A DNA stretch of 64,000 nt from a virus, in IMG/VR virus record IMGVR_UViG_3300030202_002990, positions 18,354 to 82,353 of that record; one strand, written 5' to 3'. The position numbers and the translations under genes are program-made. Below, piece by piece: positions 1 through 64,000 of this stretch; the stretch's first letter is position 1, and every line of letters starts with the position of its first letter. Under the pieces are notes generated by a model, which saw nothing but the letters and a program-made list of their open reading frames with translations, was not told the DNA's origin and searched no databases.

Positions 1-354
1 AACAAATTCACCAGGTTGAAATGTTTTCCAAATGGCAGCCTTACTAATTTTTAAATATTCTACAGGTGTTAAATCTTTAAATAGGGTTTCATATAACTCA
101 TTGTTTTTATCGTCCATGTGGACAGGTCGTTTTTCATAGATAAGAACTGCTATGTGGTATACATTTACGAGTACAAAAACAATATTCCAATTTATCGCCA
201 ACCACATTGGTTCAAGGGGGATGTAAAAATTATAAAATACAGAAAATAAACTTGCTAGTATGGATAGGATTCTAAGGTATAAAATATCCTTTACTAAAAA
301 AGAAAATGCTATTAGACCAAATGCCAGATGTCCTGCTATCGTTGCGATATTCAT
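1..354 (-). CDS. Popeye-domain membrane protein, partial (3' end outside window)
   Basis: 118 codons are visible and the reading frame runs off the left edge, so the C-terminus is missing. The start is ATG at 354, a few bases after the stop of the upstream gene. Residues 1-90 hold three hydrophobic segments. They are followed by a Trp/Asn-rich third helix, then YEKRPV, LYETLF and WKTFQPGE. This order (N in the helix, RPV just after it, LY..LF, then W.....GE opening a cyclic-nucleotide-like beta domain) is the signature of bacterial Popeye/POPDC homologues, which couple three membrane helices to a cNMP-binding-type domain. The nucleotide-binding part lies mostly outside the window, so binding cannot be judged. 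It lies downstream of a cluster of exported proteins. Confidence 0.72.
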   Translation of the reverse strand, partial: MNIATIAGHLAFGLIAFSFLVKDILYLRILSILASLFSVFYNFYIPLEPMWLAINWNIVFVLVNVYHIAVLIYEKRPVHMDDKNNELYETLFKDLTPVEYLKISKAAIWKTFQPGEFV

Positions 355-357
355 ACA

Positions 358-735
358 TTAAAACACATCTTCGGCCAATACATCATCTATTGCCGACTTG
401 ATTTCCTTATTACTTAAATCAAGTTCTCCGTCCATATCGGCTTTCCATGTTTCCTTTTTAGAACCATCATAGAATAATGCCATTGATGGAAAGTTTCTAA
501 ATCTAAGTTTCTTAACAACCTTTGGTGCTTCTTCACTCTGTACTCTTAAAATTTCACAATCTTGATATCCACTAACACCTTTGATTAGTTTCTCATCAAA
601 TTCGGTTTCTTGCCATTCTGCTGTAAATACCACAACAACAATTCCACCATTTATTTTTTCTTTAAAATTCTTATCGTTAACACCTTGACCAAATGTCATG
701 GAGAAAAATAATATCAATCCTAACAAATTTCGCAT
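358..735 (-). CDS. exported thioredoxin-fold protein lacking the CxxC site
   Basis: The chosen start is the ATG at 735, preceded by GGAG. An in-frame upstream start at 774 would put a charged stretch before the signal peptide and overlap the previous gene. Residues 1-17 form a signal peptide ending in TFGQ. The mature part has the thioredoxin pattern VVVVFTAEW, then a helix, a second strand (CEILRV) and FRNFPSMALFYDG, including the cis-Pro-like FP. The place of the WCxxC active site reads W-Q-E-T-E, so no redox chemistry is expected from it. A structural or chaperone-like role in the periplasm is possible. It lies between the GspE-N protein and the Popeye protein. Confidence 0.6.
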   Translation of the reverse strand: MRNLLGLILFFSMTFGQGVNDKNFKEKINGGIVVVVFTAEWQETEFDEKLIKGVSGYQDCEILRVQSEEAPKVVKKLRFRNFPSMALFYDGSKKETWKADMDGELDLSNKEIKSAIDDVLAEDVF

Positions 736-745
736 AATGTAACTC

Positions 746-1432
746 CTACTTGTCCTTTTTTCTCGCAACTTCAACCCTTAAGTTAGCTACAAGTTTTTCT
801 AAATCTTCAATTGCCTCTTCATACTCATCTATTATTTCATAGACGGCATCCATATCTTCTTGTAAACCACCTACTTGTGATTTATATTGTTCATAAGAAC
901 GAGGCCAGTTATGTCCATCTGGTTTGGATGGATACTCATCACCAAATATAGATTCTATAGATGGTGGTTCAGGTAAATTTTTTGCTTCTTCTATTTCTGA
1001 TAGTAACATATAGTAACCACCGACACCTGCTGCTATTACACTAACAAGTGCAATAATGGTCTGAATAGACATTGTAAACTTTGTACCCATAACTTTATCT
1101 TCCGAAAGTTCTATTGGTTCTTCTACTTTTGGTTCTTCTACTACAGGTTGTGGGGTAGGTTGAGCTACAACAGGCTTCGATTCAACTACTGGTTTTGGTA
1201 TGGGTTCTTTGTGAATCTCTTCGTGCTTTTCTTCGTGTTTTTGGGTATCCGAAGAGTGATTCATCATAGCATCGGTGATGTCCTCAAATGTGCAAACACC
1301 CATGTCTACAAGAATCTCACCAAGTGTACCTTTACGACCCTTGACTTGTTCTTGTAAGGCTTTACTTAGTTGTCGTTTTGTGATAACATCTGCATCACAT
1401 AGCAACTGACCTAATTTAACCCCATCACTCAT
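746..1432 (-). CDS. GspE N-terminal-domain protein with TM helix and coiled coil
   Basis: Residues 5-55 match the small helical domain found at the N-terminus of type II secretion/type IV pilus ATPases (KLGQLL..., ITKRQLSKAL, GEILVDMG, FEDITDAM). No ATPase follows. Instead come a Pro/Glu/Val-rich linker (about 65-110), one membrane helix (about 120-142) and a C-terminal acidic coiled coil (about 185-225). The domain therefore faces one side of the membrane and the coil the other. In full-length ATPases this domain docks to the inner-membrane assembly platform and in some (MshE-type) binds c-di-GMP. The pseudopilin genes at 22.6-24.7 kb make a link to a secretion or pilus machine attractive, but this is inference. 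Confidence 0.6.
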   Translation of the reverse strand: MSDGVKLGQLLCDADVITKRQLSKALQEQVKGRKGTLGEILVDMGVCTFEDITDAMMNHSSDTQKHEEKHEEIHKEPIPKPVVESKPVVAQPTPQPVVEEPKVEEPIELSEDKVMGTKFTMSIQTIIALVSVIAAGVGGYYMLLSEIEEAKNLPEPPSIESIFGDEYPSKPDGHNWPRSYEQYKSQVGGLQEDMDAVYEIIDEYEEAIEDLEKLVANLRVEVARKKDK

Positions 1433-1435
1433 ATA

Positions 1436-2023
1436 TTATTCACCTGTATAAAATGTTCCTTCAGGATCCATTCCGATTTCTATATTATCAAAAACCAATA
1501 ATGCTATCTGTAATTCATCTCTATATGGATTGTAGAACTGACCATTGACCACACCTGAGATTTTGTTATCTTTAACTTCTGTTATTTCTGCTTGACCAAA
1601 ATTTGTATAATCAAAACTACCTATAATTTCTAAGTCTATTGTTTTATCCCTATAAACGGTATCTTCAACTCCGTAATTTAAGTACAAACCTTCATCTATT
1701 AAATTATCATTATCCTCACCATCTTTATCATACCATATAGTAGCATAATGTTCTAATTCAGGTAAAACTCTACCAACTTCCCTTTGAAAGTGAAAAACCA
1801 ATAGTTTCTTTATCTTACCATCCTCACCAACTTGTTTACTTCCAAAAGTTGTTATTGAACCATAGTAAGTAAACGGGTCTATTGGGTCACCATTTACCCA
1901 CATTTGCATAGAAGGTTCTATTGTTTCTTCTACTCGTGTGTCTTCACAACTAATAGATAAAATTAAAATAATCCAAACCAATGGATTAAGGTACTTTTCT
2001 TTTATATCAAACCATTTTTTCAT
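1436..2023 (-). CDS. phage lipoprotein, paralogue family
   Basis: A basic N-terminus is followed by a hydrophobic stretch and the lipobox SISC with Cys at about residue 26, so it is probably lipidated and anchored in the envelope. The mature part is beta-rich with the pattern KKLLVFHFQ...ATIWYDKDGEDN. This resembles RLVVHWWS...AIWYDNFGNRD in the lipoprotein at 30399-30926, so the two look like diverged paralogues. The stop lies just before the GspE-N gene. No function is recognised. Confidence 0.6.
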   Translation of the reverse strand: MKKWFDIKEKYLNPLVWIILILSISCEDTRVEETIEPSMQMWVNGDPIDPFTYYGSITTFGSKQVGEDGKIKKLLVFHFQREVGRVLPELEHYATIWYDKDGEDNDNLIDEGLYLNYGVEDTVYRDKTIDLEIIGSFDYTNFGQAEITEVKDNKISGVVNGQFYNPYRDELQIALLVFDNIEIGMDPEGTFYTGE

Positions 2024-2024
2024 T

Positions 2025-3326
2025 TTAAAACCCCATAAATTGATAATTAATTCCTAATTTGATATCGTATGCTGGTCGTTCCCAATAATACAGATATCTA
2101 CCTTCAGCAAATACTCCAAGATTATCTTTAACCTTTACACCGAATATAGCTCCCATATCATAATCATTCCAATCCGCCCAATTGGGTTCAGAATATTCAA
2201 AATCATATGGTTCATATCCTTCATCTAAATGTTTTTTATATAGTGAAGCATTCTGATAAGAGTATTTGGTGTGTCCGTAATGAACAGGTAACCAATTACC
2301 CCAACCATGTATCCACCAATTATCTGCGTAATGGTAAAAATCCACACCTATTATCAAGGATGTTTCACTCTGATATCCTAAATTCTTTTTCTTTCCATTT
2401 ATATAAGTCTCTAACATCTGTGGAAAATGGTATATGAAATATTCTCTATCTGTGTAGGCAAATATCTTACCATTGGCATCTCTCCACAACCAATCATGTC
2501 CCCAATATTCACCTTGACCATTCCAAAAAGGACCATCACCTTCAACCTTTACCCATTCACCATCTACAAGTTCTAACAACTCATCATGAGTCCAAATAGG
2601 ATTACCATTTTCATCGTATCCCTCTAACATAGATTCATCATACCACATATTGTCATCAACACCGAAGGCATCTTCTGCAAATGCCCACCATGAACCACGA
2701 TACCAAGTCGTGTCCAATACCATAGCATCGAATCCATATACAGGATGTTGTCTATGTTTTAGACCTACACTAAAATGTAGTTTATCATTTAGTACTTCTG
2801 GTGTAAGGTGTAATCTTAAATCTCCGTGAATATAACTAATATCTTCTAATCCTAAATCAGTCATACCAACTTTAGCCATAGCCCAATCACCGATGTATCG
2901 TACCCAATATTCTTGATTGATATATTCGTTACCCCATTGTCTACCTTCAGACAATTTAAGTAAATATTCCCAACCTTTTACAGGTCCGAATGTAGCACTT
3001 TCGTTAGCATTCTGTTCTGAACCATCATACCAAGTCCCACCTTTACCAGCAGACTTAACACCTCTTTTTGGTTCGTATTGAAATCTACCAATCTTTCTCA
3101 GTCCAAATGATGATTGAAAATCAGGTTTTAAATCTCTCTCTGTCCTATCCACCACCAAGTCGCCCGTGCTCAATCCACCAACGATAGCAAACCTATCATC
3201 TTGAAATCGTGGAGCATTTAAACTAAAACTAGCATATGCTGTTGAATATTTTAAAAATTTAAGTATTTCATTTTCAGCCAACAAAGATGAGGTTATAAGT
3301 AAACCTATTATAATTTTCTTTAACAT
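2025..3326 (-). CDS. exported outer-membrane beta-barrel-like protein
   Basis: 433 residues starting with a clear signal peptide (MLKKIIIGLLITSSLLA). The mature sequence is very rich in aromatic residues with alternating hydrophobic/polar strands, and ends in a strand closing with Phe (LGINYQFMGF), the usual C-terminal signature of outer-membrane barrels. No plug, OmpA or TonB-box motif was seen. It is preceded by a promoter-like TATATTTATTAG at about 3358-3372. It lies between virion genes and a lipoprotein/GspE-N block. It may remodel the host surface, for example by masking receptors or acting as a porin. The function is not recognised. Confidence 0.55.
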   Translation of the reverse strand: MLKKIIIGLLITSSLLAENEILKFLKYSTAYASFSLNAPRFQDDRFAIVGGLSTGDLVVDRTERDLKPDFQSSFGLRKIGRFQYEPKRGVKSAGKGGTWYDGSEQNANESATFGPVKGWEYLLKLSEGRQWGNEYINQEYWVRYIGDWAMAKVGMTDLGLEDISYIHGDLRLHLTPEVLNDKLHFSVGLKHRQHPVYGFDAMVLDTTWYRGSWWAFAEDAFGVDDNMWYDESMLEGYDENGNPIWTHDELLELVDGEWVKVEGDGPFWNGQGEYWGHDWLWRDANGKIFAYTDREYFIYHFPQMLETYINGKKKNLGYQSETSLIIGVDFYHYADNWWIHGWGNWLPVHYGHTKYSYQNASLYKKHLDEGYEPYDFEYSEPNWADWNDYDMGAIFGVKVKDNLGVFAEGRYLYYWERPAYDIKLGINYQFMGF

Positions 3327-3355
3327 CTGTTTTCTCCCATTAAGCGATAAATTAC

Positions 3356-3372
3356 ACTAATAAATATAAAAC
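3356..3372 (-). promoter_or_regulatory. TATTTAT-class promoter-like site
   Basis: Read on the minus strand, TATATTTATTAG lies about 35 bases before the start of the barrel gene, in the only gap between it and the virion genes. It shares the TATTTAT core with the sites near 6275, 19790, 19857, 20260, 39355 and 41760. A perfect 5' hairpin is not evident here. Confidence 0.4.
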
Positions 3373-3379
3373 TATCCAA

Positions 3380-4465
3380 TTAAACATCAAACCGAACAAC
3401 AAAACTCATAGCTGTTTTGTCATCATTTTTTATTGGTTTTGCTGTTCTACCAACCACTAATAATTCTCCTGCATCATTATATAATCCTATTGTTGTGATG
3501 TACGGTCTGAACTCACTATGTGTTACAAAGTTTTCGTAAAATTGTGTTCCTTCGTATGTTTGATTATATGAACCACTCCCAATACCATCAAGTGGATTAT
3601 CACTCGGTGGGAAAATTGAATCAGGATTTGTACCCTCACCCAATTGGAAACTACCACTTCTTTCAAAAGTTGCACTTACATTGCTTGTAGCATTATGTTG
3701 ACCTGCCTGTGAAGTTACCATATATTCGTGTTGATAAATTGTATGTGTGGCTTGATAATTTAAAGTATACCCATCACTATTTGTACCAGTAAATGCATTT
3801 AGATACTTTGAACCAGTACTTGTCATTACTATTAAACCTTGTTTATAAAAAACATTTCCTAATACATAACTCGAACTAACATCACTCGTAGGTGTGTTGG
3901 TAAAGGAGCTTGATTTAAAAGCTGCATAACTTTGTGAATATGCAAAATCAAATAAATTACCATCTCCGTCATCACGGATATCAGTAGTCATATCACTTAT
4001 ATTATCTAATACACGAACACTCTTTGGTTTGATTCCCTCACCCATCAATTGCTGAGGAATCGTAATTACTGATGCATTATTATGCAATTCTCTAAAACTA
4101 ACATTTGTGTTTGAGTTACCATATGATAAAAATGGTTCAATTTGATTCGTGTGCTTACTAAATTTTGGACGATTGCTAAATCTTTCATAAAACTTGTGAT
4201 TTAACATATAGTATGTTGGAAGGTCATAGAATGTTCCTCCACTATACCAAGTAGATTTTGGTAATGCCATACTTCGAGACATTTGATTAAATGAACCAAT
4301 ACTTTGGGATAGGGCGGAACCTGAATCGAACCCCCTAAAACTCCCACTACTTGCCTTAAGAGCGAACACTCCACTTCCACTATCAGTATTGGTGAAAGTG
4401 AATCGCTTGTGGGTTTTGAAGGGCTCTATAGAAACATCTTGTGGGTGGACATCTCTTAAAATCAT
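3380..4465 (-). CDS. virion structural protein (tail/fibre type), paralogue of the next gene
   Basis: 361 residues, Ser/Thr/Gly/Asn-rich with many SGS-type turns, typical of phage fibre or tail decoration proteins. The C-terminus (YITTIGLYNDAGELLVVG, then K...K and a final FVVRFDV) closely parallels that of the neighbour at 4482-5519 (VYITTVGLFNNSNELLAV, final IKVKLDF). The two are therefore tandem paralogues or share an assembly domain. No lytic domain is visible. It is the last gene of the 6205-to-3380 transcription unit. Confidence 0.55.
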   Translation of the reverse strand: MILRDVHPQDVSIEPFKTHKRFTFTNTDSGSGVFALKASSGSFRGFDSGSALSQSIGSFNQMSRSMALPKSTWYSGGTFYDLPTYYMLNHKFYERFSNRPKFSKHTNQIEPFLSYGNSNTNVSFRELHNNASVITIPQQLMGEGIKPKSVRVLDNISDMTTDIRDDGDGNLFDFAYSQSYAAFKSSSFTNTPTSDVSSSYVLGNVFYKQGLIVMTSTGSKYLNAFTGTNSDGYTLNYQATHTIYQHEYMVTSQAGQHNATSNVSATFERSGSFQLGEGTNPDSIFPPSDNPLDGIGSGSYNQTYEGTQFYENFVTHSEFRPYITTIGLYNDAGELLVVGRTAKPIKNDDKTAMSFVVRFDV

Positions 4466-4481
4466 TCCACTCCCCTATGTT

Positions 4482-5519
4482 TTAGAAGTCAAGTTTGACT
4501 TTGATTAATGCCTCACGAGAATAAGATTTCAATACAGGTTGACTTAACTTGGCTACTGCTAATAGTTCATTACTATTGTTAAACAGACCTACTGTTGTTA
4601 TGTAGACTTTTGGGTCTTTAAAGAAAGTAGGTTGTGTGAAGTCACCAGTAGATGCTGTGAAGAAAGTTGGATTGTTAGAAAAATTAAATTCTTTATTTCC
4701 AGCCCTTACGAAGTAATGTGTAGATGAGAGTTTTTCTTCTCTACGAGCTTGAAAGTATGCTCCACCTTTAACACTACTAAAGAATGCTGGAACATTACCA
4801 CCATCAGTATTTGAAGTTGTATTAACACTTATAGATGCTGACGCGTCTACAATATCAGCGTTTAATAAAATAATACCTAAATCAGGATAGAACAAACCAT
4901 AACCACCACCAGGATTAGATGTTGCTGCTGTGTTTATAGATGTAGTACCACTTGTAATGGAACCAGTAACCACATTAAATACTCTACCACCTATTCCTGC
5001 TTCTGGATCTGTTGTAGAATTACTATCGTCTATCAGTCTAATATTTTCACCAACATTTTTGTTACTACCACTAATACGGAGTTCCCAATTACCTGGATCC
5101 ATCTTTTCTCTCATACGAGCTCTTTTTAATGATAGAACAAAAAAGTGTTTTGAGGTTACCGAACCAGCGTATGTGAATCTATCTCTATTTGGTGGTAATA
5201 ATAAGTTTACAAGTTGTGCGTGAATAGCTGCAGAAGCTCTATTACCAGTTGCTCCCCCAATTGTACCTAATGAACCACTACCTTCTAAGTGTCCATATCC
5301 AAGACTAAATTGGACTTCAGCTTCTGTATCTGATGATGGGTCTGTCTTATACACATCATAATAATACTTACCAGCTGAAGAGCTGTTTGCTGATTGTGAA
5401 AAGAATGTAGTTAGTGTACCAGTTCCACCACTCCATATACCACTTGATATCGTGGCCTTGATATTTTTAACCACATCATTTTCTTGGTCAAATAATTTAT
5501 ATGCTCCTGCTAATGCCAT
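4482..5519 (-). CDS. virion structural protein, C-terminal paralogue of 3380-4465
   Basis: 345 residues beginning MALAGAYKLFDQENDVV, with the Ser/Gly/Thr-rich composition of tail or head decoration proteins. Its last about 45 residues share the YITTVGL.N...ELLAVAK...P pattern with the downstream gene. It lies 16 bases from the downstream gene and 17 from the upstream one, so the three form a unit headed by the promoter-like site at about 6275. Proteins of this appearance occur in marine T4-like phages as structural proteins. The exact virion position is not known. Confidence 0.55.
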   Translation of the reverse strand: MALAGAYKLFDQENDVVKNIKATISSGIWSGGTGTLTTFFSQSANSSSAGKYYYDVYKTDPSSDTEAEVQFSLGYGHLEGSGSLGTIGGATGNRASAAIHAQLVNLLLPPNRDRFTYAGSVTSKHFFVLSLKRARMREKMDPGNWELRISGSNKNVGENIRLIDDSNSTTDPEAGIGGRVFNVVTGSITSGTTSINTAATSNPGGGYGLFYPDLGIILLNADIVDASASISVNTTSNTDGGNVPAFFSSVKGGAYFQARREEKLSSTHYFVRAGNKEFNFSNNPTFFTASTGDFTQPTFFKDPKVYITTVGLFNNSNELLAVAKLSQPVLKSYSREALIKVKLDF

Positions 5520-5536
5520 TTTCTAACTCCTAACTA

Positions 5537-6205
5537 TTAAGATGAGACTGGTGAAGCTGGACTTCCAAGTACTGTCTTATTAACAGTAACTGTTATTGTC
5601 TGTGTCGCTCCAGTCTGATTACCCACCACAGTAATTTGTGTTTTCTTCCTATTTGGTGTGGTAAATGTTTGTGGTATTACTCTTGCAGTTAAACCAACTA
5701 CACTTTGTGAGTTTGTTATTTCTTCACTACTCAAATTGACAGGTACTAATGGTGCTGTCTGTCCGGGTGCTGCTTGTCCAATCTGTAGTCTCGCGACTGC
5801 TGTGTCATGTACTAAAAATGTATATCCTAAATCTGCATCTGTTGAATTTAAAGTACCAGGACTCAATAAATCACCATTACCACCACCTTGCTGAAATGTT
5901 AGTGATGGAACAGCGATATCTAAGATTGGTAAACGAGATGTTTCCTTTGGGAGTGAAATTAACTTGTACTTTAATGCTTGTGTTTCATCAGGTACAGGTT
6001 CCAATAGGGGCATGTTCTCGATTACTGCTCCATAAAAATTTGTTCCATTGGGATGTGAGGTATCCCACAAACGATAGTCGACCTCATCGTCTGCTAATGC
6101 GAATTTCGTAACTTGAAATTCATTATTACCACGGGCTAATAACTCACGACCTCTTTTCGTAAGTATCGCATCAACCGTGATTGTGGTATTATTTAAAAAT
6201 CCCAT
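5537..6205 (-). CDS. virion structural protein
   Basis: 222 residues. The N-terminus (NNTTITVDAILTKRGRELLARG) resembles the conserved start of a structural protein seen in marine T4-like phages. The segment FQVTKFALADDEVDYRLWD follows and then a beta-rich C-terminal half with Gln/Thr-rich repeats. It is the first gene after the TATTTATA/hairpin leader at 6250-6280 and is preceded by GGAG (AAAGGAGATACA). The exact function is unknown. Confidence 0.5.
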   Translation of the reverse strand: MGFLNNTTITVDAILTKRGRELLARGNNEFQVTKFALADDEVDYRLWDTSHPNGTNFYGAVIENMPLLEPVPDETQALKYKLISLPKETSRLPILDIAVPSLTFQQGGGNGDLLSPGTLNSTDADLGYTFLVHDTAVARLQIGQAAPGQTAPLVPVNLSSEEITNSQSVVGLTARVIPQTFTTPNRKKTQITVVGNQTGATQTITVTVNKTVLGSPASPVSS

Positions 6206-6249
6206 AATTGTATCTCCTTTAGGACTGAGTAGTTTGGATTTATGTTATA

Positions 6250-6280
6250 ATAAGATTAAAACTTCTTATCTATAAATATA
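6250..6280 (-). promoter_or_regulatory. TATTTAT-class promoter with 5' hairpin
   Basis: On the minus strand TATATTTATA (6280-6271) is followed almost immediately by a perfect 6-bp hairpin, ATAAGA (6269-6264) with TCTTAT (6255-6250) and an 8-base loop. The start codon at 6205 follows after about 45 bases. The same arrangement of motif then hairpin recurs elsewhere in the window. Confidence 0.5.
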
Positions 6281-6298
6281 ATCAAACTAAATTTTTCA

Positions 6299-9200
6299 TT
6301 ATAATACATCAAGTTTAGATTCACCAGTTTCTTTTGTTACCAATGTAGTTGGTGAAGTTAGTACTACCGTTACAGGATCTAACTTGTCAAGGGTTGTTCT
6401 CTTAGTCTGTTTTGAACCTTGATACACTAATCTAAACATTTGATTGTCTTGATATAAACTTTGTTTATCACTTCTTACAAATGAAGATGAATAAAAATTA
6501 TCTAATGAAGCACTTGCCTGAGTTGTATAAAAATATCTTCTTTCATAATTGTGCTCTGAAGTTCTCGAACCACTTATGTTTGGTTGTAATACTTCTCTAA
6601 ATATATATTCAGGTCCTCCAATAGTAAGGATAAAATCACCATATGTTTCTTTTCCACCACCCCATCCAGCTAATGAAGATGAAAGTATATAAGTGGCTGG
6701 TGACCTAAATATGTCTGTTGATATTGAAGAGGTAAAAGTCAAATACTGACCACCTGATGCGGATGGTGCTGTAGAAAGGGAACCAGTGTAAGTTAGATAC
6801 TGACCACTCTGTGAAAACTGAGCCATTACATCAATGGATTGTGTCAAGGGTAATGTTGAACCACTAACAACTCTACCGAATCCCGCATCTAAATTACCCC
6901 TTACATTCACCACATCAAAATCAGGCGGTGCACCAACTACTTCCTTTCTTCTCTCCAATAAATTTGGCTCTATTAACAATCCAACATTAGCCCTTGCTTT
7001 TGCAGGAATCATCTTTCTTATTTGTTCAAATACACTTGTATCGTAAAATCTTATCAATCTCATATAATCCCAAAAATTATTTGGGGCGTTATATTTTTGC
7101 CAATAAGTCGTTGCTATGTCATCAAGTCTTCTGTATCTTCTCTCGTATTTATCTCTTGGGTCTCCTATATATTGGTCATAATCTAAATCTGCAACACTCA
7201 GTATAATATCTTCATTGATTGAATCGGTAGGACTAAAGTAAACTCCAAGTTTATTACTATCCAATGGTGCTAAATCATACGCACTTAGTTCAGACCTTTC
7301 ATCTACGGCTAAATTACCAAGTAACTTACTATCTTCTATTCTTACTTTATTTTCTACACGAACATTAGGACCCAAGTTCGGAACTTTTGCTTTTTGTTGG
7401 TCTACTAACTTTCTAAAATGTGGACGATTACCACTTGAATATCCATTAGCAGTTCCCTCTGCTGTATAAGATTGGTCTGCACTTGTATCACGAATACTTG
7501 TTGATGAATCTAAATTTTTATCATCATCGAAACTATATCTTAATACCAAATCGGTATATGATGCGGATGGATGGTTTCCATCAAATGCCTTTGGTGCCTG
7601 AACATGATTATCAAACGAACCACTATTAAGTGCAGTATTCCAATAACGAAATTCCATGATACTACCACTAAGTTGATTACCAAAATCATTACTTGGTTTA
7701 CCACCTATATAGGCAGTTTCATTACCAACAAATGCTGAATTGTTACTTGAAGTAGATGTACTACCACTTGAAAATGACTTATAAATAATTCTTGATAGTC
7801 CTGAATCGTAACGACCAACATATAATGAGTATAATATATTTTGTGATGTGGTATCGGCTGTTAATTGTCCAGTCGAACTACCACTATGATGAAATCCACT
7901 ATTTTGTACACTTGCACTCATTCTTGTTAACATTACATTATAAAATTCACCATCATATATTGGTAATGAATCTGAAGAAACCGTCAAATCAGGATTTGCT
8001 CCACCCTCTAAGAAAAATTGTACTGTTCCATAATCATCCACAGAACCATTATCAACCAATCGTAATGCTATGTCTGTACCAGCTTGCCATAATGTTTGAT
8101 TACTTCCACTAGCTGCCCTAAATCTCATCTCAATGGTATCAGGTTTTCTACCACTATTAGTATCATTAGCCCAAGTAGTTTCTATGTATTGACCAGCCTT
8201 AAACTCTGCGGCCTTTGTAAATTTTCTCGTAATTTGAAAGGATGGTTTATTCCTATTTGGATTGGGTCCTCCATACTCTCTCACTCTCAATATACTACTT
8301 GGTATTCCGTAACAATTTATTAAACCTTTGATTGACCTAATAGTACCACGAGTTTTTAAGAAGAAAGGCATGTTGTTTAAAATTCTTTTCCAAATTTCTC
8401 TCGATATATCTTTCTGAGGAGTTACTGACTGAACAGAATATTCTGAACTCGAACCAGTAACATCGGCACCAATTAAATAGTTTGGTAAACTCACAAGGTC
8501 TTGACCATCGTTTAGATAAAATCCAAAAGACCTTCCCACTTGAAAAATTAAGTCTCTTGATAATCCAACATCTAATCCATCCCTTCTATCATGTACAGCG
8601 GGAATTTGGTTTATATATGACCATATACCATCGAAATGTTCACCAGTCATATTAATAAATGTTGTAAAGGCATCATTTCTTTCATCATCTTTTATGTGGT
8701 TTGGTATATTTTCCAATAGTCTATCACGATTTTCTCTATCATAATTAGAACTACTTATAATCTGACCACTATACCAATCTACAGCAACAGATTCGGAAAC
8801 CGAATATAAAACATATGGACTAAGTGATGTACCCTCTCCACTTTTCTTAGGCCATGTGTTATCATGAAATTCACCAAGTGAACCACTCGAATAACTCGAA
8901 GATTCGAAATACATATATTTTTCAAAGGTAGTAAAATTATTTTTAATCTCACGGACATTATCTTGTAATGATTGAGTAAAAGTTGCAGTTTCTTGACCCA
9001 ATACACCACTCAAAGAATCACTTTGACTTGTAAAAAGTTCTATCTTATCCAACTTATATTTAAAGTTAACTAATCTATCTTCAACAGAACTAAACTTTGC
9101 AAAATTTTCAAATTGGGAATAATCTATACCATCCAATTCAATACTTTCATTGAAACTACCACTAATAACTTTATCTTCAATAATTTCTTGGATAGTTTTA

Positions 9201-10348
9201 TTTGATGTTACAATTTCATTGTAGGTTTTGTAATTTGATTCATTTTGATTTAATGCTCCATCAGAATGTAAACCAGCATCCCATTTAGGGTTTCTTAAAA
9301 CAACATCTTCTATTTCTTCATCTGTAAAATCTACTAACTCCACAGTTTCCAATACAGGAGATGACATCTGTTTACAAATATAAACTAAATCATCTTTTGA
9401 TATATTATCAGGTAAAGGTTCGTATAATTTGTAATTAATGGCGTAGGGAAAATTATTAAATTTTTCTCTGTCCTCTATCTGATTTATAATTAAAGAACTA
9501 CCATTCTCCCCATGTTTCATGTATGTATATAAATCTTGTCTTACAGGAGTATCAACATACCAAGTATCAAATTTTGTTTGTAAATTAACTTGAGTAGGTC
9601 CTATATGTTCAACCTCGGTTGCACCTACACTCCAAGTTTTATCCGTACTAATTGAATCTTGATTGTGAACATCAGTTATAGTAGCAACATAATTTTCATA
9701 AATAGGAACTTCTCGGTCTTGGTCTGTTGGTAAAAATTTTGTTTCTTGATTACCAAAATTAATCCAAGTACCTGGTGGGTCTTTCCACACATACAACTCA
9801 CCATTTATTATAGCCTGCTGTCCTACAAAATCTGCAGGTTGTGGTAAATCATCAACACTATCAAGTTGAAGAGGTGCTACAGGATCTAAACCACTATCAG
9901 GTGGGTTTTCTTGTAACCTAGCTAGGTCTATTTCAATACCATTTATGGCATCTTGTAAATCACCTTCGGATAAACTTGACCTCGCTGCACTTCTTGGTGG
10001 TGGACTACTTAGTTCTGCATTTAAATCACCGAGTTGTCCTTCTAAATCTGATATCTTTTCACCTGTACTTGGTCTATTTTTTTGAAAGGTTACTCCAAAT
10101 GCTGGGTCACCTATGAGTGCGGTTGCTAGTGTACCGATTGCCGCATCTTGTAATTCAAAACCTAATTGGGCTAAGGCATCAATTACTAAACCAAACTTTC
10201 CTCCGTCTTTTGGTTTTTCGGTTTTCTTTTGACCATCACCAGCTCCACCACTTCCACCTGATGGTTCGACACCATCTCCACATGCACCCATTCGTGGGAC
10301 TATTGTTTGGTGATTACCACCCCAATATATAATTCTTTTATTCTTCAT
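6299..10348 (-). CDS. very large tail/baseplate protein with LamG-like domain
   Basis: 1349 residues, the largest gene here, directly after the PKD-containing protein with the two codons abutting. The N-terminus is Gly/Pro-rich and low in order. A stretch around residues 690-930 has the concanavalin-A/LamG pattern (IETTW, IEMRFRA, TLWQAG, FYNVMLTRMSAS, TAYIGG, GSIMEFRYWNTALN), suggesting sugar binding. The C-terminal part continues with long structural sequence. Position after gp6 in a T4-like order makes a baseplate wedge or long tail protein (gp7-like place) likely, but similarity to gp7 cannot be judged by eye. Confidence 0.6.
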   Translation of the reverse strand: MKNKRIIYWGGNHQTIVPRMGACGDGVEPSGGSGGAGDGQKKTEKPKDGGKFGLVIDALAQLGFELQDAAIGTLATALIGDPAFGVTFQKNRPSTGEKISDLEGQLGDLNAELSSPPPRSAARSSLSEGDLQDAINGIEIDLARLQENPPDSGLDPVAPLQLDSVDDLPQPADFVGQQAIINGELYVWKDPPGTWINFGNQETKFLPTDQDREVPIYENYVATITDVHNQDSISTDKTWSVGATEVEHIGPTQVNLQTKFDTWYVDTPVRQDLYTYMKHGENGSSLIINQIEDREKFNNFPYAINYKLYEPLPDNISKDDLVYICKQMSSPVLETVELVDFTDEEIEDVVLRNPKWDAGLHSDGALNQNESNYKTYNEIVTSNKTIQEIIEDKVISGSFNESIELDGIDYSQFENFAKFSSVEDRLVNFKYKLDKIELFTSQSDSLSGVLGQETATFTQSLQDNVREIKNNFTTFEKYMYFESSSYSSGSLGEFHDNTWPKKSGEGTSLSPYVLYSVSESVAVDWYSGQIISSSNYDRENRDRLLENIPNHIKDDERNDAFTTFINMTGEHFDGIWSYINQIPAVHDRRDGLDVGLSRDLIFQVGRSFGFYLNDGQDLVSLPNYLIGADVTGSSSEYSVQSVTPQKDISREIWKRILNNMPFFLKTRGTIRSIKGLINCYGIPSSILRVREYGGPNPNRNKPSFQITRKFTKAAEFKAGQYIETTWANDTNSGRKPDTIEMRFRAASGSNQTLWQAGTDIALRLVDNGSVDDYGTVQFFLEGGANPDLTVSSDSLPIYDGEFYNVMLTRMSASVQNSGFHHSGSSTGQLTADTTSQNILYSLYVGRYDSGLSRIIYKSFSSGSTSTSSNNSAFVGNETAYIGGKPSNDFGNQLSGSIMEFRYWNTALNSGSFDNHVQAPKAFDGNHPSASYTDLVLRYSFDDDKNLDSSTSIRDTSADQSYTAEGTANGYSSGNRPHFRKLVDQQKAKVPNLGPNVRVENKVRIEDSKLLGNLAVDERSELSAYDLAPLDSNKLGVYFSPTDSINEDIILSVADLDYDQYIGDPRDKYERRYRRLDDIATTYWQKYNAPNNFWDYMRLIRFYDTSVFEQIRKMIPAKARANVGLLIEPNLLERRKEVVGAPPDFDVVNVRGNLDAGFGRVVSGSTLPLTQSIDVMAQFSQSGQYLTYTGSLSTAPSASGGQYLTFTSSISTDIFRSPATYILSSSLAGWGGGKETYGDFILTIGGPEYIFREVLQPNISGSRTSEHNYERRYFYTTQASASLDNFYSSSFVRSDKQSLYQDNQMFRLVYQGSKQTKRTTLDKLDPVTVVLTSPTTLVTKETGESKLDVL

Positions 10349-12483
10349 TACATACCCGATTCTACTTTGACATAAAAATTTCTATTACCATTTACCAATA
10401 CTTGTTGGTTTTGGTCATTATCAGGTTGAGGGTCAAATGATGGTTGTGTAAAATCAGGATCATCAAAAAAACCGATAAAAGTATTTATATCAGAATTACC
10501 CATCGTCTTGGCCTTAATATTTATGAATTGATTACCAACAAAATTCATTTGTTGAAATGCCGTATCATTTGTGCTTTCGTATTCAGTCGCCTGTGGATTA
10601 CCGAATTTAACAAAACTACCTGCCAGTCCTTCTTGAAAATCAATCGGACTATTGTATAGTTTAATTGTGAATGAAGTACCATCACTATTAGAATCATCAT
10701 TTGAGTCATCTGATGAATCATCCGAATCATCGGTTTGCTCTTCTTGTTCCTCTTCTTGTTCACCAAAGTTACCTAAGAATTGTGGTTCTCCCATATCTTG
10801 AGTAGGTAATGAAACTGCCGTAGAAATTCCATTAGATAAACTATTCAATTCATAGTTCGGGCCGACTGGAAATTGATTTATAGTGGTTGAGGGTAGGAGT
10901 ACATCTGCTGGTAACCAACTTCCATCGTAGGCGTCATCAATTATGTTTCCTTCACCATCTACTTCGGGTACCTGTCCAAGTGCACTTCTAAGTAACGATA
11001 CGGCATCAGAAGAAACGATATGTCGTCTGTATCCGTTTTGTATGTACCACCTTGAACCTGCACCTGCTGCCTCGAATCTGGTCAATGATTTGATTGGAGC
11101 TCCACCATTACCATTCCATTTTATTATCCTACCATCCAATTGACTTTGACCGACAGATGGTGAAGCATCAGCTGGTGGTGTTGATATTCCAAGTTCTACA
11201 AAATCTAATATCCTACCACTTGGTGTTCTAATCTCAGTAATTTCTTTTTGAAAGTTTGGTGTAAATACATATACACTCGGAGCATATGAACCTTCCGTGT
11301 CGTAATTATGTGATGCAGTTGAATCCTTTGATGCTTCTTTTGTATGACCACATCCAAACTCCCAATAAAATTGTACTCCATTTGTATTTGGGTTGAATTC
11401 TTCTCCATCTTTGGTATACATTGTGAAGTTGACTTGTTTAGTATCAGTTACACTAACTACTTGAATATATAATTCAGGTATTCCATCTTCTGCACTATAC
11501 TCTGAATTTTCTTGTGTATCAGGTCTTGTTTCATATCCAACTATATATGCTTTTTTAATAGTTATGGTGGAACCAATCATAAAATCTTTAAAACCTTCAT
11601 CTTCCACTTCTCGTCTGACATTAAACTCTAATCTTGAACTATCGGGTCCTGTCCAACTTATCTGACCACCACCATCTTGGGTTGGTAAATTTCTATTTGG
11701 TTCATTTTGACCAAATAAGTTCCAATGTAACTTTCCAAAATCAGCCTTCTTTGTAATATTATCTTCAAATTGTAATCTTGGTCTCCACCATTTTGACAAA
11801 CCATCATCAGGATTATCCCTTATCGTTCTCCAAGCATTTAATAAACCACCATCTCCATCTATATATTCAGTCCAAGCAGTTTCAGGTATATACCTTTTTG
11901 GTTCTATTAATTCTCTAAATTCTTTTATATAATTTGAATTGTTTATTAACTGAGGGACTATTCTAATTTCTGTTCGTGATGGTGATATTTCATCTATTTT
12001 GAACTTCCATTCTTTAATATCAAGTGGTTGTGCATCTTGACCATTAGCAGGTGGATTCTCACCTACAAAGGCATTACCTTCACTATCGGTGTGAAATTGT
12101 CCCATTGGTACACCTGTTAGTGCAGGATTACCACTATGAATTATATTTGGTTGACCACTTACAGTTTTTGTCAATACTATATCATTACCACCAGCAACTT
12201 TTCTAACAAAATGATAACGAACTTGAAATTCACCACGATTGTAATCTCTATCTCTTAAATCTTGACCAATATTAAGAATTATCGTATCATCCTCAAAAGT
12301 AGTATGAGTGGAATTAAATTTTTCTAAGAAATTCTCATCGGTATCCAAAAGGTGAACTTCAACATAGTCATCTGTTGATTGACCAAACGGTGGATTCAGA
12401 TATCCACTAGCACCCAATACTTCCTTAGATTCTTTTTTTAACTCTCTATAGTCGTTATCGTTTAGTGGTGTGTTTATTCTCAT
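10348..12483 (-). CDS. tail/baseplate protein with PKD-like domain
   Basis: 711 residues, overlapping its neighbours by a base or a few. A PKD-type beta sandwich is visible at about residues 350-410 (VQFYWEFGCG, then ASHNYDTEGSYAPSVYVF), followed by an acidic Asp/Ser/Glu-rich linker near 590-610 (DDSDDSSDDSND). PKD folds in phage proteins usually lie in virion surface structures that contact sugar or protein. It is encoded between gp6-like and LamG proteins, so baseplate or fibre attachment is likely. Confidence 0.55.
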   Translation of the reverse strand: MRINTPLNDNDYRELKKESKEVLGASGYLNPPFGQSTDDYVEVHLLDTDENFLEKFNSTHTTFEDDTIILNIGQDLRDRDYNRGEFQVRYHFVRKVAGGNDIVLTKTVSGQPNIIHSGNPALTGVPMGQFHTDSEGNAFVGENPPANGQDAQPLDIKEWKFKIDEISPSRTEIRIVPQLINNSNYIKEFRELIEPKRYIPETAWTEYIDGDGGLLNAWRTIRDNPDDGLSKWWRPRLQFEDNITKKADFGKLHWNLFGQNEPNRNLPTQDGGGQISWTGPDSSRLEFNVRREVEDEGFKDFMIGSTITIKKAYIVGYETRPDTQENSEYSAEDGIPELYIQVVSVTDTKQVNFTMYTKDGEEFNPNTNGVQFYWEFGCGHTKEASKDSTASHNYDTEGSYAPSVYVFTPNFQKEITEIRTPSGRILDFVELGISTPPADASPSVGQSQLDGRIIKWNGNGGAPIKSLTRFEAAGAGSRWYIQNGYRRHIVSSDAVSLLRSALGQVPEVDGEGNIIDDAYDGSWLPADVLLPSTTINQFPVGPNYELNSLSNGISTAVSLPTQDMGEPQFLGNFGEQEEEQEEQTDDSDDSSDDSNDDSNSDGTSFTIKLYNSPIDFQEGLAGSFVKFGNPQATEYESTNDTAFQQMNFVGNQFINIKAKTMGNSDINTFIGFFDDPDFTQPSFDPQPDNDQNQQVLVNGNRNFYVKVESGM

Positions 12484-12809
12484 AATTCTTCAAATTCTCG
12501 ATTAAGTATATCATTCCATACTGGGTCGGTAGAATAGACAGTTGTTTTTTTAGAAATTTTAATTAGTTGGTCTTCTTCTTCTAAGTTTTTTCCTTCCTCA
12601 AATGGATCCTCAACTGCTATAAAAACACCAGCATCATTTCTTAAAGGTGGTGTTGCTTCGTTGATAATTATTTGGTCGTTTTCAGTAACCACTACGCCCC
12701 CACTCAACTTTCGTCTCTGTTCTAATTCATTAAGATATGTTTGCCTATCTTGTTCTCTTAACTTTTGATAGAATTCACTTTTTTGTAATTCTTCTTTTGT
12801 TAAAGGCAT
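12480..12809 (-). CDS. small protein of the baseplate operon, unknown
   Basis: 109 residues with a charged helical N-terminus (KEELQKSEFYQKLREQ) and an acidic C-terminal half ending DPVWNDILNREFEEL. It overlaps the downstream PKD protein by four bases and starts one base from the ferredoxin stop. No family was recognised. Position suggests a baseplate or assembly role. Confidence 0.45.
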   Translation of the reverse strand: MPLTKEELQKSEFYQKLREQDRQTYLNELEQRRKLSGGVVVTENDQIIINEATPPLRNDAGVFIAVEDPFEEGKNLEEEDQLIKISKKTTVYSTDPVWNDILNREFEEL

Positions 12810-13111
12810 TAATCCATCTCCAAACCAAAAAATTCATAATTCTTTTTAATATATTTATTCCATTCTGCAGGAACTTCACTTTCCTCAAAGATTGCCTCTA
12901 CTGGACATTCGGGTTCACAGGCTCCACAATCAATACACTCATCAGGATTTATGTAAAGTGAATCAGTTTCTTTTGGTATAAATCCATCTACTTTTGCCTC
13001 TTCACCACTTCCCTCAACATCATATGGGCCATGGATACAATCTACAGGACAAACCTCTACACATGCTGTATCACAAGTTCCAACACAAGGTTCAGCTATA
13101 ATATATGACAT
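12809..13111 (-). CDS. bacterial-type 7Fe/8Fe ferredoxin
   Basis: 100 residues. The N-terminal cluster site reads C9-x3-C13-x3-C17-x3-C21-P, with a further Cys at 25, and the second site [12 protein letters not shown] is a full 4Fe-4S motif. The ECIDCGAC and [16 protein letters not shown] segments match the Thermus/Azotobacter 7Fe ferredoxin type. It carries electrons at low potential. Oddly it lies inside the baseplate operon with no gap. It is therefore probably made late, or may be a virion or assembly component, or a metabolic passenger. Partner enzymes are not in the window apart from the IscA/ErpA-like protein. Confidence 0.85.
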
Positions 13112-13121
13112 TTTAACTCCT

Positions 13122-14240
13122 TTATTTTACTACTTTGAATGATGGTAGGTAATTGAAAAACTGTATTGTCTCATCTGCAGTACCACTACCACTTATAATT
13201 TTATAATCAACACGATAAAATCTATCAGCTAATAATGGTTTTAAATGTAGATTAAAATAATTACCGGTAGAATCACAACTAACTTTTGAACCACTACCAT
13301 ATGGTATGATAATATCATCTGTAAAAACATCAACCACTTGATAAAATGTACTACCACTCGGTAACATTTTTGCAGTATTATATCCTGTTGAATATCCAGC
13401 TGTGGCTGAAAAAGTTTTTTCAGGATACAATGGTCTACCAGCAACTCTAAACTTTACTTTCGAATCTTCTTTATATTGGTCTCTCAAACTTCTTGGATAT
13501 AATTTAACATCTTCAAGTTCCGTTGAAGTCAAATATTCTAATGAACCACTATTCCATTTAGAATCATCCCAAACAGCCTCTAACTTAGGTTGGTAAATCG
13601 TATGGGTTTCTCTACTGAAAAATGAAAAGTTACCAAGTGCCTTAGATGTACCTTCATCAAGTGTAGAGTCTAAATTACCAATACTTCCACTTCTTTTGAC
13701 CATAAAACCATCATTCTCTATGTTTCCATGTAACCACTGCCAAACAATGTTAGAAACATCCATACGAACATCAGATGCTTGGTTAGAAAAAGATTGTGAG
13801 GCTTCGTATTGATTGTACCAAGTACCACCCGAACCAGTCATAGAACCTGTCCACATGGTTTTGACATCATTGTTATCACGGAAATTATAACTGGCACCAT
13901 CTGTAATTATTGGGAAACTATCTTCCCTACCAAATCCATTGTCCCAAGATTGACTTACTGGATATGCATATAAATTTTGATTAACATTTAAACCATTAGA
14001 ATTTGCATCATATAAATTTAAATAAAATTTTGTGTACGAACTTGAAGGTATCAATCCACTTGATACAGAAGATGAAATATAAGTTGTATCAAATTTTATC
14101 AACACTCGACTTATACCTTGTACAACACCAGCTGCACTTACATCCTTTACTACTTCTATTATCTCATCTATACCTGTATTTTGACTTCCACTACGAGAAT
14201 ATAGTGTTGTGTCTTTTTCAGCGTATTCAAAATAATGCAT
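13122..14240 (-). CDS. tail protein with DNRLRE/CBM96-like fold
   Basis: 372 residues. The pattern of a jelly-roll adhesion domain is visible: [22 protein letters not shown], a Trp-rich middle ([22 protein letters not shown]), [12 protein letters not shown], then GFMVKRSGS and a Pro-x-Leu-x-Val-like end. These are features of DNRLRE-type domains. Genes of this kind follow gp6 in marine T4-like phages. Likely a baseplate or fibre attachment protein. Confidence 0.5.
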
Positions 14241-14250
14241 CTATGGTCTC

Positions 14251-16236
14251 CTACAATTTATTCCCAATTGAATCGCCAATTGACCGTGCCTCCACATCAA
14301 TATTTGGGTATTTCAATTCGAATATACTTGGGTCAAGTGATGGATAAACTATACCATCTTTGGTTGCGTAATTTATATCGTAAATATTACCTGAGTAACC
14401 ATCTGCAGTACTGAACTTGTTAGTAATCAATACTGGTACATTTTTAGGATTATCAACCGTAGGTGGAACTATCGCACCTACACCTTCAACGATAGATAAT
14501 TCATATGCCAACTCTTGTAAAACAATTGGTTGGTTAACTTGCCACCTATCTATTTGGAAAAAATCTTTCACCTTTTGTATAACTTGTAATGATACTTGGT
14601 CTTTATTGAATCCAGTACGACATATAAAATTTACTTTTAATCCAATATTAATAATATATGCATCTTTTATATTGACCGCATCCGTCATTAATCTATATTG
14701 TGAAAGATATGTTTTTAAATTTTCTTTTACTGCTAAATTTAAAGTAGTTAATTTTTTACCAGCTGTATATCCAAGAGTGTATAAATTAAGTGCATTTGGA
14801 TTAGGTAATCTATTAGAAGAAGCAGCATCTTGTGACTTAAGTTGGTCAAGGTTTCTTTCATCCATAAAAAGATTAGACTTGACTTCTTTTTGCATTGTTG
14901 GTATATTCAATTGTTCATCTTGAACAATGTATGCCTTTGCTATAGCTCCAAATTTAGGTGGTAATGCATATACCCTTGTTATGTAATCTTCACGAGTTAC
15001 ACTCCTACCTTGAGCCTGAAAGTAAGCTAAAGCATTTTCTTTTAGTTCTTCTGTTGTTTCTGCACCTTTACCACCATTAGCTGGAAATGGATTTGTTACT
15101 GCTACAGAATCTTTAACTGTTGCGACCAATCCAGCATTTAAACTTGTTTCATCTAATGTTAATGATATTTCTGATAAATTAGAAATACTATCTTGGGTAG
15201 CGTTATCACCTAATCCACCACCATGAGAATATTTTATTGTAAGTATTGTGTTTGATGGTGATTGACCATAAGCTTCTGTTTTTAAAAAGTTAGATGGGTC
15301 AAAGTATGTATCTAAATAAGTTGGACTACCAGGTAATGATGAACCTACATTACTTGGATTTGGTACTATTTCTTCATCAAACGAATCACTTACACCTGCC
15401 CCAAATCTTAATTCAGTTCTACTATCAGCCCTTATAAAAGTTTTAAATCGTCTTGGAGTTTTTAGAAGTTTTAAAAGGTATGGTGCTTCATCACTATATT
15501 GTGATAGTTCAGAATCATTAGCTGCAGTATTTTGTACAGAATCAAACAATGTGTCTTGTGCTAAAAATGGAACCTCTTTCCAAGTATTACCATCACTATC
15601 TGTACAAGATATTATTTCTAATACATTCTCACTTCCTAATATAATCCTTTGATACTTTTTAGCACTTCCAAAACTAAATTGTTCTTCAACAACCGTTCCA
15701 CTTACAACACCTACCGTTTTCTTTAGTAGATAAAAAGTTGGGGCCGTTCCTGATGTTTCATAAATACTTACCGTGGTTGGGTCAAAAGAACTTGAGTAAG
15801 AAAAGTTGACATTTTCTCTTATCCTAAATGTAGTTGTACCAGTAGAAGCCAATGTTCCTTCATTAACTTGTAGTGCATAATTGTAATTAGGTCTCACATT
15901 AACACCCGTACCAACTGCTGGTACTATTTGAAATATATCAAGGTTGGTAAATGACGGAGACGACAACTTAGGTTTGTATCCAAAGGATTGTGCCATTTCA
16001 AATAAAGTTTTTGTGTCTTCTGCATAAGCTAATAATTGTTCTTTGAATTGTGAATCTACATAGTAAGACAACACATCACCAACATAAGATGCCATCTCAA
16101 TAAACATCATACCAGGTGATGCTTCATTAAAATCATTATATGTGTTTGGATAGTATTGTTTTGCAAAATCGATTAAATCAGAACGAAATCCTGAAAAATC
16201 TTTGTTTAAATATCTTACTTCTTTTTGTGCTGGCAT
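14251..16236 (-). CDS. baseplate wedge protein, gp6-like (baseplate J family)
   Basis: 661 residues. The N-terminus (VRYLNKDFSGFRSDLIDFAKQYYPNTYNDF, given here only as the conserved opening, with ASPGMMFIEMASYVGDVLSYY after it) is the conserved start of gp6-type wedge proteins in T4-like phages. The middle has the ENALAYFQAQGRSVTREDYITRV signature of baseplate J proteins (about residues 385-410). gp6 dimers form the ring joining the wedges around the hub. It follows gp25 as in T4-like wedge modules. Confidence 0.85.
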   Translation of the reverse strand: MPAQKEVRYLNKDFSGFRSDLIDFAKQYYPNTYNDFNEASPGMMFIEMASYVGDVLSYYVDSQFKEQLLAYAEDTKTLFEMAQSFGYKPKLSSPSFTNLDIFQIVPAVGTGVNVRPNYNYALQVNEGTLASTGTTTFRIRENVNFSYSSSFDPTTVSIYETSGTAPTFYLLKKTVGVVSGTVVEEQFSFGSAKKYQRIILGSENVLEIISCTDSDGNTWKEVPFLAQDTLFDSVQNTAANDSELSQYSDEAPYLLKLLKTPRRFKTFIRADSRTELRFGAGVSDSFDEEIVPNPSNVGSSLPGSPTYLDTYFDPSNFLKTEAYGQSPSNTILTIKYSHGGGLGDNATQDSISNLSEISLTLDETSLNAGLVATVKDSVAVTNPFPANGGKGAETTEELKENALAYFQAQGRSVTREDYITRVYALPPKFGAIAKAYIVQDEQLNIPTMQKEVKSNLFMDERNLDQLKSQDAASSNRLPNPNALNLYTLGYTAGKKLTTLNLAVKENLKTYLSQYRLMTDAVNIKDAYIINIGLKVNFICRTGFNKDQVSLQVIQKVKDFFQIDRWQVNQPIVLQELAYELSIVEGVGAIVPPTVDNPKNVPVLITNKFSTADGYSGNIYDINYATKDGIVYPSLDPSIFELKYPNIDVEARSIGDSIGNKL

Positions 16237-16246
16237 CTATGTTCTC

Positions 16247-16663
16247 CTATTCACCTACAAGAAAATTCAGAGTTATCACTTCGTGTACTGTTGGTTGTAT
16301 TGCTAAAGCAAATTCAATAAGTATGTTTAATTGGTGTGGTTCGGCCTCATCCCTTTCCACACTTATATTATTTATAGTAACATGAGGTAACCAAAAGGCT
16401 ATCGACTCTTCTATTTCAGACCTAACAGATTCTAATAAATCATCACTCATCGGTTCGAACAAAACTTGTAACAAACCACATCCAAATTCAGGTTGTCCAA
16501 CTCGTTCACCTTTATTAGTAAGTAATAAATTTCTTATATTACTACTTGTTTGAGTTAGGGTTGTTGATGTGCCAGGAAAGAAACCTGAACCATTTATGTG
16601 ATCCATTGGTAGAGATATACCAATTTTCACATCAGGGTTTAAGTCTTTTTCTAATACGGACAA
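16247..16663 (-). CDS. baseplate wedge protein gp25-like
   Basis: 138 residues with the gp25/GPW pattern: SSNIRNLLLTNKGERVGQPEFGCGL, a helix (DDLLESVRSEIEESIAFW) and a beta C-terminus. The Glu expected in this fold is present in the PEFGCGL loop. This family is a sheath-initiating wedge component of contractile tails. Neighbour of gp6 (11-base gap). Confidence 0.9.
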   Translation of the reverse strand: MSVLEKDLNPDVKIGISLPMDHINGSGFFPGTSTTLTQTSSNIRNLLLTNKGERVGQPEFGCGLLQVLFEPMSDDLLESVRSEIEESIAFWLPHVTINNISVERDEAEPHQLNILIEFALAIQPTVHEVITLNFLVGE

Positions 16664-16673
16664 CTAATTTCTC

Positions 16674-17204
16674 CTATGGACGATAATTCGTCCCACCATC
16701 TTTCTTTTTATTTATTGCTTTCATCAAACCACTATAATCCCTTGTGAGTGCATTTACAACATCGTCACCTACTTGTTCAGAACTTACACCTTGTGCCTTT
16801 AACGATTCAACCGCTCCAACTTGTCTTCTCTTTTCTTTACCTTGTTCTGTATTCGCCATCATTGGATTTCCACCCATCAATTCATGTACTCTATCAGATG
16901 TATAAGTTCCACCACCCATTGTTGGATATTCGGAATCACCTTGTGGAATACCACCGGCCGTTTCGTTCAAGATTCTATTGAGAGATTCATTCTTCGTATA
17001 TTCTTTATACTCCCTTTTCTTGGGTTTTGGTTGTGTGTATTCTTGTTCTGCTATTTGAGTTAAAGAGGATGAGATTTCATCTTTTTCTACGGAACGATTA
17101 GCTAAAGCTTTCTTTCCTTCATTAATAAATATCTCATTTACCTGTTTATTAACTTCTTTACGAACTAATCTCTCTATTATCTTTATTAGTTCTTGTTTCT
17201 TCAT
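16674..17204 (-). CDS. unknown protein of baseplate operon
   Basis: 176 residues. The N-terminal helix (ELIKIIERLVRKEVNKQVNE) and Lys/Glu/Gln-rich sequence suggest a coiled, partly disordered protein. A Gly/Met-rich middle (GGGTYTSDRVHELMGGNPMM) is followed by a short charged tail. No family recognised. It is tightly packed between the gp25-like gene and the hydrophobic protein. Confidence 0.45.
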   Translation of the reverse strand: MKKQELIKIIERLVRKEVNKQVNEIFINEGKKALANRSVEKDEISSSLTQIAEQEYTQPKPKKREYKEYTKNESLNRILNETAGGIPQGDSEYPTMGGGTYTSDRVHELMGGNPMMANTEQGKEKRRQVGAVESLKAQGVSSEQVGDDVVNALTRDYSGLMKAINKKKDGGTNYRP

Positions 17205-17218
17205 TATAGACTCCTATT

Positions 17219-17791
17219 CTATATTATTGTACTACTGATTATACCTGGTATAACAGCTGGTGGTTTGGTAACCACTCCTGTAAAAACTGTAGCTAAAAAA
17301 GATGCAGTAATTATGGTTGCCATACTATCACAAACATCTTCTATACTTCCACCACCCATTCCAACTGCTACGGCTGGTGCTAATATTGGTGGAACTGACA
17401 TTAAACTTGTTCCTACTGCTGAATGAGCTGGTGTTCCAAAATTTATCATTAAAGCTGCGGCAGATATGATACCTGTTGTTATCTGTGTCATCGTTGGGTC
17501 TTCCACATTAAAACTACCCAATATTGCTGCCTTTAATGGGGCCTTAGCTCCTCCAACACCACTTACCTTTAACTTCAAACCTAACGATGTAGGATCGGGT
17601 ACAGGTACCGCAGGTGGAGCAGGTGTTAATGCTGGACTACCAATTGGTATTATCTCAGCATCTTTCATAAAATCTATTATGGCCGTTGACATTCCCTCGG
17701 CCGATTCTGATTTACTTGATTCACCATCTTGTGCTAGTTTACTATAATTATCAATTAATCCTTGTTTAAGTTTTTTTTTATCCAGTCCCAC
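17219..17791 (-). CDS. Gly/Ala-rich hydrophobic tail-tip-associated protein, unknown
   Basis: 190 residues. After about 40 helical residues the sequence becomes strongly Ala/Gly/Pro/Val-rich with several hydrophobic segments (for example TTGIISAAALMINFGTPAHS and ILAPAVAVGMGGGS). It begins where the spike/hub gene ends (shared base at 17791). The composition could suit a membrane-contacting tail-tip component, but no domain such as PAAR is demonstrated. Confidence 0.4.
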   Translation of the reverse strand: MGLDKKKLKQGLIDNYSKLAQDGESSKSESAEGMSTAIIDFMKDAEIIPIGSPALTPAPPAVPVPDPTSLGLKLKVSGVGGAKAPLKAAILGSFNVEDPTMTQITTGIISAAALMINFGTPAHSAVGTSLMSVPPILAPAVAVGMGGGSIEDVCDSMATIITASFLATVFTGVVTKPPAVIPGIISSTII

Positions 17792-19356
17792 TAAACATCC
17801 ACTTTTGTTAATATGTTACATATTCTTGCCCGTATGGTCTCCACTCCAGCCTCCCATGCAGCCATTGCTGGTTGATTTGTTGGGCCACTACTGATTGGGC
17901 CACTTGGGCCTGCACCAGTTGCTATACCTGTCAAACTAAGAATTGTGCTTCCTAATTCAACAAATGAATTACAAACACTATCCAATAAATCTGCTAACTC
18001 CTCACCATAAACCAAATGTTGTTCCTTAACATCATCACGACCTTTTATGTATATAACAGCTTCATCATTACTACCACCTATTTTAAAGTAACTTCCGTTG
18101 TCGGTGTATAATCCTGCACAATCATCAAGGTGAACATTTGCACCTTTACAACTTTCTAAATGTGCTTTATCATCAAGTGTTAAAAAAGATGGACATTCAC
18201 TTGACAAATATATTACATCAGGTCCTCCTTCTTTACCACCCTCTCCCAAATCTAATCTTGAATTACCAGGTGTTATCAAACTAATACCACCAGGTCTCAT
18301 ATCCATTGATGTGGCACCACCTGTATTAATATTCATTCCATCATCAGCATCGACTGTAAATGCTTTCTTGGTTGAGAATCCAATACCATCGTGACTAAAT
18401 CCAAGTATCTTTCCTCGTTTAGTATTGAATGTAATTCTATCTGAATTTATTGTTATTTGTTTACCACCAAGATTTGGTTGGTCATCTTCATGAAATGATG
18501 ACATATAAGAATGGTCATCAGCATTAGTTTCCTCTATATCAAGATTTACCTTTTGGTCTGTAGTCATCCATATTGAACTACCATCTGAATTTATGTTTTC
18601 TTCTGCAGGTTTGAAGTTTGTATCTTCAAGTTCTTGCCTTAAATTTTGTTCATCGAATAACTGAGCATCTGTTAGTTGTCCAACTCTCATCAATATGTTT
18701 GGAGAGTCTTGAGTAGATGTATCGTCTCCGTGTGCACCTTCAACTATTGCACTTCCAAATCTTATTGTATTACCAAATCTACCTTCAAGGGTCACATCAC
18801 CTTCTCTTGGTATTAATCTTCGTACTTTTTCATCATTACCAAAGTCTTTGTTTGCCTCAAAAAAGTCATATATGAAATCATCATCTATCATTTTTTGGTC
18901 TCTAAAACCACTTGTACCTGGTATTATATTTGCATTAACACTACCTAACATTGATACAACAGGTAAATAATAATGATTATTTAAATATTTTACAATAACC
19001 ACATGCTCATTTCTTAATGGCATCTTTGTCATGTTCATATCAAGAGGTTGATATATTTTTAATTTTGCAACAATCTTATCTTTTTCAGATTGGTGTGGTC
19101 TTGCCTTGATACAACCCAACAATCCCCAAATCTTTTCACCTTTGTCATTTTCAGGTAATTTTTCTTCGGAATCAAAAACTTCTAAGACTTCTGCTATTTC
19201 AAGTTCATAGTATTCCCAACCTTTGGGGTTTTGTGTATTTGACTTTACTATCTGTCTAACACGACCTTGTGTTGGCACTCCACTACCATCTTTATCATAT
19301 GTAGTTTTTTTAGGGCCCGAATCAGAATATTCCGAGCTTGGTGTCCAATGACCCAT
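17791..19356 (-). CDS. baseplate hub/central spike protein (gp5-like position)
   Basis: 521 residues. The N-terminal part (residues about 25-150: RVRQIVKS..., YYELEIAEVLEV, EHVVIVKYLNNHYYLPVVSM) looks like an OB-fold. It is followed by EGDVTLEGRFGNTIRFG, a common VgrG/gp5 motif leading into a beta-helical spike. The later part has alternating short strands (ITINSDRITFNTKRGKILGF, MNINTGG...) and a closing helix (ELADLLDSVCNSFVELGST). No lysozyme domain is visible, unlike T4 gp5. It probably forms the membrane-piercing spike. Confidence 0.7.
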   Translation of the reverse strand: MGHWTPSSEYSDSGPKKTTYDKDGSGVPTQGRVRQIVKSNTQNPKGWEYYELEIAEVLEVFDSEEKLPENDKGEKIWGLLGCIKARPHQSEKDKIVAKLKIYQPLDMNMTKMPLRNEHVVIVKYLNNHYYLPVVSMLGSVNANIIPGTSGFRDQKMIDDDFIYDFFEANKDFGNDEKVRRLIPREGDVTLEGRFGNTIRFGSAIVEGAHGDDTSTQDSPNILMRVGQLTDAQLFDEQNLRQELEDTNFKPAEENINSDGSSIWMTTDQKVNLDIEETNADDHSYMSSFHEDDQPNLGGKQITINSDRITFNTKRGKILGFSHDGIGFSTKKAFTVDADDGMNINTGGATSMDMRPGGISLITPGNSRLDLGEGGKEGGPDVIYLSSECPSFLTLDDKAHLESCKGANVHLDDCAGLYTDNGSYFKIGGSNDEAVIYIKGRDDVKEQHLVYGEELADLLDSVCNSFVELGSTILSLTGIATGAGPSGPISSGPTNQPAMAAWEAGVETIRARICNILTKVDV

Positions 19357-19749
19357 TTAGTTTCCTTTGACTTTTTCTACTTCGTCTGTTATTTCGTCTG
19401 TCTTACTTTGTAAATCTACTACAACATCATCAATACTTTTCAGTAATTGCTCTTTTTCATTATCCGATAATCCAAACTCCGCCTCTGCTCCACCCTTATT
19501 TTCGTTGGCTATTATTCTCTGAACAATACCAGCAAGTTTAACGAGTTGTTCATCATTTTTCACATTTATTTCTAAATATTCTTTAATCATTGGGATTAGT
19601 TGAACGGCCATATCCCCATCTTTGATGAATCCTGTAACTTCCTTTACCAATACCTCGAGCTGGTGTTTATTATGTTTGGAATTATTATATATATCTTCAA
19701 ATAGTGATGATAGTGATTTACCTTTAAACAGTTCATATTCAGTTGACAT
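19357..19749 (-). CDS. small helical protein heading the baseplate operon
   Basis: 130 residues, almost wholly helical and charged (for example KSLSSLFEDIYNNSKHNKHQLEVLV, quoted here only for its first part, and a C-terminal coil with DEITDEVEKVKGN). It is the first gene after the divergent control region at 19.75-19.95 kb and abuts the spike gene. A scaffold or hub-assembly role is possible. No family recognised. Confidence 0.45.
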   Translation of the reverse strand: MSTEYELFKGKSLSSLFEDIYNNSKHNKHQLEVLVKEVTGFIKDGDMAVQLIPMIKEYLEINVKNDEQLVKLAGIVQRIIANENKGGAEAEFGLSDNEKEQLLKSIDDVVVDLQSKTDEITDEVEKVKGN

Positions 19750-19766
19750 ATCTAATCCTATGTTGT

Positions 19767-19796
19767 TTATTGGTACAATAACTCATAAATAAATAG
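19767..19796 (-). promoter_or_regulatory. TATTTAT-class promoter with 5' hairpin before the baseplate operon
   Basis: Minus-strand CTATTTATTTATG (19796-19784) is followed three bases later by a perfect hairpin, TTATTG (19781-19776), loop TAC, CAATAA (19772-19767). The first start codon at 19749 follows, with AGGAT before it. The arrangement matches the other TATTTAT sites. Confidence 0.5.
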
Positions 19797-19851
19797 TAAA
19801 AACTCCCAAAGTTGATTCATATATATAGCTTAATGAAAGTTTTTAAATTAG

Positions 19852-19886
19852 AATATTTATATATACTCGGGCAAAGTGTCCGAGTA
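19852..19886 (+). promoter_or_regulatory. TATTTAT-class promoter with 5' hairpin for plus-strand gene
   Basis: AATATTTATATA is followed by a 7-bp perfect hairpin, TACTCGG (19864-19870) with CCGAGTA (19880-19886) and a 9-base loop. The plus-strand gene starts at 19955 with a GGGAG ribosome site. Read on the other strand the same bases give TATAAATA, the classical T4 late -10 box, pointing at the baseplate operon. The site could thus work in both directions. Confidence 0.5.
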
Positions 19887-19954
19887 CAGAACTGAGGAAG
19901 TTAAATATCCCTTTTCTGTTTAGTGATAAGAAACAACAACGGGAGAAAACAACA

Positions 19955-20176
19955 ATGAAGGAAATCATAACACTCGTCAAAGGTTGGGTAGATGATTTAG
20001 CTCATCTATTAATGTCCTTTGTTGCCATTGGTGCTATATCCGAAGTAATATTCGGTACTGGTGTCTTCGGCGTTAATGTTATTGGTAACCTAACACTAAT
20101 CATAAATAAATTCGGCGAATCCGGTTTCGCTGGGTTAGTCGCTTTATTGGTGTTAGTGGGTTTATTCCGTAAATAG
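19955..20176 (+). CDS. small hydrophobic membrane protein (holin candidate)
   Basis: 73 residues on the plus strand, against the direction of all surrounding genes. It has two hydrophobic stretches (about 15-45 and 55-70) rich in Gly/Val/Ile and a short basic end (LFRK). The ribosome site GGGAG lies 11 bases before ATG. It has its own promoter-like site and a strong terminator, so it is a monocistronic and probably abundant product. Size and topology would fit a holin or a small virion membrane protein. There is no lysin next to it to settle this. Confidence 0.5.
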   Translation: MKEIITLVKGWVDDLAHLLMSFVAIGAISEVIFGTGVFGVNVIGNLTLIINKFGESGFAGLVALLVLVGLFRK

Positions 20177-20193
20177 CTATTATCGGTGCACAG

Positions 20194-20224
20194 AAAAGGG
20201 GGAATTCATTTCCCCCTTTTTTTT
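20194..20224 (+). terminator. rho-independent terminator
   Basis: A perfect stem AAAAGGGGGAA / TTCCCCCTTTT with a four-base loop (TTCA) is followed by further T residues, just after the plus-strand gene ending at 20176. Confidence 0.9.
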
Positions 20225-20256
20225 GCTTTAAATTATGTATATTATGAGTTTATAAG

Positions 20257-20289
20257 GATATTTATTAACGATTGATATGTTTATCAATC
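20257..20289 (+). promoter_or_regulatory. TATTTAT-class promoter with 5' hairpin for second plus-strand gene
   Basis: GATATTTATTAAC is followed directly by a perfect 8-bp hairpin, GATTGATA (20270-20277), loop TGTT, TATCAATC (20282-20289). The start codon at 20316 comes about 26 bases later. Confidence 0.55.
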
Positions 20290-20315
20290 ATAACGCGTTA
20301 TTAATGGAGAGTATT

Positions 20316-20513
20316 ATGAAAACAATACTTACAAGTATACTTTCTTTATTTATCTTTTTTGGTGCTGTTCCAACTGCTAATGCTTCAGATATGAACAATA
20401 GTGCTGGAATGGAAGAAGTCAAGAAGAAGAAAAAGAAAGGTAAGAAGATAGGTGGTAAGAAAGGGAAGAAATCTAAGAAAGGTTTTTTCTCTAAAATCTT
20501 CGGAAGTAAATAA
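20316..20513 (+). CDS. secreted lysine-rich small basic protein
   Basis: 65 residues. Start chosen at ATG 20316, preceded by GGAGAG. The in-frame ATG at 20277 lies inside the leader hairpin. Residues 1-24 form a signal peptide ending AVPTANAS. The mature part is about 40 residues with about 20 Lys (runs such as VKKKKKKGKK) and ends FFSKIFGSK, a short amphipathic tail. After export it would be a highly cationic peptide able to bind lipid A, nucleic acid or peptidoglycan. It has its own promoter-like site and terminator. Function unknown. A lysis or envelope-disrupting role is a guess. Confidence 0.6.
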   Translation: MKTILTSILSLFIFFGAVPTANASDMNNSAGMEEVKKKKKKGKKIGGKKGKKSKKGFFSKIFGSK

Positions 20514-20522
20514 TCTTAAAAC

Positions 20523-20553
20523 AAAAAGGGGAATAAAAATTCCCCTTTTTTTT
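20523..20553. terminator. bidirectional rho-independent terminator
   Basis: Stem AAAAAGGGGAA / TTCCCCTTTTT with loop TAAAA, flanked by T on the plus side and by T on the minus side. It separates the plus-strand gene ending at 20513 from the minus-strand gene ending at 20559 and can serve both. Confidence 0.85.
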
Positions 20554-20558
20554 ATTGT

Positions 20559-20657
20559 TTAGAATTTAAAAAAATCCTTGTAGTCATCAGCGTAAATTTT
20601 ACCAACAGAATATAATACTACAAAAGTAATCCCTAATCCTATATATAAACCAATCAT
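20559..20657 (-). CDS. single-TM small membrane protein
   Basis: 32 codons starting ATG with AAGGGG 8 bases before. One hydrophobic helix (IGLYIGLGITFVVLYSV) and a charged tail (YADDYKDFFKF). It starts 9 bases after the next upstream gene ends and stops just before the terminator, which supports it as the last gene of this unit. Confidence 0.55.
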   Translation of the reverse strand: MIGLYIGLGITFVVLYSVGKIYADDYKDFFKF

Positions 20658-20666
20658 AATAACCCC

Positions 20667-20984
20667 TTATTTTAGTTGTAATTTCTGTACCCAATCAGGT
20701 ACATTCTTTTCCATGTAATGTTGTATGACAAATGCTTCTACTATATGAGTAAAAAACCAAAAGAATGTTAATAGTGGAACAAATATCTGATAATCCATAT
20801 CTAACTTACTTATACCCAACCAAGTTAAAAATATCATACCAATTGATTTGGTTAAAAATCCCATTCCACTAAATCCCAAACTCATTATACTTCCTCGTTG
20901 CATCACGATATAAATTCCTACACATAGATGCATGAGATTTAGAAACACTGGTGCTAAAACACCTAAAACAATATATTCAATCAT
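20667..20984 (-). CDS. multi-pass small membrane protein, unknown
   Basis: 105 residues with three to four hydrophobic helices and a short basic C-terminus (VPDWVQKLQLK). No family was recognised. It follows the TonB-C gene with a 10-base gap, so the two are probably co-transcribed. Confidence 0.5.
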   Translation of the reverse strand: MIEYIVLGVLAPVFLNLMHLCVGIYIVMQRGSIMSLGFSGMGFLTKSIGMIFLTWLGISKLDMDYQIFVPLLTFFWFFTHIVEAFVIQHYMEKNVPDWVQKLQLK

Positions 20985-20994
20985 CAGTACTCCG

Positions 20995-21330
20995 TTATTT
21001 AAAAACTATCGGTAAAGTGTACTTTACTGTGACAGGTTTACCATTTTGGATTGCTGGATGATAAGAACTACTTCGTACTTTATCTAACACTACTTCATTA
21101 AGGTCAAGATTAAAAGTATCTCTGATAACAGGATTCTCTACTTCTCCCTTTTCATTTATAAAAAAATCCACAACTATTTTACCTTTTGGATTTTTTAAAA
21201 GTATATCTTCTCTAATGTCGTAGTATGTAAGTACGAATGGTACTTTGGGTTGGGGTAATTGACTCTCACCATTTGGTAAGTCTTGGGCTGTCAATAAGCC
21301 CATTAGCATTAGGTATGCTAGTGCTCTCAT
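20995..21330 (-). CDS. exported protein with TonB C-terminal domain
   Basis: 111 residues with a short N-terminal signal or anchor (ALAYLMLMGLLTAQ). The C-terminal 80 residues show the TonB fold pattern: GKIVVDFFINEKGEVENPVI, LDKVRSSSYHPAIQNG, then PVTVKYTLPIVF. Cellular TonB uses this domain to touch outer-membrane receptors and pass energy from ExbBD. Here the long Pro-rich spacer is missing, so it probably cannot span the periplasm. It could compete with host TonB at receptors or serve in an envelope complex. The 5' leader carries a 9-bp hairpin. Confidence 0.7.
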   Translation of the reverse strand: MRALAYLMLMGLLTAQDLPNGESQLPQPKVPFVLTYYDIREDILLKNPKGKIVVDFFINEKGEVENPVIRDTFNLDLNEVVLDKVRSSSYHPAIQNGKPVTVKYTLPIVFK

Positions 21331-21374
21331 CGGTTTTCTCCTTTATTTAGTGATAAGACTATGTTTCCGGTTTC

Positions 21375-21398
21375 TTGAAAAGTATTTCTACTTTTCAA
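21375..21398 (-). promoter_or_regulatory. leader hairpin before TonB-C gene
   Basis: Perfect 9-bp inverted repeat TTGAAAAGT / ACTTTTCAA with a six-base loop, in the 140-base gap before the gene at 21330. Upstream of it (minus strand) lies the AT-rich box AAATATATAAGATAATTATG. The arrangement recalls the promoter-plus-hairpin leaders elsewhere, but the TATTTAT core is not intact. Confidence 0.4.
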
Positions 21399-21470
21399 AA
21401 CATAATTATCTTATATATTTAGAAAAAACACTTTTATTTACTTATTTTGTGATAGTTTTTTGTTAGATTG

Positions 21471-22100
21471 TTAAACTTTTTTCATTTTATATTCTAACTG
21501 AGATAATAAATTATTTATCTTTTCTAATTTGGGATGATTGGGGTTTTTTTCTAAAAGTTTATCTTTTGTATTCATCAACTTACCATAGGCCTTCTGTAAA
21601 TCTATTAGAGCAATTCCTTTCATACTTCGTCTGTAATATAGATGGTCAAGTGCTTCATCTTCTGCTTCAGCACCACGAACACCAGCAACTGCTGTTATCT
21701 GTTCTACTTCTCCGTATATGGTATCTTCTACATCTTGTATTTCTTGCCATACAGTATTATCCCACATGGCATCTAAATCTAAATTATCCATCTCTGCCAA
21801 TGCTTCTTGTGTATCTATACTATCTTGTTTGGCCCGTTCTATTTTTCTGAGTCTATCCCTTTCAGCAAATTCTTTATCTAAATTTACAGAACGGATTGAA
21901 TCACATTCAGATATCCACCCACCATAACCTTTCCAAGCAGGTGAACCTTTATAATCTCTATATTCCGTATCATCACAATCTTGTCCAAATGCAACATCTC
22001 GTTTAAACTCAGATGTTCTTGTGATACCTTGGTCTGTAAAGACTTGTTCGTCTACTTGTGAATACATAACACTTACTAACAATAATGGTAAGTATTTCAT
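21471..22100 (-). CDS. exported coiled-coil protein at end of pilin operon
   Basis: 209 residues with a signal peptide ending MYSQ. Three or four Cys lie in the first mature part (QDCDDTEY, ISECDSI), followed by acidic helical sequence and a C-terminal coil (KYLEKINNLLSQLEYKM-type). It overlaps the 40-residue membrane gene upstream by four bases, so it belongs to the pseudopilin operon. Function unknown. Confidence 0.5.
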   Translation of the reverse strand: MKYLPLLLVSVMYSQVDEQVFTDQGITRTSEFKRDVAFGQDCDDTEYRDYKGSPAWKGYGGWISECDSIRSVNLDKEFAERDRLRKIERAKQDSIDTQEALAEMDNLDLDAMWDNTVWQEIQDVEDTIYGEVEQITAVAGVRGAEAEDEALDHLYYRRSMKGIALIDLQKAYGKLMNTKDKLLEKNPNHPKLEKINNLLSQLEYKMKKV

Positions 22101-22219
22101 TTTTCTCTCTGTTGTTCAATTCTTTTTTTCTTCTTGTATTTCTTTATTGTTTGTTTCTCGTCTAATTCCCAAATAAGACAAGCTCCTAAACAAATAATGA
22201 TTAGAGGTGCCCAACTCAT
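22097..22219 (-). CDS. 40-residue membrane protein
   Basis: A short gene whose ATG overlaps the stop of the gene upstream (ATGA) and whose stop overlaps the ATG of the gene downstream (ATGA), strong evidence of coupled translation. One N-terminal hydrophobic helix (WAPLIIICLGACLIWEL) is followed by a very basic coil with Lys runs. Confidence 0.6.
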   Translation of the reverse strand: MSWAPLIIICLGACLIWELDEKQTIKKYKKKKRIEQQREK

Positions 22220-22641
22220 AATATTTCTATTTCGGTTCCTATACCTCTCTTATCATATTGTGTTCCAACTACTATCGTATAAAAACCTGGTTCTATGTTA
22301 GATGACCATTCCGTTCTATATAATTTCCATGTATATGTTTCGATTCTTTTTCTTCCATCTCTATGTGGACTTAGAGAGATAGGTGTTTGATGTACACTCT
22401 TTCCATTTCCATCAAACATAAATAACTTGGTTTTTTTTCTTTTTACTTCGTATCTGACCTTTACACAAGGTCCTCCTTTTCTATCATAGTCCAACCAAGC
22501 AACAATTGGATGTTCATCGAAATCTACTAATGATGGGGTTACTACTGTAGGTTTAGAATCTTTTTCGGGTGAGAATATCACATATGCTAAACATATAAAG
22601 ATTCCACCATACAAAAGTAATTCTTTTATTTGATTACTCAT
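22216..22641 (-). CDS. membrane-anchored beta-rich protein of pilin operon
   Basis: 141 residues. One N-terminal membrane helix (ELLLYGGIFICLAYVIF) is followed by a soluble beta-rich domain containing YDRKGGPCVKVRYEVKR, YTWKLYRTEW and a C-terminal PGFYTIVVGTQYD. It starts one base from the stop of the pilin gene upstream. It may be an assembly or minor component. No family recognised. Confidence 0.5.
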   Translation of the reverse strand: MSNQIKELLLYGGIFICLAYVIFSPEKDSKPTVVTPSLVDFDEHPIVAWLDYDRKGGPCVKVRYEVKRKKTKLFMFDGNGKSVHQTPISLSPHRDGRKRIETYTWKLYRTEWSSNIEPGFYTIVVGTQYDKRGIGTEIEIL

Positions 22642-22642
22642 A

Positions 22643-23089
22643 TTATTGTGCTATATATCTAATTGGTTCCTCAGATAATTCAAATGATGTAGAATCATAT
22701 GTATAATAATAAATTTCATCGTCACGCCTGTGATGAAAGATAGCAGGTTCTTCAGCATCAATCAAACTAAACTGCCATTCGTTATCCTCATCAGGTACAC
22801 CCAATGTTAAATTTATCTTGATATTACGAGTTCTACCCATGACTGTGAGTGGATTATAAGGCCATGATTCATTTCCAGTTTCGATTAGCTTATCACTTGC
22901 GTAAGTTTCACACCCTGCCCATATTGTATCTACAGTCGTCTTTTCAGCTGATACTGCTGCTGAGTTTAAAACAGATGTCATCTTAGGGACAGCCACTGCT
23001 GATAATATTCCTAAGATGACCATAACCATTACTAATTCTACTAAAGAAAAACCTTCATTCATTTTCTCTTTCAGTATTTTTTTTATCAT
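22643..23089 (-). CDS. type IV pilin/pseudopilin-like protein
   Basis: 148 residues. A short basic leader ends NEG, then FSLVELVMVMVILGILSAVAVP gives the class III prepilin signature (G-1, F+1, E+5 and a hydrophobic helix). The globular part has WPYNPLTVMG, a motif shared with the two upstream pilins (WP.NPFDAL). Processing needs a prepilin peptidase, not seen here, so the host enzyme would be used. Confidence 0.85.
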   Translation of the reverse strand: MIKKILKEKMNEGFSLVELVMVMVILGILSAVAVPKMTSVLNSAAVSAEKTTVDTIWAGCETYASDKLIETGNESWPYNPLTVMGRTRNIKINLTLGVPDEDNEWQFSLIDAEEPAIFHHRRDDEIYYYTYDSTSFELSEEPIRYIAQ

Positions 23090-23091
23090 TT

Positions 23092-23562
23092 TTATTGTCC
23101 TTCCAAATCTCGTCTATATACAACTTGATTTGGTTGATATGGTGGATTGGAATATCCAATCTCACCCGTTGATGAATTATAAGTCCAAACTGCTAAACTA
23201 TCTTCTTTCCTACGATGAACTATTGAATTTTTAAAATCATTACTTGCTTCACCAGTAAAAATCCAATCACTATCGTTCATCTCTACCATCAAAGTGGTAT
23301 TTGATTTGTCGTAGGATTGTGGTACTTTATTAAGTGCGTCAAATGGATTGTTTGGCCACTCTTGGACACCATTATCGATAAACTCTTCTTGACTATAAGT
23401 ATCTAAAGCAGCGACCAAATTAATCAAAACTCCTTGTTCGGAAGCTGCTTCGGATTGTCGGACAATATTTGTAAATCTCGGTATCGAAACTGCGGCTAAA
23501 ATTCCAATGATTACCATTACCATAATCAGTTCGACTAAGGTAAAACCATTCTTTCTATTCAC
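23092..23562 (-). CDS. type IV pilin/pseudopilin-like protein
   Basis: 156 residues. The leader MNRKNG is followed by FTLVELIMVMVIIGILAAVSIP, with Glu at +5. The mature domain shares IDNGVQEWPNNPFDALNKVPQSYD-type sequence (quoted in part) and a HRRKEDSLAVW segment with its neighbours, so the three are duplicates. It overlaps the upstream pilin gene by eight bases. Confidence 0.88.
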   Translation of the reverse strand: MNRKNGFTLVELIMVMVIIGILAAVSIPRFTNIVRQSEAASEQGVLINLVAALDTYSQEEFIDNGVQEWPNNPFDALNKVPQSYDKSNTTLMVEMNDSDWIFTGEASNDFKNSIVHRRKEDSLAVWTYNSSTGEIGYSNPPYQPNQVVYRRDLEGQ

Positions 23563-24004
23563 TTGACAGACTTTCTCGGTTTCCTAAGAATCCAGTAGTG
23601 TCTGCATCTGTTCCTGTGTTTACTCCTGCGTCATACTCCCACTTAAACCTTGAGTTGTCTGAGCGTTGATGAGTAATGTAAGCTGGGTCACCATCTACAA
23701 ATGTCCACTCGTTATCTGTGTCGGCGTTTGTACCATCATCAGTATAAGTTTGTGGTTTGTCTTTAAGTGCGTCAAAGGGATTATCTGGCCATATAGCTCT
23801 TCCACTATCTATGAGTTTATGAACTCCATAGTTTTCGAGTGCTACACCAATATTACTGACGACAGCATCTTCAGAAGCTTCTTCAGCTTTTGTAATGGTC
23901 TCCAAGTATCTTGGGATAGCGACAGCTGATAATATACCTAATATTATCATTACCATGATTAATTCAATCAAGGTAAATCCGTCTTGGTTATTTAGTTTCT
24001 TCAT
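23555..24004 (-). CDS. type IV pilin/pseudopilin-like protein
   Basis: 149 residues. The leader ends QDG before FTLIELIMVMIILGILSAVAIP. The mature part has IWPDNPFDALKDKPQTY, the shared pilin motif of this cluster, and HQRSDNSRFKWEYDAG. It probably forms filament or pseudopilus subunits with the two similar proteins downstream. Confidence 0.88.
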   Translation of the reverse strand: MKKLNNQDGFTLIELIMVMIILGILSAVAIPRYLETITKAEEASEDAVVSNIGVALENYGVHKLIDSGRAIWPDNPFDALKDKPQTYTDDGTNADTDNEWTFVDGDPAYITHQRSDNSRFKWEYDAGVNTGTDADTTGFLGNRESLSSE

Positions 24005-24035
24005 TTTCTTGTCCTTTCAGGTTTGTTATTAAGAA

Positions 24036-24704
24036 TTAAGGTACTAAAGTTTTATGTAGTTTAGATGGGTTCTCAGTATCTATCACGACAAGAACAGGTG
24101 CCTGTGCTGATGTACCACTACCACTTCCTGGTATAATTAGGTAAGCGTATGAACCATCCTGAAATGGTGAGGTTAAACCATTGTTACCAAAATCTTGTTT
24201 GAAGTCAAGAGCACCAATTTCAGAGTTACCATCGTAACCAACTGATGTTTCAAGACTCATCCAATCGTTTTGTAAAGCGTCATCATCATCGGAAGATGGT
24301 GAGAACACATATACGAATTCACTAAGGTCATCTGTATAAGATTCTTTTTGGTCAAGGATAGTTTCTACATATGCTTCAAGTGTTTCGTCTGTAGATGCAT
24401 CTTCGGATAAATCAACACCACCAACGGCGACATCATACTTTTCTTGTCCTGGAAATCTTCCTTTTCCTTCTTCAGATAATGTTTGGTTATAAAAGTTGTT
24501 TGCTACAGTTAAGATTTTATCAATGTTTGCCATTGTCTTTTTCTCTTTAGCACCTGCACCAACTGCACCAAATTTTGGAGCGGCTGTTGTAGCTAATGTA
24601 GCCATCATTGCAGTAGTAACAGCGAATTCAGCTAGTGAATTACCATTAGTACTCTTGAGTTTTCTCATAAAAGATTTTACGAGTTTCTTTATTGTTTCGA
24701 ACAT
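24036..24704 (-). CDS. divergent prepilin-like protein, first gene of pilin operon
   Basis: 222 residues. A longer basic leader (KKLVKSFMRKLKSTNGN) is followed by SLAEFAVTTAMMATLATTAAP: a Glu near +5 and a hydrophobic helix with a prepilin-like layout, but Ala/Thr-rich. The C-terminal part is acidic, with a DDDD stretch (about 155), a beta-rich end and no match to the WP.NPFDAL motif. It could be the major subunit or a minor tip pilin. The gene has GGAG before its ATG and the first start after a 220-base leader. Confidence 0.65.
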   Translation of the reverse strand: MFETIKKLVKSFMRKLKSTNGNSLAEFAVTTAMMATLATTAAPKFGAVGAGAKEKKTMANIDKILTVANNFYNQTLSEEGKGRFPGQEKYDVAVGGVDLSEDASTDETLEAYVETILDQKESYTDDLSEFVYVFSPSSDDDDALQNDWMSLETSVGYDGNSEIGALDFKQDFGNNGLTSPFQDGSYAYLIIPGSGSGTSAQAPVLVVIDTENPSKLHKTLVP

Positions 24705-24764
24705 TTCAGTTCTCCTTCTTTTGTATTTTTCTAATAGATTCGAATAACCTATTCCTACCTATAT

Positions 24765-24781
24765 GGTACAATAACTGTACC
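24765..24781 (-). promoter_or_regulatory. inverted repeat in leader of pilin operon
   Basis: GGTACA / TGTACC with a five-base centre (ATAAC on the plus strand), about 60 bases before the first pilin start, next to a further GGTAC copy. It may be an operator or a 5' hairpin. Confidence 0.4.
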
Positions 24782-24842
24782 AAAGTACCCCAATTTTTAA
24801 AGTTTTTTTTATGTTACAATATTGTTGTACTTAGAAGTAGGC

Positions 24843-24868
24843 AATAAAAAACCACTTGAATAAGTGGT
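24843..24868 (-). terminator. rho-independent terminator after gp55-like gene
   Basis: On the minus strand ACCACTT / AAGTGGT with a four-base loop is followed by TTTTTATT. It lies about 60 bases after the sigma-factor stop at 24925 and before the pilin leader. Confidence 0.8.
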
Positions 24869-24924
24869 CTTTTACATTGTGTATTGTTTTGTTACTCTAT
24901 GTAACAGTTTGTAATATCATTTTG

Positions 24925-25644
24925 TTACAAAAACGAACCTGTACTTTGGGTATCAATCATACCATTATTTAGATATTCAGTAGAAAGATTCTGATGATAT
25001 TTTTTCATCGTGTTGACAATTCGAGTAATGTGTTGTGTTTTGGAACCACTCATCTCACGAATCATAATGTACAATGCCTTCTTGTTGAAGTTTTCAATAT
25101 GTTCAGACCTTCTGAATATTTCCAATACAGAATCAGCAACCAATATATCTTTCTTTCTTGTAAAAACATTAGTGATATTGTTTTCCCAATACTCAATAAA
25201 TTGATTTACATACTCTTTGACACTTTCATTTTCTTCAGCCGTATTCATCTCTTCTTTATTTTTCTTATTCCAATCTAACACATCCAAACCATCATGTGAT
25301 TTATAATGAGCATAATTTTTATTATTGTGTAGAATTAGATAATTCTTAGCAACAATACTAAAGTATGAGAAAGCCTTTCCCTTACCTTCTTTGAATTTAT
25401 GCATATTTAATACCAAAAATGATATTACTTCTTGTTTAACTTGTTCACTTGAAACATCAAAGTAATAAAACTTAAATGTATGAATTATATTTTCACATAA
25501 TTTATCAAACGCCCTTCTTATATGGTCGTTGTAAATTCTTTCTTTCATGTAAGCCCGTTCTTCTTTATTGTAACGGATTATTGCATCTTCAGTTCCTTGT
25601 GTGAAATAATATCTTGGTGAACTTTTTTTAGCTTTTCTTGGCAT
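24925..25644 (-). CDS. late-transcription sigma factor, gp55-like
   Basis: 239 residues. After a basic start (PRKAKKSSPRYYFTQGTEDAIIRYN) come conserved segments of T4-like late sigma proteins: KEERAYMKERIYNDHIRRAF, a region-2-like stretch with FSYFSIVAKNYLI, and a C-terminal helical part. gp55 recruits host core RNA polymerase to late promoters. The window has a set of TATTTAT-core sites before virion genes that are its likely targets. It overlaps the small membrane gene upstream. Confidence 0.78.
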   Translation of the reverse strand: MPRKAKKSSPRYYFTQGTEDAIIRYNKEERAYMKERIYNDHIRRAFDKLCENIIHTFKFYYFDVSSEQVKQEVISFLVLNMHKFKEGKGKAFSYFSIVAKNYLILHNNKNYAHYKSHDGLDVLDWNKKNKEEMNTAEENESVKEYVNQFIEYWENNITNVFTRKKDILVADSVLEIFRRSEHIENFNKKALYIMIREMSGSKTQHITRIVNTMKKYHQNLSTEYLNNGMIDTQSTGSFL

Positions 25645-25903
25645 TTGTGTCCTCTTCTATGTATTGGTTTAATTCTTCAATTGTTTCTTTGATGGATGTA
25701 AATATACTACCGATTTCGTCATCTGATTCAAAATGACCAGTAGAATCTATCGTTTGAATTTCTTCATAAGTACTAGCTACTCTGTCACTAAAGTCCTCGA
25801 CCCAAGTTTCTAATAACTCTACCTTGTTAAGTAAGTTCCAAACAACATAACTCTCGGTAATAAAAATTACAACCATTAATCCTAAAATAATTTCTAATAT
25901 CAT
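25628..25903 (-). CDS. small TM/coiled-coil protein
   Basis: 91 residues. One N-terminal membrane helix (ILEIILGLMVVIFITESYVVW), then an acidic coil. It overlaps the sigma gene by 17 bases and the next gene by four. No function recognised. Confidence 0.5.
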   Translation of the reverse strand: MILEIILGLMVVIFITESYVVWNLLNKVELLETWVEDFSDRVASTYEEIQTIDSTGHFESDDEIGSIFTSIKETIEELNQYIEEDTNAKKS

Positions 25904-26109
25904 TCTTCCACCACCCCAACAGAAACTTCAACTTCATTAGCTGGTCTCCATTCACTATCTCCATCATCCCAATCAATATCCTCTACCCATTCAGGTTCAT
26001 CAATATCACCAGCTTGGAACTTTCTATATTCTTCAGCTTGTTCTTCTGTTATTTCAACATTAGTCCAAACATCATTTTCTTGTATTGTGTATCTTTGTAA
26101 ATACGGCAT
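25900..26109 (-). CDS. small acidic protein, unknown
   Basis: 69 residues, strongly acidic and Trp-rich (EPEWVEDIDWDDGDSEW). It is adjacent to the HD-domain gene (abutting at 26109/26110) and overlaps the membrane gene downstream by four bases. No family recognised. Confidence 0.45.
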   Translation of the reverse strand: MPYLQRYTIQENDVWTNVEITEEQAEEYRKFQAGDIDEPEWVEDIDWDDGDSEWRPANEVEVSVGVVEE

Positions 26110-26895
26110 TTAACTTTCTCCAAAAAGTTCGTCAAACAAATCTTGATGTTTAGACTTCTTTTCTTCTTTTTTAGGTTTAGGTTTATCAGTACCCACACTT
26201 ATGTTCTTGATTTTATCTAACCGAGCTTCCATCTCTTCTTTCTCATCTTCGTCACCTCGTTTCCATTCATCATATTCAGCTTGTGTAGCCATATGGTCAG
26301 CCCAATGTATGATGTATGGCATATGATTTTTTAAGGAACGACTTGCATCAAACACTTTCATATAGTAGGTGTTTGCTTCGTCATATAACCCATCAGATAC
26401 CTTGATAGCAAGAGTTTCTTTCATATTAACCTTAATACCAAAGTGTTGTAATATAAACAACGCTCTATCCGTTACCCTCATATTATCTATATCTGTGTTG
26501 TGTGTAAAAACCTCACCGAGAGTCTTTCTTCTCCAATCATTATCTTGAGGAATATAATACTCTGAGTTTAAATCTCCAACCTTACCCAAGTCATGGTGCA
26601 TAGCAGAAAAGATTAATTCTTCATCTGTCCAATCTTTATAACCACCAACCTTTTCATATGTCTTGGATACTTCTAATGCTGTTTCAACCACATGAAGAAC
26701 ATGATTAACATAACCACCAGCGTAACAATAATGGTATTCTTCTTTACCACTTGCTGGAGCTACAACCATTCTATCTTCAAAGTATTTGTACATCTCCAAG
26801 AGTTTTTCCTTTCGGTCACCCTCAAATGTATCTTCTACGAGTTGTAACAGCTTTTCCCAATTACCAAGTAATTGTTCTTCTGTTAATTGTTTCAT
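26110..26895 (-). CDS. HD-domain metal phosphohydrolase
   Basis: 261 residues. The HD signature is visible: VNHVLHVVETAL supplies the first His, and SAMHHDLGKVGDL gives H-H-D. A downstream helix region (IIHWADHMATQAEYDEW) supplies the last Asp. The family hydrolyses nucleotides or phosphodiesters. T4-like phages of marine bacteria often carry such a gene beside gp55. The Lys/Glu-rich C-terminus looks disordered. Confidence 0.75.
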   Translation of the reverse strand: MKQLTEEQLLGNWEKLLQLVEDTFEGDRKEKLLEMYKYFEDRMVVAPASGKEEYHYCYAGGYVNHVLHVVETALEVSKTYEKVGGYKDWTDEELIFSAMHHDLGKVGDLNSEYYIPQDNDWRRKTLGEVFTHNTDIDNMRVTDRALFILQHFGIKVNMKETLAIKVSDGLYDEANTYYMKVFDASRSLKNHMPYIIHWADHMATQAEYDEWKRGDEDEKEEMEARLDKIKNISVGTDKPKPKKEEKKSKHQDLFDELFGES

Positions 26896-27114
26896 TTATA
26901 ACCTTTTTAATTTCTTCTTATCTATAGTCATCTTGTGTTGATAACAACCTTCCGTTTGAACTACGGTATATTTTTTACCACCATCAATAACTTCTGTACA
27001 TTGATATGCCGGTTCGAACTTTCCAATCTGAACATTAGTAGGATACACCCAATCACCAACTTCAATTGGTTTATCTGAATATCTGTATGCCTTTTTTCTG
27101 CCTCTTTTAGCCAT
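26896..27114 (-). CDS. small basic protein, unknown
   Basis: 72 residues, basic, with a KOW/SH3-like strand layout (VEVGDWVYPTNVQIG..., KYTVVQTEGC). It is next to the HD gene with no gap. No family recognised. Confidence 0.4.
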   Translation of the reverse strand: MAKRGRKKAYRYSDKPIEVGDWVYPTNVQIGKFEPAYQCTEVIDGGKKYTVVQTEGCYQHKMTIDKKKLKRL

Positions 27115-27128
27115 TTTTGACTCCTTAT

Positions 27129-27677
27129 TTATGATTTATTATTTTGTATTAATTGTAAATTGTCTGTCCAATTCATCTTGTAGATATGGACATTTTCATA
27201 TTTGTATGGTATTACATTTTCTGATTCTAAAATATCCACAACATTGACCCACTTTGGATTCATAGTATCTCTTACTTGATATACTCCATCTTTATCTTTT
27301 GTTCCCTTGATGTATATAAAATCTCCATAGTCAAATCCACCACCCCATCTCTTCAATAGATTTCGTGATAGAGCTACAAACTTGTATTCACTTGCTTTAT
27401 GAATACGAATCCTTGTTCCATCTGCTGTAACATCAGGTGTATCATCACATTGAATAGTATTTGGTTGATACATAGTTACATCTACCTCTACTCCAAACCT
27501 ATAAAACTCGTGAAGTTCTTTGTGTAGTTTTTGATTCATTACCATTAACGAATCACTTGATTGTTTATACATACTTGAATGTTTGGTCATCATACTTGTT
27601 GAGATGTACCCATTCATAAAAGTTACAAACACCATCCCCGCAATAGCTGTAGTTGTACTTATAGTTTTGTTTAACAT
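27129..27677 (-). CDS. membrane-anchored 3D-domain (double-psi barrel) protein
   Basis: 182 residues. An N-terminal hydrophobic segment (about 5-28) is followed by a domain with the 3D pattern: YKFVALSRNLLKRWGGGFDYGDFIYI and DGVYQVRDTMNPKWVNVVDI (quoted in part), which supplies Asp residues as in MltA/YuiC-type folds. Such domains act on or bind peptidoglycan. A role in wall modification is possible. It is driven by a TTGACT/TAnnTTC promoter. Confidence 0.55.
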   Translation of the reverse strand: MLNKTISTTTAIAGMVFVTFMNGYISTSMMTKHSSMYKQSSDSLMVMNQKLHKELHEFYRFGVEVDVTMYQPNTIQCDDTPDVTADGTRIRIHKASEYKFVALSRNLLKRWGGGFDYGDFIYIKGTKDKDGVYQVRDTMNPKWVNVVDILESENVIPYKYENVHIYKMNWTDNLQLIQNNKS

Positions 27678-27702
27678 ATTATTATACCTCGTTTTGATAT
27701 TA

Positions 27703-27733
27703 GAAATTACAAAATAAATTCATAAAAGTCAAG
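27703..27733 (-). promoter_or_regulatory. sigma70-like promoter (class A)
   Basis: CTTGACT, 17-base spacer, TAATTTC on the minus strand, about 26 bases before the start at 27677. Confidence 0.65.
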
Positions 27734-29185
27734 CTATTTTTTATAAAAAATAAAAATAGGCTCATACTTTAAATAAGTTCCATTAACCTTTACCGAGTTT
27801 TTGACATTAGATTGGTCAACTCCGACCATTGAAGTCATCAACATTTTGAGTTTACCTTGATATTCCCCACCGAGGTTTTCGATTATATCGATACTATCTT
27901 GTTCAAGATGGTGGTATTTATCTTTACCGATTTTGATATCGGCGATGTTCCACAATAAATATCTATCATTCCTTAAACTTTGATATGCATTAGTTAATGT
28001 AGGTTTAAGGAAGTTGTCTCTCCAATCATCATACTTAGGATATGCCTTAAATGATTGTTCTTCATCTTCACTATATTGTTCTCTATCAAAGTAAGGTGGT
28101 GATGTAAACACCATATCTAACTTACCTTTGTATTGTTGAAAATCAGGATGGTTTCCAATGTGTTCACTACCTTCTTGAAAATAGTGAAATGTATTTTTTT
28201 CTTCTTCCCAAAAATTATTACTTTCTAAAACCTCATTGTTAAAGAAATTAGCAACATATTCATACCTTGATATACCTACCTCATCGATAAAATTATCTGT
28301 GTTTGGGTCTGTTCCAATATAATGTATTCTTTTTAATGAAGACATAGCACCTAATATTCTACCACCCCAACCACTTGATGGGTCGTAGATATTTAATTGT
28401 TTGGGTTCGAGTTCATTGATATTAATATGGTCTGTAAATCTTTCATACAAATATCTGGCTGTCAATGGTGGAAAGTTTACAGCAGGTTGTCCTAATCCTA
28501 ATCTAAAAGCTTGTATACCAGCTGGGAATAACTTCAACTTAATTTGTTTGGGGTTTCTTAAAACATTCCTAACCAAGAATTTATATGTATCACCATCTAA
28601 TTCTTTTGGTAGATTGGTTTTATGTTTATCATCTAACTTCTCTACTTCCTCAACTGATAAAGTCTTATACATACTTTCTACAGCGTTATGTTTGTGTTGT
28701 ACGATAAAGAAGTTTTCAGGTATCTCTTCACCATCTAAGACACACTTTGACCAATTATACATTGAATCTCTTTTTAATATTCTCAGTATAACTTTTTCAA
28801 ACTTATGTTTATACTCATCAGTAAACCAATCATAGATACTACCATTCTGAACACGAGTCTTTAACATCGTGGGAAAGAATTGATTAACACTACTAGCATG
28901 TTTATTATAATTCTTAATTACATTTTTATTACCATCATCATCGTGGATTAAAAATTTATTGTGAACATCATACTCTCTAAGTTTTTTAAAGTTCTTTTTT
29001 ATAACTTTGGTATTGGAACCGATAGTTGGTGGAATACCCTTATCATCCCATTCAGATATAATAAAACTTCTAAGTTTTTCAATCCATTCAGAAGTTTCTT
29101 TTTCGTTCATATATAGTAATTCCTCAAAGTTGATGTTTACATCACTTTCAAGCAAATTACTTCTTTCATAATAGTATTTTTTCAT
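27734..29185 (-). CDS. DNA methyltransferase (TSPPY type)
   Basis: 483 residues. The SAM-binding motif reads DPSSGWGGR at about residue 270 and the catalytic motif TSPPYFD at about residue 363, with WRDNFLKPTLTNAYQSL after it. A TSPPY motif is usual in N4-cytosine or some N6-adenine enzymes. Long N-terminal and C-terminal extensions are present. No restriction partner is adjacent, so it may protect phage DNA from host restriction. It has its own class A promoter. Confidence 0.72.
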   Translation of the reverse strand: MKKYYYERSNLLESDVNINFEELLYMNEKETSEWIEKLRSFIISEWDDKGIPPTIGSNTKVIKKNFKKLREYDVHNKFLIHDDDGNKNVIKNYNKHASSVNQFFPTMLKTRVQNGSIYDWFTDEYKHKFEKVILRILKRDSMYNWSKCVLDGEEIPENFFIVQHKHNAVESMYKTLSVEEVEKLDDKHKTNLPKELDGDTYKFLVRNVLRNPKQIKLKLFPAGIQAFRLGLGQPAVNFPPLTARYLYERFTDHININELEPKQLNIYDPSSGWGGRILGAMSSLKRIHYIGTDPNTDNFIDEVGISRYEYVANFFNNEVLESNNFWEEEKNTFHYFQEGSEHIGNHPDFQQYKGKLDMVFTSPPYFDREQYSEDEEQSFKAYPKYDDWRDNFLKPTLTNAYQSLRNDRYLLWNIADIKIGKDKYHHLEQDSIDIIENLGGEYQGKLKMLMTSMVGVDQSNVKNSVKVNGTYLKYEPIFIFYKK

Positions 29186-29190
29186 ATATA

Positions 29191-29221
29191 GAATTTACAA
29201 CTTTTTATAACCATTTACAAG
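29191..29221 (-). promoter_or_regulatory. sigma70-like promoter (class A variant)
   Basis: CTTGTAA, 17-base spacer, TAAATTC, just downstream of the tmRNA and about 6 bases before the methyltransferase start. The -35 differs from the usual TTGACT in this window. Confidence 0.55.
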
Positions 29222-29239
29222 TGTTTTCTTGCTGTTTTG

Positions 29240-29652
29240 TGGAGGTGTGGGGATTCGAACCCCAGTCCTGTTTATTATTAATATTAAGTCATTCACAGTT
29301 TAGTTAGGTTACTACCCTCTGAGAAGTTACCTACAAACCACCAACTATTTTCTTGGATAGCTCCGTATGTTCTTTTATACTCATAACATGAGGAGTTGAT
29401 GTCTAACTTATTTTATGACCGAGTGTTAGACAACTCAGTAACTTATGCGTAAGCGTAAGTTGGTTGGTCATTCTGAACAGGAGTGACAAAGTTGTCAAAT
29501 CCCATTTCAGCATTGGCTAAATGCCAATCAATGTCCAACCCTTCAAGCGATTTATCGCCATTTGAGTTTCGTTGGGTTTTATTTAAGAGTTTACCCAAAC
29601 TCTACTGCACTTAAATATCAACCAATACCAGTCGATTTCCAAGTTCACCCCC
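29240..29652 (-). ncRNA. ssrA: tmRNA (transfer-messenger RNA)
   Basis: The tRNA-like ends pair: 5' GGGGGUG (29652-29646) with CACCUCC (29247-29241), followed by discriminator A. The T arm is present (GGGGTTCGAATCCCC on the minus strand). CCA is not encoded (the next bases are CA). The tag reading frame ends at the UAA at 29445-29443 and its last residues are TYAYA. A resume codon GCU at 29511 would give 22 tag residues, longer than the usual 8-15. Size is 413 bases. It rescues stalled ribosomes and marks products for degradation. Phage tmRNAs are rare but known. Confidence 0.88.
29443..29511 (-). other. tmRNA tag-peptide reading frame
   Basis: An open frame inside the tmRNA, GCU to UAA (22 residues if resumption is at 29511). 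The C-terminal end is TYAYA, with Ala last as in most tags, but it lacks the usual ALAA. A second Ala codon two codons upstream (GCC) could be the true resume site. Confidence 0.6.
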
Positions 29653-29662
29653 ATATTAAATA

Positions 29663-29803
29663 TCATTGTTCTTCATCAAAATATTCCGAGAAATCGTCTC
29701 CCTCTCCCTCGTATCGTAGGGTTTCGATAAGTTCACGAACTAAATCCCAATCTTTACTTTCAAGGGCCTGTCTTAAAGCCTCGATTATTTTTTCTACTGA
29801 CAT
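29663..29803 (-). CDS. small acidic protein upstream of tmRNA
   Basis: 46 residues. ATG at 29803 has GGAGA before it. A helical N-terminal part (EKIIEALRQALESKDWDLV) is followed by an acidic tail (GEGDDFSEYFDEEQ). It ends 11 bases before the tmRNA 5' end. No family recognised. The RBS and clean frame support it. Confidence 0.55.
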   Translation of the reverse strand: MSVEKIIEALRQALESKDWDLVRELIETLRYEGEGDDFSEYFDEEQ

Positions 29804-29835
29804 ATGTGTATCTCCTAATACTTAATGTATAAGTA

Positions 29836-30150
29836 TTATGCCATATAGTTTTTCTTTATAGAATCAAGCACTTGATTCCAATCTATTGGCTCATCGTTAT
29901 TCTGTTGTGATTTAATATTTTCCATCGTTTGCTTAAAGTCAAACTTTGTATTTCTTATATAAAATATCATTAACCACAACCCAAAGGATTGAATTAATGT
30001 AATGTTTGGTAATCCAAATATAGTTGGTATCAACCAATTCCACATTAAATAAAATGGAATACTTGCCACTAATACTATACAAAATAATGTAAGTAATATA
30101 AAAACTAAAGCAAGCACATAAGATAATATACTTTTTAAAATGTTACCCAA
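29836..30150 (-). CDS. small membrane protein, unknown
   Basis: 104 residues with two long hydrophobic segments in the first 65 and a soluble C-terminus (NDEPIDWNQVLDSIKKNY). It overlaps the coiled-coil gene upstream by eight bases. Confidence 0.45.
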   Translation of the reverse strand: MGNILKSILSYVLALVFILLTLFCIVLVASIPFYLMWNWLIPTIFGLPNITLIQSFGLWLMIFYIRNTKFDFKQTMENIKSQQNNDEPIDWNQVLDSIKKNYMA

Positions 30151-30388
30151 CTAAAACCTCTTTCTTTGGTTTATCTCTGACATAACCATCGTCTTCAAAA
30201 TGTTTTTCTAAAACTAATAGGTTCTCTTCTGCTTCTGATAATTTAGAAGTCCACTCGTTTATCTCATTTAATATCTTTGAGTGTTCCCCTATACCTACTG
30301 ATTTTTGAAAATACAACTCTAATGTTGCTATTGCTTCATCTTTTTGTGCTGTCCAATAAGAAACAGCTGCTTTATAAAAATGACTCAT
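30143..30388 (-). CDS. coiled-coil protein, unknown
   Basis: 81 residues, helical with heptad-like pattern (EINEWTSKLSEAEENLLVLE). Between a lipoprotein gene and a membrane protein gene. No family recognised. Confidence 0.4.
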   Translation of the reverse strand: MSHFYKAAVSYWTAQKDEAIATLELYFQKSVGIGEHSKILNEINEWTSKLSEAEENLLVLEKHFEDDGYVRDKPKKEVLVG

Positions 30389-30398
30389 CTTTTACTCC

Positions 30399-30926
30399 CT
30401 AATCCATTAAAAATATTTCTTGTGAGTCTATCAATGTAGACTCTATACTCCAATATAATTTCATCCAACTACCACTACCCTTATTTTGCATTACTTTTAC
30501 AGGTGTTAATGTGTTGTAGAAATAACCTAAACTATCAACCATAGAAACTTTATCTGTTGTCCATCTCAATGTATCTACATTTACATCCATCGTATCTCTG
30601 TTACCAAAGTTATCATACCATATAGCTTTATTTCTTCTGTTTGGTAATAATTTGTAATGTCCACTTGAATCATCCTCATCCCAATACATATTACTCCACC
30701 AATGAACAACTAATCTATCAACAGGTACACCATCTCCTGATTCTAAATGTCCCCATATTGGTGCTGGTGTAATCCATAGATTGTCTTGTATTTCAATTCT
30801 ATTTACTCTTAACATCGTTACGATTATATTGGCTTCATTTGGTTCTTCTATTCTATCATCACAAGTAACCGTTAATGTAGTTAATATCAGAACAATCCAA
30901 ATTATTTTATTCAATTTATTCTCCAA
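30399..30926 (-). CDS. phage lipoprotein, paralogue family
   Basis: 175 residues. Signal with lipobox TVTC (Cys about 22). The mature part contains RLVVHWWS and AIWYDNFGNRDTMDV, similar to the lipoprotein at 1436-2023. Its start overlaps the stop of the IMP dehydrogenase gene by 11 bases. Probably anchored in the envelope and beta-sandwich-like. Function unknown. Confidence 0.6.
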   Translation of the reverse strand: MENKLNKIIWIVLILTTLTVTCDDRIEEPNEANIIVTMLRVNRIEIQDNLWITPAPIWGHLESGDGVPVDRLVVHWWSNMYWDEDDSSGHYKLLPNRRNKAIWYDNFGNRDTMDVNVDTLRWTTDKVSMVDSLGYFYNTLTPVKVMQNKGSGSWMKLYWSIESTLIDSQEIFLMD

Positions 30927-32112
30927 TCAAATGTGGTCTCGCCTCTAATTGTCCTGCACTTGTTACTTCTACAAACTCTACTTTACTATGAAACTCAGAA
31001 AGATTGTTAGCACCAACATAACTGAAACTGCTAGAAATTCCATCTTTAATATCTGATAATATTCTATAGACTTTCCCCTTATACGGTATAACTTTATGAT
31101 TCCCTTCAACATTCTTATCATTTCCTTTTGAGTCCCTTGAGGCGGAACCCCTATACTTTTTAAATAATTTTTCGTTAGGCCATTGTCCTTGTTTTTCTAT
31201 TTGACCTGGACTTTCTTTGGTGCCCGAAAGTAACGAACCAACCATGATGGTGTCAGCTCCACAACCAAGTCCTTTAGCCACATCACCCACATTCCGAATA
31301 CCACCATCAGCAATGATAGGAATATCCCAATCGTCAGCAACGGAACAAACATCAATAAGAGTAGTAACCTGAGGTAATCCAACACCAGTCCTGATTCTTG
31401 TTTCACATAGTGAGCCGTTACCGATTCCCACTCTGATGGCGTCAGCACCCTTTTCAGCCAGAAATCGTGCCCCATCACTTGTTGCGATGTTTCCTGCGAC
31501 AACCTCGACATTCGATATTTTACTTTTGATTTTCTCAATGGCTTCTCCTACATTCTTATGATGTCCGTGTGCTACATCAATAAGTAGTACATTACAACCG
31601 TTTAAAACTAATTCTTTAGCCCTCTCTAAGTAGTCTCCCTTGACTCCAATAGCTGCACATAAGGGTCTTTTACTCCAATACTCTTCATCTTTCTTAGCCT
31701 CATCTGCAAACCATAGTAATTCTTCTAAATCTTCAAAATCAGATTTTGTTGGTGGATGGTTCCAAGACATTACACCTCTGTACCAATCTTCATATACTCT
31801 ATGGTGGTCGGTTCTATCTTCATCCTTGTCGCCTATGTTATACCAACTATCCCATTGTCTCCAAACTCTTTTCATTTGTTCGGTTTGTTTTTCAATACTT
31901 TGAAATCTATGTATAACACCAACACCGCCTTGGTCTAACATTTCAGAAGCCATCTTGTATTCTGTAACCGTATCCATAGGAGACGCCACTATTGGTACAC
32001 TCATTGTTGTGTTTTTTGTAAACCTTGTAGAGAGGTCTATATCTTCACGAGATAAAACTTCTGAGTATTTTGGGACGATGTTTACATCATCATATGTTAA
32101 ATATTTTTTCAA
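30916..32112 (-). CDS. guaB: IMP dehydrogenase-like protein (no CBS domains)
   Basis: 398 residues of the IMPDH/GMPR TIM barrel: [14 protein letters not shown] start, [27 protein letters not shown], the Cys loop [22 protein letters not shown] and [19 protein letters not shown] turns IMP to XMP in guanine synthesis. GMP reductase shares the loop. The C-terminal region favours IMPDH weakly. CBS domains are replaced by a short charged insert (about 90-140). A phage metabolic gene for nucleotide supply. The loop position after Cys is Glu, where most have Thr. Confidence 0.82.
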
Positions 32113-32337
32113 CTATGCCATTCCTAATTCACTATTTTGGGTGAGTTTTTCAAAATATAAATCTTCTGCCAGGTCTACCAATTCACTAAATTGGTCACCT
32201 GTTAATAATTCTTTTTGACCTTGTAGACTTTGAACATTAAAATGTTCCATTATAAAATCCACAATGATACTATCGATGGGTGATTTTGATTTAGTTTCTA
32301 TCTCTTTTACTCCTATTGTCATTAGAGGTTTTTTCAT
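32113..32337 (-). CDS. small protein, unknown
   Basis: 74 residues from ATG 32337, preceded by GGGAG. A longer in-frame start at 32382 lacks a comparable site and would lie inside the previous gene. C-terminus acidic (DQFSELVDLAEDLYFEK). It abuts the IMPDH gene (stop at 32113, IMPDH start at 32112). Confidence 0.45.
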   Translation of the reverse strand: MKKPLMTIGVKEIETKSKSPIDSIIVDFIMEHFNVQSLQGQKELLTGDQFSELVDLAEDLYFEKLTQNSELGMA

Positions 32338-32458
32338 TCTTTTCTCCCTTTTTACCGAAAATCTTTTCCCAATTATCGGCATACTTTTTGAGGTTTGTTA
32401 TTCTATTCTTGTCACCCTTGCCGGCGTTAGAATGTTTTGGTTGTGTTTTTTTACTCAT
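32291..32458 (-). CDS. small basic phage protein (GKGDKNR type)
   Basis: 55 residues, beginning MSKKTQPKHSNAGKGDKNR and carrying WEKIFGKK, a short motif pair seen in many T4-like phages of marine bacteria. Lys/Asn-rich. Its 3' part overlaps the downstream gene in another frame. Function unknown. Confidence 0.5.
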   Translation of the reverse strand: MSKKTQPKHSNAGKGDKNRITNLKKYADNWEKIFGKKGEKNEKTSNDNRSKRDRN

Positions 32459-32462
32459 ATTT

Positions 32463-32579
32463 TTAGAACCATAAAATATACATATAACCTAAACCCATGA
32501 GAATAATTATTATTAATTTGAAATACTCCCACATCTCATCACTTCTTGTAAAAGTTACTTTATTATTTTTTTTATCCAT
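32463..32579 (-). CDS. small TM protein
   Basis: 38 residues, charged N-terminus, then one hydrophobic helix (LIIIILMGLGYMYILW). It overlaps the upstream small gene by eight bases. Confidence 0.45.
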   Translation of the reverse strand: MDKKNNKVTFTRSDEMWEYFKLIIIILMGLGYMYILWF

Positions 32580-32691
32580 AAAGCTCAAATGAAACCACCC
32601 ACATGGCTATCATATATCCTAATCCTATTCCAATGAATATACCAATTACAATATATTGTATTTTTTCATCATCTGGTATATTTCTAATCAT
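32572..32691 (-). CDS. small TM protein
   Basis: 39 residues with one long hydrophobic helix (IVIGIFIGIGLGYMIAMWVV). Its ATG overlaps the stop of the gene at 32688-32840 (ATGA). Confidence 0.45.
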   Translation of the reverse strand: MIRNIPDDEKIQYIVIGIFIGIGLGYMIAMWVVSFELYG

Positions 32692-32840
32692 ACATTCCAC
32701 TTCTTATCATCTTGATATTCTTTTTTCTTGGTTATACCATCATACAACCATTTAATATACCATCTTACTCTTGCACCAAGTTCCATATCATTAGGGTATT
32801 TATCAACCATATCTCTTATTATTTGTCTTACACTTTTCAT
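32688..32840 (-). CDS. small basic protein, unknown
   Basis: 50 residues starting [18 protein letters not shown], with [13 protein letters not shown] in the middle. Its ATG overlaps the stop of the peptide deformylase gene by four bases. Strong ATGA coupling supports it. Confidence 0.5.
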
Positions 32841-33424
32841 AAGCAACACCTTTTATATTTTTTACCACTACCACAATAACAAGGTTCATTACGACCAATC
32901 GATTTTTTTGTTACTATTGGTTTTGGTTTATTCTCTCTATCATGAATAGTATTACCCATTAGGTGGTCAATTTCGTGTTGGACACATATAGCCTCTAACA
33001 ATCTTTGTTCTTGGTCTTGCTTCTTACCGTCTTCTTCCCAAGTTCCTTTAACTTCTTTACCAGTTTCTACTCCACTAAAATACCATTCACTTTCTTCTTG
33101 TTCTGTTTTAATAATTATGTTCTTGTATCTTTTTGTGTGTAAACCTCGTTTTGGATAACTTAAACAGCCTTCGTAGTAATCTACTTCGTCCCATTGTTCC
33201 TTGATTTTTGGGTTAATGAGAACCAAAGGTTCAATAACATTGACAACGGCCACTTGTGCATCAATTCCCACTTGATTCGCTGCCAACCCAATACCGTCCC
33301 CTCTTTTGTTAAGTATCTGAAATAATTCTGTGGCAATAACTCTTCCTTCTTCAACCGACACCTCTTTTAATTTTTTATTAATTAAGATATTACTATTTTT
33401 TGTACAATCGATTACTTTACGCAT
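32837..33424 (-). CDS. def: peptide deformylase fused to SEC-C zinc-binding tail
   Basis: 195 residues. All three deformylase motifs are intact: [10 protein letters not shown] (about 43), EGCLSYP (about 85) and QHEIDHL (about 148), so metal and catalytic residues are present. The C-terminal 22 residues ([18 protein letters not shown]) are a complete SEC-C motif like the SecA tail. It removes formyl groups from new proteins. Fusion to SEC-C is unusual and may target the enzyme to a ribosome or SecB-like partner. Its ATG is downstream of the small lipoprotein gene, with an 8-base overlap. Confidence 0.88.
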
Positions 33425-33524
33425 AACATCCCATATCTACTTCGTCAATATATTCAACTTTGTCTTGTTGAGTATTACACGAGTTCATCTGTAAAATAAG
33501 TAGTAATATAAAAATATTCTTCAC
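33417..33524 (-). CDS. very small lipoprotein
   Basis: 35 residues starting with GTG that overlaps the upstream stop (GTGA). A signal peptide with lipobox MNSC gives a mature peptide of about 20 residues, acidic, ending GCYA. The stop lies inside the deformylase start region. No homologue recognised. Confidence 0.5.
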
Positions 33525-33802
33525 TTTTCTTTATAACCTGATGTTTGGTTTACATCTATTTCCGAAATGTATTGTTTAAATCTACCACACTCATCACAAA
33601 AAATTGGTTCAATAGAAATCGTTGATGAGTAATCACGAAGCTTTTGTTCTATATAACCCTCTATCAATTTCCAATCTTCCTTATTACCTTTCATCATGGA
33701 TGTGTGATTTTTTGATTCTCCACAACATTTAGTTTTGTTTTCACTATCATCGTATTTTGGATTTTTCTTTTTCTCAAAATATGCCCTATCAATTTTTACC
33801 AT
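33521..33802 (-). CDS. Cys-rich small protein, zinc-binding candidate
   Basis: 93 residues with TKCCGESKNHTSMM (CC...H) and FCDECGRF (CxxC), suggesting a zinc site. The C-terminus is [15 protein letters not shown]. It abuts the next gene upstream. Function unknown. Confidence 0.45.
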   Translation of the reverse strand: MVKIDRAYFEKKKNPKYDDSENKTKCCGESKNHTSMMKGNKEDWKLIEGYIEQKLRDYSSTISIEPIFCDECGRFKQYISEIDVNQTSGYKEK

Positions 33803-34123
33803 TTACTTCCTCAATACATTTTTCATTTTAATTAAACTATAAAATTCATATAACTCATTACACATCTGTAGTTCTTTCTTTGTCAAAGTCTTACCATCAC
33901 CTAACATAAAATCTAACTTAGATACAAACTTTAAATCATCTTTCCACTCTGATATAAACTCACCCCAACCTTGAGGTTGTGACATTCGTGGTGGTATGAT
34001 ATAATCAGTACCAGGATTACCAGGATTGGTTGGATATTTGTTATCCTCTGCCCATACAATCATAGTATGGTTCAAATGTTTTATCTTCTTATGAATTTCT
34101 GTCAATCTTCTTTCTTTACCCAA
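33803..34123 (-). CDS. unknown phage protein
   Basis: 106 residues, helical, with a Gly/Pro-rich loop (NPGNPGTDYIIPPRMSQPQG). It overlaps the upstream gene by 22 bases in another frame. Confidence 0.4.
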   Translation of the reverse strand: MGKERRLTEIHKKIKHLNHTMIVWAEDNKYPTNPGNPGTDYIIPPRMSQPQGWGEFISEWKDDLKFVSKLDFMLGDGKTLTKKELQMCNELYEFYSLIKMKNVLRK

Positions 34124-34332
34124 ACACCTCTAAGGTATTCTTTTAACAATCCGTTTTCTGCCCTTCTACGAGTTTTATAATCCTCAAAGGATTCATTCTC
34201 AAGTCTTTTAGGTCCTTGTAAACCAGCTGATATTTGGTATCTTTCTTCTAAATACAATTCCTTTGTAATGTATTTTTGTCTTTCCTTACCTTCACCTGGT
34301 TTTGTAATTGGTTTCATTGGTCTCATTGTCAT
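34102..34332 (-). CDS. small basic protein, unknown
   Basis: 76 residues, basic, starting with PMKPITKPGEG and ending RGVWVKKED. GGGAG precedes the ATG. Confidence 0.4.
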   Translation of the reverse strand: MTMRPMKPITKPGEGKERQKYITKELYLEERYQISAGLQGPKRLENESFEDYKTRRRAENGLLKEYLRGVWVKKED

Positions 34333-34336
34333 TATG

Positions 34337-34519
34337 TTACTCCCATATCCTTGCTAGTCTACGAACAAAACCAAGTGTGGCTCCGAACCCAAACGCTATT
34401 CCTGCTATTTGTAATTCACCCCAATACATTGCTATTGAAGCAAGTAAGTATGCGGTAAATCTAAAAACTCCATAAATTGAAAACTCACTTTGAGCTTGGA
34501 GTGCTTCTCTTCTTGTCAT
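34337..34519 (-). CDS. small membrane protein, unknown
   Basis: 60 residues, two hydrophobic helices separated by EL, ending with basic RRLARIWE. AAGGAG precedes the ATG. Confidence 0.45.
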   Translation of the reverse strand: MTRREALQAQSEFSIYGVFRFTAYLLASIAMYWGELQIAGIAFGFGATLGFVRRLARIWE

Positions 34520-34528
34520 TATAACTCC

Positions 34529-34609
34529 TTAAAAGTTAGGTTTATTATTATTTTTTGAAATCTCATTTGCTATGTATAGTAAAATACACACCACTAAAAA
34601 CTCAAACAT
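34529..34609 (-). CDS. 26-residue TM peptide
   Basis: One hydrophobic helix (FEFLVVCILLYIANEI). Its ATG overlaps the upstream small gene by eight bases. Supported only by packing and hydrophobicity. Confidence 0.35.
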   Translation of the reverse strand: MFEFLVVCILLYIANEISKNNNKPNF

Positions 34610-34691
34610 CTTTTTTCCGTTGTATTCGTTTGGCTTCGATATCTATAAGATACCACATAACCAAACATCCTACAAACATAATGGTAAACAT
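34602..34691 (-). CDS. 29-residue TM peptide
   Basis: One hydrophobic segment (FTIMFVGCLVMWYLI) followed by basic KRIQRKKDV. It sits between two overlapping small genes in a string of coupled micro-ORFs. Confidence 0.35.
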   Translation of the reverse strand: MFTIMFVGCLVMWYLIDIEAKRIQRKKDV

Positions 34692-34693
34692 TA

Positions 34694-34846
34694 TCACTCT
34701 TTAACTTCTTTTAAAGAACCTAAGTGAATACCAGTATGTTTTAGATACAATTTAGCATCTTCTTTATCTTTAGCTAAAAATGTATAACCTTCATCGGTTG
34801 TCCACTTTTTCATATGTGACCAACCCTCTTTATTTTTCTTTGACAT
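34694..34846 (-). CDS. small basic protein, unknown
   Basis: 50 residues, MSKKNKEGWSHMKKW start and TGIHLGSLKEVKE end. The start is preceded by GGAGAC and overlaps the upstream gene by 17 bases. Confidence 0.45.
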   Translation of the reverse strand: MSKKNKEGWSHMKKWTTDEGYTFLAKDKEDAKLYLKHTGIHLGSLKEVKE

Positions 34847-35009
34847 TTATTGTCTCCTTGTATAATTCATCGATTGATTTTGCATCACCACCTTGTTTTA
34901 TCAAGGCCTCTTTTCTTGTCATTATTGTCATTGGAACATCGGATAGATTTAATGGTCTACCATATAAATCACACATAACCTTTTGTTCTAACCATTCTTT
35001 TTTAGACAT
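34830..35009 (-). CDS. small protein, unknown
   Basis: 59 residues, MSKKEWLEQKVMCDLYG start; the middle has MTIMTRKEALIKQGG. Overlaps both neighbours, as is common in this block. Confidence 0.45.
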   Translation of the reverse strand: MSKKEWLEQKVMCDLYGRPLNLSDVPMTIMTRKEALIKQGGDAKSIDELYKETINVKEK

Positions 35010-35157
35010 TTATTTTATCCTTTATGTAATGTATTATATCACTAATGTAAATTGCTATTATTGTAAAGAGTCCAAACCCACTTACTAAAACACTTGGGTG
35101 TGATTCTCCACACAACCCTAAAAAGTGTTTAAAGAAATGTATTAAAGATTCGAACAT
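35002..35157 (-). CDS. small membrane protein
   Basis: 51 residues, one hydrophobic helix (VSGFGLFTIIAIYISDII) after a His/Cys-containing start. The ATG overlaps the stop of the gene at 35157-35603. Confidence 0.45.
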   Translation of the reverse strand: MFESLIHFFKHFLGLCGESHPSVLVSGFGLFTIIAIYISDIIHYIKDKINV

Positions 35158-35603
35158 TACTTATCTCCGAATTGATGGTTTAAGAAATCCTTTTGTTTCT
35201 TAACTGCTTTCTTTAGTTCTGCTCTTTTTTCTGCTTCACGGGCTACAAGAATCTCTTGTTTACTTCTCCGTTTGGTTTTCTTCTTCTTAGGTGGTACTAC
35301 CTTAGTAGGTTTCAATGTACCCTTTAACTTAGGTTGTTCCTTACCCAAGTGATAAACCGTTCCATCTTTATCTACAAACTCTTTCATCCAATGCCATCCA
35401 GCTGGTCTACCAGTAGGTGTATATGATGGTTTAGAAGTTTCAGGAAATTTCTTGTGAAGCATTCCTGTCAAAGCTCTACTACCAATAACAGACTTACAAT
35501 CTGTACTGACATTTTTTACTGATTCACCAGTAATTTTACAATCCATGTACGCTACTCCACCTATGAAGTAACCACCATTTTTTTCAAATGTACTTTTAGC
35601 CAT
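35157..35603 (-). CDS. basic protein with Cys pair, unknown
   Basis: 148 residues. The first half has YMDCKITGES and TDCKSVIG; the second half is Lys-rich (VVPPKKKKTKRRSKQE) and may bind nucleic acid. No family recognised. Confidence 0.4.
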   Translation of the reverse strand: MAKSTFEKNGGYFIGGVAYMDCKITGESVKNVSTDCKSVIGSRALTGMLHKKFPETSKPSYTPTGRPAGWHWMKEFVDKDGTVYHLGKEQPKLKGTLKPTKVVPPKKKKTKRRSKQEILVAREAEKRAELKKAVKKQKDFLNHQFGDK

Positions 35604-35945
35604 TTAGTTTTCCTCTCTGTTGTTATTTAATTCTATGTAAGGTATATTTCTATCGAATAGTATTTCATAACTTAATTCGATATCCCTTTCTTGTTTAATA
35701 TTCTCTAACCTATTAGATATAGCAGTTTCAATCTTTTTAGCCTGTGGTGTAAAATCATATCTACTATATACACTTGACCACACAGGAAAATCCTTTGGTA
35801 CTTTTTTTATTTTAACAATTACCTTACCCTCATCGTAATATTCTTTGAAGGTTGTTACAGATACTCTGAATCCCATTTTGTTCATCATCGGTGAAAGTTC
35901 TTTACGATACTCTGTCGCAAAAGATTTAGCTTCTTGAAAATACAT
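35604..35945 (-). CDS. unknown phage protein
   Basis: 113 residues with a helical start and a beta segment (VIVKIKKVPKDFPVW), ending ELNNNREEN. It abuts both neighbours. No family recognised. Confidence 0.4.
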   Translation of the reverse strand: MYFQEAKSFATEYRKELSPMMNKMGFRVSVTTFKEYYDEGKVIVKIKKVPKDFPVWSSVYSRYDFTPQAKKIETAISNRLENIKQERDIELSYEILFDRNIPYIELNNNREEN

Positions 35946-36193
35946 TATTTATTCCCTTTAGTTAGTTTTTCAAATTTTTTATTTTGTATTTGAATTATAT
36001 GTTTACATTTAGATATTTTATGTCTTCTACGAAAAGTAAATGCTGGACAACTACAACTCCATTCAACTCTACTTCTATCAAATGTAATCTTATATGGTTT
36101 TCCCTCTATACTATGAACCTCTCTATCATAGTCATCAAGGATAATCCCATCAAACTTATCTACTATGTAATCTATTAATTGTTGATTTGTCAT
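35945..36193 (-). CDS. SWIM zinc-finger protein
   Basis: 82 residues. The SWIM pattern CxCx(n)CxH is visible as CSCPAF...SKCKHI. The N-terminal part (ITFDRSRVEWSCSC) gives the typical strand before the first Cys. It probably binds DNA or protein. It is headed by its own class A promoter at 36198-36228. Confidence 0.72.
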   Translation of the reverse strand: MTNQQLIDYIVDKFDGIILDDYDREVHSIEGKPYKITFDRSRVEWSCSCPAFTFRRRHKISKCKHIIQIQNKKFEKLTKGNK

Positions 36194-36197
36194 ATAC

Positions 36198-36228
36198 GAA
36201 CTTACGAATAATATTTGATAAAGTCAAG
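36198..36228 (-). promoter_or_regulatory. sigma70-like promoter (class A)
   Basis: CTTGACT, 17-base spacer, TAAGTTC on the minus strand, just before the SWIM-protein start at 36193. Confidence 0.65.
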
Positions 36229-36235
36229 GCTTTTT

Positions 36236-37183
36236 TTAAAAAAATTTATTATCTTCATTACTAACATTGTCCAACCATTCTTTTCCCAAGTTACAAAACT
36301 TAGAATCTAATTCACCAATTATAAAATTTCTATTTAGATTTTTACAACTTACAGCTGTACTACACGAACCACCAAAAAAGTCTAATACAATATCACCTTC
36401 ATTTGTACCACACTCTATTATTCTATTCATCAGTTTTAATGGTTTTTGTGTTGGGTGAAATTTAATCTTTCTATATTCTCTATCATAGAAATTAATATCA
36501 TCAAATACATCAGTTACACCAGTTGGTGTATTGAATTTATACACGATATCTTCATACTTTGGTAATCCACCAAATAAAGTACTTAGTTTTTCCCAATCTA
36601 CTTTCGTAGGTTCTTGTAAGGTTTTTTGTCTCAATCCTGCTATACTACTCCAAGTACCACCACCATTACTAGCCTTTCCAAGATACTCATTAATTTCTTT
36701 TGATGTTAGGTTTAGCCTTTCTCTGTGAGATTGTAGTAACTCTCTTATGTAGTTTTTACTATCTACATAATAGAAGTTACAATGTTCAGTTGTGGTTGGA
36801 TACATTTTTAATTTATCTGATATCCTACCAGCTGCACTTTGTAATCCTTTCCAAATAACTATATCTTGTTTGAATGTAAAACCATTATTCTCAAAATTAT
36901 TTATCAATTTCATCAATTGATATGAAAAACCAAATATGTAAAATGAACCACTCCGTTTCAAAACTCTCTTAGATTCACTTATCCACTCTTCACACCATTC
37001 AACATAATCATCAATAGTTTTCCATTGTCTATCCCACTTTTCATTTACAACATTCATATATGGTGGGTCAATAACAATACAATCTATCGACTTGTCAGGT
37101 AGTTGATTTAACAACTCAATACAATCGGAGTTGTGTATTTTGTTTATATGTTTATCTACTGAGTTCACCTCGTTCCTTTCCAA
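36236..37183 (-). CDS. DNA adenine methyltransferase (DPPY, beta order)
   Basis: 315 residues. The catalytic DPPYMNV motif is at about residue 39 and the SAM motif VLDFFGGSCST lies near the C-terminus (about 277), giving the beta-class order, with the FHPTQKPL motif before it. It probably methylates N6-adenine or N4-cytosine. The upstream gene overlaps by 32 bases and is a candidate nuclease, so the two may form a restriction-modification pair. Confidence 0.85.
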   Translation of the reverse strand: MERNEVNSVDKHINKIHNSDCIELLNQLPDKSIDCIVIDPPYMNVVNEKWDRQWKTIDDYVEWCEEWISESKRVLKRSGSFYIFGFSYQLMKLINNFENNGFTFKQDIVIWKGLQSAAGRISDKLKMYPTTTEHCNFYYVDSKNYIRELLQSHRERLNLTSKEINEYLGKASNGGGTWSSIAGLRQKTLQEPTKVDWEKLSTLFGGLPKYEDIVYKFNTPTGVTDVFDDINFYDREYRKIKFHPTQKPLKLMNRIIECGTNEGDIVLDFFGGSCSTAVSCKNLNRNFIIGELDSKFCNLGKEWLDNVSNEDNKFF

Positions 37184-37934
37184 ATGATTTTTTATTCATG
37201 ATTTCTTCCACAGATAGTTTATAGAATTTCTCATCACCAATTTCAGGTTCTTTGTTCTCTGTATTTAAATAGTTTATTTCAACTCCATCCTTCGAAATAG
37301 TTGCGTCAAGATGAAGACATGGTGAAGACCTATAGAAATCTTGTCCAAGAGGCATAAAATTTATACCATTACTTTTTGGTGAATTGAATTGTCTTGTGGC
37401 GTATTCGGTCAAGTATTTATCTTTGGTTTCTATGAACCAACTTCTCAGGTGAAACACCCTACATTCAGAATCAAATGTTTCAGGTTCTAATAGAGTCAAT
37501 CTATAACCTTTCATCTCATCAATATACTCAAGGTGAGACTTTGATGCGATACCGAATCTTGAATCCTTTGAGTATTTACCCAAATCCTCTGAACCACAAA
37601 CTGGACATTTAGAAAGGAAGAACATAACCTTTTTATAGTTCCAAATTTTCTTACCATTTTTATTAACACGACCATCCCAAGTTTTACAACTATTACAATT
37701 TCTTGATTGTAAACGATTTGAGAATTTACTTTCCCCCTTGTCGTATGTATCCCAACCACTTCCACCACTTCCCATACATAGAGTGTCATACATACATGCG
37801 TGTAACATCTCTGTGAAACTATCCCCTAACGGGTCAAATGGTTGGTTGTATCTTTGGTGAAATTTTATACCAACTTCGATATCACCAAGTTGATATTCGA
37901 GAAGTTCTTTAACTTCTTGTTTTTTATCTTTCAT
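37152..37934 (-). CDS. probable restriction endonuclease (PD-(D/E)xK-like, zinc-binding)
   Basis: 260 residues from ATG 37934 (GAGG before it; an ATG at 37952 lies in the promoter leader). WDTYDKGESKFSN (about 60-72) has the D...E-x-K arrangement of PD-(D/E)xK nucleases. Two Cys pairs (NCNSC and KCPVCGS) about 30 residues apart suggest a zinc finger. The overlap with the DPPY methyltransferase and shared early-type promoter suggest a type II system. The specific family is not certain. Confidence 0.5.
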   Translation of the reverse strand: MKDKKQEVKELLEYQLGDIEVGIKFHQRYNQPFDPLGDSFTEMLHACMYDTLCMGSGGSGWDTYDKGESKFSNRLQSRNCNSCKTWDGRVNKNGKKIWNYKKVMFFLSKCPVCGSEDLGKYSKDSRFGIASKSHLEYIDEMKGYRLTLLEPETFDSECRVFHLRSWFIETKDKYLTEYATRQFNSPKSNGINFMPLGQDFYRSSPCLHLDATISKDGVEINYLNTENKEPEIGDEKFYKLSVEEIMNKKSFGKERGELSR

Positions 37935-37956
37935 AATAACCTCATTAATCATATAT

Positions 37957-37988
37957 GAATATAATACTAAAAACCTATACGAGTCAAG
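37957..37988 (-). promoter_or_regulatory. sigma70-like promoter (class A)
   Basis: CTTGACT, 18-base spacer, TATATTC, preceding the nuclease/methyltransferase pair. Confidence 0.65.
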
Positions 37989-38000
37989 TCTTTTTTTAAA

Positions 38001-38561
38001 TTATTTTAAAATAATTTTTATTGAATCGGTTTCCCAACTTGTATACCAACCACCCCAACTATACCAAATTGTCATCGTATCTCCAATCATGGATTGTACA
38101 GGTGCTATCATTGTATTTACTTCACCATCTGAATTACTATAACTGGCTGGATTGATTGTAGGTACTTCTTGTCCATCAAAACCAACAACATAGGATGTAT
38201 CATAGCTAACCCATTCTAAATCATCGGTCAAACCTTGTCTAATCCAAAAACCTAATGTGTCTCCGAGAGTCCAATAATGTGAAGATTCCCATTCTACCCT
38301 ACAACTCACAACGGGCTGATTTGTAGCAGAATCTACAATAGAACCACTTAGTCTATGTAGTGTTTGCCAATTAGTTGTATCGATATTCAAATGATAATAA
38401 CCATTTCCATCTTGTTCTAATCTTGGGTTTTCATCAAACCAAAATGTTTGTGAAAATGGTTCATCAGGTGTTTCAATAACCTCATCAACAGGTTCCAACA
38501 TAAAGTTAGAATCACTACAACCAATTAAAAATAAAAATAATATTGGAATAAACCTAAACAT
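38001..38561 (-). CDS. phage lipoprotein (paralogue of the secreted protein at 52600)
   Basis: 186 residues; signal ends LFLIGC (lipobox, Cys about 15). The mature part has HRLSGSIVDSATNQP and YSNSDGEVNTMIAPVQSM followed by DTMTIWYSWGG. The protein at 52600-52992 has YSKPNGEVNTMFGPLPEM in the same place, so the two are diverged copies. Both are beta-rich and exported. Function unknown. Confidence 0.6.
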   Translation of the reverse strand: MFRFIPILFLFLIGCSDSNFMLEPVDEVIETPDEPFSQTFWFDENPRLEQDGNGYYHLNIDTTNWQTLHRLSGSIVDSATNQPVVSCRVEWESSHYWTLGDTLGFWIRQGLTDDLEWVSYDTSYVVGFDGQEVPTINPASYSNSDGEVNTMIAPVQSMIGDTMTIWYSWGGWYTSWETDSIKIILK

Positions 38562-38892
38562 AATACTCTCCTATTGTTTCTTGTAAATTACCATACATTA
38601 AAAGTGCTGTTAAAAGTTCCTCATCATTATCTGTCCATTCATCATTGGGTTTATCTTCCCAAAGAATCTCACCAGTATCATGATTGTAAATTTGATGAAC
38701 CATAACATCCCCATCATCTTCATACCAAACAACAGACAATGTAAATATTTGAGTATACTCATTTTCAGGTATAAAACCTAACTCATTCATAAGGTCAATC
38801 AATGGAACATTTAATATTTTATGTTTCCCATCAACATAGACATCCTTACCGAGTAAGTATTGTTTTCCATATAGTGTTTCTTGATAATTCAT
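38554..38892 (-). CDS. unknown phage protein
   Basis: 112 residues, acidic, with DLMNELGFIPENEYTQIF and VHQIYNHDTGEILWEDK. The downstream lipoprotein start overlaps its stop by eight bases. Headed by a class A promoter. Confidence 0.4.
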   Translation of the reverse strand: MNYQETLYGKQYLLGKDVYVDGKHKILNVPLIDLMNELGFIPENEYTQIFTLSVVWYEDDGDVMVHQIYNHDTGEILWEDKPNDEWTDNDEELLTALLMYGNLQETIGEYYV

Positions 38893-38928
38893 TTTTTAAC
38901 TCCTTTTAATTTCTACAAGAATATACGG

Positions 38929-38950
38929 TAAAAACTATATACGAGTCAAG
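38929..38950 (-). promoter_or_regulatory. sigma70-like promoter (class A)
   Basis: CTTGACT (to 38950), 18-base spacer, TATATTC (38929-38935), about 36 bases before the start at 38892. Confidence 0.65.
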
Positions 38951-38958
38951 TCTTTTCT

Positions 38959-39297
38959 TTACTTTTTTTGATATTTTGATAAATCCAAATTAGGTAAGGG
39001 TTTTTCTATTTTTAAATCCTTGAGTTTTGAATTTGCTACAACTAATTTTGCACCACCTACTATTTGTCCATTGACAACATGATAGATAAAGAATACAGTT
39101 TTCCACAAACCGACTCTTACGATACGGCCGGGCTCACCATCGACTTCAACGACATCATCTTCGTTGTAATCATTTCCAAGAAAAACCATTATACCATCAA
39201 CGGCTTCTCGTATGGTGTTTTGAAATAATAAGACCACGATACCTGAAGCAAATAACCAACCATACTCACCGATTAGGGCTTGTAATTGAGCTTCCAT
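38959..39297 (-). CDS. MscS-like membrane protein (short)
   Basis: 112 residues from ATG 39297, with AGAGGA before it; the in-frame GTG at 39345 lies in the leader hairpin. One hydrophobic helix is followed by DDVVEVDGEPGRIVRVGLWKTV (quoted in part), and VVANSKLKDL, matching the beta domain of small mechanosensitive channels. Full channels are larger. It might form or cap a channel to handle osmotic stress at lysis. It has its own TATTTAT leader. Confidence 0.6.
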   Translation of the reverse strand: MEAQLQALIGEYGWLFASGIVVLLFQNTIREAVDGIMVFLGNDYNEDDVVEVDGEPGRIVRVGLWKTVFFIYHVVNGQIVGGAKLVVANSKLKDLKIEKPLPNLDLSKYQKK

Positions 39298-39329
39298 TTG
39301 AGTTCCTCTGTTGCTGGTTTTATGACCTT

Positions 39330-39359
39330 GTGGGAGAACACCCACTAATATATAAATAT
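39330..39359 (-). promoter_or_regulatory. TATTTAT-class promoter with 5' hairpin
   Basis: Minus-strand ATATTTATATATTA is followed by GTGGG (39345-39341), a six-base loop and CCCAC (39334-39330). The MscS-like ATG lies about 33 bases further on. Confidence 0.5.
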
Positions 39360-39364
39360 CTAAG

Positions 39365-39631
39365 TTATTTTTTAAAACCTAACAATTTTAAATTATGTGA
39401 TATAAAACCACCTATCTCAGGTTTACCACATTTACTTCTATATATGTTTTCTAATCTCGTCCAAGGACAATCCAATGTCCTACTGAATCCCAAGTGCATT
39501 ATCCAAGCACATATTGGAAATGATATCCAAAATGGTTCATTCAATAACACTAAAGGTATTGTTACTATGGTTGATATTAAGAATAACCAATGTAATAATT
39601 GAATTATAAATAATATTATATGATTTATCAT
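39365..39631 (-). CDS. DUF2784-like membrane protein
   Basis: 88 residues with two to three hydrophobic segments and the C-terminal pattern LDCPWTRLENIYR then KPEIGGFISH, which resembles the C-terminal signature of DUF2784 proteins. The upstream gene overlaps by four bases. Function unknown. Confidence 0.5.
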   Translation of the reverse strand: MINHIILFIIQLLHWLFLISTIVTIPLVLLNEPFWISFPICAWIMHLGFSRTLDCPWTRLENIYRSKCGKPEIGGFISHNLKLLGFKK

Positions 39632-40590
39632 TTGTTATGTACTATTGCCCCTCGACCAAAAGTTTTAGTTGGTTTTTCTTCGGGTTCGAATACTCCACCA
39701 CCTGGTTCCTCTTCTTCTTGTGTAACCTTTTTAGACTTTTTTACTTCTTCCTTTTCAGGTTTAAATGTTTCCGTTACAACCTTCTCTATCATAGATTTAC
39801 CTTCTTTATATAATCCAAGTCGTTTAGGTTTCTTTTTCTGTTTTTCTGTTTTTTCAGATTCATCAGGGCCCTGTTCATCTCTCATCCTAACTTGTAGCGT
39901 AAGGTTGTAAGATATGACCAATACAACAGCAAGTGGGTCGAATACTGCTATTAACATAAAGATAAAATACTTAACAACCGTATCCACATCTGTGTTGAAT
40001 ACTCTCGCAAGAAATATTGCAGGTCCTACATCAACACCAGTTTCTACCAAGGCTATCTTCAAGTCACCAACCTCTTGTTTAAGATTCATCATATCCTCAT
40101 TGATTTGATTTATCTTTGGTTGGTATTCCTCTCTGAGTTTTCTTTTAGCAGTTCTGTAATTATCTGGTAGTTCGTCAACAGCCGCTTCCAACTCTTCTTT
40201 TAAGAATTTTTTATCTTCTGTTAGTTGGTCTAACCTATCTTGTTTATATAATAGGGCAGTCGATTCCTTTTCGAATGATGCTGTAGCACCTTGATAGGCA
40301 TTCGATAGAAAGCCAAAGATACCAGCACTCGTTATCACCACAAGAGTTACCACTCCTATGATTAAATAAGTTTTCATGAATCGATTTATATCATCCCAAT
40401 ATCTGTATAGGAATGATGCTGTTACCAACTTGGCAAACTCAAGTGAACCAGCCATGATTACTACTGCTAAGGCCGCTCCACTAAAGAGTTTTGATAAACC
40501 AAATACTGAATAAAACGCTGCTGAACCTGCGACTAAAAATGCCGCAAGGCCAACTAAATATGGAAATAACCTACTATTCTTAGTTTCCAC
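39628..40590 (-). CDS. multi-pass membrane protein with coiled coil
   Basis: 320 residues. About four helices (around 10-35, 38-60, 75-100, 205-230) surround a long charged coiled coil (about 105-195), and a Lys/Glu-rich tail follows. The composition resembles membrane proteins often seen in marine T4-like phages. Function unknown. Confidence 0.5.
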   Translation of the reverse strand: METKNSRLFPYLVGLAAFLVAGSAAFYSVFGLSKLFSGAALAVVIMAGSLEFAKLVTASFLYRYWDDINRFMKTYLIIGVVTLVVITSAGIFGFLSNAYQGATASFEKESTALLYKQDRLDQLTEDKKFLKEELEAAVDELPDNYRTAKRKLREEYQPKINQINEDMMNLKQEVGDLKIALVETGVDVGPAIFLARVFNTDVDTVVKYFIFMLIAVFDPLAVVLVISYNLTLQVRMRDEQGPDESEKTEKQKKKPKRLGLYKEGKSMIEKVVTETFKPEKEEVKKSKKVTQEEEEPGGGVFEPEEKPTKTFGRGAIVHNK

Positions 40591-40606
40591 ACTTTTTCTC
40601 CGTTAG

Positions 40607-40789
40607 TTAATCTTCTATTTCTATTAGGTTTTGTATTCTCTCTACAAGTTGTTCGATATTTGACATTTCCCTAAAGAAAATATCAGGTGGAATTGTTGCA
40701 CCATTTGGGCCTATATAATTCGCCTTCAATCGTTCAACTTGTGTTTGTAACTGGTCGAGTTTAGTTTCGATTTGGTCTTTTCTTAACAT
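40607..40789 (-). CDS. small coiled-coil protein
   Basis: 60 residues, helical (DQIETKLDQLQTQVERLK), with a Gly/Pro hinge (GPNGATIPPD). Between the membrane protein and Hc1-like genes. Confidence 0.4.
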   Translation of the reverse strand: MLRKDQIETKLDQLQTQVERLKANYIGPNGATIPPDIFFREMSNIEQLVERIQNLIEIED

Positions 40790-40802
40790 AATTTACTTTA
40801 CT

Positions 40803-40985
40803 TTACTTTGCTTCTTCAACTGAAGCTTTACGATACTCAGTAACAAGTTTCTTAATTTCACCGATAGATTTTCTAGCTCTTCCACCAGCCGCTTTATTAC
40901 CCCTTTCAGCATTTACTTTATGGTTTTCTTCAAATGATTCCCATAATTCACTTAACTGATTGAATAATTCATTACTTGTTGCCAT
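40803..40985 (-). CDS. histone H1-like Hc1 N-terminal-domain protein
   Basis: 60 residues. The segment ERGNKAAGGRARKSIGEIKK with YRKASVEEAK follows the Chlamydia Hc1 N-terminal helical domain (EKGNKAAAQRVR...YRKESIKAEK) closely. The Lys-rich C-terminal tail of Hc1 is absent. It probably binds or condenses DNA, or dimerises with other histone-like proteins. Confidence 0.72.
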   Translation of the reverse strand: MATSNELFNQLSELWESFEENHKVNAERGNKAAGGRARKSIGEIKKLVTEYRKASVEEAK

Positions 40986-41535
40986 TTTCTTTCTCCTTTA
41001 CACCCATAACATTCAATATGTGTTTTTTAAGTTGAGGTCGATTCTCTTTTTCTGAATGAACCCACAACCACGCGAATGTTTGTTTTATTTCACTAATTTT
41101 AGATTCTATATTGTTTATACTTTTTTCTAAAAATACAGAATCATTATCCTCAACATCAGTAATATCAATTTCAAGTTCCTCAGCTATCTGAGTAACTCTT
41201 GACCAATCTTTCTTTTCAACTGATTGTTGAGCTTCTTTATATAGTTCCACTAACCTATCACTATCATCATTGTTGATGTTCTTATCAGGATGGGTTTTTG
41301 TGGCTATCTTTTTAAATACTTTGTTTACTTTTTCTTTAGGAATATCAAATTCTATATCTTCATCTACTCTTGATACTTTTTTAGTTTGGTCGAAGTCTTC
41401 TAAATATTCAACAAAATCGTTTTGAAATTCAACAAGACTATTCCGAAATATCCATTGTGTTTCTTCGAGTTCTACTCTTAGATAATCTGATTTTAATTTA
41501 AGTTTTTTATTTTTTAATTCCTCTTGAAAGTCCAC
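40972..41535 (-). CDS. J-domain (DnaJ-like) protein
   Basis: 187 residues. The J-domain HPDK motif is present in VFKKIATKTHPDKNIN at about residue 80, preceded by a helix and followed by a helix with LVELYKEAQQSV. No Gly/Phe or zinc domain is present. It likely recruits host Hsp70 to a phage target. The start lies one base after the small gene at 41537-41740. Confidence 0.72.
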   Translation of the reverse strand: MDFQEELKNKKLKLKSDYLRVELEETQWIFRNSLVEFQNDFVEYLEDFDQTKKVSRVDEDIEFDIPKEKVNKVFKKIATKTHPDKNINNDDSDRLVELYKEAQQSVEKKDWSRVTQIAEELEIDITDVEDNDSVFLEKSINNIESKISEIKQTFAWLWVHSEKENRPQLKKHILNVMGVKEKENGNK

Positions 41536-41536
41536 A

Positions 41537-41740
41537 TCATGCCTGTGCTATCGTATCCTTGTTTAACCAACAATATAAACTATCCCTTTCATCCTTTGTT
41601 AACTCATCAAAAAATTCAACTGGTAAAGTATATTCCTCAATCCGTTCATCATCTGTTTCGTGTAATACTTTAGGTTCAATTTCAATTTCTTTGAGTTTTT
41701 TAATCAAATTATCAAATAATTTATTTGGTTTGTTTGGCAT
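41537..41740 (-). CDS. small acidic protein, unknown
   Basis: 67 residues, acidic C-terminal half (VEFFDELTKDERDSLYCW). GAGGAG precedes the ATG. The TATTTATATA site lies 15 bases upstream. Confidence 0.4.
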   Translation of the reverse strand: MPNKPNKLFDNLIKKLKEIEIEPKVLHETDDERIEEYTLPVEFFDELTKDERDSLYCWLNKDTIAQA

Positions 41741-41754
41741 TTAATTCTCCTCAG

Positions 41755-41764
41755 TATATAAATA
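41755..41764 (-). promoter_or_regulatory. TATTTAT-class promoter-like site (weak)
   Basis: TATTTATATA on the minus strand, just before the ribosome site of the gene at 41740. No 5' hairpin is visible and the leader would be very short. Confidence 0.3.
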
Positions 41765-41776
41765 GTTGAATTTTCT

Positions 41777-41971
41777 TTAAATGTCCGTAAATTCAGCATC
41801 GAGAATAGTTCTCACAAAGTAAAAATCATTACCATTTCTCAATACAGCATCGACATTCCAACATTGTTTCCAATATTCTGTACCCTTTTCATTAGTTGAT
41901 TCTACGGATTGTACACCAATGCACTCATATAGGGTATCATTAACTTTTATTAATTTGTTAAATCTACCCAA
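41777..41971 (-). CDS. small protein after structured RNA region, unknown
   Basis: 64 residues with VNDTLYECIGVQSVESTNEKG, ending DAEFTDI. GGAG precedes the ATG. The 5' side is the paired region at 41989-42072. Confidence 0.4.
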   Translation of the reverse strand: MGRFNKLIKVNDTLYECIGVQSVESTNEKGTEYWKQCWNVDAVLRNGNDFYFVRTILDAEFTDI

Positions 41972-41988
41972 TATAAGTTCTCCTATGG

Positions 41989-42072
41989 ATTAATGAGGCC
42001 ACCCTTACGCTACACACTTTCCCGTTGCTTTGATTATATGTGAAAAGAACGGAAAAACACCTCCTCATTAAT
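41989..42072 (-). ncRNA. candidate structured RNA between hsp20 and the downstream gene
   Basis: On the minus strand ATTAATGAGG (42072-42063) can pair with CCTCATTAAT (41998-41989). Inside, TTTTCCGTT pairs with AACGGGAAA with only a G-U or two, leaving a loop of about 21 bases. It overlaps the hsp20 stop and ends shortly before the next ribosome site. It may be a leader switch, a processed RNA or an attenuator. Confidence 0.4.
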
Positions 42073-42545
42073 TATGAGATTTTTACTGAAGTCCTCTTTG
42101 GAAGTTCAGGTTCGGTTTTAGGAATATCAATGGATAGTAAACCATCTTTAAAAGATGCTTTAATATTATCTCCATCCAATAGTTCACCCAATTCGAATGA
42201 ACGCTTAAATGATGAATGTTTTAATTCCCTACGAATAACCTTGGCTCCCTCATCATCAAACAAACCATGTTTGTCACCTGAGATAGTTAATACACCATCT
42301 TCGACTTCTACTGATAAGTCTTTTTTATCCAAACCAGGTATCTCTGCTACTACACCGATTTTATCATCGTATTCGTATACATTTACCTTTGGATATGCTG
42401 AACCTTGAAATGGTTTAACACCAACGGACTTGTTAATATCAGGAAAGTTACTTTCCACGATTTGGTCAAACATCCTATCAAATGGTGTTAAAAAAGAATC
42501 CCTATCGATTATAGGGAATGCACGATTTAAAACTACTTTAGTCAT
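42072..42545 (-). CDS. Hsp20/alpha-crystallin small heat-shock protein
   Basis: 157 residues with the ACD domain in full: YPKVNVYEYDDKIGVVAEIPGLDKKDLSVEVEDG (in part), ISGD, ELKHSSFKRSFELGE, ASFKDGLLSIDIPK. It holds unfolding proteins and is common in marine T4-like phages. A TATTTG-type leader with a hairpin lies upstream. Confidence 0.92.
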   Translation of the reverse strand: MTKVVLNRAFPIIDRDSFLTPFDRMFDQIVESNFPDINKSVGVKPFQGSAYPKVNVYEYDDKIGVVAEIPGLDKKDLSVEVEDGVLTISGDKHGLFDDEGAKVIRRELKHSSFKRSFELGELLDGDNIKASFKDGLLSIDIPKTEPELPKRTSVKIS

Positions 42546-42582
42546 TTTGTTTCTCCTTGTTTTGTTTACTTTGTAGTCAAAC

Positions 42583-42610
42583 TTGTATCCTCATTTGAGC
42601 GATACAAATA
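42583..42610 (-). promoter_or_regulatory. hsp20 leader: TATTTG box and hairpin
   Basis: Minus-strand ATATTTGTAT overlaps a hairpin TTGTATC-g-CTC (42607-42590), loop AAAT, GAGGATACAA (to 42583). Upstream lies the palindrome CACAATTGTG (42625-42634). It is a weaker member of the TATTTAT class. Confidence 0.4.
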
Positions 42611-42694
42611 TCGAGATACTCTACCACAATTGTGCGTATTATATCTCAATAATAATATATATATAATTAAATCATAAAAAACATATTTTTTTTG

Positions 42695-42862
42695 CTAAAT
42701 TCTGTATTCTCGTAGTATCTTTTTTGGAATAAACCAAATACGGCCCATAGTGTCTTTAACCCTAACATGACCGTTAGGTTTACTCTCGTGTTCAGTTACT
42801 AACTCACCTTTATATAATATACCCTCTGCTGTTGGGTAATCTTTTATAACCGTATACTTCAT
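42695..42862 (-). CDS. small beta-rich protein, unknown
   Basis: 55 residues with an SH3-like layout (TAEGILYKGELVTEHESKPN, VRVKDTMGRIWFIPKK). The start is within a short overlap with the upstream micro-ORF. Confidence 0.4.
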   Translation of the reverse strand: MKYTVIKDYPTAEGILYKGELVTEHESKPNGHVRVKDTMGRIWFIPKKILREYRI

Positions 42863-42936
42863 TCATCCCACCTATAATACCTATACATTTGTGTTGTTGT
42901 AGAGGTTTTGTATGGAACAACTATTTCATATATCAT
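42859..42936 (-). CDS. 25-residue peptide, possible gene
   Basis: Starts with ATG at 42936 and ends in ATGA overlap with the next gene. It is Tyr-rich (MYRYYRWDE). Supported by coupling only. Confidence 0.3.
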   Translation of the reverse strand: MIYEIVVPYKTSTTTQMYRYYRWDE

Positions 42937-42944
42937 ACTTATCC

Positions 42945-43436
42945 TTACGAGTTTTCCTCGGCTGGTTTATCAACCAAATCTTCTTTCTTAGCTGCCTTTT
43001 CTGTTTCAATCTCTGATACAAACGCCTTCTTCTTACCACCATCATATTCATAAGCGTGTCCTTCGTTAATTAATATATCATTTATACTAACTAATCCATC
43101 AGAAGACTTATCAACATTCTCTGATACTTCATGTCCTACTGCATCTGGTGAAACAAATATCTCACCCAACACTCTACCGAATTTACCAGTTCCATGTGAA
43201 ACAATTTTAAAAGTTCCAGCCTCTAATAACTCTTTGTTACGAGCTTTAGCCGCCAAACCTTTTTCTTTTTCAGCTAAATCTCTTGTTCTACTTTCCCAAG
43301 TATCAATACCCATGTATCGAATTCTCTTTTTAATTTTTAAATCGAAACCCAAATCAATATAACAATCTATTGTATCTCCATCTAAAACTCTAACTAATGT
43401 GCCGTTATACTCAAACGACGCTGGTTTTTTTGCCAT
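42945..43436 (-). CDS. staphylococcal-nuclease-like (SNase) protein
   Basis: 163 residues. SNase signature: RVLDGDTIDCYI (first Asp), RYMGIDTWESR (Asp and Arg), EKGLAAKARNKELL, GKFGRVLGEIF (second Arg) and LINEGHAYEYDG. Active-site residues appear intact. No signal peptide is evident, so it may act inside the cell on host nucleic acid. The C-terminal tail is Lys/Glu-rich. Confidence 0.85.
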   Translation of the reverse strand: MAKKPASFEYNGTLVRVLDGDTIDCYIDLGFDLKIKKRIRYMGIDTWESRTRDLAEKEKGLAAKARNKELLEAGTFKIVSHGTGKFGRVLGEIFVSPDAVGHEVSENVDKSSDGLVSINDILINEGHAYEYDGGKKKAFVSEIETEKAAKKEDLVDKPAEENS

Positions 43437-43474
43437 TTTTTTCTCCTATACCGATAAGAGAAAAACTATTCAAA

Positions 43475-43774
43475 TTAACCTACTCTTAAATTTCTTAATC
43501 CAAGTACCTTTGCAATAATCATAATATCATCATCCCAAAGTAATTTTTCCATCTTATCGAAAATCTTATCAATTGTACTACGAGTCACACCTAAGTCAAG
43601 TGTAACACCATTGTGATAATAATTATCTGCTGGTTGACCTTTTACGACATTTTGTACAACACTCTTCAGTACCTTATAATCTAAAAACGCTGGATAATCA
43701 CTTCGTATATAATGTTTTGATTTGTCTCCCATTACAACGAATTTATCAAACTCTGACCATCTTTCTTTTTTCAC
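43475..43774 (-). CDS. unknown phage protein
   Basis: 99 residues, charged helical, with FVVMGDKSKHYIRSDYPAF and a C-terminal LLWDDDIMIIAKVLGL. No family recognised. Confidence 0.4.
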   Translation of the reverse strand: MKKERWSEFDKFVVMGDKSKHYIRSDYPAFLDYKVLKSVVQNVVKGQPADNYYHNGVTLDLGVTRSTIDKIFDKMEKLLWDDDIMIIAKVLGLRNLRVG

Positions 43775-43776
43775 TT

Positions 43777-43935
43777 CTAACCTCTATTTGTTTTTTTATT
43801 TTTTTTAAAATATATCTCATGTAGGCAATCTAAACATAATTGTCCAACACCTTTGATATAACCTATTCTAAATTTTATATGTTCCCAAGTATCGTAGATA
43901 CTATCTACTCCACAAGTTACACATTTGTCTTTCAT
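43777..43935 (-). CDS. small zinc-ribbon protein
   Basis: 52 residues with two CxxC pairs: KCVTCG near the start and LCLDCLH about 30 residues later. Basic end. The start overlaps the stop of the gene upstream. It was missed by size cutoffs but the Cys spacing supports it. Confidence 0.55.
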   Translation of the reverse strand: MKDKCVTCGVDSIYDTWEHIKFRIGYIKGVGQLCLDCLHEIYFKKNKKTNRG

Positions 43936-44450
43936 TAAAAGAATTTATTTATATTCGGTTCAAGTATAGTCTTGTCTTTGAATATCATATCGAATATTTC
44001 ATCACCAAGTCCATCTGTTGAGTAGCTTGTAATTAAACCACTATCCACCAACTTATCCAATTGAGACCAATACTTATCTTTTAGTCCATTATATATTAAA
44101 TGTATTTCACAATTCGGAAATTTATTTCTAAAACATTGTGCCTTTAATGCTATATCGGTTGCATCTTTTGATGCACAACCAGTAGATTTACAATCAAAGA
44201 ATATCGGTACAACCTTATCATCTTGGAGAGTTTCAAAGACAAAATCCCAATGTACTGATTTATCTAAGTTTGAAAGTGGTATATCGTTTAGGTCGGAATA
44301 GTTAGCTGTATACTTAATTCCAACATCGGTGTTTCGATTTTTACCATCGATACTCCAACCACTTTTATCTTCTACATAAACTCTAAGGTAATCTTCATTT
44401 ACCTTACCTTGTGCACTTTCTTGTTTGAATGCGTGATTACCGTTCATCAT
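43935..44450 (-). CDS. nuclease-like protein (PD-(D/E)xK candidate)
   Basis: 171 residues. HWDFVFETL followed by VVPIFFDCKSTG has the D ... D-x-K order of this nuclease fold; CFRNKFPNCEIHLIYNG follows as the next strand. It overlaps the next gene upstream by 14 bases. Substrate unknown. Confidence 0.45.
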   Translation of the reverse strand: MMNGNHAFKQESAQGKVNEDYLRVYVEDKSGWSIDGKNRNTDVGIKYTANYSDLNDIPLSNLDKSVHWDFVFETLQDDKVVPIFFDCKSTGCASKDATDIALKAQCFRNKFPNCEIHLIYNGLKDKYWSQLDKLVDSGLITSYSTDGLGDEIFDMIFKDKTILEPNINKFF

Positions 44451-44838
44451 TAATATCCTTTACTAATATTTTTTCATCACTACCTACAGCTCTTTTGTAA
44501 ATAGTTTTACCACCATCAGAGGATTCATATATCCACTCGGTTCCATCTCCATCAGGTCTCGTATCACTTATCTGTTCCACTAACCTATCCTTCTCTTTGA
44601 GTATTACATCTAAACCAGGAAAAGAATGTCTTTCCATATCTTCTTCCCAACGACCTTCGTGGAACCCATCTGCAAAATGTTTTGTTTCATTATTATCAGT
44701 TGGAAATTTTCTGTAATGACCTCGTTTCTTTAACTCTGTTGATATCGTGGAAGATATTAATTCTCTTGCTCCATCTGATTCGAGGTTCATTTGAGAACCA
44801 CTCATACCATCCAATACTTCTTTTATTATTTCTTTCAT
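44437..44838 (-). CDS. unknown phage protein
   Basis: 133 residues, charged; the C-terminal part has EWIYESSDGGKTIYKRAVG. Its start abuts the stop of the gene upstream. No family recognised. Confidence 0.4.
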   Translation of the reverse strand: MKEIIKEVLDGMSGSQMNLESDGARELISSTISTELKKRGHYRKFPTDNNETKHFADGFHEGRWEEDMERHSFPGLDVILKEKDRLVEQISDTRPDGDGTEWIYESSDGGKTIYKRAVGSDEKILVKDINDER

Positions 44839-45941
44839 TAGATACTCCCTATTTGTATAGACCTTGTTTGTTTTTCACCACCTCGGTGTACCTTTCGTTT
44901 ATCTTGTGGTATCCATCCTATTCTGATAATCATTTCATCCCAAGGTAAACCTTTTGTATTACCATTTACATTCAAGTATGCATCATCCCATAAATCACAT
45001 TCTTGTTTAATAGCGTTATTGAATGATATTCTCTTATTCATCAGACCCTTTACATCATCTATTTTTGTATGGATGTAAGTAAGAACTTCTGTTGGGTATC
45101 CGTTCTGCCAATTTTTAAGAACTTGTCGTAAAAATCTTGCTATATAATCTTTATCGTGCTGTAACTCGGTTTGATAACATTGTCCTGTTTCATTAAAAAA
45201 ATATTTAGGTGGTTGTGCCCCTTTATTACCCCTAACTTTCCAGCCGTGTTTTGGTTTGTTTTCCCAAGTGTTCTCAATCCAATCTTCAAATAGAGTATAG
45301 GATGATGGTGAATAAAAACTACCAGGATAAGTTACTATTTTCTTATGTCCTTTTTTGGCTGCAAATTTACAAATCTTTTTTGCGAGTTTACCTACCCTAC
45401 TTGAATCCATAAAATATGGTTCCATCACTATCAATCTTTTTGTAACATCACTTTCACTATTTGAAATCCAAGTCTTATTTATTGCCTTTAAACAGGAATG
45501 TATTAAATCATCATCAGAATTATCTTTACTATACTTCCTTGAATTTAACCTACCTCTTAATTTTTCTTCCACATCTGCGTCTTGACATTTAACAATGTTG
45601 TTCATAAAGAAGTTTTTTGAATTTGAAAGTAATACCTCTCTACCAAATCCATCTAATTTTGCGGGTATTTGTTTCTCATCTCTTACAATACAAGTTGGTA
45701 GATGTTCATTAAAATCATAATCTTTGAATGATTTTTGTAATCTGAATCTCCGTTTATCTGTTGCATCTCCGACTCTAAATTGTTTATTGAACATATCTTT
45801 ATCATAATCATTAGAACACATTAATCTTGGTTCTAATATTTCAACCCCATCAATTGGTGGATTAAGATATAATTTATTTAATGGTGCCCCATTATCATAA
45901 TGAGATTTCCACCAACCTTTACTATATTCTTTATGTTTCAT
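44838..45941 (-). CDS. unknown protein, 367 residues
   Basis: Start chosen at ATG 45941. The in-frame GTG at 45998 lies inside the terminator hairpin. Features: WWKSHYDNGAP, a basic middle (GRLNSRKYSKD), AKKGHKKIVTYPGSFYSPSSY, a Trp-rich stretch (NTWENKPKHGWKV) and LPWDEMIIRIGW near the end. No family recognised. It begins the run of three coupled genes down to 43935. Confidence 0.45.
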   Translation of the reverse strand: MKHKEYSKGWWKSHYDNGAPLNKLYLNPPIDGVEILEPRLMCSNDYDKDMFNKQFRVGDATDKRRFRLQKSFKDYDFNEHLPTCIVRDEKQIPAKLDGFGREVLLSNSKNFFMNNIVKCQDADVEEKLRGRLNSRKYSKDNSDDDLIHSCLKAINKTWISNSESDVTKRLIVMEPYFMDSSRVGKLAKKICKFAAKKGHKKIVTYPGSFYSPSSYTLFEDWIENTWENKPKHGWKVRGNKGAQPPKYFFNETGQCYQTELQHDKDYIARFLRQVLKNWQNGYPTEVLTYIHTKIDDVKGLMNKRISFNNAIKQECDLWDDAYLNVNGNTKGLPWDEMIIRIGWIPQDKRKVHRGGEKQTRSIQIGSI

Positions 45942-45962
45942 ATCATTGTACCTATATTTACA

Positions 45963-46008
45963 CTCTCGAAAAATTGAAGTGGGGAAGGGTAACCCCACTT
46001 CGCGAGAG
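45963..46008 (-). terminator. terminator with nested stem
   Basis: Inner perfect stem GAAGTGGGG / CCCCACTTC (46001-45976) with an 8-base loop, followed on the minus strand by AATTTTT. An outer CTCTCG / CGAGAG pair encloses it. It follows the gene ending at 46018. Confidence 0.8.
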
Positions 46009-46017
46009 AGGAACTAA

Positions 46018-46236
46018 CTAATAACCCTTTTTAATCCTTTGTTTTTTCGCTTTAATTCTCTGATGTTTTCCAATCAGAGTTTCTACACGAGACAATACCT
46101 TTGTTGGATAGATACCTTTTTTCAAAGATGTAACGATTGAATCAATCATCGTTAACCTTACATCTTCATTGGCGTAACCATCAATCTCGGTTAACTTATC
46201 TATCATAGATACTTGCTGTTTAGACATTTTTTTCAT
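46018..46236 (-). CDS. small basic protein, unknown
   Basis: 72 residues, helical and basic at the C-terminus (KAKKQRIKKGY). AGGAG precedes the ATG. It follows the MoxR gene and is followed by a strong terminator, so it closes that transcription unit. Confidence 0.45.
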   Translation of the reverse strand: MKKMSKQQVSMIDKLTEIDGYANEDVRLTMIDSIVTSLKKGIYPTKVLSRVETLIGKHQRIKAKKQRIKKGY

Positions 46237-46259
46237 TCTTATATTCTCCTATAATTAAA

Positions 46260-46283
46260 GGATATGTCAATTAAGACATATCC
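46260..46283 (-). other. 9-bp hairpin between MoxR gene and the following gene
   Basis: Perfect inverted repeat GGATATGTC / GACATATCC with a six-base loop that includes the MoxR stop codon region. There is no long T run (CCTTTAATT), so it may be a processing or pausing site rather than a terminator. Confidence 0.45.
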
Positions 46284-47434
46284 CCATTAGCGTTTTCAAT
46301 TTCTTCTTCGTTGAATAGGTCACTTGAACTACCATCATTCACATACTTCTGAACCAATTGTTTTACATAGGTTCTCTCGGATTCAACACCACCATCATTT
46401 GAGTATTGTGGGTAAACACAAACCTCGGCGGCTTCATCAAGACCAAACCCATCGTAGAGTAATCCAGCGATTTCTACAGAAGTACGAGTGGAAATACCAC
46501 TTGTGATTCTACCACTTTCACTATTAGACTCGACACGAGTAGAGGAAGCGATTTCTGAAACAGACTTCAACATTTCTGAATCAACATGAGGAAACATATA
46601 ATCAAGTAAACCATGTTCTTCATCAGAGTTCAACACATCCATCTCAACAGTTATGAATCTATCCATAAGTGCTTTATCCATAACACGAGTAGAAGTATAC
46701 TCATTACCGATGTTAGCGGTCGCGACGAATGTAACACCTTCTGCGACAGGTACGGTTTCTTGAGTAGTTGACTCATCAAGTCTCAAGTATCTCTGTCCAC
46801 TATCCAAAACGGTCATCAGAATGTTCCAAGCGTCTGGATGAGCTCTTGATAATTCATCAAGAAGAATCACAGCGTTTGGAGTCTGAATCGCTTTCACGAA
46901 TAGTGCTTCTGAAAAGTAAGTACCTTTCTTTTTATCGAAATGAGTGTTACCAATCAAAGATGAACGCGGGTCTTGTGTCGCTCCTAAGTTAAAGTAGAAG
47001 TCAGGTCGGTCAAGTGAATTAACCAATGACTTAGCTGCCATTGTTTTACCACAACCGGCGGGACCCGTCATCAAAATATTCTTACCACGAACAGCGGAAC
47101 GAACCAAGTACTTCCACTTCAATTCTTTCATCACCAAACCTTTAGGTTTAAGACTATAAGAACTATGGATGAAGTTAAGAACTTCAGCGTGGTCTGAAGG
47201 AACATCAACAGATGAAACATCAGGAACAATCACTTGTTCAAATTCACTCATTGGAACCTTCCACCAGTAAACTCTATCGTTTTTACCACTTCTTTTCTCA
47301 AGTGCCATTCCAGCTTCATAAGCTGACTTCCTTGTTGAAGTGATAATTTCAGAGGTAAGTTTGTTACCATCCTTATCGAAGGCGTTGAACCTATTACCAC
47401 TCTTTTCTATTTTTACTACAATTTTATTATTCAT
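46271..47434 (-). CDS. MoxR-type AAA+ ATPase
   Basis: 387 residues. Walker A GPAGCGKTMAAKS at about 122-134, Walker B AVILLDELSRA at about 190-200, sensor 1 TFVATANIGNEY at about 232-243, and ISTRTSVEIAGLLYDG at about 335. The N-terminal 90 residues are an added domain. MoxR-type ATPases act with VWA partners as chaperones or remodelers. The partner is probably the 710-residue VWA gene nearby (48337-50469). Its class A promoter is at 47492-47523. Confidence 0.85.
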   Translation of the reverse strand: MNNKIVVKIEKSGNRFNAFDKDGNKLTSEIITSTRKSAYEAGMALEKRSGKNDRVYWWKVPMSEFEQVIVPDVSSVDVPSDHAEVLNFIHSSYSLKPKGLVMKELKWKYLVRSAVRGKNILMTGPAGCGKTMAAKSLVNSLDRPDFYFNLGATQDPRSSLIGNTHFDKKKGTYFSEALFVKAIQTPNAVILLDELSRAHPDAWNILMTVLDSGQRYLRLDESTTQETVPVAEGVTFVATANIGNEYTSTRVMDKALMDRFITVEMDVLNSDEEHGLLDYMFPHVDSEMLKSVSEIASSTRVESNSESGRITSGISTRTSVEIAGLLYDGFGLDEAAEVCVYPQYSNDGGVESERTYVKQLVQKYVNDGSSSDLFNEEEIENANGDMS

Positions 47435-47491
47435 ATTTAAAACCCTTATTAGTTAGTTATTTTGTTAGTGATTCTCTCATCAATCATATAA

Positions 47492-47523
47492 GAATATACA
47501 CATAAAAACCTATATGAGTCAAG
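47492..47523 (-). promoter_or_regulatory. sigma70-like promoter (class A)
   Basis: CTTGACT, 18-base spacer, TATATTC, about 58 bases before the MoxR ATG. The end of the small upstream gene overlaps it. Confidence 0.65.
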
Positions 47524-47677
47524 TCTTTTTTTCATTTTTTTCAAGTTTTTTTTCTTCTCGTTTTACCATCAGGTGATTTATTAAACTCTTGATAGCTTCT
47601 TGTGTTTCACTATCCATGTTTTCAAATTTAAAATTTACCTTAGATGCTTTCTCTAACGCTTTCATTTTCTTATTCAT
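47519..47677 (-). CDS. small charged coiled-coil protein
   Basis: 52 residues, MNKKMKALEKASKVNFKFEN start and Lys/Glu-rich coil end. Its stop overlaps the -35 box of the promoter for the MoxR gene. The start overlaps the next gene upstream by eight bases. Confidence 0.45.
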   Translation of the reverse strand: MNKKMKALEKASKVNFKFENMDSETQEAIKSLINHLMVKREEKKLEKNEKKT

Positions 47678-48152
47678 TAACTAACACTCCATCTTTTATC
47701 TTTAAAAAACTATAACTCAATGTATGAGTAAAAAATAAATCACCAATTATTGTATTAACGAAAAATGGTAATGCTAATGTATAGCAACTTACCAATCCTG
47801 CTAATGTATTTGGATATCCTAAATACCAAACTCCAAAGTTTGTAAGTAAAAAGAATAATAACGAACTACCTAATATAGTTCCATTGGTAATCTTTTTAGA
47901 ATTAATACCAATATATGAAATCATCATAAATGACATATACACAAATGGCATTATAATATGAAATCCTAAAAACAAATCAGTTATAAACATACATAATAAT
48001 GGTAGGGCCATTGCCAAATTTTTATCTCTGATATTACATCCACCGAATAATGCTATTGCAGTTATCGGTGCTACATTTGGTGGATGTGGTAATAATCTTG
48101 TTATTACTGCCAATACCATCATTGACAATATAATTAAATTTCTTCTATTCAT
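47670..48152 (-). CDS. DUF6580-like membrane protein
   Basis: 160 residues from ATG 48152 (GGAG before it). It has about five hydrophobic helices and the conserved opening ITRLLPHPPNVAPITAIALFGG (quoted in part), as in the DUF6580 family, a group of small membrane proteins related in layout to ECF-type substrate-binding subunits. It may import a nutrient, but the substrate is unknown. Confidence 0.6.
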   Translation of the reverse strand: MNRRNLIILSMMVLAVITRLLPHPPNVAPITAIALFGGCNIRDKNLAMALPLLCMFITDLFLGFHIIMPFVYMSFMMISYIGINSKKITNGTILGSSLLFFLLTNFGVWYLGYPNTLAGLVSCYTLALPFFVNTIIGDLFFTHTLSYSFLKIKDGVLVNE

Positions 48153-48337
48153 TAACTTCTCCAAAACCTTATTCTATAACTTGTTGTTGCGAATGCTTCC
48201 CAAGTACATTCTTTAAATTTACATATCCAATATTGTTCAAAATGTTTTCGAGTGGATGGAATCATTCTCCACCCACAAGGACACATTGGTGTATTTGATT
48301 TTCTATTGTGTAACCATTTTCTTATTTCAATAAACAT
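48152..48337 (-). CDS. small zinc-ribbon-like protein
   Basis: 61 residues with MCPCGWRM and WICKFKECTWEAF, giving two Cys pairs. It overlaps the membrane gene downstream by one base and abuts the VWA gene. Confidence 0.5.
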   Translation of the reverse strand: MFIEIRKWLHNRKSNTPMCPCGWRMIPSTRKHFEQYWICKFKECTWEAFATTSYRIRFWRS

Positions 48338-50469
48338 TACTTCTGTAAGAATTTTTTGTTCATAGTTTTTGAAACCGATAGAACAGAAGTTACATCAATA
48401 TACTCAGCGTCTTTACCATACATTCTGTTAAAGGCTTTTGAGTCATTTTCTCTACCCCAATTTGAATCACTTACGAAGTAAGACAATACTTTGATTCCAC
48501 GATTACGAATTTCTTTAACCATTTTCTTAGTGTGATTAAGTGCGACATCACCATGATAATCAACTTCGTTATTACCAAACATCGGCATCCCATCGGAAAA
48601 ATTTAGGAAGTAAGAATCTCTATCATTCGTAGTTGGTACAATTTCATTCATAATAGCTTCGTAACATAGACCTTCAGGAGTAGTTCCTGCGACATCAAGA
48701 TACTTGAACAAGTTTTTTACTTTGATAAAGGAATCTTTACGAGAATCATAGGCGATTAAGATAAGTGGTTTAGTTGTATCACCTCTACGAGTACGACCAT
48801 TACTACTTGTTTGAGTAGTACGAAAACTAACAACCACATCAACATTATTTACCATATCAATTGCTTTACATATAGCGACTACAGAAGTCATTGTGTTAAT
48901 CCACTTTGAACCACCCATTGAACCACTAGCGTCAACTGAGATATGAAGGAAAGCGTCTGAGTATTCTTCAATAAAACTATTAGAGAAAACCCTATCGTTA
49001 CCAAAACCTAACTCACTAATTAATCTCTTATCAATCTTTCCACTATCTAAACGAGTCCACTTTGTTTCACGAGACTCACCACGAACTTGTAACTTACGAC
49101 CTAAAACAGTACCAAGTCTAATACCTTTAGCGATGTAATCAGTATCATAACCACTTTCAACATTATCATCGTATCTATCACCTTTCCACTTTGATACCAT
49201 AGAAACAGTACCACTATCTACAAGTGATTTTGTAAACTCACGAACAACAATACACTTAGTACTTTGTTTCTTACCATCCCAAGTTGTAAGTCCATCACCA
49301 ACCTCAACATAACTCATACCACTTGACTCGATTGTTTGTAAGTCTTGTAGTTCTTTCTTGGTAACATTCTTCTTGGAAGTTTTACCACTCATGAACTCTT
49401 TTTGTTTCTTGATTGCGTTTTCAAGTTGTTTCTTCTGTGAATCAGAAAGTAAATTTTTATCTGTAGGAGTTTCAGTAACTTCTTCTTTAGGTTGAGATTT
49501 TGGTTGAGACTTGATTTCACCACTTTCAATTCCATCTAATAAGTCTTGGAAATCTTCATCAGAAATAGATTCATTAGAATCACCACTACCACCATTAGAA
49601 CTATCCATTCCACTACCACTATCTTGTGCTGGTTCATAAGACTCTTCACCATCTTCATTAATCTTAACTTCAGCGTCAGGTAGACTCTTAAAGATAGTAT
49701 GTAGTAATTCAGTAGCGACTTTAAAAGCGTCTTCGGTATCTTTAAGTCTTGAAATATTCTTAAGGTCAATAGTAGTCCAAATTTTACGAAGACCTTTAAG
49801 TGCTGAAAGATTAGTATTTTTGTTGGTGAGGTTAATGATACGAAACATATAAGAATCCATATTTTCATCAGTATACTCATCAGTACCAAGTGCTTTATCA
49901 ATTACTTTAGAATGAAAGTACTTGTCATACATTGAATGATAATAACCCTTGTAACCCGGCGAGGAAGTGAAGATATAGTTATCAATTCTTCTATCCTCTA
50001 CATAGTTAAGTAGGTTTTTTACATGACCTAATACATCTTGTCTTGAGTAACCTTTAGTTTCCCCAACATGGAATAACTCTTGTGGAGTATTATTTTCAAG
50101 GTCTTTCAAATAGTCAAAATCTGAAAGAACAATGTGTGAACCTTCATGAAGTGCTAATCCAACAGACGGGTCGAAAGACTTATCATCCATCTTAGCGGAG
50201 ATAACAACTTTTTTACCATCGGTGTAAGAATCACCACTTGATTTGAAAGTTACAGGAATATCTTTTTGAGTAACGATACGAACAAAGTTACCGATTGCTC
50301 TTCTGTAAGAACTAAGAGCGATTAAGTCTGTTTTTGGTTTGACATCCTCCTCATCAAAGATAGAAGTTTTCCTATCAAAATCAAATTCATTGTCCATCCA
50401 AAAAGACGAATAATTATTGGAGTTAGAAATTAAACTCCGTGAAGTATTGAAGTGTTTTAAGTTTTTCAT
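48337..50469 (-). CDS. VWA-domain protein with HExxH-like motif, partner of MoxR
   Basis: 710 residues from ATG 50469 (GAGGAAAT before it). The C-terminal VWA domain has the MIDAS motif HISVDASGSMGGSKW at about 495-509 and TPEGLCYEAI. An N-terminal stretch has VGLALHEGSHIVLSDF at about 95-110, in which HEGSH matches the HExxH metallopeptidase motif. An acidic Ser/Gly-rich linker lies near 280-350. It may combine remodelling with proteolysis under MoxR control. It has a class A promoter. Confidence 0.75.
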   Translation of the reverse strand: MKNLKHFNTSRSLISNSNNYSSFWMDNEFDFDRKTSIFDEEDVKPKTDLIALSSYRRAIGNFVRIVTQKDIPVTFKSSGDSYTDGKKVVISAKMDDKSFDPSVGLALHEGSHIVLSDFDYLKDLENNTPQELFHVGETKGYSRQDVLGHVKNLLNYVEDRRIDNYIFTSSPGYKGYYHSMYDKYFHSKVIDKALGTDEYTDENMDSYMFRIINLTNKNTNLSALKGLRKIWTTIDLKNISRLKDTEDAFKVATELLHTIFKSLPDAEVKINEDGEESYEPAQDSGSGMDSSNGGSGDSNESISDEDFQDLLDGIESGEIKSQPKSQPKEEVTETPTDKNLLSDSQKKQLENAIKKQKEFMSGKTSKKNVTKKELQDLQTIESSGMSYVEVGDGLTTWDGKKQSTKCIVVREFTKSLVDSGTVSMVSKWKGDRYDDNVESGYDTDYIAKGIRLGTVLGRKLQVRGESRETKWTRLDSGKIDKRLISELGFGNDRVFSNSFIEEYSDAFLHISVDASGSMGGSKWINTMTSVVAICKAIDMVNNVDVVVSFRTTQTSSNGRTRRGDTTKPLILIAYDSRKDSFIKVKNLFKYLDVAGTTPEGLCYEAIMNEIVPTTNDRDSYFLNFSDGMPMFGNNEVDYHGDVALNHTKKMVKEIRNRGIKVLSYFVSDSNWGRENDSKAFNRMYGKDAEYIDVTSVLSVSKTMNKKFLQK

Positions 50470-50491
50470 ATTTCCTCTGTTTCTCATATAA

Positions 50492-50523
50492 GAATATACA
50501 CATAAAATACTATACGAGTCAAG
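50492..50523 (-). promoter_or_regulatory. sigma70-like promoter (class A)
   Basis: CTTGACT, 18-base spacer, TATATTC, just before the VWA gene start at 50469. Confidence 0.65.
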
Positions 50524-50610
50524 GCTTATTTTAATTTTTATTGATTTATTTTTTATTTTTTTAATATATATTATTACTAATAAGTACCATTGGGGCAGAA
50601 ATAGTATATA

Positions 50611-50874
50611 CTAACGAAGTCGACCTTCGTGTATTGAATCATCTATAGTCTTAGTAACCTCAAATGTACTATTAGGAAACCTACCTACATTTAACTTACT
50701 GAATACTTTTAAGTTATCATTTACAAATACTTCAAATGCACCACCACTTGATTCTACTAAGTTAATTTCTAATACATCAAATGTACCTTCATAATGATTC
50801 TGTAATTCATCTCGTAAACTACGAGCTCTTGGTTCATAGTTTCATTGTGTACAATAATGAATATCTATTTTCAT
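50611..50874 (-). CDS. SelW/Rdx-like selenoprotein candidate (in-frame UGA)
   Basis: 87 codons reading through UGA at codon 11. Its ATG (50874) overlaps the stop of the upstream gene (ATGA), fixing the frame. The first 10 residues end YCTQ, so with the UGA the motif is C-x-x-U, the redox site of SelW. After the UGA come NYEPRARSLRDELQ, FDVLEIN, SSGGAFEVFVNDNL, VFSKLNVGRFP and a final helix, which is the Rdx/SelW layout. A stem AACUAUGA / UCGUAGUU with a nine-base loop starts just after the UGA (50841-50817), as bacterial SECIS elements do. UGA is a normal stop in this genome. Confidence 0.72.
50817..50844 (-). promoter_or_regulatory. SECIS-like stem-loop after in-frame UGA
   Basis: UGA at 50844-50842 is followed at once by an 8-bp stem (one G-U) 50841-50834 with 50824-50817 around the loop ACCAAGAGC. 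The position and size agree with a bacterial SECIS, but the E. coli distance to the apical loop differs somewhat. Confidence 0.55.
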
Positions 50875-51275
50875 CTGTATTCTCCATACTTTGTATCTCT
50901 ACCATACCATTCAGAATATGTTACATCGAATGGTAATCTAAACATTAAATAATCCTTATTATCAATATTGAAAATAGTTCCTTGTTCATGTGGTTGTATC
51001 ATCTCGTGTGCCGCTCTTTCTTTCAATATCTCAATTGTTTCTTCTTTTTGTATTTCCAACATATGTCTAAAACTTTGAGGGTGTACTATTTCTATTTCCA
51101 TATGACAGAAATTATCACCAGATGGAACCAATCTATATGGTACAATCTCAGGTAATACTTTTACTATTTGACCATTGAGTGGCTGTAGTAAAACAAATAA
51201 TCCAATCAATATCCAAACTATAACTGACCACCATTTAGGTAGTATATTAAAATCTATTTTCTTTAACTTATCCAT
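50871..51275 (-). CDS. membrane-anchored protein, unknown
   Basis: 134 residues. One N-terminal membrane helix (VIVWILIGLFVLLQP) precedes a soluble domain. The selenoprotein start overlaps its stop, so the two are co-translated. No family recognised. Confidence 0.45.
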   Translation of the reverse strand: MDKLKKIDFNILPKWWSVIVWILIGLFVLLQPLNGQIVKVLPEIVPYRLVPSGDNFCHMEIEIVHPQSFRHMLEIQKEETIEILKERAAHEMIQPHEQGTIFNIDNKDYLMFRLPFDVTYSEWYGRDTKYGEYR

Positions 51276-51502
51276 TAATTTAACTCGGGTGTTATTTCAT
51301 AATTATCTAAAACTCTAAAGGTTAGGATTGTCTTTTCATCTTCCCATACCTCGTAACTCTCTAACAAACAATTATCAGTTGTCATCTTTTGAATGACCTT
51401 TTCTTGTTGTTCTTCTTTGTGACATACAATATAAATTAGGTCTCCTGCGGTCTTTACCATAACTTGGTTATCCCATTTATTATATACTACATCATCTCTC
51501 AT
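51275..51502 (-). CDS. small protein, unknown
   Basis: 75 residues with DLIYIVCHKEEQQEKVI and a C-terminal LTFRVLDNYEITPELN. It overlaps its neighbours by one and four bases. Confidence 0.4.
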   Translation of the reverse strand: MRDDVVYNKWDNQVMVKTAGDLIYIVCHKEEQQEKVIQKMTTDNCLLESYEVWEDEKTILTFRVLDNYEITPELN

Positions 51503-52056
51503 TGGTTGAAAATCTTTTTTCCAATCTTAGAATTTTCTATCTGAGTTAATAAATTTCTAATATCTCGTAAGTCATTTTCTATTTGGTCGAATTGTTTAAC
51601 GATTCTTAAATCTATCTGTTCGAGTTCTTTATTCAACACCGATTCCAAATCTGTTCTAATTCTACTATCAACTTCTTTAATATGATTATTAACAAGTTTA
51701 ATTGTTTCTTTCATATCTAAATCATTATTAAGTGTGATATCCCATTGACTTTCAAGAAGTTTTAATGTCTTCTCTATACGAGTAAGTACGACATTTATTT
51801 CCTCACCATTGTCTATTATCTTTCCAAGTCTATGCATATTATCCACAATCTTATTTAACTCGGCAACATAGAATTGTACCGTTTTAGGATTTGATAATGT
51901 TTCATAAACTTTCAATCGTTTACTTAATTTTTTGTCCATATCGTCTAACTCTATTTGTCGTTTCATATAGACTTCATTATTTTTAATAGTGTATATACTT
52001 TCGACTATTGTTAAAGCCATCCATATTATTACGATAATTTGAAATGTTTTACTCAT
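51499..52056 (-). CDS. TM protein with long coiled coil
   Basis: 185 residues. One N-terminal hydrophobic helix is followed by a helical charged coil over nearly the whole length (for example DLRDIRNLLTQIENSK-type at the end). Function unknown. Confidence 0.45.
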   Translation of the reverse strand: MSKTFQIIVIIWMALTIVESIYTIKNNEVYMKRQIELDDMDKKLSKRLKVYETLSNPKTVQFYVAELNKIVDNMHRLGKIIDNGEEINVVLTRIEKTLKLLESQWDITLNNDLDMKETIKLVNNHIKEVDSRIRTDLESVLNKELEQIDLRIVKQFDQIENDLRDIRNLLTQIENSKIGKKIFNQ

Positions 52057-52067
52057 TATTTTTCTCC

Positions 52068-52337
52068 TTACTGAGGCTCTATCTCTTCACCATACATAGT
52101 GTATCGAGGTTTTGGTGGTGGTGGTGCATCTGGCTCTTCTATACTATGTACAGCAAATATTTCACCTTTAAATGCACTTAAATGGAATTCTGTATCTTTA
52201 CCATTTGATTTTTGAAACGAATATTCTAATCCATCTGTTAGACTTTCAAATACAGCTGACTCTCCATTTGCATCTGTCCATTGGTCTCCTGGTGGAACTC
52301 GTTTTAACACTAATGTCTTTACTTCTTTTGTAACCAT
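52068..52337 (-). CDS. small protein with Pro-rich tail, unknown
   Basis: 89 residues with the Pro-rich EEPDAPPPPKPR near the C-terminus. It starts at the base where the upstream gene ends. Confidence 0.4.
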   Translation of the reverse strand: MVTKEVKTLVLKRVPPGDQWTDANGESAVFESLTDGLEYSFQKSNGKDTEFHLSAFKGEIFAVHSIEEPDAPPPPKPRYTMYGEEIEPQ

Positions 52338-52591
52338 TAAATAACATCTCCTTCTTTCATAGACTTAATTAAATCTAAAGTTATTTTATTGTACTCAGGA
52401 TACTTGGCCAAGGTCTTTAGTAAATTTCCCAAGTACTCAGCTGGTACATGGTCTAACTCCTCATTGAGCATCATTTCTGTAGCCTTAAAAAAGGATTCTA
52501 CTGCAACCTTAACCTCTTCAGGAAAATGAGGTTGTACTTTGTAGTCACCTTTGGATACTCTATCCATAACTTTTTTTTCTTTATCATTCAT
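52337..52591 (-). CDS. small helical protein, unknown
   Basis: 84 residues, helical, KGDYKVQPHFPEEVKVAVESFF near the start. No family recognised. Confidence 0.4.
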   Translation of the reverse strand: MNDKEKKVMDRVSKGDYKVQPHFPEEVKVAVESFFKATEMMLNEELDHVPAEYLGNLLKTLAKYPEYNKITLDLIKSMKEGDVI

Positions 52592-52599
52592 ACATATAA

Positions 52600-52992
52600 C
52601 TATCTAAGTTTAATGTAAATCTTATCTGAACCACCTTCATATGATGCAGTAATGGCAACAGTTTTTCCTTTCATCTCAGGTAAAGGCCCGAACATTGTAT
52701 TGACTTCACCATTTGGTTTTGAATATGTATATGGATTGACAACTTTGAACTCATCTTGTGCAAATCCATTACTCCACCAATACTTCCTATCGGTTTTCCA
52801 AACAACTCTATGATAACCCTTATCCTCAACTACACCAGTTAATCTTACGAGTGTTTGTCGTGAATCATTGAGTTTCAATACATAGGTATTCCTACCTAAC
52901 TTTTTTAACCCATACGAATCAACAGGTTTTATTTTTATCTGTCCATTTAATGTTGCTACTAATAGTAGAAACGAGTATAACCATTTTTTCAT
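52600..52992 (-). CDS. secreted beta-rich protein, paralogue of lipoprotein at 38001
   Basis: 130 residues with a signal peptide ending ATLNGQ (no lipobox Cys). VRLTGVVEDKG, RVVWKTDRKYWWSNG and YSKPNGEVNTMFGPLPEM match HRLSGSIVDS and YSNSDGEVNTMIAPVQSM of the 38001-38561 lipoprotein. Function unknown. Headed by a class A promoter. Confidence 0.55.
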   Translation of the reverse strand: MKKWLYSFLLLVATLNGQIKIKPVDSYGLKKLGRNTYVLKLNDSRQTLVRLTGVVEDKGYHRVVWKTDRKYWWSNGFAQDEFKVVNPYTYSKPNGEVNTMFGPLPEMKGKTVAITASYEGGSDKIYIKLR

Positions 52993-53018
52993 TTTGTAAC
53001 CTCTTTTTAATTCAATTA

Positions 53019-53049
53019 GAATTTACAAAAAAATATTGATAATGTCAAG
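53019..53049 (-). promoter_or_regulatory. sigma70-like promoter (class A)
   Basis: CTTGACA, 17-base spacer, TAAATTC, about 26 bases before the start at 52992. It is the copy closest to the TTGACA consensus. Confidence 0.65.
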
Positions 53050-53051
53050 TA

Positions 53052-53408
53052 TTATTTTAGTGTTGGTGCTATGTTGATATAAAGGATAACACTTGCTAAT
53101 ATTAGTGATATTATTATTCTTTGACTTGGCATTTCATTTAAAAACATAGCCGTTAAAAATGCAAAGGCCATAGTACCTATTCCAAAACCAACAGGTCTGA
53201 CAGCCCAATAATTACCATAGTATTCATAAAACATTCTTGTTGAATAATAAAATAAAATACTTACTGGGATACCACCTAAGATTACCCACCAAATACCTTT
53301 TGCCCATTCCCATCTAAATTGTGCGTTCATATGGAACCAAGCAATTATATTACCCAAAAAACTCATTCCTAATGCCATTACTAATGTGTATAATTTACTA
53401 TCCATCAA
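53052..53408 (-). CDS. four-helix membrane protein, unknown
   Basis: 118 residues with about four hydrophobic helices and few charged residues, arranged like a small-multidrug/DMT-type unit. No active residue pattern was recognised. Confidence 0.45.
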   Translation of the reverse strand: MMDSKLYTLVMALGMSFLGNIIAWFHMNAQFRWEWAKGIWWVILGGIPVSILFYYSTRMFYEYYGNYWAVRPVGFGIGTMAFAFLTAMFLNEMPSQRIIISLILASVILYINIAPTLK

Positions 53409-53980
53409 TTCTTTCCAAACAAATCTGAGAGTTTTTCACCGAGTTCGGCAGCTAAATCATCACCTGTTATTTTGTCTTCCGTAATTTGTTCTTGTTCCTC
53501 GAATGTATCTCCTATATCAGGATTATGAACTCGGTGTTTTAAATCTGAATTTATAAAATAACAATTATAACAATAGAATTTTATATTGGATGGGTTTTTA
53601 TTCTGTACATCACCATCTACAAAATGAACAATCAATGGACTCAACATATCTGATTTTCTGTATTCACAATATCCACATCCACTACACCTCTGTGGTTTGA
53701 TAAATTCCTTAATCAATTCTTTCTGTAATTTGATTTCCTTATCCAATGGTTTCTTTCCATTCCAAGTAAATTTTCTTACCCTTGTAATTCCAGCGTTACT
53801 TGGATTTGGTTTCCATAAATCATATTGTTTTGCATACTTTTTAAATGTATTATATGCAACATGAAGTGATTGAGCCGCCTTAGTCATACTATCATTCTCA
53901 TTGATAGCTCTTTCAATTTTATGTTTAGGAATTGGTTTATGTAAGTAAGGATTAAATCCTTGTTTTCCTATCTGTGGCAT
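53405..53980 (-). CDS. HTH plus zinc-binding HNH-like protein (degenerate)
   Basis: 191 residues from ATG 53980 with AGGAG before it. A helix-turn-helix (INENDSMTKAAQSLHVAYNT) is followed by CSGCGYC and LIVHFVDGDVQNKNPSNIKF (quoted in part) YCYNC. The zinc Cys pairs and the N-x-x-NIK segment resemble an HNH fold, but the second catalytic His is replaced (FVDGD) and the last His is Tyr, so it may bind DNA without cutting. Confidence 0.5.
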   Translation of the reverse strand: MPQIGKQGFNPYLHKPIPKHKIERAINENDSMTKAAQSLHVAYNTFKKYAKQYDLWKPNPSNAGITRVRKFTWNGKKPLDKEIKLQKELIKEFIKPQRCSGCGYCEYRKSDMLSPLIVHFVDGDVQNKNPSNIKFYCYNCYFINSDLKHRVHNPDIGDTFEEQEQITEDKITGDDLAAELGEKLSDLFGKN

Positions 53981-53988
53981 TTTTACTC

Positions 53989-54351
53989 CTATACCGAGAA
54001 TGATGTTCCACATCCACAAGTTCTATTAGCTTGAGGATTTGTGAATTTAAAACCACCATTTAAAAGGTCATCACTATAATCTATTTGAGTACCAATTAAA
54101 TAAACAAAACTACTAAATGGTATGATTAATTCTAATTCACCCTCTTTGATTATCTTGTCTTTTTCATTGAGTTCCCTATCAAATTTAATCATCTTGTAGT
54201 TCATTCCACTACAACCACCACCTTCAACACTAAACTCAACTTGTTTGTAACCGACTTGTAATAATCTATTTATTGCACTCTCTGTGATTTCAATATCTTT
54301 AAGTTCAGGTACTTCGAAATTTTCTTGTTCTACTAAATCTCTAGCATCCAT
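53989..54351 (-). CDS. IscA/ErpA-like iron-sulfur carrier
   Basis: 120 residues with VEGGGCSGMNYKM (first Cys) and C-terminal NRTCGCGTSFSV (two Cys), the A-type carrier signature, and the intervening IDYSDDLLNGGFKFTNPQA. It delivers Fe-S clusters. It would fit the ferredoxin in the baseplate operon or the Fe-S demand of other phage enzymes. Confidence 0.88.
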   Translation of the reverse strand: MDARDLVEQENFEVPELKDIEITESAINRLLQVGYKQVEFSVEGGGCSGMNYKMIKFDRELNEKDKIIKEGELELIIPFSSFVYLIGTQIDYSDDLLNGGFKFTNPQANRTCGCGTSFSV

Positions 54352-54605
54352 TATTCTTCTCTCCCATCTGCTTCATCCCAATAGACATCTATTTTATTTT
54401 CTACAAAATCTTCTGGTTGATAAAAATCGTCATCTCCGAAATAATCTATACCATATTCAAAATAATCATTTACATATCTTTGAAAGTCTTTCGGGCCTAT
54501 AAACAAGCCTGACATCATATCTCTTGGTTTAGAGTTTCTACGCTCAGGTTTAATATTATCTGCCTGCATCCTTCTCCAAATATAATGTCCGAGTTTATTG
54601 TGCAT
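54351..54605 (-). CDS. small acidic protein, unknown
   Basis: 84 residues, Tyr/Asp/Glu-rich C-terminal half (FEYGIDYFGDDDFYQ). Overlaps the next upstream gene by 11 bases. Confidence 0.4.
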   Translation of the reverse strand: MHNKLGHYIWRRMQADNIKPERRNSKPRDMMSGLFIGPKDFQRYVNDYFEYGIDYFGDDDFYQPEDFVENKIDVYWDEADGREE

Positions 54606-55188
54606 TTATTAGTTCTATTGCTTCCTTTATATTATTTACTCTACTACTTGATTTAACTTTTTCATTCCATCTTTGATTCATAAGTAAAAAGTTTTTATCA
54701 CCACCTCTACCATTCTTCCAATATTTCCAATTGTTTGGTGAATCATCTATTAAGTAATCACACTCCACCATCCATTTTTTCATACCCTTTCTGAAATAAA
54801 CAGTTTGAAAGTTTAAACCATACTTACCCAACCATGTTAATGTGTGGTGTGAACAAGTTGGATGTTGAGATGTAATACAAACAAATGTATGTTCGTCTTT
54901 AGCTATCTCTTCTTTTAATGTTTTGATTTCATCCTCAAATGGTGTTCCATTACTTAAGATAGTATCGGCATGTTCTTCTCTGTAAATTCTTTTTATTTCT
55001 TCTCTTGAGGCATCAAAACTATCTTCTAAATCCCAATCGGTCATTTCTTTCATCACTTCTTCAACAGAATAAACATTCTCTGAACCAGGTTTTATATATT
55101 GAGGATAATGTTTTTTTATTGTGGAGTATAGGTCATATGAAAAATTCCTAATGACACCATCTACATCCACACCTATTTTATACTTCAT
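54595..55188 (-). CDS. 5'(3')-deoxyribonucleotidase-like HAD phosphatase
   Basis: 197 residues. Motif I IGVDVDGVIRNF gives the nucleophile Asp and the acid Asp. FVCITSQHPT is motif II, and CDYLIDDSPNNWKYW is motif IV. The family dephosphorylates deoxyribonucleoside monophosphates and balances nucleotide pools. Fits with dUTPase and MazG-like genes nearby. Confidence 0.82.
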   Translation of the reverse strand: MKYKIGVDVDGVIRNFSYDLYSTIKKHYPQYIKPGSENVYSVEEVMKEMTDWDLEDSFDASREEIKRIYREEHADTILSNGTPFEDEIKTLKEEIAKDEHTFVCITSQHPTCSHHTLTWLGKYGLNFQTVYFRKGMKKWMVECDYLIDDSPNNWKYWKNGRGGDKNFLLMNQRWNEKVKSSSRVNNIKEAIELINAQ

Positions 55189-55361
55189 TTCTTATTCCTT
55201 TCTTGTATCTGTAATACCTTTACCATCTCGTCCCACCTTGCATCTCTTTCGTCTCTTTTCCTTTGTACATCAGGACCCCATTGTTCCATAAAGGTTTTTA
55301 ATTTCTTTTCGAGTTTTCTAACTCTATTGTCTAATCTTCCGATTTTGTCTTGTTGTTTCAT
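55185..55361 (-). CDS. small basic coiled-coil protein
   Basis: 58 residues with a heptad helix (RLDNRVRKLEKKLKTFMEQW) and a charged end. It starts one base from the PC4-like gene stop and ends overlapping the nucleotidase start by four bases. Confidence 0.5.
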   Translation of the reverse strand: MKQQDKIGRLDNRVRKLEKKLKTFMEQWGPDVQRKRDERDARWDEMVKVLQIQERNKK

Positions 55362-55589
55362 TTAATTAGTCTCAAAGCTATCCCATCTATCTTCTTCCAT
55401 TTCCTCTAATAGTGCCTCTATGACTTCTTTAGCCACACCATGATTAAAAGAAATACCTTTTTTAGTTGGTCTGTATTCTTGTGTTACCTTATCCAAAAAG
55501 TAAACCCTACAATCGAGAAACTTATTCCCTTTGTATTCCTTACTTTCTACTCTAATAATCTCTTGACTATTCTTTTTAATTTCCTTCAT
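55362..55589 (-). CDS. PC4-like ssDNA-binding protein
   Basis: 75 residues with YKGNKFLDCRVYFLDKV and PTKKGISF, the transcriptional-coactivator p15/PC4 pattern of beta strands plus a C-terminal helix (KEVIEALLEEME). It binds single-stranded DNA in transcription or repair. AGGAAAGGAC precedes the ATG. Confidence 0.68.
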   Translation of the reverse strand: MKEIKKNSQEIIRVESKEYKGNKFLDCRVYFLDKVTQEYRPTKKGISFNHGVAKEVIEALLEEMEEDRWDSFETN

Positions 55590-55606
55590 AAGTCCTTTCC
55601 TATGTA

Positions 55607-55999
55607 TTAATTATCTTCAACGAAATCATGTTGTCCATTATTTAATGCCTTTTTTGGGTCGTATTCGTTTCCGTGTATATCACGAACAGTTTTATCCCAC
55701 TTTGGATACCATATTAATTCTACCTTATTACCACTTGGGTCATCTATGTATCTACTAATTGTATGGTCACGGTGGTACAACCAATTACTACCATTACCTT
55801 GTATCCCATCTATTTCAAATGCTATATGGTATGGGTGTTCATCTTCAACCACAAGGGCTAATTTAATGTTACCAAATTGTAACATAGCCCAAGAATCATC
55901 TGAATAGATAATAGAACATCCATAATTTTCTACATACCAATCAACTGATTCTTTTATGTTATTTACTTGTAGTGCTATATGGTCTATATTTTTTTTCAT
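55607..55999 (-). CDS. VOC/glyoxalase-fold protein
   Basis: 130 residues with IDHIALQVNNIKESVDWY, LALVVEDEHPYHIAFEID and HTISRYIDDPSGNKVELIW (quoted in parts), the two beta-alpha-beta-beta-beta modules of the VOC fold. His and Glu metal ligands are plausible (H8, H and E at the end). Substrate unknown. It overlaps the UV endonuclease by four bases. Confidence 0.75.
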   Translation of the reverse strand: MKKNIDHIALQVNNIKESVDWYVENYGCSIIYSDDSWAMLQFGNIKLALVVEDEHPYHIAFEIDGIQGNGSNWLYHRDHTISRYIDDPSGNKVELIWYPKWDKTVRDIHGNEYDPKKALNNGQHDFVEDN

Positions 56000-56976
56000 A
56001 AATATGCTCTTGGTGAAGGTAAATCACCATAGTGGTCTACCAAATGTATTGACTTATACTTATCTACGGCCAGTTCCTTATGTTTAGCTTCAATCATAAC
56101 ATCAATGTCATTACCATAATTATCAATGAAGTCGTAAACATAATCAGAATGTGCCTGTGGTCTAATCTTTGAATCTTCTTGTTCCTTACTACGACTCTCC
56201 GAATAATGAACAACTGGCGTAATACCTTTGGGCCATGTTGAGATAGCCATTTCAAGTGCTTCTTGTTCTGACATATCACCAGTACAAAACTTGTGGTGGT
56301 GATAATCAAATACAATAGGTACACCAACTTTTTTGTAAATACCTTCGTATAAATCTTTTACACTATACATAGAAGCTTTGTCATCATTCTCTAATGTCAA
56401 TCTACTACTAACACTCTCAGGTAGTCTTGGAAAGTTTTTAACAAATCGTTTCATACTTGCTTCTTTGTCCCCATAAGCTCCACCCAAGTGAATATTAATT
56501 TTGTTGTATGGTGTTCTTGATAATCCCATCATATCAAACTCATCTCCGTGAATCGTCAAGTCTTTAATACAATTATCTACCACATGGTCTTTAGGACTTA
56601 CCAATACATTGAAAGGACCAGGATGTGAAGTCAACCTCACATTATGTGTTTTTGCCATTGTACCAGCTGAATGAAAGTATAATTTAATTTCATCCAAGTC
56701 TTTCAAATCTTCCCAATCATATTCTGTCTTCCACGGTGCCAGTCCACTACTCATTCGGTAGAAATCATAACCTTCTAAAATATTCCAACTAATAATTCCA
56801 TTCAAGTCTTTAACATTTTGTAAAGTCAATTCACTTGCATAATCTACACCTTTTGTATCAAATGTTCTACGAATCATCGTTCTACCAGTTGTGATTGGTT
56901 GAACTCCTTTTTCCTTACCACCATACTCTTGTGGATAGGATAGTTTCATACTAATACATGCATAACCATATCTCAT
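55996..56976 (-). CDS. uvsE: UV damage endonuclease (UvsE/UVDE)
   Basis: 326 residues starting MRYGYACISM and following the UVDE TIM barrel: RLTSHPGPFNVLVSP (metal His), INIHLGGAYGDKEASMKRF (quoted in part), LTLENDDKASMYSVKDLY, VFDYHHHKFC and VHYSESR. Metal ligands of the family are visible. It nicks DNA 5' to UV photoproducts. Suggests a sunlit marine host environment. Confidence 0.92.
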   Translation of the reverse strand: MRYGYACISMKLSYPQEYGGKEKGVQPITTGRTMIRRTFDTKGVDYASELTLQNVKDLNGIISWNILEGYDFYRMSSGLAPWKTEYDWEDLKDLDEIKLYFHSAGTMAKTHNVRLTSHPGPFNVLVSPKDHVVDNCIKDLTIHGDEFDMMGLSRTPYNKINIHLGGAYGDKEASMKRFVKNFPRLPESVSSRLTLENDDKASMYSVKDLYEGIYKKVGVPIVFDYHHHKFCTGDMSEQEALEMAISTWPKGITPVVHYSESRSKEQEDSKIRPQAHSDYVYDFIDNYGNDIDVMIEAKHKELAVDKYKSIHLVDHYGDLPSPRAYL

Positions 56977-57002
56977 TTATAACCTCTTAATTTTTATTCT
57001 TA

Positions 57003-57033
57003 GAACTTACGAATAATTTTTGACAAAGTCAAG
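57003..57033 (-). promoter_or_regulatory. sigma70-like promoter (class A)
   Basis: CTTGACT, 17-base spacer, TAAGTTC, about 27 bases before the UvsE start at 56976. Confidence 0.65.
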
Positions 57034-57035
57034 TA

Positions 57036-57467
57036 TTATTTTTTAAAATCTTCTTCATCAAATATCGGTCTTTTCTTTTTCTCTATCAAATCAGGATAGT
57101 TTTCTTCAAAAAACCCTCTCGTCTTTTTAATCATAACACTTGCCACTTGTTGTCTAACTTCTTGTTGACTCCAATCTGCACCTTTGAATCCATCGAATAA
57201 CATTTGATAATACTGCATAATATTCAACCAATCCAACTCGGTTAATTTTCTTATCTCTTTAGGTTTCTCTGGTTCGGGTGGTGGTAATTTAAAATTCTCA
57301 CCTTTTCTTGTTAGTTCTGCTGAAACATGCACATTTGTTCCACCTATGTGGTTTGGTGGGTTAAACTTAACTTCACCATTAAAATCCATGTGGTCTAACT
57401 TATCTAACACCTTCTCAAAACATTCTTCAAAGTATTCATTCCAACTCTGTCCTTTTTTCGCTCCCAT
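57036..57467 (-). CDS. unknown phage protein
   Basis: 143 residues from ATG 57467, with TAGGAG before it. Features: CFEKVLDKLDHMDFNGEV, Pro-rich PPPEPEKPKEI, and LNIMQYYQMLFDGFKG near residue 95. No family recognised. Confidence 0.4.
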   Translation of the reverse strand: MGAKKGQSWNEYFEECFEKVLDKLDHMDFNGEVKFNPPNHIGGTNVHVSAELTRKGENFKLPPPEPEKPKEIRKLTELDWLNIMQYYQMLFDGFKGADWSQQEVRQQVASVMIKKTRGFFEENYPDLIEKKKRPIFDEEDFKK

Positions 57468-57477
57468 ATAACTTCTC

Positions 57478-57549
57478 CTACCATTCTTCACGCCGTCCAA
57501 AGTTATTCTTTTCTATACGCCGTTTCAAATGTCGTTTGTACATATACAT
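57478..57549 (-). CDS. possible 23-residue basic peptide
   Basis: MYMYKRHLKRRIEKNNFGRREEW is broken here into: start MYMYKRHLKRR, end IEKNNFGRREEW. It begins next to a TATTTAT-like box and its stop overlaps the ribosome site of the following gene. Weak ribosome site, so uncertain. Confidence 0.3.
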   Translation of the reverse strand: MYMYKRHLKRRIEKNNFGRREEW

Positions 57550-57580
57550 AAATATAAGCTTACGCAGTAAATCTATCTTA

Positions 57581-58054
57581 TCACTTACCAGTTGAACCAA
57601 ACCCACCACTACCTCTCTTTGTGTCATCTAATTCACTTACCAATTCAATACTGATTGGTTTTAATGATGGATGAACTAATTGAAATAATCTTTCTTTAGG
57701 TTTAATGATATAATCCTCATTAGAACGATTATCTACTGGAACCATAATCCTACCACGATAACCACTATCGATAATACCAATATTATTAGCTTGTCGTAAT
57801 GGTGTTCTGAATATACTACTTCTTGGAACTAACATAAAACTCGTTGGTTCTTCAAATAAGTGTCCATCATCTAATTCATGAACATGAACCATCTTACAAT
57901 TGATTTCGAAATCAACAAGTAAGGTTTCTCCCATTGGTACATTGACTCGGTTTGGAAAAAATAAATCCACACCAGCATCTCCATCGAGATTTATCTTACT
58001 TTGGTAAAGCTTACTACCATCTGTTTTAATATATAATCTAATAAAATCCATCAC
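57581..58054 (-). CDS. dut: dUTPase
   Basis: 157 residues. LDGDAGVDLFFP (motif 1), PRSSIFRTP (motif 2), GIIDSGYRGRIMVPVDN (motif 3), LFQLVHPSL (motif 4) and RGSGGFGSTGK (motif 5) are all visible. It hydrolyses dUTP to dUMP, avoiding uracil in DNA. It abuts the HNH gene upstream by four bases. Confidence 0.93.
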   Translation of the reverse strand: MMDFIRLYIKTDGSKLYQSKINLDGDAGVDLFFPNRVNVPMGETLLVDFEINCKMVHVHELDDGHLFEEPTSFMLVPRSSIFRTPLRQANNIGIIDSGYRGRIMVPVDNRSNEDYIIKPKERLFQLVHPSLKPISIELVSELDDTKRGSGGFGSTGK

Positions 58055-58524
58055 TTCCTCTTCTTTATATCTTTGTTTGTTTTTTCTCTATGACATGGTT
58101 TACATAAGGTTTGCATATTATCCAAACCATAGTATGTCCAATCCAACTTACTTTTCTTCACACCCTTCTGTTCCAATAAAGGTCTGATGTGGTCTAAGTC
58201 CCAACCTCGTCTCGTACATTGTTTACCACATGATTTACACTTACCTCTATCTCGTAACCAAACATGGCGTCTTGCCTCACCTGAATGGTAGATGACCATA
58301 TACTTGGTAGCACAATCTTCATGCCAAGTTTTTCTCATATTGATTTCCTTACCTCGTCTTTCGGTTGGTGTCTTGGTGATTTTCTTACCACACCATCGAC
58401 ACTCACCTTTCTTCTTCGTCCAATACGAGTTGGGTTTGGGTGGCTGTCTAAAATTACCATCCCATTCCTCTTTCTCTTTTCCATGAGTGAGTTTGTGTCT
58501 CCTTGACCAACCACTTAACGGCAT
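58051..58524 (-). CDS. HNH endonuclease
   Basis: 157 residues. CKSCGKQCTRRGWDLDHIRPL gives the zinc pair and the D-H, and NMQTLCKPCHREK gives N ... C-x-x-C-H, the complete HNH motif. An additional N-terminal CRWCGK...HEDC zinc site is present. It may be a free-standing homing nuclease or a packaging/degradation enzyme. Confidence 0.88.
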   Translation of the reverse strand: MPLSGWSRRHKLTHGKEKEEWDGNFRQPPKPNSYWTKKKGECRWCGKKITKTPTERRGKEINMRKTWHEDCATKYMVIYHSGEARRHVWLRDRGKCKSCGKQCTRRGWDLDHIRPLLEQKGVKKSKLDWTYYGLDNMQTLCKPCHREKTNKDIKKRK

Positions 58525-58536
58525 CTATTTTCCTTG

Positions 58537-58607
58537 AGTCGTGGGTGAGATTTGAACTCACATACACGGGTTTGCAATCCGCTACCTAACCATTCGGACA
58601 CCACGAC
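58537..58607 (-). tRNA. tRNA-Cys (GCA)
   Basis: Acceptor GTCGTGG pairs with CCACGAC, T arm GTGAG TTCAAAT CTCAC, anticodon loop TTGCAAA with anticodon GCA, and discriminator T as is usual for Cys. One mismatch in the anticodon stem. CCA is not encoded. Confidence 0.82.
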
Positions 58608-58639
58608 ATTTGTCATACAACTATTCGTTAGGCACAATA

Positions 58640-59167
58640 CTACCATAATATTTCACCGACATCTAAAGTGCTTCTAACTGGCTTGGTGTCTTTAGTTTTT
58701 TGTATTAATAGCACACCTAAAGAGAAACCGCTTTGTCTCCAATTTCCTATTCTTCTAAAGTATGGAGACTCCGTTAAATATATTTTTGTTAATTGATAAC
58801 CGTTATCTTTTAGGTAGTTTAGCTTACCATTCATCCAAATAGTATTAATAGTAACAAGAAGTGCTATATTTTCAATATCAAGTTCAATTCCTTTCTTAAT
58901 AAACTTGAACACTTTTGAAAACGGTGGGTTTGTTATCATCCAATCAGCGTTTGTGGTTTCTTTATCAAAAAAATCAATTCCTTTATTAATTTCACACCAC
59001 TCAAAAACTAATCCATATTTAGATACTGCCCTTGTAAAAGCACCTTCTCCCATACAGGGTTCTAATACAATACCTTTGGGTTTTAATTCTTGAACTATTG
59101 CATTTGCTAATTCATCAGGAGTATATATCTTATCCTCTCCATTATAACTTGTTAATTTTCTTCCCAT
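58640..59167 (-). CDS. N6-adenine methyltransferase-like protein (NPPF)
   Basis: 175 residues from ATG 59167. YTPDELANAIVQEL, the SAM motif VLEPCMGEGAF at about 37-47 and NPPFSKVF at about 82 are seen, with ALLVTINTIWMN as the next strand. Short for the family. The TTG at 59206 could add 13 residues. Target unknown. Confidence 0.65.
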   Translation of the reverse strand: MGRKLTSYNGEDKIYTPDELANAIVQELKPKGIVLEPCMGEGAFTRAVSKYGLVFEWCEINKGIDFFDKETTNADWMITNPPFSKVFKFIKKGIELDIENIALLVTINTIWMNGKLNYLKDNGYQLTKIYLTESPYFRRIGNWRQSGFSLGVLLIQKTKDTKPVRSTLDVGEILW

Positions 59168-59273
59168 AATCCAATCCGTACCGTGCCTAACAATGTATAA
59201 AAACAAAAGCTATTTTAGGCTGTTTATAAGGCTTCTGCTTGTTTATTAATATAGTTCTTTAATCAATCTTTTG

Positions 59274-59347
59274 TGGAGCTGACTGGACTTGAACCAGCGA
59301 CCTCTTCAGTGCAAGTGAAGCGTTCTCCCAAACTGAACTACAGCCCC
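59274..59347 (-). tRNA. tRNA-Ala (UGC)
   Basis: Acceptor GGGGCTG pairs with CAGCTCC (one G-U), anticodon stem CTTCA / TGAAG with loop CTTGCAC (anticodon TGC), T loop TTCAAGT. Discriminator A. CCA not encoded. Confidence 0.9.
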
Positions 59348-59351
59348 ATAT

Positions 59352-59888
59352 TTAAATTTTGAAATAATTTCCACTTATAGATATCCTCGTATCATCAGTA
59401 ACATTTCTTGAAGTATAGTGTGGCATCCAAGTAGGAAATATAACTAAATCACCAACTCTTGGTTCCATACTCAAACACACTCGTTTACCCAAAACCTCAA
59501 AATCAAATATCAGATTACCTGATTGTTTGGTATACTTAGTATAATATACAAATGATAAACCATCTCGACCTTCTTTGTGGTTGTGATACATAGTTGATTG
59601 TCCTGGATGTAATATATGTGCCCAAAATGTATCCAACTGTAAAAAGGGGTCAACCTTAGTTTTTACTTCTGAATCTATTTTAAATAATAGATGGTCTACA
59701 CTTTCTGAATTAGGTACATATGTGTCTTCGTAATGTGATTGTAATGGGTTGACATCCAATCTATTATTTTTATTTGATAACACCTCTTCATTTATCTTAT
59801 CATTATCTATACCTTCAAGGTGAAGAATATTACCAGGATTACTCGCAGTAATACCAGTATAATCAAAGTTTAATTTCATAACACTCAT
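59352..59888 (-). CDS. 2OG-Fe(II) oxygenase-like protein
   Basis: 178 residues. STMYHNHKEGRDGLSFVYYT gives the first His and the acidic residue, GDLVIFPTWMPHYTSRN gives the distal His, and DTRISISGNYF gives the Arg that binds 2-oxoglutarate. Substrate unknown. The next upstream gene overlaps its start by four bases. Confidence 0.75.
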   Translation of the reverse strand: MSVMKLNFDYTGITASNPGNILHLEGIDNDKINEEVLSNKNNRLDVNPLQSHYEDTYVPNSESVDHLLFKIDSEVKTKVDPFLQLDTFWAHILHPGQSTMYHNHKEGRDGLSFVYYTKYTKQSGNLIFDFEVLGKRVCLSMEPRVGDLVIFPTWMPHYTSRNVTDDTRISISGNYFKI

Positions 59889-60172
59889 ACATCCTCCTCT
59901 GGATATTGGTTTCTTGGGTCTTCTTCATTGGGTAATCTGATTCCCATTTCCCATAACATATTTTCAAATTCAATATAATCCAACTCATCGTTAGCCTCAC
60001 CTGTCGGATAGTTGGAACATTGTATAATACTCTTAATCATATATCTTAATACAGCGTCTTTTTTCTTACCCTCATCTACTAATTCTAAGGCGGATAACAA
60101 TTTAACTGTATGGTTTAATAACTCACCATCTACAACATATAGTAAGTTATCTACAAAAAATTTTTTCTTCAT
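59885..60172 (-). CDS. unknown phage protein
   Basis: 95 residues, helical and acidic, with VDGELLNHTVKLLSALELVD. No family recognised. It overlaps both neighbours by four bases. Confidence 0.4.
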   Translation of the reverse strand: MKKKFFVDNLLYVVDGELLNHTVKLLSALELVDEGKKKDAVLRYMIKSIIQCSNYPTGEANDELDYIEFENMLWEMGIRLPNEEDPRNQYPEEDV

Positions 60173-60423
60173 TTGCTACTCATGTATGATGTAATGTCAT
60201 CAATGTTATGTTCGTTACCATTCATATCTTTAAATACAGTTGGTAACTCTTCATACTTATATGGTGGAAACTTACCATGTGCATTCATAGTTCCCTTTAA
60301 TCTATATGGTGGACAATTACTTAAATCACATTCATCCCATTGTACTTTTCCATCCACACCTTTGATTTCCATGATAGGTTTTGAACCATTAAATAAATGT
60401 CTTTGTGCTAATGTTATTTTCAT
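60169..60423 (-). CDS. small protein, unknown
   Basis: 84 residues with KVQWDECDLSNCPPYR (Cys pair) and HGKFPPYKYEELPTVF. Function unknown. Confidence 0.4.
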   Translation of the reverse strand: MKITLAQRHLFNGSKPIMEIKGVDGKVQWDECDLSNCPPYRLKGTMNAHGKFPPYKYEELPTVFKDMNGNEHNIDDITSYMSSK

Positions 60424-60425
60424 AA

Positions 60426-60899
60426 TTAATATCTACTTTTTAATTTATATCTTTCTTGTAAATTATCGACATATTCTTTTGACTCTTTTAATGAGGGTCC
60501 CTTTACTTCACCGTTTTTATCCACCACACCCATCTTTTTCCGATAGTGTTTAATAGCATTAATCTTCTGACCTTTCATAATCAACTCTTTCAATACCTCG
60601 TCTAAGTATCCAGCCTCGATATCCGTTATATCAACTTCACCGTTTTTGACTCTCTTTCTAAAGTTAAAAATACGATTAGCTTCTATCATCAATTGTGACA
60701 TATCATGAATGTCTCTCTCGTTCAATTGTCTCATCATCTCTTCAATATCTATCTGGTCTTGTTGAAATAAATAGTTGTCATTTAATTCATAACCCATAAC
60801 TTCTGGCTGAGTATCGGTTATCAAATCCCTAAGAGTTTCTATTCTCTCAACAACTATGTCGTATACTCGCTCTTCACTTTTTGAAAAACTACTCTTCAA
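60426..60899 (-). CDS. unknown helical protein
   Basis: 157 residues, helical with a regulatory-type layout (ERIETLRDLITDTQPEV, MRQLNERDIHDMSQLMI). It overlaps the small gene upstream by 11 bases. Confidence 0.4.
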   Translation of the reverse strand: MKSSFSKSEERVYDIVVERIETLRDLITDTQPEVMGYELNDNYLFQQDQIDIEEMMRQLNERDIHDMSQLMIEANRIFNFRKRVKNGEVDITDIEAGYLDEVLKELIMKGQKINAIKHYRKKMGVVDKNGEVKGPSLKESKEYVDNLQERYKLKSRY

Positions 60900-61029
60900 G
60901 ATTTAAGACCATTCTTTCCAATTCATCAATTGTAGCTTCGAGTTGTACTCGATTATGTGAATCACTATTCTTCATATCATCCAATATAGAATAGAGTTCA
61001 CTTATTATTTTAATTAGGTCTGCTTTCAT
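60889..61029 (-). CDS. small coiled-coil protein
   Basis: 46 residues, helical (LIKIISELYSILDDMKN and LEATIDELERMVLNLEE). The ATG overlaps the upstream stop (ATGA-like). Confidence 0.5.
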   Translation of the reverse strand: MKADLIKIISELYSILDDMKNSDSHNRVQLEATIDELERMVLNLEE

Positions 61030-61292
61030 TTTATCACTCCAAATAAATTTGAATATTTCATTAATTTTAATTTCTTTAAATTAGAACCATTGGTTAATTC
61101 CATAGTTGTAATTATTTTATTTTCAATCATTAAATCTATCATACATTTTACATCACACAATTCTTGTATCAAACTATCGTTCTTTTCGTATGTACCACAT
61201 CTTATAGCCTTACTACAAGCCTGTATCAGTTCTCCACACTCTTCCATAGTGATGGTCATTAGTTCTTGTCTCTTACTTTTAAATTCACTCAT
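61026..61292 (-). CDS. MazG-like nucleotide pyrophosphohydrolase
   Basis: 88 residues from ATG 61292 with GGAG before it. The MazG pattern is seen: ELMTITMEECGELIQACSKAIR (EECGE as the metal site) and LIQELCDVKCMIDLMI (E..DV). A single helical domain, shorter than MazG. Breaks down (d)NTPs, often used by phages to regulate nucleotides or ppGpp. Confidence 0.65.
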   Translation of the reverse strand: MSEFKSKRQELMTITMEECGELIQACSKAIRCGTYEKNDSLIQELCDVKCMIDLMIENKIITTMELTNGSNLKKLKLMKYSNLFGVIK

Positions 61293-61503
61293 CGAATAAC
61301 TCCAATTGATTTGTATTAGGTTTATACGGGTTGAACCAATTACCATCTTCGTCTACCCAAGCGTTCCAACAACCTTGATTTTCTGCTCTACTATCGTTCT
61401 CATCGTACATTAGATTTAATTGTATGGTGTGTAACATCTCATAATCTAATGGGTCTAATGACTCCAATGTAATTGGTAATTTACTATGTCTTATTTTTTT
61501 CAT
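61285..61503 (-). CDS. small protein, unknown
   Basis: 72 residues, YEMLHTIQLNLMYDENDS in the middle and a Trp/Asn-rich end. It overlaps the MazG-like gene by eight bases. Confidence 0.4.
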   Translation of the reverse strand: MKKIRHSKLPITLESLDPLDYEMLHTIQLNLMYDENDSRAENQGCWNAWVDEDGNWFNPYKPNTNQLELFDE

Positions 61504-61518
61504 ACTTACTACAATCCT

Positions 61519-61818
61519 TTATACATTATATCTTTTATACAATTCGTTTACTTCTATCATATGTTTCTTTTTGATAAACCATTTACTCTTATTAAGAAAG
61601 TTTGGAGCGTAATATCTAAACAACTCTTTTAGTCTATCATACCTATCCATATCCTTACTATATTGTCTACCTTCAGGTGAATCAATATTTAGATTACGAT
61701 TCTTCTTTGCCCAATTATCCATGGCCATTTGAAGAACCCTAAACTTATTCTCATAGCTACCATCGGTCTCCACGATAACTCCACCTACATTATATTTTAC
61801 TTTATTCTTTGAACCCAT
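61519..61818 (-). CDS. unknown basic protein
   Basis: 99 residues, basic (NKVKYNVGGVIVETDG, then RLKELFRYYAP and WFIKKKHMIEVNE). It overlaps the zinc protein upstream by 22 bases. Confidence 0.4.
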   Translation of the reverse strand: MGSKNKVKYNVGGVIVETDGSYENKFRVLQMAMDNWAKKNRNLNIDSPEGRQYSKDMDRYDRLKELFRYYAPNFLNKSKWFIKKKHMIEVNELYKRYNV

Positions 61819-62342
61819 TTTCTTAATCTTTTTGGTAACATCTGTTGGTCGGTAATCATATTGGTTAATTGATTCTTCGTGACCATAGATATCTTATCAT
61901 CTAAATACAACTCCTTACAATAATCTAATGTGGGTTGATATCCCCAATCATTATAATATTTACGGATTAAACCCTCTGATTCACTCATACTAAGATAAGT
62001 AACCTTTGGGGTAGACCATATAACTTTTCTCTTTGGTTTAGGATTGTTCTTACTTTCCTCATATTGTTTCAACCACCTATCCCAAGAGTTATCCTTCATG
62101 ATACCCTTGGCCATTTTACCACCACCACCAACACTTCGTCTATCCATTCGTTTGAGATTGTCGGATTGTGATTTCTTTACAGGTTGTACATAACCACCAG
62201 TCTTGTGCGGATAAACCGTATGAGCTGAATACTTTTCTTCTTTACTACAATCTAAACATTCTGTATAACCTAAATGAACCCTATGGTCGGATAAAGTATT
62301 GTCACACTTTAAACAAACGGTGGTGTTTCTTTCCTTACCCAT
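61797..62342 (-). CDS. zinc-finger phage protein, unknown
   Basis: 181 residues. VCLKCDNTL and TECLDCSKEEK supply two CxxC pairs near the N-terminus; the later part is basic (KRKVIWSTPKVTYLSMSES). Similar Cys-pair proteins are frequent in T4-like phages. Confidence 0.5.
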   Translation of the reverse strand: MGKERNTTVCLKCDNTLSDHRVHLGYTECLDCSKEEKYSAHTVYPHKTGGYVQPVKKSQSDNLKRMDRRSVGGGGKMAKGIMKDNSWDRWLKQYEESKNNPKPKRKVIWSTPKVTYLSMSESEGLIRKYYNDWGYQPTLDYCKELYLDDKISMVTKNQLTNMITDQQMLPKRLRKWVQRIK

Positions 62343-62488
62343 TCTATATCCTTGACTTCTGTTTTCTTTTTTAATTTTTCTCTAACATCATCTTCCGATG
62401 TACCTGATAACCAAAACTTTATAACCATACCTTTCGGTTGGTTGATATCGGTATTCCTAGCCTTGATGTGATACCAAGAGTCTTCCAT
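62309..62488 (-). CDS. small protein, unknown
   Basis: 59 residues, WYHIKARNTDINQPKGMVI and a coil with KLKKKTEVKD. The start overlaps the upstream stop (TAATG) and its end overlaps the zinc protein. Confidence 0.45.
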   Translation of the reverse strand: MEDSWYHIKARNTDINQPKGMVIKFWLSGTSEDDVREKLKKKTEVKDIEWVRKETPPFV

Positions 62489-62688
62489 TAGGCTTCAGCT
62501 AATGTCCATTTCGAATCTTTGAGTAGGTTTGGATGCTTATATAACATCTTAACCATAAACTCCATTCTGTCTAATTCATCATCGAACTTAAATGGTGTAT
62601 CCGTAATACCCAAGTGTTCTATTGAATCATCTACATTTTCACAATGTATATTGATTAGTTCTAAATCCATTATCATAGTTTCATTCAT
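62488..62688 (-). CDS. small acidic protein, unknown
   Basis: 66 residues, acidic, with DLELINIHCENVDDSIEH and FMVKMLYKHPNLL. It begins at the base where the upstream gene ends. Confidence 0.4.
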   Translation of the reverse strand: MNETMIMDLELINIHCENVDDSIEHLGITDTPFKFDDELDRMEFMVKMLYKHPNLLKDSKWTLAEA

Positions 62689-62927
62689 TACGCTAACCTC
62701 ACAGATACTTCACTTCTATCTTGATTGTTATTAAATACTTTGGCGATAGCCTCACTACCCATGTCTCTTGGGTCACCTACTATAATTGTATGACCTAAGT
62801 AAGTATCGTTAAACTTTAACTCAACCATGTACTCAGGTTTATAACCTGGTCCTGTGGTACATTCACCATACTCAATGGTAAAAGTTCCAAACCTTGTTTT
62901 AATACTATGTGTTTTAAATTCATCCAT
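62688..62927 (-). CDS. small protein, unknown
   Basis: 79 residues with TRFGTFTIEYGECTTGPG and VEDPRDMGSEAIAKV-like loop. First gene after the class A promoter at 62970-63001. Confidence 0.4.
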   Translation of the reverse strand: MDEFKTHSIKTRFGTFTIEYGECTTGPGYKPEYMVELKFNDTYLGHTIIVGDPRDMGSEAIAKVFNNNQDRSEVSVRLA

Positions 62928-62969
62928 TATTGATTCCTCTTGTTAGTTATTATCTCATTTCTCATATAA

Positions 62970-63001
62970 GAATATACTAAGGAATTGGTATACGAGTCAA
63001 G
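62970..63001 (-). promoter_or_regulatory. sigma70-like promoter (class A)
   Basis: CTTGACT, 18-base spacer, TATATTC, about 43 bases before the start at 62927. Confidence 0.65.
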
Positions 63002-63179
63002 TGTTTTTTTCATTTATTTTATCCTTTTGAAATTTGAATCTCATGTCGTATTCCTCAATACCCTCATCAATACATTTCAATATTCGTTTGACAAAGCTAT
63101 CCAATATCCAATTATCGGTATTAATACTTTTCAATAAGTAATACACCTTATCATCTATGTTTAATTTAATAGTTTTCAT
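62997..63179 (-). CDS. small protein, unknown
   Basis: 60 residues, MKTIKLNIDDKVYYLLK start and a helical, charged rest (YDMRFKFQKDKINEKN). A plausible beta-alpha fold as in small DNA-binding proteins, not certain. Confidence 0.4.
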   Translation of the reverse strand: MKTIKLNIDDKVYYLLKSINTDNWILDSFVKRILKCIDEGIEEYDMRFKFQKDKINEKNT

Positions 63180-63268
63180 TTAGTGTTTAAAAAAAAGGGG
63201 TTAAGAAAAAAACGCATATAAAAAAGATACGCATAAAAAAGACATAATACTCTTTAATACGCCGCCGT
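63180..63268 (-). other. AT-rich low-complexity spacer
   Basis: Runs of A on the plus strand with two similar units (CGCATATAAAAAAGA and ACGCATAAAAAAGA). No gene of confidence. It could be a leader or a weak terminator for the gene ending at 63269. Confidence 0.3.
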
Positions 63269-63637
63269 CTAAAACTTCTTATGTTTCCTCACGAAGTAAT
63301 CGTAATCATCCTTGTCGTGATTCCAATAGGCTTTCAAGACTTCCCAACCATGATGTATTTTACAATACTGAACCAATTCGGTATGGGAGTGCATAATCAC
63401 AGGTAATGAATACTCGTGTAGGGTTTCGCGGACATCCTTAATGTAATGTTTATCTATGGGTTTGTGTTTGGGCCAATCCTCTACTATCTCACCATTGATA
63501 CTCGTTAATGGTGGAGTATGGTTTAAGGCACCATTAGGATGATTGGTACAACTAATCAATTGTAGGTATAGTATTATCATACACCCTACAATGATTAACA
63601 TACCCACCCTCATAACGCCTTTTTCCAAGTCATTCAT
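63269..63637 (-). CDS. lipoprotein or membrane-anchored protein, unknown
   Basis: 122 residues from ATG 63637 (GGAG before it). VGMLIIVGCMIILYLQLISC is a signal with lipobox-like LISC (Cys about 30); the mature part is His/Trp-rich (VIMHSHTELVQYCKIHHGWEVL). Function unknown. Confidence 0.45.
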   Translation of the reverse strand: MNDLEKGVMRVGMLIIVGCMIILYLQLISCTNHPNGALNHTPPLTSINGEIVEDWPKHKPIDKHYIKDVRETLHEYSLPVIMHSHTELVQYCKIHHGWEVLKAYWNHDKDDYDYFVRKHKKF

Positions 63638-63645
63638 ATTCACTC

Positions 63646-63735
63646 CTAAAATTGAAATTGTGCCCATCCGAACCATACGAGGGTCATGATTATAAATATC
63701 ATAATGTATTCTGTAATTGTAATGTTTTGTTTCAT
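63646..63735 (-). CDS. 29-residue TM peptide
   Basis: MKQNITITEYIMIFIIMTLV start and WFGWAQFQF end; one membrane helix. It is coupled between the lipoprotein and glycosylase genes (short overlap with the latter). Confidence 0.4.
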   Translation of the reverse strand: MKQNITITEYIMIFIIMTLVWFGWAQFQF

Positions 63736-64000
63736 TTGATTTCCTCAAGGTATTGATGTAATACCTTATCGTTTGATTGGTTAGTCATTTTGTTTAATTG
63801 AAATATGTTCCATGAATCCATACCATACTGACCTACGCCGTAACACTCTTGAATGGATTGAAAACCATTTATATAGTCTTGTGAAAATCTCCTTAATGTG
63901 TGTGCTCTCTTGTGGTGTAGACCAAGCGGTTGTAATAAATGAGATAAAAACTTTTCATCACTATTAATCATATCATGGGGTGTGGGGTAGAGAGTAAACA
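63732..64000 (-). CDS. MBD4-like HhH DNA glycosylase, partial (5' end outside window)
   Basis: The frame is open to the right edge with residues resembling LYPTPHD before the first in-window Met, so the start lies beyond the window. Visible are LLQPLGLHHKRAHTLRRFS, the HhH-type YGVGQYGMDSWNIF with the catalytic Asp in GMDSW, and a short end. The pattern matches the C-terminal part of MBD4/HhH-GPD glycosylases, which remove thymine or uracil from mismatches. It may guard phage DNA against deamination. Confidence 0.68.
   Translation of the reverse strand, partial: FTLYPTPHDMINSDEKFLSHLLQPLGLHHKRAHTLRRFSQDYINGFQSIQECYGVGQYGMDSWNIFQLNKMTNQSNDKVLHQYLEEIK

Follow-up and report, generated by a model that had tools for sequence, protein, structure and literature searches.

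A phage gene for a likely selenoprotein W, with a conserved in-frame UGA and a covarying SECIS-like hairpin

A gene on the minus strand of an environmental virus record is, in our judgment very probably, a phage selenoprotein W (SelW), decoded by the selenocysteine (Sec) machinery of the host with the help of a SECIS element that the phage itself supplies; Sec insertion, the identity of the host and the function of the protein are inferred. The basis for this attribution is the protein family, the predicted fold, the conservation of the UGA, the selection acting on the gene, a covarying hairpin, the phage context, and the failure to find selA, selB or tRNA-Sec on any contig examined for them. 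The stretch of DNA analysed, called the window here, comprises 64,000 nucleotides (positions 18,354 to 82,353) of the 82 kb IMG/VR record IMGVR_UViG_3300030202_002990.

The selW-like coding sequence lies at positions 50611-50874 of the window, and its location on the minus strand had gone unstated in the sequence-only reading that first pointed to it. That reading derived the frame from an ATGA overlap with the upstream gene and counted 87 codons if the UGA at codon 11 is read, and this was borne out. The upstream gene (50871-51275, minus strand) encodes 134 amino acids, belongs to no family, and has UGA as its own stop. When 50874-50611 is translated, the product is MKIDIHYCTQUNYEPRARSLRDELQNHYEGTFDVLEINLVESSGGAFEVFVNDNLKVFSKLNVGRFPNSTFEVTKTIDDSIHEGRLR, with the C-x-x-U motif present, as had been claimed, as C8-T-Q-U11. 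The in-frame TGA occupies 50842-50844 (minus strand), and 76 open codons follow it before the TAG stop at 50613-50611. A GGAG at 50882-50885 (minus strand), 7-10 nt 5' of the start codon, is the likely ribosome-binding site, and the same GGAG precedes the gene in relatives L002 and L017.

Translated with Sec at the UGA, the frame scores 69.3 bits (E 3.4e-19) against the Rdx family (PF10262), above the Pfam gathering cut-off of 22.6 bits, and a search reading through stops found no other Rdx match across the whole 82 kb record. The AlphaFold model (45 relatives; pLDDT 95.8, pTM 0.85) is predicted to follow the order E-H-E-E-E-H of a thioredoxin-like fold, in which C8-T-Q-U11 comes after the strand formed by residues 2-8. 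The best PDB matches of the predicted structure are the SelW-related entries 2fa8, 2obk, 2ojl and 2p0g (TM about 0.8), with E about 1e-6 for 2fa8 and 2obk, and the viral sequence profile matches both 2fa8 and mouse SelW, 2npb. Codon 11 aligns to Sec in at least 108 bacterial genes and to Cys in 2fa8. Both structures are like the phage protein in fold and sequence; however, 2fa8 (Agrobacterium Atu0228) is cellular and has Cys at the Sec position. Placement in the SelW/Rdx family, which the sequence-only reading had proposed along with an Rdx layout for the codons after the UGA, is therefore supported by profile, sequence and predicted structure alike.

The gene is carried by at least 33 IMG/VR contigs including the window, encoding 22 distinct proteins, and the UGA is at the Sec site in all 33 of these. 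The nearest relative, L002, is 83% identical and has the same UGA. Searching with the DNA pattern C-x-x-UGA-x-Y-x-P-R-A yielded 20 convincing viral contigs, L002 included, while a profile scan that relied on other conserved stretches (FSKxxxRFP) found 27 loci, with UGA in every locus that includes the site. A second viral branch, YCTSUGYLNQALSLRES, has kept the UGA and lost the PRA motif. Two more contigs, L224 among them, came from a scan for the SECIS core alone as a DNA pattern, and every core match with a correctly spaced TGA proved to be a SelW gene. A second group of core matches, with the TGA two bases closer, was rejected, as it belongs to a conserved gene in another frame, and candidates from a CxxU-x-W pattern were chance matches only. 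Cysteine was sought in the same flanking motif as TGY, with zero matches in viral contigs, and the wider profile search found no Cys form in viruses either. No relative, then, has TGY in place of the UGA at codon 11, nor does any lose the frame after codon 10, and either outcome would have refuted the original suggestion. Sec is thus the residue predicted at every examined site of the viral SelW clade, although its insertion is inferred from the codon and not observed.

Two sets of related open reading frames depart from this pattern. In contig L035 (IMGVR_UViG_3300031606_000072), a frame opens like SelW, with a UGA and the hairpin CAGAA-AGUCU-UUCUG, but its C-terminus is divergent and gives no Rdx match; the gene is possibly frameshifted or a different selenoprotein. 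In L172, part of relative G002, two frames 3' of the phage selW (5261-5584 and 5587-5958) have SelW-like starts (IEYNKKYKKHALELEELL...), lack CxxU and match no Pfam family; these may be decayed or repurposed Rdx paralogues.

Gene callers stop this gene at codon 10, and among the predicted viral structures of BFVD none matched its fold at E<=0.001, the best being thioredoxins. Such results might be taken to mean that the gene is decayed, with the UGA a nonsense mutation, or that only a 10-residue peptide is made. Selection after the UGA refutes this reading, which we consider hardly tenable: between the window and L002, dN is 0.088 and dS 1.07 (NG86; dN/dS 0.082), and changes by codon position number 8/5/29, so that the third position accounts for 29 of 42. 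Moreover, viral proteins down to about 40% identity still fall into one clade with the UGA conserved. Because the same UGA frame is kept in 33 viral contigs, and dN/dS is this low between the window and L002, the UGA is neither a chance occurrence nor a sequencing error. The lack of a BFVD match fits instead with the truncation by gene callers, which would also explain how the gene was missed in the INPHARED translations, where no isolated phage was found to carry it.

Further support for a selenoprotein comes from the sequence downstream of the UGA. The window contains a bacterial-type SECIS hairpin of 15 nt, CUCGU-AGUUU-ACGAG, at 50811-50825 (minus strand), with 5 bp and a closing A-U. It spans 19-33 nt downstream of the first UGA base, and its loop, AGUUU, starts 21 nt after the UGA and has the conserved G in second position. 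In 13 viral sequences, the hairpin was 97.4% paired with 12 two-sided changes, and its covariation score of 0.562 compared with 0.177 in shuffles, none of 500 being as high, and with at most 0.231 in slid controls. When repeated with 21 sequences, pairing was 97.6% and again no shuffle in 500 exceeded the observed covariation. Part of this signal is synonymous, as the third bases of two Leu codons switch together (CTC...TTG or CTT...TTA); CTC is rare here, making up 12 of the 559 Leu codons counted for the phage. When codons were reshuffled synonymously, the full hairpin survived 131 times in 20000 for the window and in about 3% of trials for relatives; the real viral sequences have it in 18 of 21 cases. 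In at least 108 bacterial Sec-SelW genes the same positions pair as well, and the loop, which may be GGUCU, AGUUU, AGUCU or another sequence, contains a G.

The stem proposed in the sequence-only reading was a different one, starting immediately after the UGA. It is the lowest-energy fold in the window, yet in relatives it is only 73.5% paired, no better than shuffles, and it was discarded as the SECIS; the covariation expected of a functional stem is found slightly further downstream, in the hairpin at 50825-50811. Energy excepted, the loop, stem and spacing of this hairpin agree with the published model of bacterial SECIS elements, which allows 16-37 nt from UGA to loop and applies a search filter of MFE <= -7.5 kcal/mol (PMC13188914). 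We acknowledge that the hairpin alone is weak, at -4.5 kcal/mol in the window and from -2.6 to -5.2 kcal/mol across sequences. Longer segments of the window reach an MFE of -7.3 (42 nt) to -7.9 (52 nt), but for another pairing that is not conserved, and this competing hairpin comes out of the prediction as slightly more stable than the SECIS-like one.

An open UGA in the selW-like frame could also be accounted for if UGA had been reassigned from stop to sense throughout this phage. As the sequence-only reading had already argued, however, UGA serves elsewhere as a normal stop: it ends 20 of 98 minus-strand ORFs (about 20%), the overlapping upstream gene included. In addition, a screen against relatives for further conserved in-frame UGAs returned mostly noncoding-frame noise and no second candidate, and no further UGA in a coding frame emerged from it as conserved. 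General reassignment is thereby refuted, and we give it next to no credence.

As for the machinery needed to decode the UGA as Sec, no tRNA-Sec over the cut-off was found in 28 viral records, and neither SelA nor SelB in 14 viral records (selD was outside this search). Weak sub-cut-off matches to RF01852 occur in relatives; the three inspected in G002 and G003 were tRNA-Tyr, tRNA-Glu and tRNA-Cys. As the records are metagenomic and partly fragments, this does not prove that the phages lack Sec genes. Nevertheless, with selA, selB and tRNA-Sec all undetected in the phage records examined for them, decoding is most likely performed by host machinery, and the dependence on the host suggested at the outset is to that extent supported, even though the host remains unidentified. 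Among 8 bacterial Sec-SelW genomes tested, SelB was over the cut-off in 7 and tRNA-Sec in 6.

A tRNA-Cys (GCA) gene is present in the window at 58536-58607 (minus strand), and tRNA-Cys genes were also seen in relatives L170 (63-136) and L171 (1076-1150); their recurrence in selW-carrying phages may be coincidental or may relate to thiol-rich proteins. These tRNAs lend some weight to the idea that the UGA is read by near-cognate decoding as an ordinary amino acid, Cys through the phage tRNA or else Trp, with no involvement of selenium. We find this unlikely. The one-step change to TGY has occurred in none of the 33 contigs, the covarying hairpin at SECIS distance would be left without a role, and the UGA and hairpin are shared by close homologues in bacteria whose genomes have SelB and/or tRNA-Sec.

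Because SelW-Sec is common in marine bacteria (PMC2398784), it is also conceivable that host DNA was mis-filed as viral and that the gene is an ordinary bacterial selW. This possibility appears very slight, as selW is set among phage genes both in the 82 kb record and in relatives of 216 kb, 132 kb and 131 kb, and the viral copies group in a separate clade. The 82 kb record has genes for a baseplate wedge protein, a primase and a holin, and terminases are present in the 216 kb (G002) and 132 kb (G010) relatives. The baseplate and VWA proteins are closest to those of Microcystis phage Mel-JY01 and of an uncultured 484 kb phage, the baseplate protein also to those of Flavobacterium phages. Downstream of selW in the window are a VWA/CobT_C-like protein (48337-50487, minus strand) and a MoxR-type AAA ATPase (46271-47434, minus strand), both of which are neighbours in L002 and L174 too; in L174 the MoxR, SelW and VWA neighbourhood is the same as in the window and the order is different.

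An IscA/HesB-like Fe-S protein gene (PF01521) lies 3 kb from selW in the window (53989-54351, minus strand) and also near selW in L176, where the gene order from IscA-like to SelW is kept. In G002, selW (L172) is preceded by IscS/NifS-like, NifU-like and Fe-S assembly (PF01883) genes (543-2753) and followed by a glutamine synthetase. Such neighbours suggest a link of selW with sulfur or Fe-S chemistry, which has not been shown. Other genes recorded in this phage include a tmRNA (Rfam RF00023, 85 bits) at 29237-29652 (minus strand), also seen in relative L048 (13919-14328) and not reported by ARAGORN, and a UV-damage endonuclease UvdE (204 bits) at 55996-56976 (minus strand).

In a tree with 104 bacterial Sec-SelW proteins taken from among the matches listed, the 22 viral proteins formed one clade (98/98) adjoining alphaproteobacterial Sec-SelW (97/90). 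When 385 alphaproteobacterial genomes contributed a further 24 Sec and 6 Cys forms, the viral clade still held together and fell outside that of the alphaproteobacteria. The tree is based on about 70 alignment columns, its root is not fixed and the bacterial sample is incomplete, and for these reasons the donor of the viral selW is not settled. Alphaproteobacteria were considered as the host and set aside: although their Sec-SelW is sister to the phage clade, the latter does not nest within it, and the SECIS loop differs, being AGUUU in the phage and usually CGUGC in these bacteria. The nearest isolated phages (of Microcystis and Flavobacterium) and uncultured phages are too distant to decide the host.

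SelW-like selenoproteins of bacteria (PF10262, CxxU) were described in the Sargasso Sea and GOS selenoproteomes (PMC1088965, PMC2398784). They share with the phage protein the fold, the CxxU, the in-frame UGA and a hairpin with a loop G at the same place downstream; the phage copies differ in residing on contigs without detected selA, selB or tRNA-Sec and in forming a separate clade (98/98). GOS contained 427 Sec and 56 Cys forms of SelW (PMC2398784), whereas no Cys form was found in viruses. Predicted tRNA-Sec genes have been noted in Basilisk-like phages (PMC6145125) and in huge wastewater phages (PMC10747093). These share with our phages a connection to selenocysteine, but the parts of those reports available to us describe the tRNA without a selenoprotein, the reverse of a selenoprotein without a detected tRNA here. 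RNR II, plastocyanin and Cu-Zn SOD were the only families in which a survey of marine trace-element proteins met viral sequences frequently; the others that it covered had few or none (PMC9402790). Phages and viruses go unmentioned in the prokaryotic selenoprotein papers checked, and the open-access literature searched, bioRxiv preprints excluded, yielded no previous account of a selenoprotein gene naturally encoded by a phage, so that the impression of phage selenoproteins as little described holds within that scope, although a report elsewhere is possible. The family is a known one, and its carrier, a phage, is new.

During infection, a host SelB-GTP-Sec-tRNA(Sec) complex would bind the hairpin at 50825-50811, and Sec would be inserted at UGA codon 11 to give a thioredoxin-like protein of 87 residues whose redox centre is C-x-x-U. 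In such a scheme, the phage would contribute the gene and the SECIS, and the host SelA, SelB, SelC and SelD. The most probable function of the protein is that of a thiol/selenol oxidoreductase maintaining a target, of phage or host, in its reduced state; the redox activity is inferred, and the role is possibly linked to Fe-S or thiol chemistry.

As the selW gene works only if the UGA is read as Sec, it is most likely that these viruses rely on their bacterial hosts for selenium decoding. We lean, if only a little, toward the view that a large environmental phage lineage keeps an obligatory-Sec protein without Sec machinery of its own, and that its function, and perhaps its host range, are tied to Sec-decoding bacteria and to the supply of selenium. 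If so, part of the abundant marine SelW pool that has been counted as bacterial would be viral. The gene offers a direct handle on whether phages exploit the selenium decoding of their hosts, on host prediction, which could be confined to Sec-decoding bacteria, and on the viral share of the marine selenoproteome.
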